IMG/VR virus record: IMGVR_UViG_3300031277_000010
Coordinates: 1-40,005 of that record
DNA: 40,005 nucleotides
Source of the DNA: a virus
Reading direction: 5' to 3' (one strand)
The position numbers were made by a program, and so were the translations under genes. This document shows positions 1 to 40,005 of the stretch, piece by piece (position 1 is the first letter of the stretch; the number at the start of each line of letters is the position of its first letter). The notes beneath the pieces were generated by a model. It made no database searches, had not been told where the DNA came from, and saw only the letters and a program-made list of their open reading frames with translations.

Positions 1-127
1 TCCCCTGGGCATTGAGGGCCTCAAGGAGCGCCCGGTTCTGTTTCGTGGCCTCTGCATTCATGACGAACTCGCCACCGTGCGCCATAATCGGAATGGGCTG
101 AGCCGTGTCGCCTTCGATGGGACCACC
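1..127. repeat. 127-bp terminal overlap, left copy (circular assembly)
   Basis: Bases 1-127 are identical to 39879-40005. The overlap lies inside the tape measure gene and the frame is continuous through it. An exact, odd-length overlap of 127 within a coding sequence is what a de Bruijn assembler leaves on a circular or circularly permuted genome; 127 is a common k value. It is therefore read as evidence of completeness, not a biological terminal repeat. Confidence 0.9.
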
Positions 128-1558
128 GAACTGGTAGCTTCCGCCGTTCTTGTTAAACAGATTATCCGGATTCCCTCCGTGCATCGCCTTATAAAGCCAT
201 GCTCCAATGTCTTCCCCTAGTTCATATGCCCAGTCCATGATAGACTTACCAAGTGATTTCGTGGCAGCAATAACACCGTCCACAATAGCTTTCCCTATTG
301 CTTCCCCAACTTCCTTTGCAACGGGTAGGACATCAGCCTTTAGCGCTGCAAGCAGCGTCTTCCATTTCAAGACAATTCGCGTCTGCCAGTCAGCCTCCGG
401 TGTCCCAGCCACTGCATCTTCAGCCGATTTCTTGAATTCAGCAACCCACTTTTCGACAGACGGCAGCGCCGTGTTAATAATCCACGCAAGCGCCGTCTCT
501 ATTTCTGGGAGGAACACGTCTGCAATATTCGACAGTGTTACCTTGACTGCGTTCCAAACAACGCCGATCATGTGAGAGAACCCGCTTTCCATCTTTCCGG
601 ATGCCTGCTCCGTGACACCCTGCACATCGTTGAACTTTTCGAGCGTGTCCGTTAGTTCCTTCCCAGCCTGAGATCCGGCTGCAAACACACCGCGCAAAGC
701 GCGTATGTTCGGAAAGAGTTCCGCCGACTGCTCCGCCGAGAGTTCGGAAACTTTCTGTATCGCCCAAGCGAGTCCCTTTGTAGCAAGCGTAACTTGAGAC
801 AGCTCAATACCGTATTGATGCGCCGCCTCTTTCGCCTGCTCAGTCGGTTTCAAGAAACCCATGATGATGGCGTTTAGTGAAGTGGCCGCCTCAGTGGTCG
901 GCATGTACTTCGTCATCACGGCAAGGGTGGACATTAATTCTTCGATTTTAACGCCAGCCTTGCCAGCGCTGCCGGCGACCATTCCAATAACTGGTGCGAG
1001 TTCGGAGAACTGAGTAACACCATAGTTGACGGTCTGAAACAACAAATCGGAAACGTGCGCCGCCTTGTCGCCTTCCAGGTTGTAAGCATTCAGCACGCGG
1101 GTGATGGCGTCAACCGAGGTTGCAAGCTCAACGTCGCCGGCCACAGCCGCTTTCGTCGCGGCCTTCACGATGTTTGTGGCAGCCGCAAGGTCACGGAAGC
1201 CGGCGGAAACTGCCTGGTAAACCGCCTCTCCGATTTCCGGCATGGATCGGCCCGACTCGTAGGCAACCTCCGTCATGAGGTCCCTATATCCCTTGAGCTC
1301 GTCCTGCCCTTCCTTGAAAAGCGTTGTTATCTTTAGCCAAGCCTTCTCCGCATCGCCCGCGCCCTTCAAGGCTCCAACGGCGATTCCAGCCAGCGCCACA
1401 GTGCCGTATTTCGCGATTTTGCCGAGCGACGTTATTGCCTTCTTCTCGATGTTACGTAGTGTCTTGCCGACATTGTTTGTAACCTTGCTCAAGTCAGCGG
1501 TAAGGGCGCTGGAGACAACCCCAACTTTAATATTAAGAGCCGTTGATAGTGTTGCCAT
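1..1558 (-). CDS. Phage tail tape measure protein, TP901-type (N-terminal and central part; continues across the circular join)
   Basis: Tape measure proteins set siphovirus tail length and leave the tail during DNA ejection. The frame opens with ATG at 1556-1558 behind GAGAAGG and stays open to base 1. It continues at the other end of the window to a TAA at 39742, giving about 564 residues on the circle. The first 200 residues match the TP901 core: a short alanine/glycine stretch, then a helical region with TLFKEGQDELKGYRD and AVSAGFRDLAAATNIVKAA. A C-terminal AHGGEFVMNAEAT motif is typical of these proteins. It is short for a tape measure, so the tail is predicted to be fairly short. It directly follows the frameshifted tail chaperone and precedes the distal tail gene, the canonical order. 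Confidence 0.93.
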   Translation of the reverse strand, partial: MATLSTALNIKVGVVSSALTADLSKVTNNVGKTLRNIEKKAITSLGKIAKYGTVALAGIAVGALKGAGDAEKAWLKITTLFKEGQDELKGYRDLMTEVAYESGRSMPEIGEAVYQAVSAGFRDLAAATNIVKAATKAAVAGDVELATSVDAITRVLNAYNLEGDKAAHVSDLLFQTVNYGVTQFSELAPVIGMVAGSAGKAGVKIEELMSTLAVMTKYMPTTEAATSLNAIIMGFLKPTEQAKEAAHQYGIELSQVTLATKGLAWAIQKVSELSAEQSAELFPNIRALRGVFAAGSQAGKELTDTLEKFNDVQGVTEQASGKMESGFSHMIGVVWNAVKVTLSNIADVFLPEIETALAWIINTALPSVEKWVAEFKKSAEDAVAGTPEADWQTRIVLKWKTLLAALKADVLPVAKEVGEAIGKAIVDGVIAATKSLGKSIMDWAYELGEDIGAWLYKAMHGGNPDNLFNKNGGSYQFGGPIEGDTAQPIPIMAHGGEFVMNAEATKQNRALLEALNAQG

Positions 1559-1560
1559 CG

Positions 1561-2294
1561 TCACCTTCTCAATTTAGAGGCAATGGTCGGTTGCTGCTTT
1601 TCGCTGTTCTTTCTGTCCTCTGTCGCCATCCGCTGTTCTTCAAGTCTCAAGTTTACATATGCGATCATCATCATTTTGTCGGAATCCGGCGCCTCTCGAA
1701 ACTGCGCGGGCATTATGTGAAAGGTCTCGCACACGCGCAGGATTGCATATTCGAGAGTGCGTTCTACTCCCCGGATTCCTCCTGTTCCAAAAAAACCTTC
1801 TCAACCTCCTTGATCCTCGCGGAATCCACTCCGCTTATCCTCATGACCTGAACGGCAACCTTTGAGACAGCCCCGAATGGGATGCCCGATTGTTTCAACT
1901 CCGCGGCCACGCCTTCATAGAATTTCCTCCCCGACAGTTGCGCCGGGTCTACCTCCCATGTTATGCCTCCGTCGCACTTTGTACCATGATAAAACGTCAT
2001 GGCAGCCTGAAGCCTGGTTATGATGCGCTCCTCGCGCTGGAACTCCTCGTCCTCCTTGTCGGGAACCGTAACAAATACCCCTGGCTTTCCCTTCACGGGG
2101 ATCGATTTCCCCGTCACAGGATCGCGCATGACCTTCAAAGGCGGCTTTGGCGAAGGTAGTTCTTCCTCGATCTGCTGGTCAAACCCGAAAGGCACGGAGT
2201 TTATCTGCACCATTACGGCCTCTTGCCCGTCTCGTTCCGGGATGAGAACAACGCTTGCCTTTTGCACAAAATCCGATCTCGAACCGATCTTCAT
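1561..2294 (-). CDS. Tail assembly chaperone, long (GT-type) product made by -1 ribosomal frameshift
   Basis: Reading the first 169 codons from 2294 through the TTG of T TTT TTG (1794-1788) and slipping back one base opens a frame of 75 more codons to TGA at 1563-1561. The product has about 244 residues. The extension contains FHIMPAQFREAPDSD and MMMIAYVNLRLEEQ, resembling the Pro/Asp-Tyr pattern of gpT-like domains, which recruit tail tube subunits. Its stop sits next to the tape measure start at 1558, as in lambda. The extension has no well-placed start of its own, so frameshifting is the simplest way to make it. The frameshift ratio cannot be judged from sequence. Confidence 0.78.
1764..2294 (-). 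CDS. Tail assembly chaperone, short (G-type) product
   Basis: A 176-residue protein in the invariant slot between the tail tube genes and the tape measure, where gpG-type chaperones coat the tape measure during tail assembly. Start ATG at 2294 follows AGGAGGAGTC. The protein is charged and ends VFLEQEESGE with a TAG stop. Eight codons before the stop the message contains the heptamer T TTT TTG (1794-1788) in the register needed for -1 slippage. The -1 frame is then open for 75 codons, giving the long product annotated separately. Function rests on position plus the slippery site, since chaperones are poorly conserved in sequence. Confidence 0.82.
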   Translation of the reverse strand: MKIGSRSDFVQKASVVLIPERDGQEAVMVQINSVPFGFDQQIEEELPSPKPPLKVMRDPVTGKSIPVKGKPGVFVTVPDKEDEEFQREERIITRLQAAMTFYHGTKCDGGITWEVDPAQLSGRKFYEGVAAELKQSGIPFGAVSKVAVQVMRISGVDSARIKEVEKVFLEQEESGE

Positions 2295-2302
2295 GACTCC
2301 TC

Positions 2303-3220
2303 CTATGCTGGGAAAATAGTATAAATTCTCGGCGTGGTGCTTTTAAGAGATAACCCCCAGCTAGTTTCTGCACCCTCTCCAAAACTTATCGACTCGTAAG
2401 CGATTTTCTCAATCATCAACGTGTGATCAAGTGCACCGTTTTTGTAGATGTCTATGTACATATCCCACGTTTTAGTTACACCCTCCATGTCTCTTCGGAA
2501 GTCAACGCCCCAGATGTCAATCTTGTATCCTACAGGAGGTAGATACAAATACTCGGTGCGTATCTGGAAAGAGAGCGTTTCCGTTGTTATGAACGTTGAC
2601 GAGCACTGAACGCCGGTCGTGTACTTCGTCCAAGTCTTCTTTACTGTAACAGGGAACACAACGGACGAACCAGGACTGCCACCATCAACCGTTACTCCTG
2701 TGGTAAAAGCAGTATTGTGCGGCACCTGGGCCTTTGCCCAAAAGTCGACGTATAATTGCTCGTCGACTGTCTGCGGTATGAACTGCGCGTTCGTCGACAT
2801 GGAGCCACCAGCCGTTGTCATAGGCGCAAGACGCTGGGCGATAGTTACTCCATCTGGACTCACACCGTTTGTGTACATCGGCGTATAAAGATTGGTAAGG
2901 TTCCAATCGTGGTTGAAATCACTCGGAGACGGACAGATATTCTTTGACCCCGATGTTGTAACGGCTGTCGTGAACTGCGGCACAACGTCGTAAATATCCT
3001 TGTTCGCGTACTTCCACGACAGAGCAACATCTACCCTGTTTTCTTCGCCACGCCGTAACTGATACCCGTTCCTGGTTCTTATCCTCTGCACTTCATGCGG
3101 CCTTGTCATGAAGAGGCTCGCATCTTCAAGGGTAAGCGTAATCTCCTCCTTTTCGCCCGTGCGTTTACCGTCACGGAAAGTTACAACCACGTCCCTTGAA
3201 GTGAAAACCTCTTCAGTCAT
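2303..3220 (-). CDS. Second tail-tube-like protein with an inserted jelly-roll (carbohydrate-binding-like) domain
   Basis: A 305-residue protein whose start overlaps the stop of the tube gene as TAATG. Residues 11-71 align by eye with the start of that tube protein, for example the QRIRTRNGYQLRRGEEN stretch against QTIKDRGALSHLRLGEED. Its last 55 residues (TWDMYIDIYKNG through SISFGEGAETSWGLSL) align with the tube C-terminus. Between them, residues about 94-246 form an insert with the rhythm of a jelly-roll CBM: VDEQLYVDFWAKAQ, TWTKYTTGVQ, TETLSFQI, YKIDIWGVDF. The likely role is a decorated tube subunit or a tail terminal adaptor exposing a sugar-binding domain. The duplication is visible; the function is inferred. 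Confidence 0.7.
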   Translation of the reverse strand: MTEEVFTSRDVVVTFRDGKRTGEKEEITLTLEDASLFMTRPHEVQRIRTRNGYQLRRGEENRVDVALSWKYANKDIYDVVPQFTTAVTTSGSKNICPSPSDFNHDWNLTNLYTPMYTNGVSPDGVTIAQRLAPMTTAGGSMSTNAQFIPQTVDEQLYVDFWAKAQVPHNTAFTTGVTVDGGSPGSSVVFPVTVKKTWTKYTTGVQCSSTFITTETLSFQIRTEYLYLPPVGYKIDIWGVDFRRDMEGVTKTWDMYIDIYKNGALDHTLMIEKIAYESISFGEGAETSWGLSLKSTTPRIYTIFPA

Positions 3221-3714
3221 TAAGACACCGAGGGGCTTGTGGTGGCGCAGATTCCAGAAAACGAAAGCTTGATTCCATCCGCAGCCTCGTTAAGGCTGAA
3301 CTCCGTACACGCAAAATCCGAGCACTCTACTGTCTCCGTGCTGCTCCCGTCCACGTCCGAGTAGACGATGGAAAGATCCGTAGTCCATACGTCGGAAGCA
3401 TCTTCCGTAGTCGACACCCAGGAAGCAGACACTGCAGCAGATTCTCCGAAGAGCGCCTCGTAAACAGTAATACCGGACGCTGCGGCAAGCCCGCGATAGT
3501 AGGCTGAAAAGGACACCTCAAGCGGATCCTCTTCCCCGAGTCGAAGGTGAGACAAGGCGCCTCGGTCCTTGATCGTCTGGACATTCTGCTTTCTATTAAT
3601 GGCAATGTCCCCCATGTCGAAAGTGACCTCCAGCGTATTCGGAGTCCCCGACCCGTCCTTGATGGTTAGAACACCATCCCTATTCGTCATCACAACAGAG
3701 CCTTGCAGAGTCAT
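3220..3714 (-). CDS. Major tail tube protein
   Basis: A 164-residue, beta-rich protein directly after the tail terminator gene and two genes before the chaperone, the standard place for the major tail tube subunit, which polymerises into the non-contractile tube. Start ATG at 3714 follows TTAGGAGG. The size and pattern (LEVTFDMGDIAINRKQNVQ, then a conserved LGEEDPLEVSFSAYY core and C-terminal FSLNEAADGIKLSFSG) suit the tube beta-sandwich fold. The following gene is a larger paralogue. Assigned by position, size and fold pattern, not by a recognised family name. Confidence 0.78.
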   Translation of the reverse strand: MTLQGSVVMTNRDGVLTIKDGSGTPNTLEVTFDMGDIAINRKQNVQTIKDRGALSHLRLGEEDPLEVSFSAYYRGLAAASGITVYEALFGESAAVSASWVSTTEDASDVWTTDLSIVYSDVDGSSTETVECSDFACTEFSLNEAADGIKLSFSGICATTSPSVS

Positions 3715-3726
3715 TAACTTCGCCTC

Positions 3727-4284
3727 CTAAACAGGATAAACGTAAAAATCAGCTTGAAATAATTGATCGAACACGCCGTCGGTTATCGTCTTTGTGTTGC
3801 TGGTTGTTTCGTAAAACTTCATGAATCCGAGTTGATTCACGCCGTCCGTCACTTCAACACATGCCTTCGTAAAACCCATTGTAAGGTCATACGCGATTCT
3901 ATGGACCGTATAGAGTTCATCCACACCGGCCTGGGCTATCCTCGCGGATATGAAAATAGTCATGAGTCCGGATGCGTACCAGTCCCCCTTTCTCTTACTC
4001 TCGTCCGTGATCGAGAATCCAACCTTGCACCACTTCGGCCAATTAGCAAGGTCTGGCTCTTCTCCTTCAACTATAATCCTCACGTCTGAGTCGCATGTGT
4101 TGCGAAGGTGCCGTAAAATCGAGCCTAGTATAAACCGCTGCTCTATCACGAAAGGCACCCTCCAATTGATCGTTGCCGTGGTTGATGTCTCATCCTCGTC
4201 CGGTTCCCAGTACCCACCGAGTCCGAGAGACAACCCGTCATCAACAAACCCGAGAAGTCCAATAGATTCAGCATATTCGACCAC
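3727..4284 (-). CDS. Tail terminator / tail completion protein (probable)
   Basis: A 185-residue protein immediately upstream of the tube gene, where siphoviruses keep the protein that caps the tail tube and joins it to the head. It contains WRVPFVIEQRFILGSILRHLRN followed by a long beta-rich C-terminal half. The start appears to be GTG at 4284, one base after the esterase stop, so translation is probably coupled. It is slightly longer than most terminators. The assignment relies mainly on gene order. Confidence 0.55.
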   Translation of the reverse strand: MVEYAESIGLLGFVDDGLSLGLGGYWEPDEDETSTTATINWRVPFVIEQRFILGSILRHLRNTCDSDVRIIVEGEEPDLANWPKWCKVGFSITDESKRKGDWYASGLMTIFISARIAQAGVDELYTVHRIAYDLTMGFTKACVEVTDGVNQLGFMKFYETTSNTKTITDGVFDQLFQADFYVYPV

Positions 4285-4285
4285 A

Positions 4286-5545
4286 TCACACCCAGTTAAT
4301 CGTAAGGGCCATTGTAGAGCTCGTCGCCCTGGTTATAGTCAGCTCGTCTTCGTCTGCGTCATAACTCCAATCCGTGAAGGGTGAGCCGTCGTCCGTTATA
4401 CTGGTCGGCTCCGTATCGATCCCCGTAAGGACTATTTCTACCTCGCCGGCGGTTGCCGTGTTGTAGTTGACATACATGGTGCTTCCAGTAGGGGCCATCC
4501 CAGCAGAAGCTGTGTCCCACTCGAACCCGATTAGATTGTAGGTGTAGTCAACGTCTATCGTATTCGTGGCAACGTCCGCGTTTATGATGACCTTGCAAAG
4601 CACTTCATCAAGTGACTTAGTGATTGTCACCCAGTGCCACTTACCGTTACGGTCTGCGGTGAAGTCGATATCGTTCCGCTCGAAAGCGTCGGTATCGAAG
4701 TTTTCTATATAATCGAGAGCGTCTGATGCGGCCACGATATCCCACGCATGGCCTCCGGTAGACACCACTTCGACGTGGCTATTGGTCGGGCAAAGGGCCT
4801 CGACGCACGCCTTCAACTGGGCATATTCGTTCTGTTGGTTGTCGTGAACCTCGTCATCGTCAAGAGCATAGGCGATATAAATCCCAGTACCGCACGCGCA
4901 GTTCCTTATCAGGCTACCGTCCGCATTGTAAATCCCGTTCTGGATTTTCAGCGGCCTTAGTTGCTCATACCGATAATTCATGTTCGGAAGCGACGTGAGA
5001 TTCGTGATTAGGTGCTGGTTATAGCCGCCCCCGTAGTGCCGGACCATGAAGAACGAAGCGCCTGCATCACCGCTCTGCCAGCCATAGGCCATGTCGCTGG
5101 ATACCGGGGCGATAGCGATAACTCCGGCAATAGTCCGGTATGTCCCACCAATCGCAATATTTCTGCACGCATACGACAGGGCTGCCGCGGCTCCCATGGA
5201 GAAACCTGCCATGTAAACCCTCGACGCATCATAGGCTATTCCCTGTGCAAACAGATAGGGGAACAAGAGGCTCGTGTGCCTCTGCGCTTCCATACACGCA
5301 AAATGCGACTGGTCATACGCCGTCATCGCAACGAAGATCCAACCCTTATCCATGCACGCCTGAAAGAAGTCTGAATCCTGCTCGATTTCAGAGTAGCTTC
5401 GCGAGTATGAATGCCAGCAAATGAGAACGGGGGGCGGTGATCCTGGATCATACCCAGGCGGTAGCTGGTAAACAAACGTTTCGGCAACGCCTGTTCCGGT
5501 CTGCTTGCCGGTCAAAGAAACCGTAGTTGGGCTATATGCTGTCAT
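4286..5545 (-). CDS. Alpha/beta-hydrolase esterase with C-terminal beta domain, encoded in the virion operon
   Basis: A 419-residue protein. Residues 20-285 form an alpha/beta-hydrolase of the feruloyl-/acetylxylan-esterase and dienelactone-hydrolase type: VLICWHSYSRSYSE (oxyanion side), nucleophile elbow GFSMGA with Ser116, an acidic loop ALDDDEVH near 228-234 supplying the Asp, and His266 in TGGHAWD. Residues about 290-419 are a beta-rich tail (NADVATNTIDVDYTYNLIG, SPFTDWSYDADEDELTITR) of Ig-like character, probably for attachment. No signal peptide is present, so it is likely built into the particle instead of being secreted. It overlaps the previous gene by four bases and lies in a fibre cassette. 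The likely role is de-esterifying surface or environmental polysaccharide; the substrate is unknown. Confidence 0.75.
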   Translation of the reverse strand: MTAYSPTTVSLTGKQTGTGVAETFVYQLPPGYDPGSPPPVLICWHSYSRSYSEIEQDSDFFQACMDKGWIFVAMTAYDQSHFACMEAQRHTSLLFPYLFAQGIAYDASRVYMAGFSMGAAAALSYACRNIAIGGTYRTIAGVIAIAPVSSDMAYGWQSGDAGASFFMVRHYGGGYNQHLITNLTSLPNMNYRYEQLRPLKIQNGIYNADGSLIRNCACGTGIYIAYALDDDEVHDNQQNEYAQLKACVEALCPTNSHVEVVSTGGHAWDIVAASDALDYIENFDTDAFERNDIDFTADRNGKWHWVTITKSLDEVLCKVIINADVATNTIDVDYTYNLIGFEWDTASAGMAPTGSTMYVNYNTATAGEVEIVLTGIDTEPTSITDDGSPFTDWSYDADEDELTITRATSSTMALTINWV

Positions 5546-5997
5546 GAGGGCAAATCCAAAGTAGAACCCCAGTGCGCGAGTTCTCCACTTTCGTATGTGT
5601 AAACCTTCGTGAGAGTTCCGACCAGTCCCGTTGAGCCATCATGCGCCGCATAGTTCGTGTCCGAGTCGTAGTAGTCGATTACCATTTGCGTAACCTTGCC
5701 GGATACGGAGTCCCTCGTTATTTTCCTGCACCAAGCGAACTGCTGGCATAGCCCGAGCATGGCTTTAATCGAGGGGTCACTCGCAAGATTCCCGAGGGCC
5801 GCTGTCTTGATCTTGTAACTTGACCCTGAAATCAGCTCAACCATTGAATACCAGATGTTGTTCCACGCAGACACCTCCCCGAGAACCTTGGTCATGGCCC
5901 CCTTGTTGAACTCATAGTGATCCCCGGCATCCGTGATTAAGTAGGCGAGTTTGTCTATAACAATTTTCATTGCAGCAACGTCGGTTTCGAGAGTCAT
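5542..5997 (-). CDS. Uncharacterised protein in the fibre-esterase cassette
   Basis: A 151-residue protein of unknown function. The N-terminal 50 residues are helical (TDVAAMKIVIDKLAYLITDAG). The C-terminal half is beta-rich with many aromatics (VIDYYDSDTNYAAHDG, KVYTYESGELAHWGSTLDL). Start ATG at 5997 follows GGAGCTCATGA. It overlaps the esterase start by four bases and follows the second fibre protein, so it is probably a linker or baseplate for those appendages. No family recognised. Confidence 0.6.
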   Translation of the reverse strand: MTLETDVAAMKIVIDKLAYLITDAGDHYEFNKGAMTKVLGEVSAWNNIWYSMVELISGSSYKIKTAALGNLASDPSIKAMLGLCQQFAWCRKITRDSVSGKVTQMVIDYYDSDTNYAAHDGSTGLVGTLTKVYTYESGELAHWGSTLDLPS

Positions 5998-6007
5998 TCA
6001 TGAGCTC

Positions 6008-6997
6008 CTATTTCCATTGTTCCCCGTTCGCGTCCCACCCGATGCACCAGATGCACCCGTCTATTACATAATCTTTCGCCACCTCAATGTTTGTTGCAAT
6101 CCCATCGAAATAAAGGTCGAATCCGGTTGTAGTGTAGTTAGTGGCCCTGAGTTTCACGCGGCTTATTGTTCCGGTGTATGAGTAGAAATTTAGACTTACA
6201 TGAAGAATCTGGCTGCACCCATACGTGAGAACATACGTAATATATTCGCTTGCACTGCCCCCGGTAGTAGTGCCGGTCACCTTAAACGGGATCGTCCGCA
6301 TGGCGCCGCGAACTTCCGTATGCGTTCCATCGTCGTCCCAGTCCTGGCAAATAACGGATCGATCATTGGGATGTTCCATGAACCTTCCTGCCGTAGATCC
6401 CCAGGCAAGGTTGACACAATCAACATAGTGGTACATGTCGATTATACCGGGCTCATTCGCTTCGATTCCTACCCTGAAATCGGTTGCCGTTGTGGGCACC
6501 GTGAATGTGTGATATATTTCTTGCCACGTTTCCCAGTTCGCAACGTCATAGGCCCTGGAATACTTGAAGTTCGTCCCATCATAAAAATAGAGATACGTTT
6601 CTCCCGGCGTGCCTGAACCAGTCGAAGACTTCAGGTACAACATGGCAGACATGGTAAACGTCTTCCCCATCGCCTGCGTTATGTCAACCTGGTTCCTAAC
6701 ACTTTGCTGTATCTGGCTCGCCCCACCGTCTGTTGACGTCTTTGTAATCTTCAAACAATGCTCGCCAAAGTAAACCGTTCCTGACTCTCTGGCGTAAACC
6801 CCGTAAGCATTGACTCCCCAAGCGTCCGGCCTGCCCGTTGTGCCCTGGGACCAGCTCTCAAATGCCCCGTTCCTGACAAGGTTTGCCTGACCCGTGAATG
6901 CAAGTTGCCTCCCCGTGTAGTTCTTGTCTATCCCTCCAGCAAATGAGAAGTCCCTGGCGGGAGAGGAAATCGTAGGCTTTGATATTCTCGGGCTCAT
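6008..6997 (-). CDS. Carbohydrate-binding-type fibre protein B (paralogue of the next upstream gene)
   Basis: A 329-residue virion-operon protein. After about 35 residues of linker it has NLVRNGAFESWSQGT (39-53), the start of a jelly-roll CBM of the CBM4/9-like type, then ARES (69-72), FGEHCLKITKT and a core around TWQEIYHTFTVPTTATDFRVG. The C-terminal 110 residues are a second beta domain starting AMRTIPFKVTG. The same motifs appear in the neighbouring 7001-7969 gene, so the pair arose by duplication. Expected role: surface binding through sugar recognition. It lacks the long repeats of a trimeric spike. Confidence 0.7.
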   Translation of the reverse strand: MSPRISKPTISSPARDFSFAGGIDKNYTGRQLAFTGQANLVRNGAFESWSQGTTGRPDAWGVNAYGVYARESGTVYFGEHCLKITKTSTDGGASQIQQSVRNQVDITQAMGKTFTMSAMLYLKSSTGSGTPGETYLYFYDGTNFKYSRAYDVANWETWQEIYHTFTVPTTATDFRVGIEANEPGIIDMYHYVDCVNLAWGSTAGRFMEHPNDRSVICQDWDDDGTHTEVRGAMRTIPFKVTGTTTGGSASEYITYVLTYGCSQILHVSLNFYSYTGTISRVKLRATNYTTTGFDLYFDGIATNIEVAKDYVIDGCIWCIGWDANGEQWK

Positions 6998-7000
6998 GGA

Positions 7001-7969
7001 TTAGCTGGCTCCCCATACGCTGAGATAATCGTACCAGCCGAACCCGATGGCTATGCCGCGCACCTGAATCGTTCCAGCTGCGCCGAAGTTCGTTCCATCT
7101 ATCGCGCGCAGCTTCAGGTTGAACCCGTTCGAAGCGAGAGTGTGCGCCGTCACAACAACATCTTGCGGAGCAGGCCCACCGGTCCCTGCCGAGTAACACA
7201 TCGCCAATACCGCCCATGTCGTCCCTGGTCGGTTGTCAGGGGAAGTCTGGTCGTATGTATAAGTTCCGGATTCAACAGTGTTGGTCGATGTACAGGCCCA
7301 GGACGTCTTGAATGGAATCACGCGAATCCCACCTTGGCAGTGGGTGTAAGCGCTCGTGTCCTCATACCCCGCCGCAAACATGGCGTAGTCCGTCGCATTC
7401 GGAGAATACGGAGTCAGGGCCGCACCCATCTCGATCTGCAGCGCGTCCACGTACGCGTCAGCCGTGGCGCTCGACGGAATGGCGCACTCGATGATTCCCT
7501 GGCATCGTGTAGCAGAGGCCGAAAATTGCTTAGATACTGATATCCGCGTGAAATCCGAACCTGTACTCGCGTAGTCTGACATTGTGGTAGAAACACCGTC
7601 ATTCAGCCCCACGCGCACCATGTTAGCCTCGCTCGTCTTGACGTAGAGAGACACGGTAAACCAGTTGCTTTTCGCAAGCCCCTTGATGATCGGGAAGCAC
7701 TCACAGTAAAGGTATGATGCGGCACTGTCACCAGTAGCCTTGGATACCTTCGTGCAGTAGTTCCCAAAGAAGTGTTGCGTTGATTCCCTGGCGATAGTTC
7801 CATCCCCATCGTCCCAGGAAAACCCATCCGGCGCTACTGACGTTCCTTGTAGCCATGACAGGAAAGCAGAATTCTTGACAAGATTCGTCTTCCCCTTGTC
7901 AAGAACATAGTTCAGGTTGTCGGCTGATAGCTGCGTGGTATTATCAACGAAACGAAATGCGTCAGTCAT
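7001..7969 (-). CDS. Carbohydrate-binding-type fibre protein A (paralogue of the next downstream gene)
   Basis: A 322-residue protein with NLVKNSAFLSWLQGT (29-43), ARES (60-63), FGNYCTKVSKA, a jelly-roll core containing WFTVSLYVKTSEA and VDALQIEMG, and a C-terminal beta domain beginning IRVIPFKTSW. The N-terminal segment FRFVDNTTQLSADNLNYVLDKG probably anchors it to the particle. The domain layout is the same as protein B. Start ATG at 7969 overlaps the neck gene stop by four bases. The likely role is adhesion to a host or environmental glycan; no enzymatic motif was seen. Confidence 0.7.
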   Translation of the reverse strand: MTDAFRFVDNTTQLSADNLNYVLDKGKTNLVKNSAFLSWLQGTSVAPDGFSWDDGDGTIARESTQHFFGNYCTKVSKATGDSAASYLYCECFPIIKGLAKSNWFTVSLYVKTSEANMVRVGLNDGVSTTMSDYASTGSDFTRISVSKQFSASATRCQGIIECAIPSSATADAYVDALQIEMGAALTPYSPNATDYAMFAAGYEDTSAYTHCQGGIRVIPFKTSWACTSTNTVESGTYTYDQTSPDNRPGTTWAVLAMCYSAGTGGPAPQDVVVTAHTLASNGFNLKLRAIDGTNFGAAGTIQVRGIAIGFGWYDYLSVWGAS

Positions 7970-8466
7970 TTTAGGTTGTCCTTCAAATAGGATTTGATAT
8001 TCTTGTAGTGCCGCTTAATGATGGCCGCTATCCATCCAGGCTTTGCCTGCTTGGATCCTCCAACCTGTGGTTTTTTCCCCTTGCCCCTTCGCCGCACCCC
8101 GGTTTCAAGAAAAATCCCGTACTTCACGTTATTTGTGACGTCGGCAATCGGAGTTTCGCCGCTGAAATTGGCTTTGTACCGACAAGATGAAAGCCCCTCC
8201 TGTTGCGCCATTCGTACCTTCAGAGGCTTCACTTTCGTAGTAGGAGATGATCTCAGTTGATGATGAGCCCCATACTTATTTGCAAACGGTATCCATCCAG
8301 CTCGAAACCGTCCCGTGTCAACAGGAGACTCGTTGATTATGTCTCCAATAATTTCAAGAGACATGGCTTTGACAGCCTTCCCGAGATTAACGTTGAACTT
8401 CTTCGCGTACTTCTGCAATGCGCGATTCAACTCGGTAAGATTGGCGCTTATCTGAACAGTTGACAT
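7966..8466 (-). CDS. HK97 gp10-like neck / head-tail joining protein
   Basis: A 166-residue protein with an N-terminal helix (ELNRALQKYAKKFN), then INESPVDTGRFRAGW and a late VKYGIFLETG motif. The SPVDTGxxRxxW and Yxxxxe-G pattern is characteristic of the HK97 gp10 family of head-tail connection proteins. The ATG at 8466 is chosen over an upstream TTG because an AGG-containing site is correctly spaced. The C-terminus is basic (KQAKPGWIAAIIKRHYKNIKS). Its position after two connector-like genes fits the head-tail interface. Confidence 0.82.
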   Translation of the reverse strand: MSTVQISANLTELNRALQKYAKKFNVNLGKAVKAMSLEIIGDIINESPVDTGRFRAGWIPFANKYGAHHQLRSSPTTKVKPLKVRMAQQEGLSSCRYKANFSGETPIADVTNNVKYGIFLETGVRRRGKGKKPQVGGSKQAKPGWIAAIIKRHYKNIKSYLKDNLK

Positions 8467-8972
8467 CAACCTGACCTATTCCCGGTTAGAATACACCAAT
8501 GGACCCATGGGAACCGCGGAAAGAACGCAACGACGTACTTCGTTATCGTGTAATCAAGCGCCGTTACATCCCCGGCCACATATCCCGCGCCGCATTCGAT
8601 AATTGATCCATCCACAGTGGCCCCGCAGAAGATTAGCTGTTCTTTCCTGTCATCAGCCGGCACTTGCATCCTGTCTCCGACCTTTGGCGCCCTGTCAAGG
8701 TCGGTTTTCAATACAAGAAACGCATCCTCGATAATCGCTTCCTCGTTCTCAGCCTCCTTCACTGATGACGGGGTGATCCTGAAGGCGTTCACCGAGTAGG
8801 ATTCAGCGTCAACCTCCGTGATCTGGCCGGTAAAATCGTCCTTCTGCCTCGTTCCTGCCGACTCATACGAAACGGCAACGCAGATATCCGAATCGTTTAT
8901 GATGTTGCCGAGATCCGCAGCGAATACCGCGCGCTCCTCGGCTGTCAGCATGTCGAAGGCAGAGTTATTCAC
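8466..8972 (-). CDS. Head closure / connector protein (probable)
   Basis: A 168-residue protein between the head-tail connector and the gp10-like gene. It begins with a helix (FDMLTAEERAVFAADLGN), then a small beta-barrel (VSYESAGTRQKDDFTGQI through LDRAPKVGDRMQVPADD), as in head closure or stopper proteins. The last 20 residues (FPRFPWVHWCILTGNRSG) are unusually aromatic. It overlaps both neighbours by a few bases. Identification is by size, fold pattern and gene order. Confidence 0.5.
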   Translation of the reverse strand: MNNSAFDMLTAEERAVFAADLGNIINDSDICVAVSYESAGTRQKDDFTGQITEVDAESYSVNAFRITPSSVKEAENEEAIIEDAFLVLKTDLDRAPKVGDRMQVPADDRKEQLIFCGATVDGSIIECGAGYVAGDVTALDYTITKYVVAFFPRFPWVHWCILTGNRSG

Positions 8973-9264
8973 TGATCGTCTGGCCCTTCCTCATGTTCTT
9001 GATAGCCGTGGCTCCCTTTTTCATCCCGTACCCGGCTGCTCCGAGTACGCCGATACCGAGTGCCGAAGAAATGGCGATCAACATATCCGATGTCGTTTCA
9101 ACTGCATCCGTGATCTTGTCGATCTTCGCCTCACCCACGGGAACGGGTTTCCCCGCTGAATCGGTGGGAGCTATGAAATCGTTCATTGCCTTGCATCCAC
9201 CGTAGCATAGGGCAAGGCTAAGAATTGAGATCAGTAAGATCCGTTTCCAGGTCATATTCTGCAT
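8965..9264 (-). CDS. Small lipoprotein-like membrane protein inside the head-tail connector genes
   Basis: A 99-residue protein. The start at 9264 is chosen because AGGGGA lies seven bases upstream; a longer reading gives an improbable arginine-rich leader. Residues 7-20 are a hydrophobic signal (ILLISILSLALCYGGC) with a lipobox-like end, although Tyr at -3 is not canonical. A second hydrophobic segment (MLIAISSALGIGVLGAAGYGM) follows, then a basic tail. It overlaps the connector gene by 47 bases in another frame. It could be a small envelope protein, a two-pass holin-like protein or an exclusion factor; the sequence does not decide. Confidence 0.55.
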   Translation of the reverse strand: MQNMTWKRILLISILSLALCYGGCKAMNDFIAPTDSAGKPVPVGEAKIDKITDAVETTSDMLIAISSALGIGVLGAAGYGMKKGATAIKNMRKGQTISE

Positions 9265-9634
9265 CGTCCATCCCCTGAATCTGAGTAATGGTGACATCCT
9301 CCAGCGCAACTTCAGTTGCACATGGTTCGGTTTCGGACCGCTGGAAAAAGACCTGCGCCTGTTCCCGGCACTCCTTGGCCGCTTTCGTTCTGTCAACTGT
9401 CGCATCCCCCCCGCCTGACCGGATCAGAACGGCAAGCCTCGACGCACTTGAGGCAATCGCCATCATTGCCTTTCCGGCCCACAGGAACACGTCATCCGAT
9501 GAGAACATGTCGAGTTCGGCGTCATTGAAAACCTGCATACTCGAACTAGTCGTGTTCGTGTCGCCGATGAGCATACGAACCTTGTCGCGGGTTACAATGG
9601 TCCCGCCTGTCGACGGGTTGTAAGTAAACGTCAT
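9218..9634 (-). CDS. Head-tail connector (adaptor) protein
   Basis: A 138-residue mostly helical protein containing VTRDKVRMLIGDTNTTSS, VFNDAELDMFSSDD and a helix starting FLWAGKAMMAIASSASRLAVLI. The 'R-x-LIGDT' start and 'f-D-eEl' helix are typical of gp6-like adaptor proteins that bind under the portal. Start ATG at 9634 follows AGGTG. It sits after the capsid and decoration genes, as expected. Confidence 0.72.
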   Translation of the reverse strand: MTFTYNPSTGGTIVTRDKVRMLIGDTNTTSSSMQVFNDAELDMFSSDDVFLWAGKAMMAIASSASRLAVLIRSGGGDATVDRTKAAKECREQAQVFFQRSETEPCATEVALEDVTITQIQGMDDAEYDLETDLTDLNS

Positions 9635-9641
9635 GGTTCAC

Positions 9642-10262
9642 CTATCTGTAAGAACCGCATACATAGGATGCGTTCGTAAGTTTCACATAAAGACCGTTGT
9701 GAAACCTGAATTTAGGAGCACAGTACACGCTGTTTACAACGGTTATGCCCTGGTGAACGGTTGTAAACATGGGAGCCGGAATCACCGAAACGTCGTCAAT
9801 GCTCAGAGCGCAAGCCGCGTTCGCGCTGAACGACAAAAGGCTGTCCGTTGTTCCCATCTTGATCCTCTGAATGTACGTTGCATCGGCAGATACCGAGGAC
9901 CCAGCCGTTCCACCAAGATAGGCCGTTACGGCGCCTGCGGAATAGGCCGAAACCGTGAATGTGATCTGGTAGAGTTCTCCTGGAGTGCAGGCGGTTGTCT
10001 GAGACAGAACGGAAGCGGTTCCCGCTGTTTTGGTGGCAACGCCAGCAGCGATGGCCCAGCCTGTCCCTTTTGTCCACGCGGTATCCGAAGCGAACGCCCC
10101 ATTGGTAACTGTCTCTGCGATGCTCGTTGCATCGTATATAACCACCGTTGTATTGATCGTCGGTGGAGCCGTTATCTGCATTGTATCGATGTACCCGGAG
10201 CCAGTCTTTACAAGGGTGCTGGTTGCGATATGAAACGGTAGGTTTGTGAATTCATCATTCAT
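9642..10262 (-). CDS. Capsid- or neck-associated protein with a carbohydrate-binding-like insert
   Basis: A 206-residue protein just after the major capsid gene. Its outer parts (NLPFHIATSTLVKTG, and VHQGITVVNSVYCAPKFRF to the end) form one small beta domain. Between them, residues about 50-160 are a jelly-roll module: VTNGAFASDTAWTKGTGW, CTPGELYQITFTVSAY, ALSIDDVSVIP. That 'NGAF....W' start and 'iDdVsv' end are hallmarks of CBM4/9-like domains. Likely a head fibre or decoration protein exposing a sugar-binding module. Start ATG at 10262 follows GAGGG. Confidence 0.6.
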   Translation of the reverse strand: MNDEFTNLPFHIATSTLVKTGSGYIDTMQITAPPTINTTVVIYDATSIAETVTNGAFASDTAWTKGTGWAIAAGVATKTAGTASVLSQTTACTPGELYQITFTVSAYSAGAVTAYLGGTAGSSVSADATYIQRIKMGTTDSLLSFSANAACALSIDDVSVIPAPMFTTVHQGITVVNSVYCAPKFRFHNGLYVKLTNASYVCGSYR

Positions 10263-10277
10263 TTCTAACCCTCATAA

Positions 10278-10301
10278 AGGGGCGAGGCTATCCCCGCCCC
10301 T
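10278..10301 (-). terminator. Hairpin after the major capsid gene
   Basis: Inverted repeat AGGGGCG / CGCCCCT (10278-10284 and 10295-10301) with a ten-base loop in the 92-base gap between the capsid gene and the next gene. In the transcribed direction only a short TTTAT follows, so it would be a weak terminator or an RNA-end-protecting hairpin that lets capsid mRNA outnumber downstream message. Confidence 0.45.
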
Positions 10302-10354
10302 GAAAGGAGGAGGTCTGAAGGGCTGGTTAGGCCCCTCAGAACACCTCGTTTGAA

Positions 10355-11395
10355 TTATGCCACGCCTTTGTAGAACGTTCTCCAGTCCTTCGGATGTCCA
10401 CCGAAAGCCAGGGTGCACTTGCTGTACATCTTCCGCGTGAAGAACGTGGCGTCCGATGTAGCCGGCAGGGTTTCGATCTTCGGCTCGGGGCCGATGAAAA
10501 ATCCCATCTCGACGCACGGGTGAGTCATGGGATCGCAGGCCAGAATCCAGTTGGTACTCGTCAACTCCGGCACCACCACCACCTGTAGACCGTACTTCTT
10601 CAGCGAGTTGTAGGCCCCGTCGCGGGTGTAGGCGCTGGTAGACGCGAGACCGGCTGCGATGATGACATCCGACATGGTGAGCCGATTGGCAACACCCTCC
10701 TTGCCCGGGGGGACAATGAGGTATCTCGGGGTCATGGGGACAATCTGCGTCCCGCCGCGGTCGGTCTGAATGAGCATGGCTGCGATGCCGGCAGTCAGGT
10801 TCTCGAAGGTAAGATCCGTGCTGGTCGCGTAGTTCGCATGGCCCGAGGCGTCGAACAGCGCAGTTGAGTCGCCCATGGTTGCGCCAGTTCCACCGAGAAG
10901 TCCGTCGGTCGCGTTCCACATGTAGCTGTTCAGCGTGTGAACCGCTGCCTGCCCGAACGTCCGGAACTGCTCCTGAAGCTTCCCGGTCTCGTCGTTCGCC
11001 CACGCCGTCAGTGTCAATCCAAACGCCTTGTCGAAAACGTATGGGGTGTAGGTTTCCTTGGCGTCCGTGGGCTTTGCCAGCGTGGTGGGCTCAAGCTCAA
11101 GCCGCTTCTCCAGAAGTCCGAGACCATTGGCGTCCACGATGTACCGAGCTTTGAGGTCGTTCACCGGGACCACCTTGGAAACAGCCTTCCAGGTCGCGGG
11201 CACGTCAGCCACGCCATCCATCGCCGCGGCGTGAGCCACATTGAGGATGGCATTCGAGAAATCGGTGGTGCCGAAGGCTTCCACCAAGTACTCTACCGAG
11301 TAGTCGCAGTGGCCCTCTGTCCACTGCTCAAGCAGCCTCTGTTTTTCTTCGGGAGAGGCAAGCCCGTTTTCCGTGAAGCGTCTTTCCTTCATCAT
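10355..11395 (-). CDS. Major capsid protein (HK97 fold, Mu gpT-like)
   Basis: A 346-residue protein. It has an N-terminal helical arm (ASPEEKQRLLEQWTEG), a central FDKAFGLTLTAWANDETGKL motif, LFDASGHANYATSTD, a spine-helix segment LTFENLTAGIAAMLIQTDRGG and MTPRYLIVPPGKE followed by a C-terminal P-domain. The 'LF...H.N......L...nl..a...m' pattern is typical of the Mu gpT / SPO1-like branch of HK97-fold capsid proteins. It lies downstream of the protease-scaffold and decoration genes. Two in-frame ATGs (11395, 11392) follow AGGAGG. Confidence 0.88.
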   Translation of the reverse strand: MMKERRFTENGLASPEEKQRLLEQWTEGHCDYSVEYLVEAFGTTDFSNAILNVAHAAAMDGVADVPATWKAVSKVVPVNDLKARYIVDANGLGLLEKRLELEPTTLAKPTDAKETYTPYVFDKAFGLTLTAWANDETGKLQEQFRTFGQAAVHTLNSYMWNATDGLLGGTGATMGDSTALFDASGHANYATSTDLTFENLTAGIAAMLIQTDRGGTQIVPMTPRYLIVPPGKEGVANRLTMSDVIIAAGLASTSAYTRDGAYNSLKKYGLQVVVVPELTSTNWILACDPMTHPCVEMGFFIGPEPKIETLPATSDATFFTRKMYSKCTLAFGGHPKDWRTFYKGVA

Positions 11396-11407
11396 GGCTT
11401 TGCCTCC

Positions 11408-11818
11408 TTATGCGTGTGTGGTTGCGGTATAGAACTGGGCACAATGAATCGCGATGAGCGCCTCGCCCGCCGATGCGGGGTCGGTTCTTACCACGGTGCC
11501 CACGGAAACGTCAGATTGCGCACCAGCGTCGAGGGTCGAGCTGGAAGCAACATACGCGAGGTCGCCCACGTCGGGATCGAACCCGGTAGCGAGTTGCATT
11601 TTGAAAATGCCCTGGGTGGACACGTTGATGAGCCCGCCATCCGCCGCAGAGTTTCGGGCGATACCGTAGATTCCGGTCGTGCAGCTATCAGCCGCCGCCA
11701 CTACGCCATCGGTGCCGAGAACCACCATATGGCCCGCCGTGATCGTTCCAGCAGCCTTGGTTGTGATTGTCCCCCAGCCATCATTGGCGGGCTGGTAGGG
11801 TTGAGCTACGATTGCCAT
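11408..11818 (-). CDS. Capsid decoration protein (DUF2190-like)
   Basis: A 136-residue, Ala/Gly/Thr-rich, all-beta protein: GTITTKAAGTITAGHMVVLG, GIYGIARNSAADGGLINVS, VGDLAYVASSSTLDAG. This alternation of 'tAG..v......v..a' and 'iGia...a..G....v...G' is characteristic of DUF2190-type proteins that decorate HK97-fold heads. It sits immediately upstream of the capsid gene. Start ATG at 11818 follows GGAAGG. Confidence 0.72.
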   Translation of the reverse strand: MAIVAQPYQPANDGWGTITTKAAGTITAGHMVVLGTDGVVAAADSCTTGIYGIARNSAADGGLINVSTQGIFKMQLATGFDPDVGDLAYVASSSTLDAGAQSDVSVGTVVRTDPASAGEALIAIHCAQFYTATTHA

Positions 11819-11851
11819 TTATATTTTTCCTTCCTGGGCAAGTTGCCCTTT

Positions 11852-13189
11852 TCAGTCTTTCTTCGTTTCCTCTTTGATGAGGCCGGTTTTCTTCTTCATG
11901 GCTTCCGCGAGGGTGATTGTCCCCTCGGTCCGCTTGTTCGTGATTCCCTGGGTCGCCGGGATCTTGACGGGATTCTTGACGAGGGGCTTGCCGATCTGTT
12001 TTTCCACGAGGTCCACGTACTGCTTCACCAGAACCTTGGCTGCTTCAGCATCCAGGATCGTGTCTTTGTGGCTTTCCATGATGTCGGACTGCACCTGCTC
12101 GCTCAACGCCGATTCGTTCAGAGCCGCCTTGAGCACTTCTCGTGCCTCGGCTATCTTCGCGTCTTTCTCCCGCGCCTCTTTGAGAGTGGCGTTCTCGGCC
12201 TTCAGTTCCTTCACGGTTTCGAGAATCTCCTTGAGCTTCGGGTTACTGTTGTCCGTGGGCTCCGTCGAAAGGATTTCCACCAGGTCGGAGCGATGCTCCC
12301 GCAACTGGTCAATGGTAAGTTCCTCTATGTCAATTTTCATTTTGGTTTCATCTCCTTCGGTTAGTGAGTTGATAGTGGCAGCACCAACAACCAAGTCGAT
12401 ACTATGCCCCTTTGAGATGTACTCGACATCCTCGAATACGGTTCCGTTTTCCTTCACCCTTCGCGTTTTCCCTTCGACTACGTGACTCGGGGCTACCTGT
12501 CGGGGTGTGGTGCGGGCGATGTCGAACACGTCTTGCCGGAACTTCGGGAGGATCTTGATATCGCCTCTCGGCCTTTGGGTCTCCTCGTCGAACCGTGTGT
12601 TGATCCATTCGCCCCCTAGATCGCGAACTCTTCTCGTGCCTTTGCGGTCAGAGTCGTGATCAAAGAAGAATGGTTTGCCTTCGTAAACGCCGCGATTTAT
12701 TGCATCTCGCAGCACTTCAGGCTTGTATCTGCGACCGTTCTTCGAAGTCAGGCCGCACATAACAACGTTTTTCAGCATCCCGCCTTCCTCGTCGATGACG
12801 ACACGTTCACTATCAACAGCGCATGTGCCTTCGAATATGTCATCGATCATCCCTTCCGTTATCAGGGATCCTATTGGATTGCCGTCTGCCGCTTCCTTAA
12901 GGTGGGACGGGATCTTGTCAGGCGCCACTCCAAGGGATCGGTATAGGCTTCGAAGCCTTGACTTCATCCTGGAAATAACGCCACCCGGAAGCTGTACCTT
13001 CTGCCCTCGGAATCCGCTAGGCCCTACGGCCTGGGCAGCCTTCGAGACCATGTTGATCGTGACCTTCATCGCACCACCTACGTATTCCTTCACGCGTAGC
13101 TTCCACGTCGTCGGCTTACTCGAATCGGGAACGTAAAGAAATGCACTCGAAGGATAGTCCCTTCCATCCGCACCTTTTTTCGTTGCCAT
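11852..13189 (-). CDS. Capsid maturation protease fused to a scaffold domain
   Basis: A 445-residue protein. Residues 9-35 (GRDYPSSAFLYVPDSSKP) are an extra N-terminal segment seen in some head proteins. Residues about 112-275 are a prohead protease: VVMCGLTSKNGRRYKPEVL, then FFFDHDSD with probable catalytic His178, VAPSHVVEG, and GHSIDLVVGAATIN with probable catalytic Ser263. Residues about 285-390 are an acidic, Lys/Glu-rich coiled coil (LKEILETVKELKAENATL), the expected internal scaffold, which the protease domain removes during maturation. The active-site assignment is by motif similarity only. Confidence 0.78.
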   Translation of the reverse strand: MATKKGADGRDYPSSAFLYVPDSSKPTTWKLRVKEYVGGAMKVTINMVSKAAQAVGPSGFRGQKVQLPGGVISRMKSRLRSLYRSLGVAPDKIPSHLKEAADGNPIGSLITEGMIDDIFEGTCAVDSERVVIDEEGGMLKNVVMCGLTSKNGRRYKPEVLRDAINRGVYEGKPFFFDHDSDRKGTRRVRDLGGEWINTRFDEETQRPRGDIKILPKFRQDVFDIARTTPRQVAPSHVVEGKTRRVKENGTVFEDVEYISKGHSIDLVVGAATINSLTEGDETKMKIDIEELTIDQLREHRSDLVEILSTEPTDNSNPKLKEILETVKELKAENATLKEAREKDAKIAEAREVLKAALNESALSEQVQSDIMESHKDTILDAEAAKVLVKQYVDLVEKQIGKPLVKNPVKIPATQGITNKRTEGTITLAEAMKKKTGLIKEETKKD

Positions 13190-13209
13190 TTACTCGTTCT
13201 CCATATAGG

Positions 13210-14268
13210 TCACTGGGCCAAGGCTTTCGCTTTTGCCTTCGCCTTTTTATAGGCTTTCGCCGCTTGTTTCTTCTTGAACTCGGCGTATTTCTTTTGAATC
13301 TCCGGATCCTTCTTCCACTCCTCCCAAGTCAGCGTATCAGGGACCGCCCCATCCATAGACGCACGGTAGCCACCAGACGCCGTGAACGGGCCGAGCCCAA
13401 GTTCGTCCCACGATTTCATGACAGGAACATAGGTGCATCTGCAATCAATGTGCGCCGGGAGAGAAGGGCGGTCAGCGTCCTTTTCAAAGAACTGGCCGTC
13501 ATACCCGCCGCATATAGGGCATGTCCTGACATCCAGCGTGGCGGTGTATTTGTACCCTTTCAGGAGATCCTCGTTTGCCTTGTATGCCTTGTCGTGCATC
13601 TCGTTCGTGATCGCCATGATGGACGTTCTCGCCATCTTGAGGGCGCTCTGTCGCGGGATATCCATCGAGAACGTAAGCCGCTTTGCAATCTCCTCCATAC
13701 TCTCTCCGGCCATGAGCCCAGCAAGGTACTGCTTCCCCATAAGGTCCGTAACCTTTGTCGTTAGCGTGTCCGACCAAGCGTCAAGAGTAGTCTTCAGGAA
13801 CTTATGAGAAATGATCTCTCCATAGGAACTCAAGGCTGGGTCCGTGTAGGGTAGCCAACTGTCCATCTCTGGACGGTCCGGATCCGGGACCCCCTTCATC
13901 TCGTGGGCGCTTTCCTGCACCGCCGGCCTTACATCGTGCCCCATGATGGCCGCACGCACCGCGGCCCTTGTTTGCCGTTCGGCATCCATGCACTCATAGG
14001 ATATCGAACGAAGAACTGTGGAAGAGAACCGTTGGATAATCGGCGCAAGGCTTTGGTCTGTGTAGGACCTGGCGGCCATCTTGACGTTCGCAGCACTCCG
14101 GCGAAACCCGAGAGGCGAGTAGTTCAGGGAAACGAGGAGCTCATTTTCGGCTCTTTGCGCCGCGTCCCCAATGGCTTTAACAGCGTCCTTCTCATTGGAT
14201 CGCATGATCTTAAAGCGTGCCCAGATGAGGGCGCGATAGATTTGAGTAGACCAGTTACGGGTTGCCAT
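13210..14268 (-). CDS. MuF-like head morphogenesis protein (SPP1 gp7 type)
   Basis: A 352-residue protein following the portal. It has long N-terminal helices, then QYLAGLMAGESMEEIAKRL, ALKMARTSIMAITNE and the zinc-site block CPICGG (250-255) with HIDCRC (273-278), the signature of the Mu gpF / SPP1 gp7 minor head family. The C-terminus is very Lys/Ala-rich. No toxin domain is fused. Start ATG at 14268 follows GGGGGT and overlaps the portal gene by 14 bases. Confidence 0.88.
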   Translation of the reverse strand: MATRNWSTQIYRALIWARFKIMRSNEKDAVKAIGDAAQRAENELLVSLNYSPLGFRRSAANVKMAARSYTDQSLAPIIQRFSSTVLRSISYECMDAERQTRAAVRAAIMGHDVRPAVQESAHEMKGVPDPDRPEMDSWLPYTDPALSSYGEIISHKFLKTTLDAWSDTLTTKVTDLMGKQYLAGLMAGESMEEIAKRLTFSMDIPRQSALKMARTSIMAITNEMHDKAYKANEDLLKGYKYTATLDVRTCPICGGYDGQFFEKDADRPSLPAHIDCRCTYVPVMKSWDELGLGPFTASGGYRASMDGAVPDTLTWEEWKKDPEIQKKYAEFKKKQAAKAYKKAKAKAKALAQ

Positions 14269-15625
14269 CTGTTACCCCCGGCTTTGGCCCCTGTGGCATC
14301 TTCCAGCGTTCAGCGTCCTTATCGGCCTCAGAATCTATCCGCTTCTGAGTCTCTTCCCAGTCCTTGCCAAGCACGTCCTCACACATATCCTGAGCGCTCG
14401 CAGCGCCGGCCTGGATCGCCATGACGTAGACCTTGCCGAGTTTTTCCTTGTCGCGCTCAATGACGGCTGGCCATGTGAACTCCACGTCCACATCCGGTTC
14501 GTTGATCGCCAATCCAATGATGCGCTGGAAATCGAACTCGAACACGGCCCGGTTAGCCATTATCCACTTCGTTGTCGGGGAGTCCGCAGAAAGAGACGAT
14601 GCAAGGCTGTTCTCCCGGTAGTCCTGAGTCACCAGGAAGTAAGGGAGGTTTGCAGTCATCGCAATCGACTTAGCGAATATTTCCCATCCCTCAAGGGCTC
14701 CTCCAAGCCCCTGGTAAGCAGGCGGATAGTGCATCCCGAATCCCTTGTTCTGCACAAGCATTCTTCCGGGTTGAGGTAGATATTCGACCCGGTTCGCCTC
14801 GGCTGCTACTGCCGCTGAGCCGCCGGCTACCTCACGTACAACGGGAAACCTGGCCCTGATGTGTCCGAGGTAGTATAGGTCCTCCTCCCACTTGTACAGG
14901 TACGCCAAGGGCCGCAGAGCGCCGGTCAGGAGGGGGACGCCGCGGAGCTCGTTACCAATGGGATCAAGCAAGTGGTGAACGGTATCATCTGCCTTCAAAT
15001 CCTCAGATTGGTCGAGCCTCTTGTATGCCGTCACTATCGCCGGGTCGCCGTCCTCCGTCACAACTTCGGAGATTTGATAAGGCTCAAGGTTCCGCACCCT
15101 GGCGCCGCGGCCACCCTCCTGGGGATAGACCGTGGTGAAGTAGTCACCGAATAGGTACGTGGCGGCCTCGATGGCCCTCCACTGGATAGGAAAGCGGTTC
15201 CCATCGGAACGCTTGGTCCTGTCCCACTCCTTCTCATCAGCCGGAGAATTGAACTTCAGGGCGGGAACGCCGGTTAGCATGACAAGATTCGTGATGACGT
15301 TTCGAACCGGGCCGCGGAAACGGTAGGCGTACTGGAAGAACCTCCAGATGCCGTCGAGGTCTATGTGCAGGGGAGTCTGCTCTTTGACGGCCACCCAGTC
15401 CTTTGACCTGGCAAGCACATCCTTTGGCGTCCATTCCTCTTCCAGCCTGTCAAGCATCATCAGTGCCGGAGTCGTGGGGTTGTCCCCAGAGATTATGAGA
15501 TGATTATCATAATGCCCGGCCAGTACTCGTTCTGAGAACATGCGCGCACCCCGATACCCTGGGTTTTTGGAGAGTAGCAAAAACTGAGTCGCCGAACTCA
15601 ATTTTTGCCATGTTGCATTATGCAA
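14255..15625 (-). CDS. Portal protein
   Basis: A 456-residue protein between the terminase and MuF genes, where the dodecameric portal is encoded. Supporting motifs: FFQYAYRFRGPVRNVITN, YLFGDYFTTVYPQ, LEPYQISEVVTEDGDP, then IRARFPVVREV and the late helix segment YFLVTQDYRENSLASSLSADSPT followed by FQRIIGLAINE, matching the crown and clip layout of siphovirus portals. The exact start is uncertain. ATG at 15625 lies in a palindrome without a clear ribosome site, and Met29 (15541) preceded by GGGG is an alternative. Confidence 0.85.
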   Translation of the reverse strand: MHNATWQKLSSATQFLLLSKNPGYRGARMFSERVLAGHYDNHLIISGDNPTTPALMMLDRLEEEWTPKDVLARSKDWVAVKEQTPLHIDLDGIWRFFQYAYRFRGPVRNVITNLVMLTGVPALKFNSPADEKEWDRTKRSDGNRFPIQWRAIEAATYLFGDYFTTVYPQEGGRGARVRNLEPYQISEVVTEDGDPAIVTAYKRLDQSEDLKADDTVHHLLDPIGNELRGVPLLTGALRPLAYLYKWEEDLYYLGHIRARFPVVREVAGGSAAVAAEANRVEYLPQPGRMLVQNKGFGMHYPPAYQGLGGALEGWEIFAKSIAMTANLPYFLVTQDYRENSLASSLSADSPTTKWIMANRAVFEFDFQRIIGLAINEPDVDVEFTWPAVIERDKEKLGKVYVMAIQAGAASAQDMCEDVLGKDWEETQKRIDSEADKDAERWKMPQGPKPGVTDGNP

Positions 15626-15648
15626 TCATATGGCGGTGCATTATGCAA
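15613..15648. repeat. Two direct copies of a near-palindrome over the portal start
   Basis: TGCATTATGCAA occurs at 15614-15625 and 15637-15648, 23 bases apart. Each copy is nearly self-complementary. They flank or cover the portal start codon, followed by AT-rich runs with eight or nine Ts (15653-15720). This could be a translational control element, a regulator site or a packaging-related site; no function can be read from sequence. Confidence 0.6.
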
Positions 15649-15714
15649 ACCTATTTTTTTTAATTAATTTGTCCGAGGTTGTCCGTGGTTGGGTGCAACT
15701 TGCAATCTTTTTTT

Positions 15715-15894
15715 TTATTTTCTATGTGTGAAGGCAATAAACTTGAAGAAGGCGTAGAAGAACATGGCCAACCCAGTACTTGCAGCGAGGGAGAGTCCTA
15801 TATCCCTTGGCAACAGCAGTAGAACCCACATCCACAATAGACCTATTACCGCAGCGATTATTGACTTAGCGTCTCTTGATATTTCACCACCCAT
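15715..15894 (-). CDS. Small two-pass membrane protein between terminase and portal
   Basis: A 59-residue protein. ATG at 15894 is preceded by GAAGGAGACGACAACG, which decides the start over longer readings. It has two hydrophobic segments (IIAAVIGLLWMWVLLLLP and LSLAASTGLAMFFYAFF) and a basic C-terminus. The size and topology resemble small holins, but the position is unusual for lysis. It overlaps the terminase nuclease by 11 bases. Function unknown. Confidence 0.6.
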   Translation of the reverse strand: MGGEISRDAKSIIAAVIGLLWMWVLLLLPRDIGLSLAASTGLAMFFYAFFKFIAFTHRK

Positions 15895-16507
15895 CGTTGT
15901 CGTCTCCTTCCGGCCATCCTTCTGTGTTTCGATGGAGCTCTCCATCAGGCACTGGTGGGATGTTTTTTGCCACCCAGCACGCCATTGCCACGGCAAGAAC
16001 AAGGTCATCGTGTACCCCCTCACGCCAAGCCTCATAGGAATCATGGCCTGTTTTCGTATTGATTTTCACCTTAAAGTCAAGCAACTCACGAACTAACGTC
16101 GGGCCGTCTGTGAGACCATCGGCAATCTTTAGCTTCCCTTCCTGGAAAAACACCTGCAGGTTAATTGCGAGGTCCCTCTTTGGAATCCGATATTCGAGCC
16201 CGTCGGTCGACACGTTCTCCCCGCCGTGGATCTTGATTGCGTAGGGATACAACCCACGCTGGTGGAACATGTCCACGACCGGCTGTCCCACGCCTGTAGC
16301 GTCAACCACCAGGACGGGACCCTCTCCTACCTCCGGCCTTCCAAGGGTAAGGACGATGTTCGACACGATGTCAGGGTATGGAGTCCCGAGTGGGTACCGT
16401 TTCAGATGGCGCAGATGACACTTGTCGAAAGCCGGCTGCTCAACGATTGCCAGGGCCGTGTAGTCCTGAGACTGCCCCAGGTCGAGCCCAAAGTAGAACT
16501 TGGTCAT
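15884..16507 (-). CDS. Terminase large subunit, nuclease component (split gene)
   Basis: A 207-residue protein equal to the C-terminal RNase H-like nuclease of terminase large subunits, which cuts concatemeric DNA at headful or site-specific ends. Acidic motifs: FGLDLGQSQDYTA (Asp9), VLVVDATGVG (Asp69) and HDDLVLAVAMA (Asp167/168), the usual metal-binding triad. It begins at an ATGA overlap with the ATPase gene, so the two halves are made as separate, coupled polypeptides. Both pieces look complete and neither is degenerate. Confidence 0.88.
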   Translation of the reverse strand: MTKFYFGLDLGQSQDYTALAIVEQPAFDKCHLRHLKRYPLGTPYPDIVSNIVLTLGRPEVGEGPVLVVDATGVGQPVVDMFHQRGLYPYAIKIHGGENVSTDGLEYRIPKRDLAINLQVFFQEGKLKIADGLTDGPTLVRELLDFKVKINTKTGHDSYEAWREGVHDDLVLAVAMACWVAKNIPPVPDGELHRNTEGWPEGDDNDGW

Positions 16508-17265
16508 GGTATCGAATCCTCAAACAATGGCTTCACCTCGGGCGAAATTGCGCTCTGAACGGCTTCGTAGGAAAACACACAGTCCAATGTCTGAACGAAC
16601 TCGCACATATACTCTTGTTTGAACCACCATTCCCCAAGGGTAGCCCGCTCCTTGGCAAGAAACTCCTCTGATATTCGAGGGCAATCCCTGGCAGTCACCT
16701 TGAATCGGAGCCATGATTTACCTCCATCTGTCCATTCCTTGTGAAACCAGCCACGCTTCCCGAACGGTGTGGTGAGCGCCACCATGGACCCCCCTGACAC
16801 GGCCAGCATGGGACGCACTGAGTAGTAGAGCTCATCCGGGACGCGGGATGCCTCGTCTACCAGCAGGAGGGACACCCCAGAAAAGCCTCGCACGGTCTCT
16901 TCCTTCCCGGGCAGAGAAACAATCCTGGATCCGTTCGGCAACTCAAGCTGAAGCGCCGATTCCCGGACGGGCTCGATCCCAGCTTCCCTACAGAACCACA
17001 GCACCTTTCGGAACAACTCCCCGCTCTGGCGCAGGGATGGGCTCAGGAGAAGGACCAAGCTGCCGCCATAATACTTGGCCCGATGCACGGCCTTGACCGC
17101 TGAGGTAGTGGATTTGCCGCTCTGCCGGCTGCACAGGAGGAGGGTATCCTTATCAGCTCTGAGATAATCTGCCTGCCACGGATCCGGCTCCATCTTGCAG
17201 GCGTCCATGAAGGTCGCCGGATCAATCGCCCTCAGTAAGTCGTTTTGTTGTTCCGAGCCGTCCAT
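16504..17265 (-). CDS. Terminase large subunit, ATPase component (split gene)
   Basis: A 253-residue packaging motor ATPase: Q-motif region DPWQADYL (28-35), Walker A CSRQSGKS (45-52), Walker B LLLVDEAS (133-140) with Asp137/Glu138, and coupling motif VALTTP. It ends at FEDSIP just where a single-chain terminase would enter the nuclease domain. The stop overlaps the next start as ATGA. Only the ATPase half is present here; the nuclease half is the next gene. It overlaps the small-terminase gene by 44 bases. Confidence 0.9.
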   Translation of the reverse strand: MDGSEQQNDLLRAIDPATFMDACKMEPDPWQADYLRADKDTLLLCSRQSGKSTTSAVKAVHRAKYYGGSLVLLLSPSLRQSGELFRKVLWFCREAGIEPVRESALQLELPNGSRIVSLPGKEETVRGFSGVSLLLVDEASRVPDELYYSVRPMLAVSGGSMVALTTPFGKRGWFHKEWTDGGKSWLRFKVTARDCPRISEEFLAKERATLGEWWFKQEYMCEFVQTLDCVFSYEAVQSAISPEVKPLFEDSIP

Positions 17266-17713
17266 TCAGCTTTGCCACCATCGCCTTCTTTACTTCGGGG
17301 TGTTTGTCGAGAATCTCAAGCCATACGGCACGTTCAGATTCCCACTGTTTGCTGTCGGTCCCGAGGGGGGCTCCGTCTTTGCCGGTGAGTTCGATCTTCT
17401 GACCTCGGAGCTTCGCAGTGTGGGCAAGAATCGAATGCGCCGCCATTTGCCGGACGTACTCGGATCGGGCATGGTCCATCAAGTAGAACTGTGATTTCAA
17501 CGCCGCGGATTCAACCTCGTCGAGCCGATGAACGCGCGCAGCCTCGTATTCCTTGCGCCACAGGTCTTTGTGAATCTGAGTCAGTTGAACGGTTGCAGTA
17601 TTCTCATTTTTGTATTGGTATTTTTTGGCTACTTGACGCCACGTCCAACCTTGGACCCTTAGACTGGCGACTTCTTTAATGCGCTCTTTAGTTCCTTTCG
17701 TGGGTTCGCTCAT
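17222..17713 (-). CDS. Terminase small subunit
   Basis: A 163-residue protein immediately before the large terminase. The N-terminal 45 residues form a helix-turn-helix (RIKEVASLRVQGWTWRQVAKKY), used to recognise the packaging start site. A central helical oligomerisation part and a basic C-terminus follow. Start ATG at 17713 follows AAGGAATGGG. The HTH plus position make the assignment firm. Confidence 0.82.
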   Translation of the reverse strand: MSEPTKGTKERIKEVASLRVQGWTWRQVAKKYQYKNENTATVQLTQIHKDLWRKEYEAARVHRLDEVESAALKSQFYLMDHARSEYVRQMAAHSILAHTAKLRGQKIELTGKDGAPLGTDSKQWESERAVWLEILDKHPEVKKAMVAKLNGRLGTTKRLTEGD

Positions 17714-17733
17714 GATTGCCCATTCCTTTGTGT

Positions 17734-18018
17734 TTAAAACGCGCCTGTCTCGGTCTGGGGGTCTAAGTCACTTTTGATTGTCTTGCATCTTTCCGCGACT
17801 GCACATAGATTTATTCTAAATGTGCCTTTATATTTTCCTTTCTTGTATAGTTGAATAAGCATTGGAAAACTATCATAATCTCCCGTTGACTCAAGATACT
17901 TTTGCCCAATATCATTTGCTATGTAAATAGGTTTAGCTGCCTGTGTGTCTATATATTCCGCATCTGCAGGATACTTATCGCCCATACTGACGAATACACA
18001 CTCAATTTCTTTTTTCAT
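17734..18018 (-). CDS. Uncharacterised 94-residue protein at the head of the packaging operon
   Basis: The start at 18018 is set by GAAGG seven bases upstream. The sequence (CVFVSMGDKYPADAEYID, PIYIANDIGQKYLESTGD, FPMLIQLYKKGKYKGTFRINL) suggests a small alpha/beta protein. It is AT-rich like the preceding early genes, unlike the terminase genes that follow. No family recognised. Confidence 0.6.
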   Translation of the reverse strand: MKKEIECVFVSMGDKYPADAEYIDTQAAKPIYIANDIGQKYLESTGDYDSFPMLIQLYKKGKYKGTFRINLCAVAERCKTIKSDLDPQTETGAF

Positions 18019-18065
18019 CTCACTGCCTTCAAAGAATCCCCCCGCCCCCATGGTAAACACTGATT

Positions 18066-18096
18066 AAAAGCCTAAGTTGGGCAGGACGCCCTTGGC
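18066..18096 (-). terminator. Putative intrinsic terminator between early and late blocks
   Basis: In the 105-base gap before 18018, the transcribed strand forms a hairpin from an outer GCC...GGC pair and an inner GGGC / GCCC stem (18079-18082 and 18088-18091), directly followed by TTTTAAT. This would end early transcription before the packaging genes. The stem is imperfect. Confidence 0.45.
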
Positions 18097-18123
18097 GGGT
18101 TGTAAGATTCGGGGGCGAGGGGG

Positions 18124-18534
18124 TCATGGTTTCTTACCTTTTATATTGAATATATAGTCAATAAAACTATCGCAATATTCCTTTGCTGTTCTTCCATTTC
18201 CATCTTTCCATCCATCGCGCCATAAGTATTTCCATACTTTGCATTGATCCACCATGATATCAGAGTTAACATCGGTGTTATGGATACATATGAGAACTAA
18301 ACATTCTCTATTTACACTTTTATTGATGACATTGCATACACGCTCAAAAAACAATCTCTGCCCGTCATGGAATGGTGCATTAACTTTTTTTAGTTCAAGA
18401 AACACAAAACATCTGTCTCTTAATTCAAATGCTCCATCAATATCTGTCGGAGTAACCTTGCCATATCTGAAATGAGAATAATCTTTTACTTGCAATGATC
18501 TTTCTCTGAATTCTATTTGTCCGCGTTCAGCCAT
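18124..18534 (-). CDS. Putative PD-(D/E)XK-type nuclease
   Basis: A 136-residue protein with TPTDIDGAFELRDRCFVFLELKK (28-50). Asp at 'DIDG', then Glu-Leu-Lys in a beta strand, then GQRLFFERV make the D...ExK arrangement of PD-(D/E)XK nucleases such as resolvases and VRR-NUC-like enzymes. The C-terminus is basic. It overlaps the stop of the methyltransferase gene by eight bases and shares its AT-rich composition, so the two may have been gained together. It could process recombination intermediates or act with the methylase; catalytic activity is inferred. Confidence 0.6.
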   Translation of the reverse strand: MAERGQIEFRERSLQVKDYSHFRYGKVTPTDIDGAFELRDRCFVFLELKKVNAPFHDGQRLFFERVCNVINKSVNRECLVLICIHNTDVNSDIMVDQCKVWKYLWRDGWKDGNGRTAKEYCDSFIDYIFNIKGKKP

Positions 18535-19327
18535 TAATCAAAACCTTTCCGAATTCTCCGAATGCCTTTATAAATTTTTTGTATTTTTTCCCTATATATA
18601 TTATTGCTTGCCCTTGCAACGGTGCACCTTGATTTCCATCAGGATCGAGAAATTTAACTCTCCCTTTTATAAAACATATAGAACTTGAATATTCTATCAA
18701 TTCTTGAAACCATACCGTCTCGGTTGCATTATTTACCAATATACAGGCCTCGTCTACCTCACAATTCACTACTTTTTCTATTAACGCAGAACAAAACTCA
18801 GAACAAAGGGGTTGAGCATAAGGTGGATTCATCCATACACGCTTTCCCCATTTCTTTGAACGCCCATCGTCATCTTTTGTACAATATACCTTGGCTTCAA
18901 CTATTTTATTGGCCTTTTTACTACTAGCCGGATCAAAGTCTATTGCTCCCATAACGTCTTTGGCAGCCTTGATATATTCAGGCGGGGTATACCATTCGTT
19001 TTCACCTGAATTATTTGATACATGTGGCATGGTTTTTGTTTTAGCTGGGTCATTTGGCCCGCCTATTTCAAAGCCCATGCCAATCCATTTATTCGCCGTC
19101 CTTTTATTTATTCCTATTTCTTGGCAATACCCGCCCCATGTTTTTTCTCTCCATCTATTTCCATTTACGGATAATATCTCTCTTGCCGCCCATAACTCAT
19201 TAACTATCTCTATCGTTTTTACTTTCCAATCCGATACAGATAATTTCATTTTTTTTACAGAAGCTTCATAATTCCAATTACTCGGTATTTTGGGAATATT
19301 ATCGCATACTGCTAATTCTGTTTTCAT
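18527..19327 (-). CDS. Phage DNA N6-adenine methyltransferase (Dam-like)
   Basis: A 266-residue protein. The C-terminal 155 residues have the signature of phage N6-adenine methylases: EWYTPPEY (111-118), IDFDPASS (129-136) and catalytic WMNPPY (165-170), then QGQAIIYIG near the end. The N-terminal 100 residues contain an HTH-like stretch (GGYCQEIGINKRTANKWIGMG) that may bind DNA. The likely role is methylating phage DNA against host restriction or as regulation. It is AT-rich against the GC-balanced upstream genes, suggesting transfer. Start ATG abuts the preceding TAA (TAAATG). Confidence 0.88.
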   Translation of the reverse strand: MKTELAVCDNIPKIPSNWNYEASVKKMKLSVSDWKVKTIEIVNELWAAREILSVNGNRWREKTWGGYCQEIGINKRTANKWIGMGFEIGGPNDPAKTKTMPHVSNNSGENEWYTPPEYIKAAKDVMGAIDFDPASSKKANKIVEAKVYCTKDDDGRSKKWGKRVWMNPPYAQPLCSEFCSALIEKVVNCEVDEACILVNNATETVWFQELIEYSSSICFIKGRVKFLDPDGNQGAPLQGQAIIYIGKKYKKFIKAFGEFGKVLING

Positions 19328-19501
19328 TTATTTTTCATCTCCTTCCGTCTCGGCTCTCGTTCCGTTGACGCGATCCGCGGCCAGTCGGCGTAGGTGCTTC
19401 TCCTCCCTGTCGATAATATCCTGGATCAGCATCAGCACTCGCGGGGGGCACTCCATCCCGGCCTCTCGGAGCACTTCACGGATCTTGTCGATGTAGGTCA
19501 T
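19328..19501 (-). CDS. Small basic-acidic helical protein (57 residues)
   Basis: A short gene linked on both sides. ATG at 19501 overlaps the upstream stop as ATGA, and its TAA abuts the methylase ATG. The protein begins MTYIDKIREVLREAGMECPP and continues as charged helix (LMLIQDIIDREEKHLRRL). GGAAGGAG at its end serves as the ribosome site for the methylase. No family recognised; coupling on both sides supports it being real. Confidence 0.6.
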   Translation of the reverse strand: MTYIDKIREVLREAGMECPPRVLMLIQDIIDREEKHLRRLAADRVNGTRAETEGDEK

Positions 19502-19746
19502 TTCCCAATCATCCTTAAAACGGTGCTTTCAAAGTGCCCATATGCCGCAAGGGCAATCGGAAACAGGATGCTTGCCTCTGCGCTCAAGTCTTTCTCCTGT
19601 ATTCCTTCTACCCGGATCTTATTCGTGGCCCCATCTTGGATAATCACGTCAACGTATCGGTTGGCCCATCCTGGCCCGTCGGCTGCGCGTGGGATCACTC
19701 CGATGTAGAATTCATGCTCTTTCAGCTCGAACGGCTTCTTTTTCAT
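19498..19746 (-). CDS. Uncharacterised 82-residue protein
   Basis: Start ATG at 19746 is preceded by AAGGAGGAGGG. A longer reading begins in poor context. Sequence highlights: ELKEHEFYIGVIPRAADGPG, YVDVIIQDGATNKIRVEGI and a helical C-terminus. The composition is normal for this phage. Function unknown. Confidence 0.6.
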   Translation of the reverse strand: MKKKPFELKEHEFYIGVIPRAADGPGWANRYVDVIIQDGATNKIRVEGIQEKDLSAEASILFPIALAAYGHFESTVLRMIGK

Positions 19747-20108
19747 CCCTCCTCCTTCCCGCACACCTCGCGCCATGCCGCGTCAACGGCTTCGTCGGGG
19801 GTGTCACCAGTCCATTCATGGTATGTGTTTGTTACATTTTTTATTTTCACAGGTCTCCAAAATTCAATCCACGCGCAATAGGATTTGTCTGAAAATTCGT
19901 TTGCCTTCCCCACGCCTACATTCTCTACGTTTTCAAGCCTGTCCATCGCCTCCAGCTTCTCCACCATCGTGGGCGGGCGGTTCTGCCATTCATCTATGAA
20001 TGCGGAGAAGCCGCATTCTCTGCATTTTATTCTTATGTTTCCTTTGCAAGGGATATTTTTTGATAGTACATATCCTTCTTCACCGCAATAGCACGCCTTA
20101 ATCTCCAT
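19743..20108 (-). CDS. Lar-like zinc-ribbon protein (restriction alleviation type)
   Basis: A 121-residue protein. Residues 7-46 are a zinc ribbon: CYCG, then RIKCRECGFSAFIDEWQNRPP. The 'C-x-C ... C-x2-CG ... W-N-R' pattern matches the Lar/restriction-alleviation family, whose prototype modulates type I restriction. The C-terminal part (YCAWIEFWRPVKIKNV, TPDEAVDAAWREVCG) is extra. It is near two methyltransferases, which fits an anti-restriction role, although many Lar-like proteins are untested. Confidence 0.6.
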   Translation of the reverse strand: MEIKACYCGEEGYVLSKNIPCKGNIRIKCRECGFSAFIDEWQNRPPTMVEKLEAMDRLENVENVGVGKANEFSDKSYCAWIEFWRPVKIKNVTNTYHEWTGDTPDEAVDAAWREVCGKEEG

Positions 20109-20325
20109 GGGTCGCTACTTTCCTTGGTGGATCACAGATTTTTAGAAGACGATTAAGCGAATTAGTTATTTTATCCATGCGTTTGATATTGCATTCAACA
20201 CACCAGTATGGGCTCCACCATGTCCCTGCTGGATTCTGACACCCTTTTTCTGCGCACTCTTCGCCAGTCCTATACTTTTCTCCGTTAAACGGATCGTTCT
20301 TGTCCATGTACCGATGGGTATTCAT
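20098..20325 (-). CDS. Small cysteine-rich protein (75 residues)
   Basis: Contains CAEKGCQNPAGTWWSPYWCVEC, a compact four-cysteine cluster likely to bind zinc, followed by a helix (RMDKITNSLNRLLKI). It overlaps the beta-helix gene stop by four bases and the Lar-like gene by eleven. Function unknown. Confidence 0.6.
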   Translation of the reverse strand: MNTHRYMDKNDPFNGEKYRTGEECAEKGCQNPAGTWWSPYWCVECNIKRMDKITNSLNRLLKICDPPRKVATHGD

Positions 20326-21767
20326 TTCACCTTTCCTTTCACATTAGCCATGTACGCATCCCCGATCTCCCACATGGTCGAGAAGTCATAGTTCGGCTGC
20401 TTCGTTCGGTCGATGCACGGATAAACAGGCATTGGGATTTTAGGATCACTGAACGAGTTCATCCAATACCAGTTTGCACCGTTCGCATCGGCCTCAACGA
20501 ATGGGATCTGATAGTTCACGGGGTTCGAGTTCACTTGGCCGATGGAAATGTAGGGCACCTCTTTGTCCAGAGCATAGAACGTGTTCGCGAATACGCGGGT
20601 CGCGATGGCGTCGTGCATATGCGAAAACTGGATCATGCAGCCTCGGGGGGCAATGAAGGTGTTGTGATCAAGCAAGATCATCCCGGGCGGGTAGTGCATG
20701 ATCTGTCCGCCGAATAGCTGCCCGTCGACGGCGTTGTTGATCTGGATGCACGGGAAATACAGCGGGTTGTTGTCATGCCACTGGTCCTTCTCCCATTGCG
20801 TCGGCCCGGTGATCAGCGTGCATCCGCTTACGTGAATCTTTCCGTTGGGGTGGTGGGTCAGAACCCAGTTTTCGAAGGAGTATCTTCCTTTGGGTCCCTT
20901 CGCCATGATGTCCTGTCCTTCTTCAAGGTGAAAATCGGGATCCCAATAACTCGAATCGAACGGGTCGTCGTAGATGACGATTGGTGCTCTTCCGTTTCCG
21001 AAGAAGAGGCAGTTTGTGACTTCGACATTCCGGCATCCGATGAGGGATATTCCGCATAGCTGATTAAAGAAGAATCTGCATCCATTGATTTTCACTCCTC
21101 TAAATCGTCCGTTGAATTGGAGCCCGTGTCTTCCTCCGGTGAGAGCAAATATACAATCTTCGAAATCAATTCCGGTGATAGGCGGATATATGGGGTTCCA
21201 GGATCCCCCAGAAACATATGCTCCATGGGTACAGTTTCCCGAATAGATACATTCTCTGAACCGGCATCTGATAAAGTGAAGGTTACTGATTTTTGACCCA
21301 CCCACAAATAACCCTCTAGTTTCAGCATACCACACCTCGCAATCCTCAAGAGTAATGTTTTTCACCTGGTTCGTCTCGGGGTAGGAGTCGTTCAAATTCG
21401 CCGTGTTCTCCACCCCGCCTTCGATCTTCCATCCTCGCACGATGATGTTCTCCGAATCCATGATCGACAAGCCGCCCCATATGCGTTCGGGCGGGTTTGC
21501 CGGGTCGTACTCCTGGTATGCGCCTTTGAATGCGTACATGATCGACGTGCCGTGCCCGTCCACGATGAGCGGTGAATCCGGCGTGTATCTGTGCTTTGAG
21601 AACGACATGCCGGGGAGGATCGTGTCGTGGTAGTCTAGCTGGCCCCCGTTGTTCAGGATCGTAATGAAGGTGCCGGGATCAACCGGGTTGCCTTTGATAA
21701 CGTCAACGTGCTGGATCTCCCCGGCGAAGCAGAGGGACGATAGCAGGAGGAGGGATAGGGTCTTCAT
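20322..21767 (-). CDS. Secreted right-handed beta-helix protein (pectate-lyase fold)
   Basis: A 481-residue protein. ATG at 21767 is preceded by AAAGGAACTCCA and opens a clear Sec signal peptide, MKTLSLLLLSSLCFAGE, with cleavage expected near residue 16. Residues about 100-290 carry repeated parallel-beta-helix coils: ENIIVRGWKIEGG, KNITLEDCEVWYAE, NLHFIRCRFREC, GIDFEDCIFAL, GVKINGCRFFFNQ, NVEVTNCLFFGNG. Such folds occur in polysaccharide lyases and hydrolases. It is not in the tail block and has an export signal, unlike a tailspike. It probably acts outside the cytoplasm on a glycan; the active site cannot be assigned by eye. Confidence 0.75.
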   Translation of the reverse strand: MKTLSLLLLSSLCFAGEIQHVDVIKGNPVDPGTFITILNNGGQLDYHDTILPGMSFSKHRYTPDSPLIVDGHGTSIMYAFKGAYQEYDPANPPERIWGGLSIMDSENIIVRGWKIEGGVENTANLNDSYPETNQVKNITLEDCEVWYAETRGLFVGGSKISNLHFIRCRFRECIYSGNCTHGAYVSGGSWNPIYPPITGIDFEDCIFALTGGRHGLQFNGRFRGVKINGCRFFFNQLCGISLIGCRNVEVTNCLFFGNGRAPIVIYDDPFDSSYWDPDFHLEEGQDIMAKGPKGRYSFENWVLTHHPNGKIHVSGCTLITGPTQWEKDQWHDNNPLYFPCIQINNAVDGQLFGGQIMHYPPGMILLDHNTFIAPRGCMIQFSHMHDAIATRVFANTFYALDKEVPYISIGQVNSNPVNYQIPFVEADANGANWYWMNSFSDPKIPMPVYPCIDRTKQPNYDFSTMWEIGDAYMANVKGKVK

Positions 21768-21778
21768 TGGAGTTCCTT

Positions 21779-22024
21779 TCATGACAAGTTGGTTTGGTCG
21801 ATCTTTTTTACTAGATCGTTCCATCTCTTCCAATACGGCTTTCCCCAAGACGCGGTTTTGTTTGTTGCATATTTCTCCATGATATCAATCACCTCATCGA
21901 GTGTATATTTATCCGACGTCCTGGTAAACAAGCACCGCATGACTTCTTTCACCTGGGCGATGGGAAGATTCACCTTGCCGCCTTCAATGGAGCACACTTC
22001 TTTTGCCAATTCGTTCAGGTTCAT
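21779..22024 (-). CDS. Small phage protein with N-terminal MNLNELAKEV motif (81 residues)
   Basis: Start ATG at 22024 follows AAAAGGAGCAATC. The N-terminal helix and following LPIAQVKEVMRCLF resemble a type of small protein seen in many phage early regions, of unknown role. The C-terminal half (YTLDEVIDIMEKYATN, KPYWKRWNDLVKK) is helical. It overlaps the upstream cysteine-rich gene by four bases. Confidence 0.6.
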   Translation of the reverse strand: MNLNELAKEVCSIEGGKVNLPIAQVKEVMRCLFTRTSDKYTLDEVIDIMEKYATNKTASWGKPYWKRWNDLVKKIDQTNLS

Positions 22025-22239
22025 GATTGCTCCTTTTGTCCAATATGCCATGGGCATTTTCCATAGGCAGTACACGTTTCAGGGTTGCATGGAATCTTAT
22101 GCCCTGGAACGCAGTCATCTCTCGGTCCGTCGCACGGCATTAGATCATCATTTTCGCAGCCGCACCCAATAAACTCGTTGTACAGCCCGTCGAATCCATT
22201 GTTTTTCAGGTATTCAACGGCTATTTCTTTCAGGTTCAT
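22021..22239 (-). CDS. Cysteine-rich small protein (72 residues)
   Basis: MNLKEIAVEYLKNNGFDGL leads into a dense cysteine cluster: CGCENDDLMPC, DDCVPGHKIPC, ETCTAYGKC. This combination is a recurring phage early protein, presumably zinc-binding. The AAGGAGCAATC leader is nearly identical to the one before the next gene. Function unknown. Confidence 0.62.
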   Translation of the reverse strand: MNLKEIAVEYLKNNGFDGLYNEFIGCGCENDDLMPCDGPRDDCVPGHKIPCNPETCTAYGKCPWHIGQKEQS

Positions 22240-22502
22240 GATTGCTCCTTGAGTTGAAGTTGATACGTTCCTGAGTTATCGGGTTGGCTCCACACGACTT
22301 CAGTTTCCCAATATGGATAATACCTTCGATTATGATAAGGTTCAATCCATATAGGTTGAATATTTATTGGTTGAATAGCACGTTCTGTAGGAAACAATTC
22401 GTCAAGCGCTTGCTTTAATCCCCTTGCTTGGTCGATTGAAAGCGTTATATCTAAATCGCCAATCTTTACCTTGACTTCTGTTATTTGTACTTTTTCACTC
22501 AC
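22236..22502 (-). CDS. Uncharacterised 88-residue protein
   Basis: Contains ITEVKVKIGDLDITLSIDQA then a short helix (RGLKQALDELFP) and an aromatic C-terminal half (YHNRRYYPYWETEVVW). Start ATG at 22502 follows AAAGGAGTAATCGTG-type context. It overlaps its downstream neighbour by four bases. No family recognised. Confidence 0.55.
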   Translation of the reverse strand: MSEKVQITEVKVKIGDLDITLSIDQARGLKQALDELFPTERAIQPINIQPIWIEPYHNRRYYPYWETEVVWSQPDNSGTYQLQLKEQS

Positions 22503-22504
22503 GA

Positions 22505-22684
22505 TTACTCCTTTTCCAATCCTTCCGCGATATCTTCGATAGCGCAGAGCAGATTATAAATTGCGTATTCAAGGGGTACCCGGCCTTCGGGACATGCGCC
22601 CCTGTCTATTGCGTCCTTTCCAACCTTGCAGCTAAGGCGCGCACGGTAGTATGGGATCTTTCTCTTCGGCGGTAAGTTCCCCAT
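22505..22684 (-). CDS. Small 59-residue protein coupled to the secreted protein gene
   Basis: ATG at 22684 overlaps the previous stop as TGATG, so translation is probably by re-initiation. Sequence: MGNLPPKRKIPYYRARLSC, then PLEYAIYNLLCAIEDIAEGL, a short helix. A longer upstream reading would overlap the secreted protein gene and is rejected. Function unknown. Confidence 0.55.
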   Translation of the reverse strand: MGNLPPKRKIPYYRARLSCKVGKDAIDRGACPEGRVPLEYAIYNLLCAIEDIAEGLEKE

Positions 22685-23358
22685 CAAATCACCCCCACCC
22701 ATCCCTGTCCAAAGTACTGCATCCCGTTCCCGATGAAATTCTCCCACGGCGTGAGATCATGGTGAATCCCGAAGATGGCGAAGTCGCCGAGAAAATGAAG
22801 TTGCCACTGATGAACCCGCTCCGTGATGAGACCGCGAAGTTTGATCAGGTTCGTCTCTTCGCCCAAGGAAGAATCGTAGTGCCAAATGAAAACCGAGCAC
22901 GATTCCCATAGCCCGAACACGAGCAGGTCGTTTTCCATCCGCATGAAAAGATCAAATTCGCTCGCGTCGTAGGGGAACGCTTCATCGAGGGCGACCTTGT
23001 GGAGGATGGCAGATATTTCGAGGTAGAACGCAAGGTAGAGCGTAGGGTCCGGGTAGGAGAAGGCGTCGGCGACCATCGCCCCGAGGTCCAGGTTCGCGGC
23101 GTCAAGAGCAGCCTCGGCAGGCGTGGGGACGATTGAATTCTCGATCTGGAACAATTCGGAGTCGATGGCGTATTCCTCGTACCACGCAAAACCGAAGTCA
23201 TATTGAGCCTGCGCGTACTCGGCCACGGTTGGGTTGTTCACAGCCCCGCTGCCACTGCCCGGAGGGACGGGGGGATCAATGCCGCGGGTTGCCTGGATAT
23301 CAACGGCCCACGCTCCGGCGGCGAGAAAAAGAACGGCGAGAATGGTAAGGTACTTCAT
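22684..23358 (-). CDS. Secreted protein of unknown function (224 residues)
   Basis: Start ATG at 23358 follows AAAAGGAGAAATC. Residues 1-18 are a textbook Sec signal (MKYLTILAVLFLAAGAWA). The mature part begins with a Pro/Gly/Ser linker (DPPVPPGSGSGAV), followed by a helical, Trp/Phe-rich acidic domain (EYAQAQYDFGFAWYEEY, DPTLYLAFYLEISAILHK, VHQWQLHFLGDFAIFG). No known family is recognised. It lies between a methylase and small early genes, so it is probably an envelope-acting host-takeover, exclusion or lysis-related factor. Confidence 0.65.
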   Translation of the reverse strand: MKYLTILAVLFLAAGAWAVDIQATRGIDPPVPPGSGSGAVNNPTVAEYAQAQYDFGFAWYEEYAIDSELFQIENSIVPTPAEAALDAANLDLGAMVADAFSYPDPTLYLAFYLEISAILHKVALDEAFPYDASEFDLFMRMENDLLVFGLWESCSVFIWHYDSSLGEETNLIKLRGLITERVHQWQLHFLGDFAIFGIHHDLTPWENFIGNGMQYFGQGWVGVI

Positions 23359-24113
23359 GATTTCTCCTTTTCGTCCTCTATCGGGGTTGAAAATAACACT
23401 TCCTGGACTAACCGTTTCGCGGCTATTTCACAATACTTTTCTTCTATCTCGATCCCGATGGCCTTGCGGCCCAGGTCCTTCGCGGCTCTGAGCGTGGTGC
23501 CGCTGCCCATGAAGGGGTCGAGGCACCCTCTATCAAATACACATGCCTCTATAATAGGAATTACTAATTTTAAAGGAAATGTGCATGGATGATCGTTCTT
23601 GTCCATAGATGGTGTAATATCCCAAACGCTCATCAATTTATTTACTTTATCATTCCATTTTTCTGGTCTACCATAACATAACCAGTATTCGTGAGAAGGC
23701 GAAAATCTTCTGCAATTCAAAGCCATTGATCCTCTACGATTCCATACAACATCAGCATATAAATTAAAAAAACCATATATTTCTACCGGGTGTATTGCAT
23801 ATCCATCTCTATATCTCGTTTTATGATTTATCCAAACGCACGACGATTTTTTTAAAAATTCCTCTAAACATTTTCTTTGCCACCCCTGATATTCTGATTC
23901 TTTTCTGTTATCATAATAATTACCCTGCTTTTCCATCCATTTATTCACACCTGATTTTCTTTCTGCATGTATTCCTGATGGTTTAGCTTTAGGATTAAGG
24001 GTGTTATATGGAGGACTTGTTATTACAGCATCTACTTTATCCAATCCCGAAATGACGTCTAAGCAGTCACCATGATATATCGTTATTCCGTTGTGGTCGT
24101 AGTACGGCTTCAT
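23355..24113 (-). CDS. DNA methyltransferase, N4-cytosine/N6-adenine type (beta class order)
   Basis: A 252-residue enzyme with catalytic motif IV ITSPPYN (31-37) preceding the AdoMet-binding motif I CLDPFMGSGTT (197-207), the order of beta-class DNA methylases. HPCTFP (175-180) and the closing AIGIEIEEKYCEIAAKRL also fit. The DNA coding for residues 1 to about 197 is AT-rich, while the motif I segment to the stop has the richer GC of its neighbours, as if the gene were a mosaic. The expected role is protection of phage DNA or modification-based regulation. Target sequence unknown. Confidence 0.88.
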   Translation of the reverse strand: MKPYYDHNGITIYHGDCLDVISGLDKVDAVITSPPYNTLNPKAKPSGIHAERKSGVNKWMEKQGNYYDNRKESEYQGWQRKCLEEFLKKSSCVWINHKTRYRDGYAIHPVEIYGFFNLYADVVWNRRGSMALNCRRFSPSHEYWLCYGRPEKWNDKVNKLMSVWDITPSMDKNDHPCTFPLKLVIPIIEACVFDRGCLDPFMGSGTTLRAAKDLGRKAIGIEIEEKYCEIAAKRLVQEVLFSTPIEDEKEKS

Positions 24114-24526
24114 GACTCCTCATCCAGCATCAGCGCGCCCTTGATCTCTTCCAGCTCGATCTCGTCGCCCGCTTTCGTAGGTGGGACGACCGACTCATCG
24201 CAGTTGTCCTTCCGGTGCCGGTTGGCCCACGGCACCCGGTTCTTCCCCTTGCCGGTCTGAGCCGCCATCATGGCGATGTGCATCGAGTCCTCGGAGTCTA
24301 TGACCTCGGACACGCACACCCAACCGTCGGCGCGCTTATCGACGAAACACCTCCTGCCTGCGGCCTGGTTCAAACTGTCGGCCATAGCGCGGCACCAGTC
24401 CGCGTTGTGCATCTTGCCGCGGCTGTGCCCGGTCAGGGTAGTCGTTGTCATCAGGTCGGGCTGTAGCCAGTCCGTTATTCTGGCGATGGGAAGCGTGGCA
24501 TATTCCTGGGTCGGTGTTGTGGCCAT
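24110..24526 (-). CDS. Uncharacterised 138-residue protein
   Basis: Start ATG at 24526 follows GGAGGAGACAGG. It contains PIARITDWLQPDLMTTTTL, WCRAMADSLNQAAGRRCFVD and a basic patch (GKGKNRVPWANRHRKD) before an acidic C-terminus. It overlaps the methylase gene by four bases and may be co-translated with it. Function unknown. Confidence 0.55.
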   Translation of the reverse strand: MATTPTQEYATLPIARITDWLQPDLMTTTTLTGHSRGKMHNADWCRAMADSLNQAAGRRCFVDKRADGWVCVSEVIDSEDSMHIAMMAAQTGKGKNRVPWANRHRKDNCDESVVPPTKAGDEIELEEIKGALMLDEES

Positions 24527-24717
24527 CCTGTCTCCTCCACTTCTATTGTGATCGTTACGCAAACGTGTTTTGTTCGTTTCATTCTTATGGACTTCATAAA
24601 CGACGGGTATGAGAAATGGATACTGCTTTTAATTATATTAGCGATTGTATCTATCGGTTCATTATCGAATGCATATCCAACAAACGTTTTCTTCGCTGTC
24701 GCCTTGTCTCTCATCAT
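24475..24717 (-). CDS. Uncharacterised 80-residue protein
   Basis: Starts at ATGATG (24717/24714) behind GGAAGGGAG, overlapping the HNH gene stop as ATGA. Sequence: DKATAKKTFVGYAFDNEPID, SSIHFSYPSFMKSIRMK, HVCVTITIEVEETGWPQ. Its 3' end overlaps the next gene by 52 bases in another frame, so the exact C-terminus may be under weak constraint. Confidence 0.5.
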   Translation of the reverse strand: MMRDKATAKKTFVGYAFDNEPIDTIANIIKSSIHFSYPSFMKSIRMKRTKHVCVTITIEVEETGWPQHRPRNMPRFPSPE

Positions 24718-25016
24718 ATCTCCCTTCCATGTACCTTTTCGTGACATCCCTTGCACAGCGTAACCAACTTATCCGGAGAAGGCAGAATGCACTCATAGAT
24801 CGAATCAACCGCCTTGTCCCAATACTGCGTGCCTTCCGTGTGATGGACATGAACCATTACTTCCTTGCCCTTGGCTCTGCTTTGCTTTCTTCCGCATCTC
24901 TGGCATGTATAATCATCCCTCTTCAGGGCCGCCTGTCGTTCTCTGGATCGCAGCCATATTTTCCGTATGGCGTGCTTGATGATTGATCTTGGGGTGTATG
25001 GTAGGCGCTTGCCCAT
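24714..25016 (-). CDS. HNH endonuclease
   Basis: A 100-residue protein with DDYTCQRCGR (34-43; Cys38, Cys41), VHVHHTEG (56-62; HNH histidines) and KLVTLCKGCHEKVHG (83-97; Cys88, Cys91), a complete small HNH/zinc-finger nuclease. The ATG at 25016 overlaps the previous stop as TGATG. It is far from the terminase genes, unlike packaging-associated HNH proteins, so replication or free-standing endonuclease roles are both possible. Confidence 0.85.
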   Translation of the reverse strand: MGKRLPYTPRSIIKHAIRKIWLRSRERQAALKRDDYTCQRCGRKQSRAKGKEVMVHVHHTEGTQYWDKAVDSIYECILPSPDKLVTLCKGCHEKVHGREI

Positions 25017-25639
25017 CAAAACGGCGCTCCTTCCTCGACGGTTTCGAGCATGTTAGGGGCAATCGAATCCATGCGCTTGAAACACTTCTCAAAGTTGCCC
25101 TTTTCGATCTTGAATCCTTTCGCCTTGATCCGCTCCCGTGCCTCAAACGATTCCATGTGCCGCCTGTCGATCCACGTTTCGAAGTCCTCATGGCAACGCT
25201 TACCCTGGGCGTTCTCGAAGTGCGCCAGGGTATATGCACCGCTCTTTACTACGTCAGCAAGGATCGGAAGTCCCGGCGGTGTATTAGAGCATCCGCACCC
25301 GTAAGCAAGGGCCGCTCCGCTTGCGTGGTCCCGTCTGAGGAACACGAACCCAGGCGTTTCCTTGCAGCATCGGGCGCAGGGCGTGTAGGGCTTCACGGGA
25401 TCGCCTGGCTTATGACTCCCCTTGCGGATGGATATCAAGGCATCTCTGATATCGGATTGTGTAGGCAGCCACCTTGTGCCGGCGTTCAGGATACTTGATA
25501 AGGCCCTGTCCATCTCCTCCTTTGTTGGGTGTATCGCGTCGTACACGTCACGGAGAAGGCGGTTCTTCTGGCGCTGGCTGTACGTCCCGCGGCCCTCTTC
25601 GAGTTCTGATAGCGCGCTTATGAATTGGGCTTCGTTCAT
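25016..25639 (-). CDS. Candidate helicase loader / replication accessory protein with a zinc site
   Basis: A 207-residue protein one small gene after the initiator, in the place of lambda P relative to O. The N-terminus is helical (QFISALSELEEGRGTYSQR) and leads to RWLPTQSDIRDALISI, similar to the '(F/L)PT...I' segment of phage helicase loaders and G39P-type adaptors. A cysteine block follows: CARCCKETPGFVF and YGCGC. The C-terminal half is helical and basic. No ATPase motif is present. Assignment is by context and weak motif, so 'unknown replication protein' is a fair alternative. Confidence 0.4.
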   Translation of the reverse strand: MNEAQFISALSELEEGRGTYSQRQKNRLLRDVYDAIHPTKEEMDRALSSILNAGTRWLPTQSDIRDALISIRKGSHKPGDPVKPYTPCARCCKETPGFVFLRRDHASGAALAYGCGCSNTPPGLPILADVVKSGAYTLAHFENAQGKRCHEDFETWIDRRHMESFEARERIKAKGFKIEKGNFEKCFKRMDSIAPNMLETVEEGAPF

Positions 25640-25893
25640 GACTCCTCCTTCTCTGCCGCGTCGATTCCGAATTCAATAACAGTTTTTAACAAACACTTAT
25701 CACAGTAAAGTTTACCATTTTTCATATTGCATTCTCTGCCGCATGAGTCACAGGTGAACCCGTGCTCTTTTCGGTCCTGCTTTATAGCTATCCTTATCAT
25801 CGTTTCTAACATACCCGCTGTTAGTGTAACGTGCTCATCTATCCACCAAGAATAATTAAAATATTCTCTCACAAATTTCTTAACGTCCATCAT
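25636..25893 (-). CDS. Small zinc-ribbon protein (85 residues)
   Basis: ATGATG start at 25893 behind GGAAAGGAAGGA, overlapping the initiator stop. The N-terminal half is helical (FVREYFNYSWWIDEHV). The C-terminal half is a four-cysteine ribbon, CDSCGREC ... YCDKCLLK. It is AT-rich. Probably nucleic-acid or protein binding; function unknown. Confidence 0.6.
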   Translation of the reverse strand: MMDVKKFVREYFNYSWWIDEHVTLTAGMLETMIRIAIKQDRKEHGFTCDSCGRECNMKNGKLYCDKCLLKTVIEFGIDAAEKEES

Positions 25894-26819
25894 TCCTTCC
25901 TTTCCTTCTCCGCCCGCTCTCGGGCTCGTTGTTCCAAGACCTTTTGGTTTATCAGCTTTCGCTCTTCTTCCTTTTGCTGGTGGGCGTCCTTCTTTGCCGG
26001 CGGCTCGTATTGCCCATCGAGAACCCGGTCTATCGTTGGAGGCTCACCCTTCCCTGGCCGCAGAAGCCATGTCAGGCTCTTCCGATTGCTCCATTTCGAG
26101 TCGTCAACAAAAGGGACGAGATCTAGAGCCCGCTTGAACTTCTCAAGGAATTCAGGGTCTGCGTTCATCCTTGATCGGATCGTATCTGCGTAGGTTTGCC
26201 ACTTGAGGGATTGTCCGGAAACCTTGTTCCAGGATTCCACGCAAAGTATGATTTCTTGTTGATGATTTGAATTTGCTCTCTTCTTCTCCACTCCTTCTCC
26301 CCTCCTTCTCTTCTCCCCCTCCCCCTCCATCTCCTCCTCCTCCTCCTGCTCATTTCCCAAATCAGCGTCGCTCTTTTCTCCAATCAGCGACGCTCTTTTG
26401 CTTTTAGAGCGGCGCTCTTTCTTCTTTACAGCATCTATATTACTTCCTTCTTTTCCATATTTCTTTATATTAGAAGCAATTGCGCCTTTCCTTGCTATCT
26501 CTGATCTAAGTTCAGCTCTCGAAGCATAGGGGTTATGTGAACCCCAATCATGTACAAAAATACCATTTTTTTCATCTAGAAAACCGTTCCCTATTAGCGA
26601 TGAAATAAAGAGTCCTTTTCTGTCTTCCGGCCAGTCGATAGCGAGTTCTAGATCTTCAGGTGAGTATCTTTTGAGATTTCCCGATGGGTGGTTCATGGCA
26701 ACCCATATCCAGAATTTGATAAGATAGTAGAAGGCTTCATATCCAAGTTGGCGAATCAATTTCTTTGTTTTGAAATGATCGAGTAGTGTAACAGATATTC
26801 GAATATCTTTATTGGACAA
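25890..26819 (-). CDS. Replication initiator / replisome organiser (DnaD-like or lambda O-like)
   Basis: A 309-residue protein. The N-terminal 110 residues match phage replisome organisers: LIRQLGYEAFYYLIKFWIWV, AIDWPEDRKGLFISSLIGNG, FVHDWGSHNPYASRAELRS, a winged-helix domain. A lysine/glutamate linker (about 125-185) follows, then a C-terminal helical domain (CVESWNKVSGQSLKWQTY ... LTWLLRPG). Start is TTG at 26819, favoured by GGAGGAG seven bases upstream. The linker-coding DNA contains iteron-like repeats and a polypurine tract, so the protein probably binds an origin inside its own gene. No phage helicase or polymerase was seen; host enzymes are presumably recruited. Confidence 0.75.
   Translation of the reverse strand: MSNKDIRISVTLLDHFKTKKLIRQLGYEAFYYLIKFWIWVAMNHPSGNLKRYSPEDLELAIDWPEDRKGLFISSLIGNGFLDEKNGIFVHDWGSHNPYASRAELRSEIARKGAIASNIKKYGKEGSNIDAVKKKERRSKSKRASLIGEKSDADLGNEQEEEEEMEGEGEKRRRGEGVEKKRANSNHQQEIILCVESWNKVSGQSLKWQTYADTIRSRMNADPEFLEKFKRALDLVPFVDDSKWSNRKSLTWLLRPGKGEPPTIDRVLDGQYEPPAKKDAHQQKEEERKLINQKVLEQRARERAEKERKE
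26276..26480. other. Putative replication origin inside the initiator gene
   Basis: Three features adjoin: a 72-base pyrimidine tract with only two purines (26276-26347), the 22-bp-spaced iterons (26360-26420), and an AT-rich stretch (about 26424-26480) that could unwind. This is the lambda ori architecture. Function is inferred, not shown. Confidence 0.55.
26360..26416. repeat. Three iteron-like repeats at 22-bp spacing (putative origin)
   Basis: AATCAGCGTCGCTCTTTT (26360-26377) and AATCAGCGACGCTCTTTT (26382-26399) differ at one base. A third copy keeps AGCGGCGCTCTTT (26408-26420). All three contain the palindrome AGCGnCGCT, and the cores start at 26364, 26386 and 26408, exactly 22 bp apart. 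They lie in the initiator gene between its two domains, as lambda iterons lie inside gene O. Confidence 0.75.
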
Positions 26820-26891
26820 ACCGCCACTCCTCCGCAGCAAAAAGAGGGGCTTTGTGACGGCTATGGCGTATCTTCGCAGTATTCCCTTACT

Positions 26892-27056
26892 CTACACAGG
26901 ATCATAGCTCTCGCTCATCTGCTTACCATCAAGGAACTTACTTGCCGCATTCTTTCTCACGTGGAAGTGCACTGTTCCAAGGCTCGCCGGATGGCAAATC
27001 CTGCCGCCACAAAGCCCGCATTGTCAAATAATTGGGCAGTTTCGCCATGAGGACAT
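26892..27056 (-). pseudogene. TGA-interrupted small zinc-ribbon-like ORF
   Basis: From ATG at 27056 the frame reads MSSWRNCPII, meets TGA (27026-27024), then continues open for 43 codons to TAG at 26892: QCGLCGGRICHPASLGTVHF then HVRKNAASKFLDGKQMSESY and DPV. The second part has a CxxCG site with nearby His residues and looks protein-like, but has no good start codon. This may be a decayed gene, a readthrough product or a sequencing error. It fills most of the gap before the initiator. Confidence 0.4.
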
Positions 27057-27084
27057 GCCCAGGTCCGACTTAACCTTTAGGGTT

Positions 27085-27366
27085 TCAAATTTGACGCTGA
27101 TGAATGTCGGGTTTCTCGGCAGGCCCAGGCGGATCCATTGCCTCAAACTTGGGAGGCTCCATCACCCTTTTTCCAGCCAAGACGCTAAGGCGATTGATAT
27201 CGAACCATCTGGAATTTTGGAGCTCCTTATTTGGTCCAATAACAGGCGTCACAAGAGCCATGAGACATCCGTATAGGTCAAATGAAACCGACGTGACGAT
27301 CCCTTCTTGCCGGGTTACCTTGTCCCTTACTTTCCTGCCGAGAAGACCCATCGTTGCCTTGATCAT
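27085..27366 (-). CDS. Small conserved phage protein with LGRKVRDKVT / EGIVTSVSFDLYG motif (93 residues)
   Basis: A strong AAAGGAGGATTTT site precedes ATG at 27366. The protein has LLGRKVRDKVTRQEGIVTSV, DLYGCLMALVTPVIGPNK and WFDINRLSVL, an SH3-like beta-barrel pattern. It belongs to a type of small protein common in phage accessory regions, but no function is established to my knowledge. It precedes the initiator region. Confidence 0.65.
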   Translation of the reverse strand: MIKATMGLLGRKVRDKVTRQEGIVTSVSFDLYGCLMALVTPVIGPNKELQNSRWFDINRLSVLAGKRVMEPPKFEAMDPPGPAEKPDIHQRQI

Positions 27367-27387
27367 AAAATCCTCCTTTCTATTTTA

Positions 27388-27477
27388 TTAAACCTGGTCC
27401 TGAGCTGACCCGCCGAGACACATCAAACAAAATGCACGTATAGCCTTCAGGGGAGCTTTGGGGGGTTCGTCTGCCAT
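27388..27477 (-). pseudogene. Truncated zinc-binding micro-ORF (29 residues)
   Basis: ATG at 27477 follows GAGGTTGAAC. The peptide MADEPPKAPLKAIRAFCLMC then LGGSAQDQV ends at TAA. The 'KAIRxxCLxCxGGS' start is the first half of a small phage zinc protein that normally continues with a second Cys pair. Here it stops right after GGS, so it looks like a remnant, though a free micro-peptide is possible. Confidence 0.45.
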
Positions 27478-27639
27478 GTTCAACCTCGTAAAATACCACC
27501 CTGAGCGGCCCCGGTTTTGGGACAACGAAGACTGGGAAGGACCGGGAACCGCCCAGGTGGTTTTAACGTCTCATTGGATTCTTCGTGTCCATACTCTTAT
27601 CATCGACCGCCGGGACGAAAAAGTAAAGGAGAAAATGGA

Positions 27640-27777
27640 TTATTTCACCGCTCCACACCAAGCCGCTATGATAATGAACCACAACGTCAGCGCCACCAGC
27701 GACCACCAGATAGGGGATAACTTCGGCGTGCAGGGCTCGACCTCATCGGGCCGGTAACTCGGTTTCAGGTCCTTCAT
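27640..27777 (-). CDS. Single-pass membrane micro-protein (45 residues)
   Basis: ATG at 27777 follows CGAAGGAGGCATC, a very strong site. A polar N-terminus (KDLKPSYRPDEVEPCTPK) precedes one transmembrane segment (IWWSLVALTLWFIIIAAW) and a short tail. It could be a holin-like or host-membrane-targeting peptide. The 162 bases after it (27478-27639) hold no convincing gene. Confidence 0.6.
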   Translation of the reverse strand: MKDLKPSYRPDEVEPCTPKLSPIWWSLVALTLWFIIIAAWCGAVK

Positions 27778-27791
27778 GATGCCTCCTTCGT

Positions 27792-28007
27792 TTAACACGT
27801 CCTTTCTGGGTCAACGTAAACATATCTTTGCTTATGATAACAGTCCGGGAATGTCCTGGCCTTCTGATTCCAGGGTGGGCGCTGATCTATGGACACTTCT
27901 TTTTTCTTGACAAGTTTTGCACTTTTAAGACTCCAACATTCGTTTGATCCACCCAGCCCGTAGTTGTAAGGATCGCAGTAACAGCCAACACAGTGTTTCT
28001 TATTCAT
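27792..28007 (-). CDS. Cysteine-rich small protein (71 residues)
   Basis: ATG at 28007 follows AGAAGGAGGGATC and overlaps the previous stop as ATGA. It contains CVGCYCDPYNYGLGGSNECW and PPWNQKARTFPDCYHKQRY, giving six or more cysteines. Probably metal-binding. Function unknown. Confidence 0.62.
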   Translation of the reverse strand: MNKKHCVGCYCDPYNYGLGGSNECWSLKSAKLVKKKEVSIDQRPPWNQKARTFPDCYHKQRYVYVDPERTC

Positions 28008-28342
28008 GATCCCTCCTTCTCCGCTGCTTCGAGGGCCGATAGAATTGCAGCCCAAAGACTGCTCCTCCATCCGGTACTTCCTATGCCGTCAGCAATAAGA
28101 TAGCAAGAAATAGGGAACTCTCCTTCGTTTTCCTGCCATTTGAGCATTCCGTTTTTTGTTTTTACTGCCAGCCGTTTGAGCCGCTCCACCACGTCGCCGC
28201 GCTCCTCTCGGTCCTTGGCGATGGCATTCAATACAAGATTTTCGAACGCCTCTTTTTTTGTGAATCCATGGTCCATGAGAGTGAAATATTTTGTAGTCAT
28301 CCACTTGCTCACGATTTTCTCGATAACTTTCTTGTCCATCAT
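28004..28342 (-). CDS. Uncharacterised 112-residue protein
   Basis: ATGATG start (28342/28339) behind TTTTAGGAGGC. A helical N-terminal two-thirds (VIEKIVSKWMTTKYFTLMDH, AFENLVLNAIAKDREERGD) is followed by GWRSSLWAAILSALEAAEKE. No motif recognised. Confidence 0.58.
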   Translation of the reverse strand: MMDKKVIEKIVSKWMTTKYFTLMDHGFTKKEAFENLVLNAIAKDREERGDVVERLKRLAVKTKNGMLKWQENEGEFPISCYLIADGIGSTGWRSSLWAAILSALEAAEKEGS

Positions 28343-28367
28343 GCCTCCTAAAATCCCCCGCCCAGCG

Positions 28368-28384
28368 GCCCGGGAGTGCCGGGC
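28368..28384. other. GC-rich hairpin in the leader of the 112-residue gene
   Basis: Perfect stem GCCCGG / CCGGGC with loop GAGTG, flanked by direct repeats CCCAGCG (28361-28367 and 28391-28397). No T-run follows. It lies in a 144-base gap (28343-28486) with no convincing gene, shortly upstream of a strong ribosome site. Confidence 0.5.
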
Positions 28385-28486
28385 GACACACCCAGCGTTT
28401 CTTAAAAAACCTATCGGTCCTCGTGCTTCATGCTTTCTTGCCCGAGCCGCCGGGGGAGGGAAATCTATGTCAAAGAGAGCTTGTTT

Positions 28487-28639
28487 TCAAATCACCCCAA
28501 AGTGTCGAAGGCACCAGAAAACCAGATAAATCAACCCACCCCAAAAGACAATATTTCCAAGAATTGTGATAACCACCAATTTCAGCATAGACCGTTGCAT
28601 GGAATGGTGGATGCCTTTGAAATCATCATCTGAACTCAT
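28487..28639 (-). CDS. Single-pass membrane micro-protein (50 residues)
   Basis: ATG at 28639 follows CGAAAGGAGAAGAT. A polar N-terminus (SSDDDFKGIHHSMQRS) precedes one long hydrophobic segment (LKLVVITILGNIVFWGGLIY then LVFWC) and a short basic end. It could act at the host membrane; no specific family recognised. Confidence 0.58.
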   Translation of the reverse strand: MSSDDDFKGIHHSMQRSMLKLVVITILGNIVFWGGLIYLVFWCLRHFGVI

Positions 28640-28666
28640 ATCTTCTCCTTTCGGTTAGTTTTCAAC

Positions 28667-28684
28667 GCCCCGGCTGTCCGGGGC
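28667..28684. other. GC-rich hairpin downstream of the nuclease gene
   Basis: Perfect seven-base stem GCCCCGG / CCGGGGC with loop CTGT, between the nuclease stop (28704) and the membrane micro-protein. There is no following T-run in the transcribed direction. It is one of several similar hairpins in early-region gaps. Confidence 0.5.
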
Positions 28685-28703
28685 TCCCGCCATCTCTGGG
28701 AAG

Positions 28704-29609
28704 TTATATTTCCTCGTGCTGCGCTTCCTTCGTTCTGTAAAGCGCGTCATCGTCAATGCTCGCCTGTCCGATGCAAACCGGAATATATGGGCAGTTCCCG
28801 TAAAAACTCACGCATGAGTTGCAGTTACGCGGGAACCGTCCGTCCTTATTGCACGAGTGGAACATCTCTACTTGTTGCCAAAGATCAAGCCGGGCCTCGT
28901 TCATGTCGTCATCGGTCTTCGTGTACTCTCTCCACTGGTAGTATTTTGACGGCTCTTCCAGGATGTCTGATTCGATGCGGTTCTGATAGGCGTCCTCTGT
29001 TGTGATCCCTCGCTCCTTGGCTTCCTTCTCGTCTTTACCACACATCTTGATAGTGGGTCTTCTCACAACATCATAGATGAACCCGCGGGCTCCATATGAA
29101 AGGCAATAGTTGTTCATCTGCCCATCAATCTGTAAAATCTGCCAGTAGGTTCCGAACCCGAAGATTTCCTTCGTGGTCGTCTTGTGGTCGCATATCCAAA
29201 TTTCTCCGGTGTCCTTGTGCTGCAGGAGAACGTCGGCTTTTCCTTGGAGTCGATACCCGTAGAAGCTCTGCCCGCCCTTTGGGTTCCGGATCTTCGTTTC
29301 GAAGGTCGTTTCGATCCCAAGAATATTGTATTTGTCCTTCGGTGCATCATAGAATTTCAAGATGGCCGATATCTTTGCCGCGTCCTCCGGCTTGATTTCA
29401 TTTTCTGTCGCCATCTTTTTAAGAAGCTCTACCGATGCTTCCATCCCGTTCTGCCACCATGCCTCCATTGCCTTGTGAAAGAGGCTACCGAAGGAAATGG
29501 CATCCGATACTGAGACAGGCGCCCGTTGAAGCTCGAAGGCATAGTAGTACCTTCGCGGGCAGTCTCGAAATGTCGAAAGGCTCGATGATGTCAAATATTT
29601 GATTGCCAT
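28704..29609 (-). CDS. PD-(D/E)XK exonuclease with Fe-S cluster (RecB/AddB/Cas4-like)
   Basis: A 301-residue protein of the PDDEXK_1 type: STFRDCPRRYYYAFEL (12-27, Cys17), GSLFHKAMEAWW (41-52, His45), LQGKADVLLQ (Asp126), WICDHKTTT (Asp141, Lys143), then Gln164 in IDGQMNNYCLSYG. Cys263, Cys266, Cys273 and Cys279 (CNSCVSFYGNCPYIPVC) with Cys17 fit a 4Fe-4S cluster. Its neighbours are an SSB-like protein and a RecA-like ATPase, making a recombination module in which this enzyme would resect double-strand ends. Start ATG at 29609 follows CAGGAGATATC. Confidence 0.86.
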   Translation of the reverse strand: MAIKYLTSSSLSTFRDCPRRYYYAFELQRAPVSVSDAISFGSLFHKAMEAWWQNGMEASVELLKKMATENEIKPEDAAKISAILKFYDAPKDKYNILGIETTFETKIRNPKGGQSFYGYRLQGKADVLLQHKDTGEIWICDHKTTTKEIFGFGTYWQILQIDGQMNNYCLSYGARGFIYDVVRRPTIKMCGKDEKEAKERGITTEDAYQNRIESDILEEPSKYYQWREYTKTDDDMNEARLDLWQQVEMFHSCNKDGRFPRNCNSCVSFYGNCPYIPVCIGQASIDDDALYRTKEAQHEEI

Positions 29610-29622
29610 GATATCTCCTGAT

Positions 29623-29651
29623 GGCCGGCCCTGGTTGCACAGGGCGCGGCC
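29623..29651. other. GC-rich hairpin between SSB-like and nuclease genes
   Basis: Inner stem GCCCTG / CAGGGC (29628-29633 and 29640-29645) with outer GGCC / GGCC pairing, in the 50-base gap before the nuclease. It may tune message ratios between the two genes or protect RNA ends. No T-run. Confidence 0.45.
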
Positions 29652-29659
29652 CGTTGAAT

Positions 29660-30127
29660 TTAGAACGGGGGTTCTTCACCGAGTTCGTTAATGGGTTTCA
29701 ATGTTCCTTGGGTTTTCTCTTTCTTTTGCTCATTCTGAATTTTGTGGAGCAACCCGTCGAACTTGGTCAGTGCCTTCGCCACGTCGTCATTCCCGCCGGG
29801 CTCCCATCCCTCGGGATAGACCCATCCGACCTTGGCGCGCATCGTCCCCTGGTATTCCTCCTGGCTCACCTTGATGACGCACTTGTTCCCAACCATGTTG
29901 TCACCATTGAGGTCGGACATCGAGGCTCCGGTGTATCCCATCGCGATGATCTTTTTCATCGAGTGCTCGATGGCACGGTCGGAAAGATAGAAAAACCCAG
30001 TCACATGTCCTTGCGTCGTCTGGAATTTCACGGCCAGATATGGCGTTGGTGTATTCTGTCCCTCGTCTACATAATGAGACAGGATGGTTGCTTCGTAGGT
30101 TCCTACTGGATGTATTGTGTCACTCAT
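29660..30127 (-). CDS. Single-stranded-DNA-binding-like protein
   Basis: A 155-residue protein starting at an ATGA overlap with the RecA-like ATPase gene. The beta-rich N-terminal 110 residues (VGTYEATILSHYVDEGQN, PYLAVKFQTTQGHVTGFFYL, GNKCVIKVSQEEYQGT) suit an OB-fold. A lysine-rich helix follows, and the chain ends INELGEEPPF, close to the acidic-Pro-Phe tip through which SSBs recruit partners. Similar proteins beside Sak4-like ATPases are thought to act as phage SSBs. Context and C-terminal tip support the call; family identity is uncertain. Confidence 0.6.
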   Translation of the reverse strand: MSDTIHPVGTYEATILSHYVDEGQNTPTPYLAVKFQTTQGHVTGFFYLSDRAIEHSMKKIIAMGYTGASMSDLNGDNMVGNKCVIKVSQEEYQGTMRAKVGWVYPEGWEPGGNDDVAKALTKFDGLLHKIQNEQKKEKTQGTLKPINELGEEPPF

Positions 30128-31059
30128 GATTTCACCTCTTCGGTTTCGGGTTTCTGGTTCTCCACCTGGATCTGGCGCAGGCGGTTCAAAACTTGCCTCA
30201 TTTTCGTCAACGGCGCGTCCTCGATCTTCTGGACGCCGAGCCACGCCATTGTCTTGTTCTGGGTGGGTTCGTCAAGCAGGTGCCAAAGTTCCTGTACTTC
30301 TTCCAGGGTTGCAGAGCCTTTGCCCAGGGCACCCTCAAGGGCTTCCCAGGACAAGTCCATCTCTTCGGGGAGCTCGTAGCCTACGCGGCATTTAGCGTCC
30401 TCTGCGGCGCTTCCTCGGCAGTAGAGCCGGCGGGTAGAGGTTCCCATTGCCCGTCCCTTCAAATCTCCCCTTTCCTTGATGATAGAATACTCGTAGTCAG
30501 CCCGTAAAACTATATCTGACCAAGCGAATACTTTTCCCCACACGGTTTTATCAACATCGGGAGCAAACTTCTGATAAGTTCCATCTATTGGATGTTGGAC
30601 GTTTTGTAGACCAGTATGAGCAAGCAATAAAATAGTCATGCCCCTTGCCCGGCAATCGTCGAGCAGGATAAGCAACTCGCGCATCCGCTCCGCTGTGGCT
30701 TTCCATCCCTGCCCCCATCCGAGGAATCCACCATCTCCTTTTTTCGCTGTCCATTGTCCACCGTACATCGTTGTACAAACGTGCTGAGCAGCGAGATCGA
30801 CTGCACCATTCAACGTGTCAATGACTACGGTTTTAAACTCGTGTTCATCCGTTGCCATTTCTTTTACGTTCGAAATGAATTCTTCCCAACTCTTCGCTTT
30901 GTCGAATGCCCAAACAGGGAGGTTATCAACCCCGTCCTCTGTCGCGACAAAACCAGGAGAGGGCGAATCCGCTCCTACTGTGGATTTACCGATTCCCTGC
31001 CGCCCATATAGGACGATTCGGGGAGGTCGGTATTTACCGCGTTTCATACCCTTGAGCAT
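30124..31059 (-). CDS. RecA-like ATP-binding recombination protein (Sak4 / AAA_24 type)
   Basis: A 311-residue protein: Walker A GRQGIGKST (19-27), Walker B VVIDT (78-82) and ILLLAHTG (143-150), with GSAAEDAKCRVGYELPEE late in the core. This is the layout of phage Sak4-type annealing ATPases. ATG at 31059 follows AAGGAG; a longer TTG-initiated form is rejected. With the adjacent SSB-like protein and exonuclease it should drive single-strand annealing or strand exchange during replication. Confidence 0.82.
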   Translation of the reverse strand: MLKGMKRGKYRPPRIVLYGRQGIGKSTVGADSPSPGFVATEDGVDNLPVWAFDKAKSWEEFISNVKEMATDEHEFKTVVIDTLNGAVDLAAQHVCTTMYGGQWTAKKGDGGFLGWGQGWKATAERMRELLILLDDCRARGMTILLLAHTGLQNVQHPIDGTYQKFAPDVDKTVWGKVFAWSDIVLRADYEYSIIKERGDLKGRAMGTSTRRLYCRGSAAEDAKCRVGYELPEEMDLSWEALEGALGKGSATLEEVQELWHLLDEPTQNKTMAWLGVQKIEDAPLTKMRQVLNRLRQIQVENQKPETEEVKS

Positions 31060-31070
31060 TGATTTTCTCC

Positions 31071-31271
31071 TTAACAATTAGAAAAACGTTCCATGACACC
31101 CATCACCGAATCTTCAACTTCTCGATGATGAGTTTCCCAGTACCGGAAGAATTCGGAATGATCGTACCACCAATCCATGGCCTCATCGTCGCACGAGCAG
31201 CGGAACTTTTCGTCGCAGTCGAGCGGCTTGCCGCAGGCTGGGCAGGAGCCGAATCGCGGGCTATATCGCAT
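31071..31271 (-). CDS. Small zinc-ribbon protein (66 residues)
   Basis: ATG at 31271 follows GAGGTGCAGA, overlapping the upstream gene by 11 bases. It contains CPACGKPLDCDEKFRCSCDD, a compact cysteine cluster, followed by an aromatic/acidic helix (MDWWYDHSEFFRYWETH). Likely zinc-binding; function unknown. Confidence 0.6.
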   Translation of the reverse strand: MRYSPRFGSCPACGKPLDCDEKFRCSCDDEAMDWWYDHSEFFRYWETHHREVEDSVMGVMERFSNC

Positions 31272-31482
31272 TCTGCACCTCGCGAATCTTGTCGTTGATT
31301 TCATCCTGCATATCAAGCAGCTTGCTCATGTCCTTCGTCTCGCCGAGGACGTAAAGGGCATAGGCCATCCCCTCGGCATAGCTATACCACCGTAAAGCGG
31401 AAATAGAATTCTTGCATTCTCCGGCTAATTTGTTGGCCGAAAACAAAGCCCTCATGACGATCTTATATCTTTCCTTGTCCAC
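31261..31482 (-). CDS. Uncharacterised helical protein (73 residues, GTG start)
   Basis: GTG at 31482 is chosen because GGAGGGACCA precedes it; the longer reading has an improbable leader. Sequence: VDKERYKIVMRALFSANKLA, SALRWYSYAEGMAYALYVLG, LLDMQDEINDKIREVQ, all helical. It overlaps both neighbours. Confidence 0.55.
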   Translation of the reverse strand: MDKERYKIVMRALFSANKLAGECKNSISALRWYSYAEGMAYALYVLGETKDMSKLLDMQDEINDKIREVQNAI

Positions 31483-31672
31483 TGGTCCCTCCGTTCGGCT
31501 TGATCTCCCGGGCGAACAGTCGAGCGTTGATCTCCTCGGCTCTCGCGATGCTCTTCCGGGATCTCTCGGCCAGATAGATAAAAAAGCGCTCCCGACTGGG
31601 GCAGTTGGAGCTGCAGATGATGTGGGATACAGCCGGGAACGCTTCTTCGGTTTCATGCTTTGATAGTGACAT
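31463..31672 (-). CDS. Uncharacterised 69-residue protein
   Basis: ATG at 31672 follows TTGGAGCAAACA. Contains CSSNCPSRERFFIYLAERSR and a charged helix ending in a Gly-rich tail. A possible promoter lies upstream (31673-31752): TTTACT, 17 bases, GATAAT. Function unknown. Confidence 0.55.
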   Translation of the reverse strand: MSLSKHETEEAFPAVSHIICSSNCPSRERFFIYLAERSRKSIARAEEINARLFAREIKPNGGTSGQGKI

Positions 31673-31688
31673 TGTTTGCTCCAACTGC

Positions 31689-31717
31689 TCTTATTATCGG
31701 CGTTCCGTGCCGAGAAG
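31689..31717 (-). promoter_or_regulatory. Candidate promoter upstream of the 69-residue gene
   Basis: In the 80-base gap the transcribed strand has TTTACT and GATAAT separated by 17 bases, near sigma-70-type -35 and -10 boxes (four and five of six matches). It would restart transcription ahead of the recombination module. Position and hexamers only. Confidence 0.35.
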
Positions 31718-31752
31718 TAAATCAAGAAATAAAATTTTCTACCTTGAGAGAA

Positions 31753-32064
31753 TCAATAGTCTCCTTCATCGGTTATTATCCATCCGGTATCAAGGAACCA
31801 TTGTCTTATTTCCTTCTTTTCCCATATACAAAAGTCGCAATTATCAAGGTCCGTTACCGTTGCTTCCCATAATCTTTCGTCATAATTATAGACGATCGCC
31901 GGCGGGTCATAATCTGTTTCTCCTATAATGTATAAATACTTCCCGTCTAAAGAGATGTATTTCCCAACTTCTGGAATAAACGGCAATTCTAATGATACCG
32001 TGGCGGTGATGTAAAATGCATCATTGCAGAAGCCGCCAATAAGCCGTGTTGTGTAAAGCTCCAT
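31753..32064 (-). CDS. Uncharacterised 103-residue protein
   Basis: ATG at 32064 follows AGAGAGGAGGTAAAA. Beta-rich: LYTTRLIGGFCNDAFYITAT, VGKYISLDGKYLYIIGETDY, LDNCDFCIWEKKE. No family recognised. The ribosome-site leader resembles that of the next gene. Confidence 0.58.
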   Translation of the reverse strand: MELYTTRLIGGFCNDAFYITATVSLELPFIPEVGKYISLDGKYLYIIGETDYDPPAIVYNYDERLWEATVTDLDNCDFCIWEKKEIRQWFLDTGWIITDEGDY

Positions 32065-32090
32065 TTTTACCTCCTCTCTGTCGAACCTAA

Positions 32091-32261
32091 TCAAGAATAC
32101 CATTTCTCGACTTCTTCATATGCCCTTACAATATCTGAATACCCAAGCTCTATAAGAACATTGCAGAGAATCTCGTCTGCGTCCTCGTGGCCGACTTCTG
32201 CATTTCCTGCTGTGTTTAGCAAATGCAGGGATTCTATTATTTCTTCACGATTGATCGCCAT
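32091..32261 (-). CDS. Uncharacterised acidic helical protein (56 residues)
   Basis: ATG at 32261 follows AAAGGAGGAGGTAAAA. Sequence: INREEIIESLHLLNTAGNAE, ADEILCNVLIELGYSDIV. Helical, acidic. Function unknown. Confidence 0.55.
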   Translation of the reverse strand: MAINREEIIESLHLLNTAGNAEVGHEDADEILCNVLIELGYSDIVRAYEEVEKWYS

Positions 32262-32263
32262 TT

Positions 32264-32443
32264 TTACCTCCTCCTTTGCCGAACCTTCATCTTCGCCCAC
32301 CGATCGCCCTCGGATTTCTTGACGAGCACCGGGTGAAAATCGTCGTCCCGTTGAAGCCGGCCCTGGGAGATGGCAGCGTAGACGGCGCTCACGTGGACGC
32401 GGGCGAGGATGGCGAGTTGTGCTGGGGTGTAGTGGGTTTTCAT
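32264..32443 (-). CDS. Small helix-turn-helix DNA-binding protein (59 residues)
   Basis: ATG at 32443 follows AAAGG, just after the upstream gene ends. Residues 5-30 (YTPAQLAILARVHVSAVYAA) form a MerR/excisionase-like HTH, followed by SQGRL and a basic tail (KMKVRQRRR). It is the only obvious small transcription-factor-like protein in the early region and may regulate the nearby divergent promoter. A longer reading to 32512 lacks a ribosome site. Confidence 0.6.
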   Translation of the reverse strand: MKTHYTPAQLAILARVHVSAVYAAISQGRLQRDDDFHPVLVKKSEGDRWAKMKVRQRRR

Positions 32444-32454
32444 ATATTGAACCT

Positions 32455-32652
32455 TTAAGAAATCCTTAACTCTTGCTCTAATTTCCTCCCGATCTCTCTG
32501 CATGTCCAGCATGGTTCATTGCTGTTTGGGTGTTCGATGCGCCACTTGGCATGATCCTCCAGGGTCCTCTTCAGGGCGCTTAGTGTGGTAGCATTGATAG
32601 TTTTCAAATGCTCTCGTTCTTCCATCGTTAGCTTATTCTTCCATGTCGTCAT
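32455..32652 (-). CDS. Uncharacterised helical protein (65 residues)
   Basis: ATG at 32652 follows GGAGGGACGATCG. Sequence: KLTMEEREHLKTINATTLSA, LEDHAKWRIEHPN, and a CWTC pair near the end. Function unknown. Confidence 0.55.
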   Translation of the reverse strand: MTTWKNKLTMEEREHLKTINATTLSALKRTLEDHAKWRIEHPNSNEPCWTCREIGRKLEQELRIS

Positions 32653-32688
32653 CGATCGTCCCTCCATGTTTTGGCTGCCTCATCAGGC

Positions 32689-32725
32689 CCAGGGTACCGC
32701 CCTGGCACGACGCGCCGAGGCGCGT
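32689..32725. other. Tandem GC-rich hairpins
   Basis: Two adjoining stems: CCAGGG / CCCTGG (32689-32694 and 32700-32705) and ACGCGCC / GGCGCGT (32710-32716 and 32719-32725). They lie between two small genes and are not followed by a T-run. Confidence 0.5.
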
Positions 32726-32736
32726 TTCGGCTTTAG
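32722..32736. repeat. 15-bp direct repeat, copy 1
   Basis: GCGTTTCGGCTTTAG here is identical to 32985-32999. Both copies cover the TAA stop region of a small early gene. Confidence 0.7.
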
Positions 32737-32948
32737 GAGTTGTCTATTCGCATCATCCTGTTTCCGACTTCTATTGTTTTCTCAACCTCTCGTCTCGCAT
32801 CCTCTTCGAGTAGAATCTGCTGCAATTCGGCCAGACTCTTGTGATGATAACATCGGACTGATTTTTTTGCCTCCTGCGCCGAGAGGCCGCCCAGAACACA
32901 CCGGTCCAGGGCGATCTTAGTGATGAGGTATTGTTTCCGGCTGGTCAT
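32733..32948 (-). CDS. Uncharacterised helical protein (71 residues)
   Basis: ATG at 32948 follows CAAAGGAGGCAACG. Sequence: KQYLITKIALDRCVLGGLSA, HHKSLAELQQILLEEDARR. All helical, basic N-terminal half. Function unknown. Confidence 0.58.
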   Translation of the reverse strand: MTSRKQYLITKIALDRCVLGGLSAQEAKKSVRCYHHKSLAELQQILLEEDARREVEKTIEVGNRMMRIDNS

Positions 32949-32984
32949 CGTTGCCTCCTTTGTCTCGGGTTTCGTTTCGTGTTG

Positions 32985-32999
32985 GCGTTTCGGCTTTAG
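32985..32999. repeat. 15-bp direct repeat, copy 2
   Basis: Identical to 32722-32736; it overlaps the end of the 65-residue zinc-ribbon gene. Confidence 0.7.
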
Positions 33000-33193
33000 C
33001 CTCCCTTTTGAATCTCGTCACTCCAATGCCCGCAGTCCTCACAGCGATGAATGAGCCGTGTAGTACCGATCCCGTCTTCATCCTCGCCAAGCCATTCGGA
33101 ATCCTCTTCAATGAGGCCTCCGCAATTCTTGCAAGCGTAGTACCCGTTTTTCCATTCTTTCGTAAGCACGTTTTTTCTCGTCATGGTTGCCAT
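32996..33193 (-). CDS. Small zinc-ribbon protein, first gene of the early block (65 residues)
   Basis: ATG at 33193 follows AAATAAAGGAGGACACG. It has CKNCGGLIEEDSEWLGEDED and CEDCGHW, two CxxCG knuckles separated by an acidic loop. Being nearest the early promoter, it may be a host-takeover or regulatory factor. The longer reading to 33241 lacks a ribosome site. Confidence 0.62.
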   Translation of the reverse strand: MATMTRKNVLTKEWKNGYYACKNCGGLIEEDSEWLGEDEDGIGTTRLIHRCEDCGHWSDEIQKGG

Positions 33194-33248
33194 CGTGTCC
33201 TCCTTTATTTCTCGGTTTTCATTTTTGAGTTTTGTTCTCATGCCCTCT

Positions 33249-33277
33249 ATTATATCGTCATGATAGAAAATATTCTA
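33249..33277 (-). promoter_or_regulatory. Candidate early promoter with overlapping operator-like palindrome
   Basis: On the transcribed strand TATAAT (33254-33249) is a perfect -10. The -35 position holds TAGAAT (33277-33272), which is poor and overlaps the palindrome TAGAA-AATA-TTCTA (33264-33277). A weak -35 under a palindrome suggests an activator- or repressor-controlled promoter driving the leftward early block. Confidence 0.5.
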
Positions 33278-33355
33278 CCATAAAATCGACAAAAAAGAAA
33301 AAAGATTTCCTGCCCCCGAAGTGGTCTCGGCGGGTACTATATATATGACAATTTA

Positions 33356-33361
33356 TATATT
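33356..33361 (+). promoter_or_regulatory. Candidate -10 box for the plus-strand gene
   Basis: TATATT lies about 20 bases upstream of the plus-strand start, within AT-rich TACTATATATATGACAATTT context. No good -35 was found. Confidence 0.3.
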
Positions 33362-33379
33362 AATGGGGGTTATTCGGAT

Positions 33380-33787
33380 ATGCAACGCAGCGGTATATGG
33401 TGGGGAACGACAGCTTTAGGATTCATCTTAGGCTTTCTCGGGTCGATAATCATCCAACCCTGCTCCTGCGCCTACGTGGAGCCCCAGGATTACGCCAGTT
33501 TAACCGATCTTCCAGATGCGTACGTTTCCCTATGCCCGGCCCTGAAACACGCCCTGAGCGAAAATAGGCCCGTTCTAAGGGAAGCATGGAACAATATGAT
33601 TAGATACCTCATTGCCGAGATAAAAATGACTGGAATAAAGGATACAAAACTTGTAGGATTATATGCCGACATCGTGGGGGACGAGGGTATGGAGTGGGAA
33701 ACCCGTGAACACGTTGCAAGGATGCTTTCAAATCAAATCAAGTTATGTAATCCGACCAGCCGTCAACCCCTCCCGCAGAATCCTTGA
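33380..33787 (+). CDS. Lone plus-strand gene: membrane-anchored or exported protein (135 residues)
   Basis: The only confident plus-strand gene. Residues 1-31 are a signal or anchor (MQRSGIWWGTTALGFILGFL, then GSIIIQPCSC) with two cysteines at the end that could carry a lipid. The rest is helical (PALKHALSENRPVLREAWNN, WETREHVARMLSNQIKL). GGGGG lies ten bases upstream of ATG at 33380. Its end overlaps the convergent minus-strand gene by 50 bases. Opposite orientation with its own promoter suggests an accessory gene such as superinfection exclusion or an envelope factor; this is inference. Confidence 0.6.
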   Translation: MQRSGIWWGTTALGFILGFLGSIIIQPCSCAYVEPQDYASLTDLPDAYVSLCPALKHALSENRPVLREAWNNMIRYLIAEIKMTGIKDTKLVGLYADIVGDEGMEWETREHVARMLSNQIKLCNPTSRQPLPQNP

Positions 33788-33989
33788 CCGAAATCGTTAG
33801 AAGTTCATCCTTGTCGCCCCTGTCGAGCTGGATCTCAAGGGTGGGGTCCGATTGTTCTACGCGCATGGTCAAGCCATCGTTGATCTGATACTTGAAAATG
33901 TATGGTTCCACGCCGTCCGTAACAGTGATTTGAAACTTCTTTCCTCCCACGGGCGGGTCCGGGTCAGCTCCACCAAGTCCGAATGTCAT
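33738..33989 (-). CDS. Small beta-rich protein at the end of the tail/lysis block (83 residues)
   Basis: ATG at 33989 follows GATAGGAGGTAGCC. Sequence: KKFQITVTDGVEPYIFKYQI, LEIQLDRGDKDELLTISVKD, an Ig/cadherin-like beta sandwich pattern with a Gly/Pro-rich N-terminus. It is the last gene of the late operon and converges with the plus-strand gene. Possibly a minor virion protein. Confidence 0.55.
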   Translation of the reverse strand: MTFGLGGADPDPPVGGKKFQITVTDGVEPYIFKYQINDGLTMRVEQSDPTLEIQLDRGDKDELLTISVKDSAGGVDGWSDYIT

Positions 33990-33998
33990 GGCTACCTC

Positions 33999-34265
33999 CT
34001 ATCGAAACAACATTGACGCGGCACCTCCTAGAACAATAGAGGAGCCGAATATTAAAACAATCTTGATCCATGTTTTGATCTTTGAATCTATTTCGGTAAT
34101 CTTCTCTCCATGCACGGCCAATTTCCTGTCTATCGATGAATGGCGAGTACGGCAGTTCTCGAAATGACGAACGAGCCCATTCTCAAGACGGTCTACACTG
34201 TCTTTGATATGCGCGATATCCTTTGCCATCTCTACTACCTTGTCGTGGTCTTCGCCATTTGCCAT
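33999..34265 (-). CDS. XhlA-like holin-associated membrane protein
   Basis: An 88-residue protein with a coiled coil at 8-64 (VEMAKDIAHIKDSVDRLENG, IDRKLAVHGEKITEIDSKI) and one C-terminal membrane anchor (WIKIVLIFGSSIVLGGAASM). This layout matches XhlA-type proteins that work with holin and amidase in lysis. It is one base from the preceding membrane protein gene. No amidase was found alongside. Confidence 0.62.
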   Translation of the reverse strand: MANGEDHDKVVEMAKDIAHIKDSVDRLENGLVRHFENCRTRHSSIDRKLAVHGEKITEIDSKIKTWIKIVLIFGSSIVLGGAASMLFR

Positions 34266-34266
34266 A

Positions 34267-34617
34267 TCATTTTTCCTCTTTAGACTCCCGCTTGCTCTGA
34301 ACTTCGATAAGCTTAGCGAGTAGCTCTTTCTGTTCGGATTGTATTGCTTTTTGGTCCGATAATATTCCCGTTATCTCTACAATGCGCGCATGTACCTCCT
34401 CCATTCCCTTGTTGAGATCTGTTTCGACGCGGTGAATCTCCTTCAGGTTGTTCACATAACTTATGGCCCCGTGAACCTGAAAACCAACGAGCAGTGGAAT
34501 CACGGTCCAGAACAGCTTCGTGGATACCCGGTTTCCATAGATGCGACGAAGCATGGCTATTTCCTTCGTTTCCGCTTCATCTGCTGGAACTTCGTTTCCG
34601 TTCTTCCACAAGCCCAT
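34267..34617 (-). CDS. Membrane protein with C-terminal coiled coil (possible holin/spanin-like)
   Basis: A 116-residue protein with a transmembrane segment at about 34-55 (KLFWTVIPLLVGFQVHGAIS) and a long coiled coil after it (IHRVETDLNKGMEEVHARIV, KAIQSEQKELLAKLIEVQS). ATG at 34617 follows GATAGGGGGATACA. Paired with the XhlA-like gene it is a lysis candidate; an i-spanin-like role is possible but no matching outer-membrane partner was identified. Confidence 0.5.
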   Translation of the reverse strand: MGLWKNGNEVPADEAETKEIAMLRRIYGNRVSTKLFWTVIPLLVGFQVHGAISYVNNLKEIHRVETDLNKGMEEVHARIVEITGILSDQKAIQSEQKELLAKLIEVQSKRESKEEK

Positions 34618-34629
34618 TGTATCCCCCTA

Positions 34630-35538
34630 TCAAAGAAGTCCGCAAACCTCAAGAAAGACTGAAAGCATGGTGGGATCGGTCGGAGCCGTCACGATATCGG
34701 GGATCGAGTACACGGGATAAGTGTACCAGGACGAAAAGAGATAGATATCTGCGTCCCCGCCGGCGGCCAGGTACGCGGAAAGCCCCTGCAGCGTCACGGC
34801 CCGGAAGTCTGCCGCTGATGTCATGCCCGCGCTGTCCGTGCAGATGAGCCCGAAGGATGCATCGAGCCCGCGCACGTAGTCCCGCACGGCCTTTATCTTC
34901 GCCCATGAGTTACCGTTGATTTCATCGATCGCCTTTGAGAAAGGGCAGTCCAAAATGATGAAATCGAGCGTCTTGTCAATCGTGTCGAGCGCCGTCACGA
35001 GCCCGGAGTAGGCCGACTCATAGTCATCGTTGTGAGTGGGCACCGCGTCGATGATCCCGAACTGCATTGACGGGAACTCGTCGAGAACCTGGGCCGCGTA
35101 TCCCGCCGCGTCCTCGATCCTCATCGCCATCGTGTAATCCTCAAGCTCCGTCACACAATTCAGCGGATCGAAGTGTTTCGATAGGATGCTTTGGAGCGAC
35201 AAATACCGAACATCGAACCCGTAGTCGAGCATAGACTGGATCCTGGCAATGGCCGAGGAATAGTCCGGGTTAGCATAGCAACATTGAATCATGGTCGCCG
35301 ACACGTCATCGAGCGCAACCTTGATCCCTGCCGCGTTCAGTACACGAGCGATGTTCTCTATCACCGCCGACGGCTTCTGAGAAATGTACTGGTCCCACGT
35401 CGCGGAACGGATCATGAAAACGTCCATCGCCTGCCGACTGTTCGGCCATTCGGCAAGGCCCGGTGATATGAATCGCTCAAAAAAATCGGGCGGGATTCCG
35501 CCGTGGATATGCAGATTGTTATCCTCGAACCACTCCAT
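34630..35538 (-). CDS. TIM-barrel-like protein, candidate glycosidase (endolysin or tail-tip hydrolase)
   Basis: A 302-residue protein. ATG at 35538 follows GGGGGAAAG; a basic 40-residue extension is rejected because a separate small gene occupies that stretch. Strand-helix alternation is clear: AMDVFMIRS, AGIKVALDDVSAT, GFDVRYLSLQ, MQFGIIDAVPTH, LDFIILDCPFSK, SFGLICTDSAG, ADIYLFSSWY, an (alpha/beta)8 barrel. Acidic residues near several strand ends could be catalytic. It lies after the tail hub genes and before two lysis-like membrane proteins, so it could be the endolysin or a virion glycosidase. Family not recognised. Confidence 0.5.
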   Translation of the reverse strand: MEWFEDNNLHIHGGIPPDFFERFISPGLAEWPNSRQAMDVFMIRSATWDQYISQKPSAVIENIARVLNAAGIKVALDDVSATMIQCCYANPDYSSAIARIQSMLDYGFDVRYLSLQSILSKHFDPLNCVTELEDYTMAMRIEDAAGYAAQVLDEFPSMQFGIIDAVPTHNDDYESAYSGLVTALDTIDKTLDFIILDCPFSKAIDEINGNSWAKIKAVRDYVRGLDASFGLICTDSAGMTSAADFRAVTLQGLSAYLAAGGDADIYLFSSWYTYPVYSIPDIVTAPTDPTMLSVFLEVCGLL

Positions 35539-35563
35539 CTTTCTTTCCCCCACAATAAAACGC

Positions 35564-35689
35564 CTACGGTCTCGCTTCTGTCGGAATCCACCAGAAAGGT
35601 GGTTCCTTGCCACGTTGTTTTTTCTGGGTTTTCTCTGGCTCATCTCGTTTTTCGACATCCCTTACTTTTCTTGGTCGCCCTCTTACCAT
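35564..35689 (-). CDS. Small basic AT-hook-like protein (41 residues)
   Basis: ATG at 35689 follows CTTTGGAGGATGGATC, a strong site, overlapping the previous stop by seven bases. Sequence: MVRGRPRKVRDVEKRDEPEK then TQKKQRGKEPPFWWIPTEAR and P. RGRPRK is a classic AT-hook core and the protein is very basic. It may bind DNA, or be a small linker protein. Its presence explains why the TIM-barrel gene starts at 35538. Confidence 0.55.
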   Translation of the reverse strand: MVRGRPRKVRDVEKRDEPEKTQKKQRGKEPPFWWIPTEARP

Positions 35690-35931
35690 GATCCATCCTC
35701 CAAAGTGTGTATCGTCCTTCCCGTGTCCGTGTCTTTGATCGTTATTATCCCTGCGTTCACATCATCGGCGACGCACCTCGCCCATATTTCAAGGCCGGCG
35801 ATCTGCGCATCCTCAACCGTGGCGTAGTCCTTTACGTCTATCGCGCACGCAATAGTACCCACCTGCTCATGAGTCCGCATGTTCCGCCTTGGCAAATCAA
35901 CATCACGCCTTAATAGGTATCTACCTGTCAT
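35683..35931 (-). CDS. Uncharacterised 82-residue protein after the tail hub
   Basis: ATG at 35931 overlaps the hub stop by 11 bases, with AAAGGGGAT nine bases upstream. Met18 (35880) is an alternative start. Sequence: VGTIACAIDVKDYATVEDAQ, IWARCVADDVNAGIITIKDT, alternating alpha/beta. Probably a tail accessory protein. Function unknown. Confidence 0.5.
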   Translation of the reverse strand: MTGRYLLRRDVDLPRRNMRTHEQVGTIACAIDVKDYATVEDAQIAGLEIWARCVADDVNAGIITIKDTDTGRTIHTLEDGSW

Positions 35932-38900
35932 CGAGTCGTATCCCCTTTATATCAACCATTATTTGCCCCGCGAGTATTCCTGATATAGACACCTCCCGGA
36001 CCTCGATTTTGTCAGCCCGGAAATACTCATCCCAGAAATAAGCGCCCACGTCGCCAGGTTCAAGGTTCAATGCGTGCTTCGTCGCCCTGAGGTGTGCCTG
36101 GTCGAGAACCTCCGCTTTATAGGATAGCATGTGGTCCCCTACCGTTTCCGCATCCGTCTTGTCTCTGATGAAATCAAGTTGAATCTCTGCGTTGACAGTC
36201 TTCCCGTACTTCGTTTGGCTTGATGCGTCATCCCTGGTGACGGATCCGCCATAGTCGGTTGTAACAAAGTCGAACGCATACTTTACAACGGCTTGGTTGA
36301 CAAGATCCGTGTTCGAGAAACTCTGTACGCTGGGTGGAGCTGCAAGATTTCCGCGGTTCATGTAAAAATCACCCCCCGGAACGTCTCCACGAGCTGGCCT
36401 GTACCGAATATTAAAGACGGAAGCCCAGTCAAACCACCCATGACACCGGGCCTGCGTCATTATATTATTCAACAGTTCAAACCCAGAAATATGTTCAAGC
36501 ACCACTCCGGCGCCCGATACGGTCAGGGCCGGTACACTCACGCTTCCGGACGGCATACCCAGGAGGTCGGATTCCTCCACGATGTCCGTAATGATATCGT
36601 CGAACCCGCCTGAGCGGCCTGTAACGTCGCAAACAATGTCACGCGCAATTTTCTTTTGTACAGGGATAAACTCCACCGCAACGTAAGCCCGCAGCACCTT
36701 GCAAGTCATGGTATCGTCCGTGTCATTGTCCTCCACCTTAATCTGCTTGCCCACGTACTCCTGCCAGTCGTTTATATCCGTGAGTAAAGACGTGATGTCG
36801 TACCAGTTATTGTGGCTCCAATTCCCCTGCTGCTGGTCCGTGTCGCCCACGTCCTCAATGGACGTCTGGCTCTGCGTTGATCCGTCATAGTACACCCACG
36901 CACCGAGTTCAATCACATCCGCGGCATGGTTGATAGTCGTGCTCTGCTTTTTAATATAGGTCCCGGTTGTTACGAGGTCGTATCCGTACACCGTCAAAGA
37001 TGAGAGGTCAACGTAAGTGCCATCATAAGACGTTGATGGCATGTCATAGAAACTCAGCGTAGGCGCATCAAAATTAAGAGTAAGCGCGCCGTGCGCTGCG
37101 GAGTTTATTCTTAGTTGGTAAACATTAGTCGCCGGAGTCGATAGGTCTTTTACTGATGCAATCGGCATTATTCCAAGAATTCTGCTGTTGAGCTCGGAGA
37201 TAGCCGTCCAATCCGCGTAACAATTCAGCGTCCACGGGACGGATGATGTGTCCGGATAGTATGTCAGCCAGTCAAGGTCATATGCTTCCTCCGATCCGCT
37301 GATGGGCACTCCGGATGCGTTATATAATTGGCCCACCGGCTCGTAGGTAAAGGCGATGTTGTCTTCCGGATTGTCCGGTTTTTGTAGTTGGAAATTCTGC
37401 GTTAGGTTGTATAGATAGAATTCTCCGTTCGGTGTTATCGAGTGCGGTAGAAGTATAAAATAAGCGTTGATGATATCTCCCGAAACGATCCTATCTACAC
37501 TTGGAAAAGCCGTAGCTACAGATACCCAGCCCGTGTCTACCGTCAACGGATCTTCCCCTATCGTGATGTTTGGCAATGCAGCATAATTCTTGTTGAACAT
37601 CACATAATAACTGTTCCACGCTGGCGTCGTGCTAGTGTAGTCCCTGATGAACCAGATGAGATCAAAATTTCCTTGCGGGCTCGTCCACGAAGGGCGCCCT
37701 ATTTTTACCCTGAGCCGGAACTTGTCAACGGTTTTCGAAAGGTTGATCCCTTCCGGCACGTAGCAGTTGTGGAATGAAATATTTGTTCTTGCGGGGCTCC
37801 CTGTTCCCTGAATGTCGAAGGTCCCGTAAGTGTCCCAAGATCCATCGTATGCTTCGTAGTGCGTCCCCATCTCGGCATCGCCATCGGCGCCCGAATCGAT
37901 AGACGGCGTAAAATCATACGTCCCGGATCCATCCACGAGGTGGTAGTGGTCGCCCTCCGGGAGCTCGTGGATATGCTCATCCTCGAACCCTGCACCCATG
38001 CTGATAATCGATCCGTCGTCCTTTAGATCGTCCGGCGTGTCATCCGAGTCAGTCAGGTCGCCCAGGTAGTTCCCGTCGTAATAAACCTTGTATTGAGAGT
38101 CCGTGGTCTTCCAATTCTCTATGACAACCCAGGCCCGGACAGGCTTTCCTACTGGGGGGGGGACGTCATCCACCCTCTTGAGGCGCAAATCGTTAGTTCC
38201 TCCTGCGTCTATCGGGATCTCTGCATAGTTTGTAGGCTCCCAACTCGCGTTGGCTCCTGCGGCATTCTCGGGCTCCAGGGCGCCCGAGGAGGAGTCGTCC
38301 GTGTCCATGTCAACGAGCTTGAGTTTGTGGGATGGCTGTGGCTCGTCAAAGGTGGGCGCCTTGGTGAAGTCGATCCTGGCAGGTTTGGTAAGCGTCACAG
38401 CGTAGTCAGCCGGGTCCGCTGCCACGAGAACGTCCTGATCCCCGATGTAGTACACCTCGTCTATGCTAGCTACGTCATGATTCGCCACCAGGAATTGGAG
38501 AGGCCCGTACTCTATGACCTGGTTTCCCACCACATGAGAACCCGCAGCCGTTCCATTGTATCCTCTTGTAACAGGGTGCGTTACATCTCCAAAGGAGATG
38601 TCAGTTTTGTAGTCGTAATAGATTTCCTCGTCGTTTATCTGAATCGATCCAGTGTCCGTAAAGTCTGCCGTAGACTCAACATATATTATAGTGTCTGAAT
38701 GAATCAGGGATGCCGTGAGTTGGGTAATCATGTCGTCGTCGACAAGCACTGGCCTGAACCGGTCCACTGAGCCCCATACCCACGGGATTATTTTACCGAT
38801 GTTCCCATCGGGGACGTTCGGGTAACTGTCTTTGTCTATCACCGTTCCAATGGGCTTGTCATAGGCGGACGCGATAGAGGTACACTCGAACGACACCCGC

Positions 38901-39220
38901 TCCGGTCCCAGGTCCACCACCTGGCCTATCACTCCGGTAAACAATTCAAATGGAACGCCGTCTATTTCAAGGAAAATCCGAACGGGCGCATCTATGCAAG
39001 GGTGCGCCGTGTCCCATAAATCAGAGATCCTAGCCCCGTGTTCAGTCGTATTCTCAAGGGTTATTCTGGTCTGGTATGAGGCCGCCCCGGCCCGAAGATA
39101 GATCGGGTCCAACTCCACAACCCGCTTTCCTGTATCGCAGAACTTGGCTTTAGGAAAGCCGATCTCTACGTGAGGGATAATCGTGGAGGTTGGTTTATCC
39201 GGAATAGGAGGGGTTCTCAT
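35921..39220 (-). CDS. Very large tail hub / tip protein (1099 residues)
   Basis: Follows the distal tail gene, the slot for the tail-associated hub that opens the tail and binds the host. Residues 1-130 and about 870-1099 look like the split hub core (LEIDGVPFELFTGVIGQVVD; VNQAVVKYAFDFVTTDYGGS; ADKIEVREVSISGILAGQIM). The intervening 700 residues are an enormous beta-rich insert. It includes an INDEEIYYDYKTDI ... VTRGYNGTAAGSHVVG module common in phage tail proteins and several jelly-roll-like segments (GNFDLIWFIRDYTST). GGAGG lies ten bases before ATG at 39220. No peptidoglycan-cleaving domain is evident. Confidence 0.72.
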   Translation of the reverse strand: MRTPPIPDKPTSTIIPHVEIGFPKAKFCDTGKRVVELDPIYLRAGAASYQTRITLENTTEHGARISDLWDTAHPCIDAPVRIFLEIDGVPFELFTGVIGQVVDLGPERVSFECTSIASAYDKPIGTVIDKDSYPNVPDGNIGKIIPWVWGSVDRFRPVLVDDDMITQLTASLIHSDTIIYVESTADFTDTGSIQINDEEIYYDYKTDISFGDVTHPVTRGYNGTAAGSHVVGNQVIEYGPLQFLVANHDVASIDEVYYIGDQDVLVAADPADYAVTLTKPARIDFTKAPTFDEPQPSHKLKLVDMDTDDSSSGALEPENAAGANASWEPTNYAEIPIDAGGTNDLRLKRVDDVPPPVGKPVRAWVVIENWKTTDSQYKVYYDGNYLGDLTDSDDTPDDLKDDGSIISMGAGFEDEHIHELPEGDHYHLVDGSGTYDFTPSIDSGADGDAEMGTHYEAYDGSWDTYGTFDIQGTGSPARTNISFHNCYVPEGINLSKTVDKFRLRVKIGRPSWTSPQGNFDLIWFIRDYTSTTPAWNSYYVMFNKNYAALPNITIGEDPLTVDTGWVSVATAFPSVDRIVSGDIINAYFILLPHSITPNGEFYLYNLTQNFQLQKPDNPEDNIAFTYEPVGQLYNASGVPISGSEEAYDLDWLTYYPDTSSVPWTLNCYADWTAISELNSRILGIMPIASVKDLSTPATNVYQLRINSAAHGALTLNFDAPTLSFYDMPSTSYDGTYVDLSSLTVYGYDLVTTGTYIKKQSTTINHAADVIELGAWVYYDGSTQSQTSIEDVGDTDQQQGNWSHNNWYDITSLLTDINDWQEYVGKQIKVEDNDTDDTMTCKVLRAYVAVEFIPVQKKIARDIVCDVTGRSGGFDDIITDIVEESDLLGMPSGSVSVPALTVSGAGVVLEHISGFELLNNIMTQARCHGWFDWASVFNIRYRPARGDVPGGDFYMNRGNLAAPPSVQSFSNTDLVNQAVVKYAFDFVTTDYGGSVTRDDASSQTKYGKTVNAEIQLDFIRDKTDAETVGDHMLSYKAEVLDQAHLRATKHALNLEPGDVGAYFWDEYFRADKIEVREVSISGILAGQIMVDIKGIRLDDR

Positions 39221-39741
39221 TTATTAACAACCTCCTCCACCATAGCTTTGATGGAAAGATTCCAGTAGCCACCCTTGGCCCCGTCGGATGATAGTTTGAT
39301 GCCGTGTTCTGTTGTCTTGAACGGCCCGAGGTATTCATAGTCCGCTGGGATTCTCTCTCCCGCCGTGTAGGTAGATCCGCATTTGACTGCGACACTCGCT
39401 ACAGTGGCCCCTGCATATATGACGTAAACGGTCGGATTGAATGATTCTGAAGGTCTCGTATTAGGGAAGCGAATCCAGAATCTACCCATCGCAAACCGGA
39501 TCTCATGTACGAACCAGTCCTTTAATTTCATAGCTGTCAAGTGGTCTATGTTCTCGATGTTCCCGGCAAGGTGCAAGGTGATGTCGCCAAAGTCAACCAC
39601 GGAAAGGCGCCCGCTTGCAGATTCCACTATCCCCTGGTTCCGTTGCCAGTCGTAGGATTCTCCAACAGTGAAATGAGGCACATCAAAATAAGTGCTCGCA
39701 TCAGGGGCGCCGCTGTCATCCGCCATGATTCTAATAGTCAT
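39217..39741 (-). CDS. Distal tail protein (Dit-like)
   Basis: A 174-residue protein between the tape measure and the hub. The tape measure TAA is immediately followed by this ATG (39741), with GGGG upstream. It is beta-rich with a conserved start (YFDVPHFTVGESYDWQRNQG, IVESASGRLSVVDFGD), as in distal tail proteins that form the ring joining tube and hub. It overlaps the hub start by four bases. Identified by position and fold pattern. Confidence 0.65.
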   Translation of the reverse strand: MTIRIMADDSGAPDASTYFDVPHFTVGESYDWQRNQGIVESASGRLSVVDFGDITLHLAGNIENIDHLTAMKLKDWFVHEIRFAMGRFWIRFPNTRPSESFNPTVYVIYAGATVASVAVKCGSTYTAGERIPADYEYLGPFKTTEHGIKLSSDGAKGGYWNLSIKAMVEEVVNK

Positions 39742-40005
39742 TTACCAAGCCCCTATTATTCCAAAACCGGATTTCTTGGCATAGGCAAGTTCCGGGATTA
39801 ACTGCTCGCGCACAAGCCTGCGTGAAAACTCGCTGCCGAAGTTGAATATATTGGTAGACGCGTCGCTGTACCCTCTGTTCCCCTGGGCATTGAGGGCCTC
39901 AAGGAGCGCCCGGTTCTGTTTCGTGGCCTCTGCATTCATGACGAACTCGCCACCGTGCGCCATAATCGGAATGGGCTGAGCCGTGTCGCCTTCGATGGGA
40001 CCACC
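39742..40005 (-). CDS. Phage tail tape measure protein, C-terminal end (same gene as 1-1558)
   Basis: This is the end of the tape measure gene, cut by linearisation. The shared 127-base overlap (39879-40005 equals 1-127) joins both pieces in one frame. The C-terminus carries AHGGEFVMNAEAT, then NIFNFGSEFSRRLVREQ, and stops at TAA. The next gene (distal tail protein) begins immediately after this stop. On the circle the two fragments should be annotated as one CDS of about 564 residues. Confidence 0.93.
   Translation of the reverse strand, partial: GGPIEGDTAQPIPIMAHGGEFVMNAEATKQNRALLEALNAQGNRGYSDASTNIFNFGSEFSRRLVREQLIPELAYAKKSGFGIIGAW
39879..40005. repeat. 127-bp terminal overlap, right copy
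   Basis: Exact copy of bases 1-127. See the left copy for interpretation. Trimming one copy gives a 39,878-bp circle. Confidence 0.9.

Follow-up and report, generated by a model that had tools for sequence, protein, structure and literature searches.

Three palindromic iterons inside the initiator gene point to a probable embedded replication origin in a 40-kb phage genome

Why should a phage replication gene carry, within its own coding sequence, three copies of one palindrome at a spacing of exactly 22 bp? Replication origins that lie inside initiator genes have been known from a few model phages, and a preliminary description of this locus, made from the sequence alone, had proposed a lambda-type origin embedded in the gene for a replisome-organiser-like protein. 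Whether the repeats are a DNA feature or a by-product of the encoded peptide, and whether their arrangement extends to related initiators, are the questions addressed here.

The window (the whole stretch of DNA analysed, 40,005 bases) is the entire virus record IMGVR_UViG_3300031277_000010. Its ends are joined by a 127-bp perfect direct repeat (1-127 = 39879-40005), and the record therefore amounts to a complete circular genome of 39,878 bp. The minus strand carries nearly all major genes, including the capsid and packaging genes at ~10-18 kb, and the initiator gene is found there together with the following genes:

30124-31077, minus strand: Sak4-type recombinase, upstream of the initiator
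28704-29609, minus strand: exonuclease, upstream of the initiator
25890-26840, minus strand: replication initiator gene of the replisome-organiser type (phrog_9474, phrog_3926 and homologues)
25016-25639, minus strand: 207-aa protein with Cys motifs, downstream of the initiator

Single-protein scans found no close relatives of the major capsid protein and no database relatives of the 207-aa downstream protein; the single-sequence fold of the latter was uninformative (pLDDT 39), and its N-terminal pattern is vaguely like that of phage helicase loaders. Two DNA methyltransferase genes are present (18527-19327 and 23355-24113, both on the minus strand), while a Phage_integrase-type gene was not found in the window.

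The initiator open reading frame encodes 316 amino acids, or 309 if translation starts at the TTG at 26819. This TTG, rather than position 26840, is likely to be the true start, since an AGGAG lies 7 nt upstream of it and the homologues begin there (MSTDARLSTGLP...HPKTKK). That the protein is replisome-organiser-like, as first described, was borne out by a match to phrog_9474, 'replication initiation protein' (E = 4.9e-9, residues 13-125, the N-domain with its HDW motif), by a structure-search match to a phage 'Replisome organizer' (E = 6.7e-9) and by the annotation of homologues. A match to phrog_3926 was also obtained (E 0.0019), as was a structure match to the 'replisome organiser N-terminal domain' of Streptococcus phage Abc2 (E 1e-3), while Pfam and NCBIfam gave no match to the initiator and a PDB fold search nothing significant (best E 0.11). 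In an AlphaFold2 model built on 40 aligned family members, the N-domain is confidently predicted (mean pLDDT 92-97 over residues 21-100), with helices at 23-32, 35-50, 61-67 and 77-84 and strands next; after it come a long helix to about residue 154, a linker predicted to be disordered and a C-terminal part whose helices are less certain. The N-domain is also the best-conserved part of the family, with the HxKTKKL and HDW motifs conserved among the 40 aligned members, and we read it as a predicted winged helix and the putative iteron-binding domain. The C-terminal part would be the putative helicase- or loader-interacting part. A DnaT-type DNA-binding domain occurs in 4 of the 40 relatives and is absent from the window protein. 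The two parts are encoded as follows:

26517-26807, minus strand: N-terminal domain, about residues 12-108, predicted winged helix (AlphaFold2 and family conservation)
25890-26270, minus strand: C-terminal part, predicted to be helical, with low-confidence segments (AlphaFold2)

The repeats lie 3' of the code for the putative DNA-binding domain, in the initiator's own gene, and encode about residues 140-163, the end of the long helix and the start of the linker. Direct reading confirmed three AGCGnCGCT cores, AGCGTCGCT (26364-26372), AGCGACGCT (26386-26394) and AGCGGCGCT (26408-26416), spaced by exactly 22 bp; the first two 18-mers (26360-26377 and 26382-26399) differ solely in their centre base. 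A motif search placed the iterons, numbered in coding order, as follows:

26408-26420, minus strand: iteron 1, AAAGAGCGCCGCT
26386-26398, minus strand: iteron 2, AAAGAGCGTCGCT, then GATT
26364-26376, minus strand: iteron 3, AAAGAGCGACGCT, then GATT

The dyad of iteron 1 reaches 13 bp (AGAGCGCCGCTCT, 26406-26418). All three AGCGnCGCT copies found in the 40-kb window are in this array, where 0.43 would be expected in the whole window and three were reached in 1 of 100 shuffles. A 22-bp step is not divisible by three, so that each copy falls in another reading frame, and the encoded peptides are accordingly ERRS, RAS and SDA. Iterons read in all three frames are a DNA feature, and a protein repeat is ruled out as their cause. 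When the local peptide was recoded synonymously with the phage's own codon usage, the three cores appeared in 2 of 200,000 recodings, and synonymous resampling of the whole gene gave them in none of 20,000. Because the AGCGnCGCT motif had been picked after being seen, we added a generic test for any three similar odd dyads at an equal spacing of 15-35 bp, which returned one array in the window, at the iterons, and none in 300 Markov-1 simulated genomes. The iterons are thus constrained at the level of the DNA and not by the peptide.

Read in coding order, on the minus strand, an AT-rich stretch is followed by the iterons and then by a purine tract, so that two flanking segments complete the locus:

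26424-26480, no strand assigned: AT-rich segment between the N-domain code and the iterons, candidate unwinding element
26276-26347, plus strand: pyrimidine tract (purine on the coding strand), encoding the E/K/R/G-rich linker (identified by composition)

Both had been described correctly as to composition. The AT-rich segment is 74% AT, a level met by just 0.45% of 57-base windows; an AT-rich flank is not conserved across the homologue set of the initiator family. The pyrimidine tract has pyrimidines at 70 of its 72 positions, and no other 72-base window in the genome is as asymmetric. An equally asymmetric tract nevertheless arises in 9% of synonymous-codon permutations (p = 0.09), and the asymmetry is therefore largely a consequence of the E/K/R/G-rich peptide. 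The tract is present beside the iterons, as had been stated, but the test gave no support for selection acting on it as DNA in this phage.

To set the array against related genes, relatives of the initiator were collected. Single-protein scans of sequence collections found no close relative, the nearest having N-domains ~45-50% identical. Distant relatives occur in phages of Paenibacillus, Microcystis, Faecalibacterium, Roseburia and Dolichospermum and in a Stenotrophomonas plasmid record; several homologues adjoin DnaC-like loaders, SSB, recombinases or dnaB, and homologues are annotated as 'replication initiation protein'. The families phrog_9474 and phrog_3926 also take in the initiators of Paenibacillus phage Harrison, Microcystis phage Mwe-Yong1318-1 and Faecalibacterium phage FP_Lagaffe. 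With profiles built from the distant matches, two scans recovered 139 loci and a search specific to the clade a further 115, among them prophages of Variovorax, Luteibacter, Stenotrophomonas, Zoogloea, Desulfovibrio and others. Once near-duplicates had been dropped, the set comprised 184 genes, of which 87, counting that of the window, belong to the window's clade. Viral contigs were also scanned with the tandem core and with one iteron alone; none of the 82 loci found encodes an initiator relative, and these loci therefore look like chance matches. In the literature searched, we found no paper describing an in-gene origin for the phrog_9474/phrog_3926 family.

All family tests were controlled by permuting synonymous codons gene by gene, so that both the protein and its codon usage stay unchanged. 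Among 111 homologues, 26 genes carry out-of-frame repeat pairs at a lag of exactly 22, against 0.8 expected. Lag peaks at 20, 25 and 40 bp were at first read as iterons as well, and proved to be mostly 5-nt tandem repeats further downstream. A 20-24 bp repeat was significant at p <= 0.01 in 39 of 184 homologues (1.8 expected), compared with 7 for the control lags of 26-30. Lambda O served as positive control, and its known iterons passed the 20-24 bp repeat test (p = 0.005); the lag is exactly 22 in 25 of the 40 significant genes, lambda O being one of the 40. The same permutation test found no 20-24 bp repeat in the gp20 gene of 80alpha, and some homologues have no repeats detectable under the permutation tests.

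Palindromes recur at the same place. In the window's clade, odd compact dyads with arms of at least 5 bp number 130 between +120 and +240 nt after the HDW motif, where ~14 are expected, with little excess over the expected number outside this interval; the window's own dyads are at +140, +162 and +184 nt. At least two dyads fall within the interval in 61 of the 87 clade genes (16.5 +/- 2.6 expected). Other clades have their dyad peak at +90 to +150 nt after HDW (39 against ~9 expected). Equally spaced dyad triples were found four times in the initiator genes of relatives and not once in 1.06 Mb of flanking DNA. TGCTAnTAGCA and AGCAnTGCT are the common dyads of the window's clade, the latter differing from the AGCGnCGCT of the window by one base per half-site.

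An alignment of homologues had been proposed as a check on the repeats. The place, the dyads and the 22-bp period do recur, whereas AGCGnCGCT itself could not be followed through the relatives, since none of them is close. The arrangement in the linker code is thus real and common to many genes, and the comparison shows that place, palindromic form and often the 22-bp spacing belong to the family, while the iteron sequence is private to clades. A clade-private sequence at a shared place is what would be expected if each initiator reads its own iterons.

Just beyond the dyads, many relatives carry a further repeated element. A 6-nt tandem tract is present in 67 of the 87 clade initiator genes, against 11 expected, and starts at a median of 237 nt past HDW. 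In 62 clade genes (loci among L232-L346) the unit is CCGTCT and encodes (Pro-Ser)n, these tracts ranging over ~195-280 nt past HDW. Serine is written TCT at 476 of 478 codons in these Pro-Ser tracts and at 261 of 1805 in the rest of the same genes; CCGTCT arrays of at least three units number 62 inside clade initiator genes, whereas 568 kb of flanking DNA has none. The window has no hexamer, and its purine/pyrimidine tract occupies the place of the hexamer tract of its relatives. Other clades (L090, L087, L197, L190 and others) have tandem tracts of 4-5 nt units, of the AACC, AGAGT and AACCT types, out of codon frame and ~130-190 nt after HDW; period-5 tracts were counted in 11 non-clade homologues against 0.4 by synonymous permutation. 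Slippage could create CCGTCT arrays, but their fixed place and unit are not readily explained thereby.

A reasonable guess from these patterns is that the (CCGTCT)n tract is possibly a second origin element, for strand opening or helicase loading. More broadly, we raise as a tentative and rather doubtful possibility that origins of this family are written in two parts, both hidden in the linker code: compact dyads that differ between clades and are spaced by two (or three) helical turns, and, just downstream, a short tandem tract, (CCGTCT)n in phages of proteobacteria and 4-5 nt units in others. In this view the initiator's C-terminal part, with a DnaT-type domain in some members, would recognise the tract in single-stranded form, as a sequence-specific element for opening or for helicase loading.

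What, then, is the array for? It might be thought a by-product of a low-complexity linker, raised by codon bias or slippage in a charged peptide, and the adjoining tract is indeed of low complexity, with an asymmetry that follows from the peptide (p = 0.09). Placement in three reading frames, the rarity of the cores among synonymous recodings (2/200,000), palindromic cores unlike slippage products and the family-wide enrichment of dyads under the synonymous control make this a very improbable account. Fainter still is the case for some other cis element, such as a packaging (pac) site, a partition site or an mRNA hairpin. Iteron 1 can form a 5-bp stem-loop on the plus strand (AGAGCGGCGCTCT, then T), but a terminator on that strand would serve no visible transcript, as all major genes are on the minus strand; an Rfam search gave no match, the terminase gene is ~9 kb distant, and at the equivalent place relatives have different palindromes, always in the initiator gene.

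Regulation deserves closer attention. The dyads could be sites at which the initiator, or a phage repressor, controls transcription or timing, with the origin elsewhere. Short palindromes with a 1-nt centre and a two-turn spacing suit operators too, and sequence tests of the present kind do not separate binding from origin function. Against this, the sites lie ~350-430 bp inside the gene, promoter-like sites occur at chance level (2 found, 2.2 expected), and the position is fixed relative to the protein domains in many lineages, as it is in lambda O. We consider such a regulatory role unlikely.

The best explanation is that the segment at about 26276-26480 is, very probably, a phage replication origin embedded in the initiator gene. 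By analogy with characterised phage origins, we infer origin activity itself together with protein binding, strand opening and helicase loading. Dimers of the initiator would use the predicted winged-helix N-domain to bind the three palindromic iterons and, as the iterons are two helical turns apart, would stack on one face of the DNA. The resulting complex would wrap and strain the neighbouring DNA, the AT-rich side (26424-26480) would open, and the C-terminal part of the initiator would bring the replicative helicase, so that theta replication starts. That helicase is probably the host's, since searches of the phage yielded neither DnaB nor DnaC homologues (neither DnaB_C nor DnaC/IstB was matched, and no helicase or recognisable loader was identified). 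The lack of a helicase and loader also counts against the origin reading, as do the AT-rich flank not conserved in the family, the homologues in which no repeats were detected and the want of a close relative in which to follow AGCGnCGCT. As the iteron sites sit in the linker code, the linker peptide would be shaped by the DNA. GC skew, which had been suggested as a further check, did not point to this locus; at four-fold sites it shifts at ~32 kb and ~8 kb rather than at 26.4 kb, going from ~0.2 to ~0.02 in between. It cannot place the origin, because nearly all genes point one way and skew is a weak guide in a one-strand phage genome.

With the protein held fixed in the statistical test, the same layout recurs across a large initiator family that has been little studied and is found in phages of Proteobacteria, Firmicutes and Cyanobacteria. 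Within it, iteron sequences vary by clade, but their place and, in many cases, the 22-bp spacing are retained. This offers a way to predict origins, and pairs of initiators and their sites, from the genome text. The locus also offers a clear example of DNA needs dictating a protein linker, and the hexamer tract of the relatives is a new and easily testable candidate origin element.

In the DnaA-trio and the single-strand repeats of DNA unwinding elements (DUE) at chromosomal and plasmid origins, short tandem repeats adjoin double-strand binding sites (PMC10797057). The 4-6 nt tandem tracts beside the dyads of the relatives resemble this arrangement, but their units contain GC and lie within a coding region, and single-strand binding is putative for them.

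Closer parallels are found in phage initiator genes. In lambda, the proven origin iterons lie within the O gene and are bound there by O (PMC7466680); in SPP1, gene 38 (G38P) holds a proven origin with initiator-bound direct repeats and an AT-rich region (PMC6316719), and the binding of in-gene repeats by phage initiators is also treated in PMC5499656. G38P was compared by its published description, and the putative origin of 80alpha by its rep_origin annotation. No homology was detected between the window initiator and either lambda O (hhalign probability 0.1%, E 0.69; the phrog matches of the two, phrog_277 for lambda O, do not overlap) or gp20 of 80alpha. The description 'lambda-type' accordingly fails as to homology. 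It fails also as to iteron anatomy, lambda having 18-mers with half-sites set apart (TCCCT...AGGGA) and the window 9-13 bp dyads with a 1-nt centre, and as to the AT-rich side, which is 3' of the iterons in lambda and 5' in the window. Unlike lambda, moreover, the window phage has no recognisable P homologue, and unlike SPP1, which encodes its own helicase and loader, it has neither that we could find. What holds is the layout. As in the lambda origin (PMC7466680), several iterons about two helical turns apart (starts 20, 24 and 23 bp apart in lambda, 22 and 22 in the window) occupy the central part of the initiator gene, from nt 348 onward in lambda O and from ~nt 420 in the window gene, beside an AT-rich flank (78% after iteron 4 in lambda, 72-74% in the window, where it is a candidate unwinding element). 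As in SPP1 oriL (gene 38) and the putative origin in 80alpha gp20, direct repeats and an AT-rich region lie inside the initiator gene (PMC6316719, PMC5499656). These comparisons support the view that the locus would work like ori-lambda and SPP1 oriL, with a likeness to lambda that is one of layout, not of homology.
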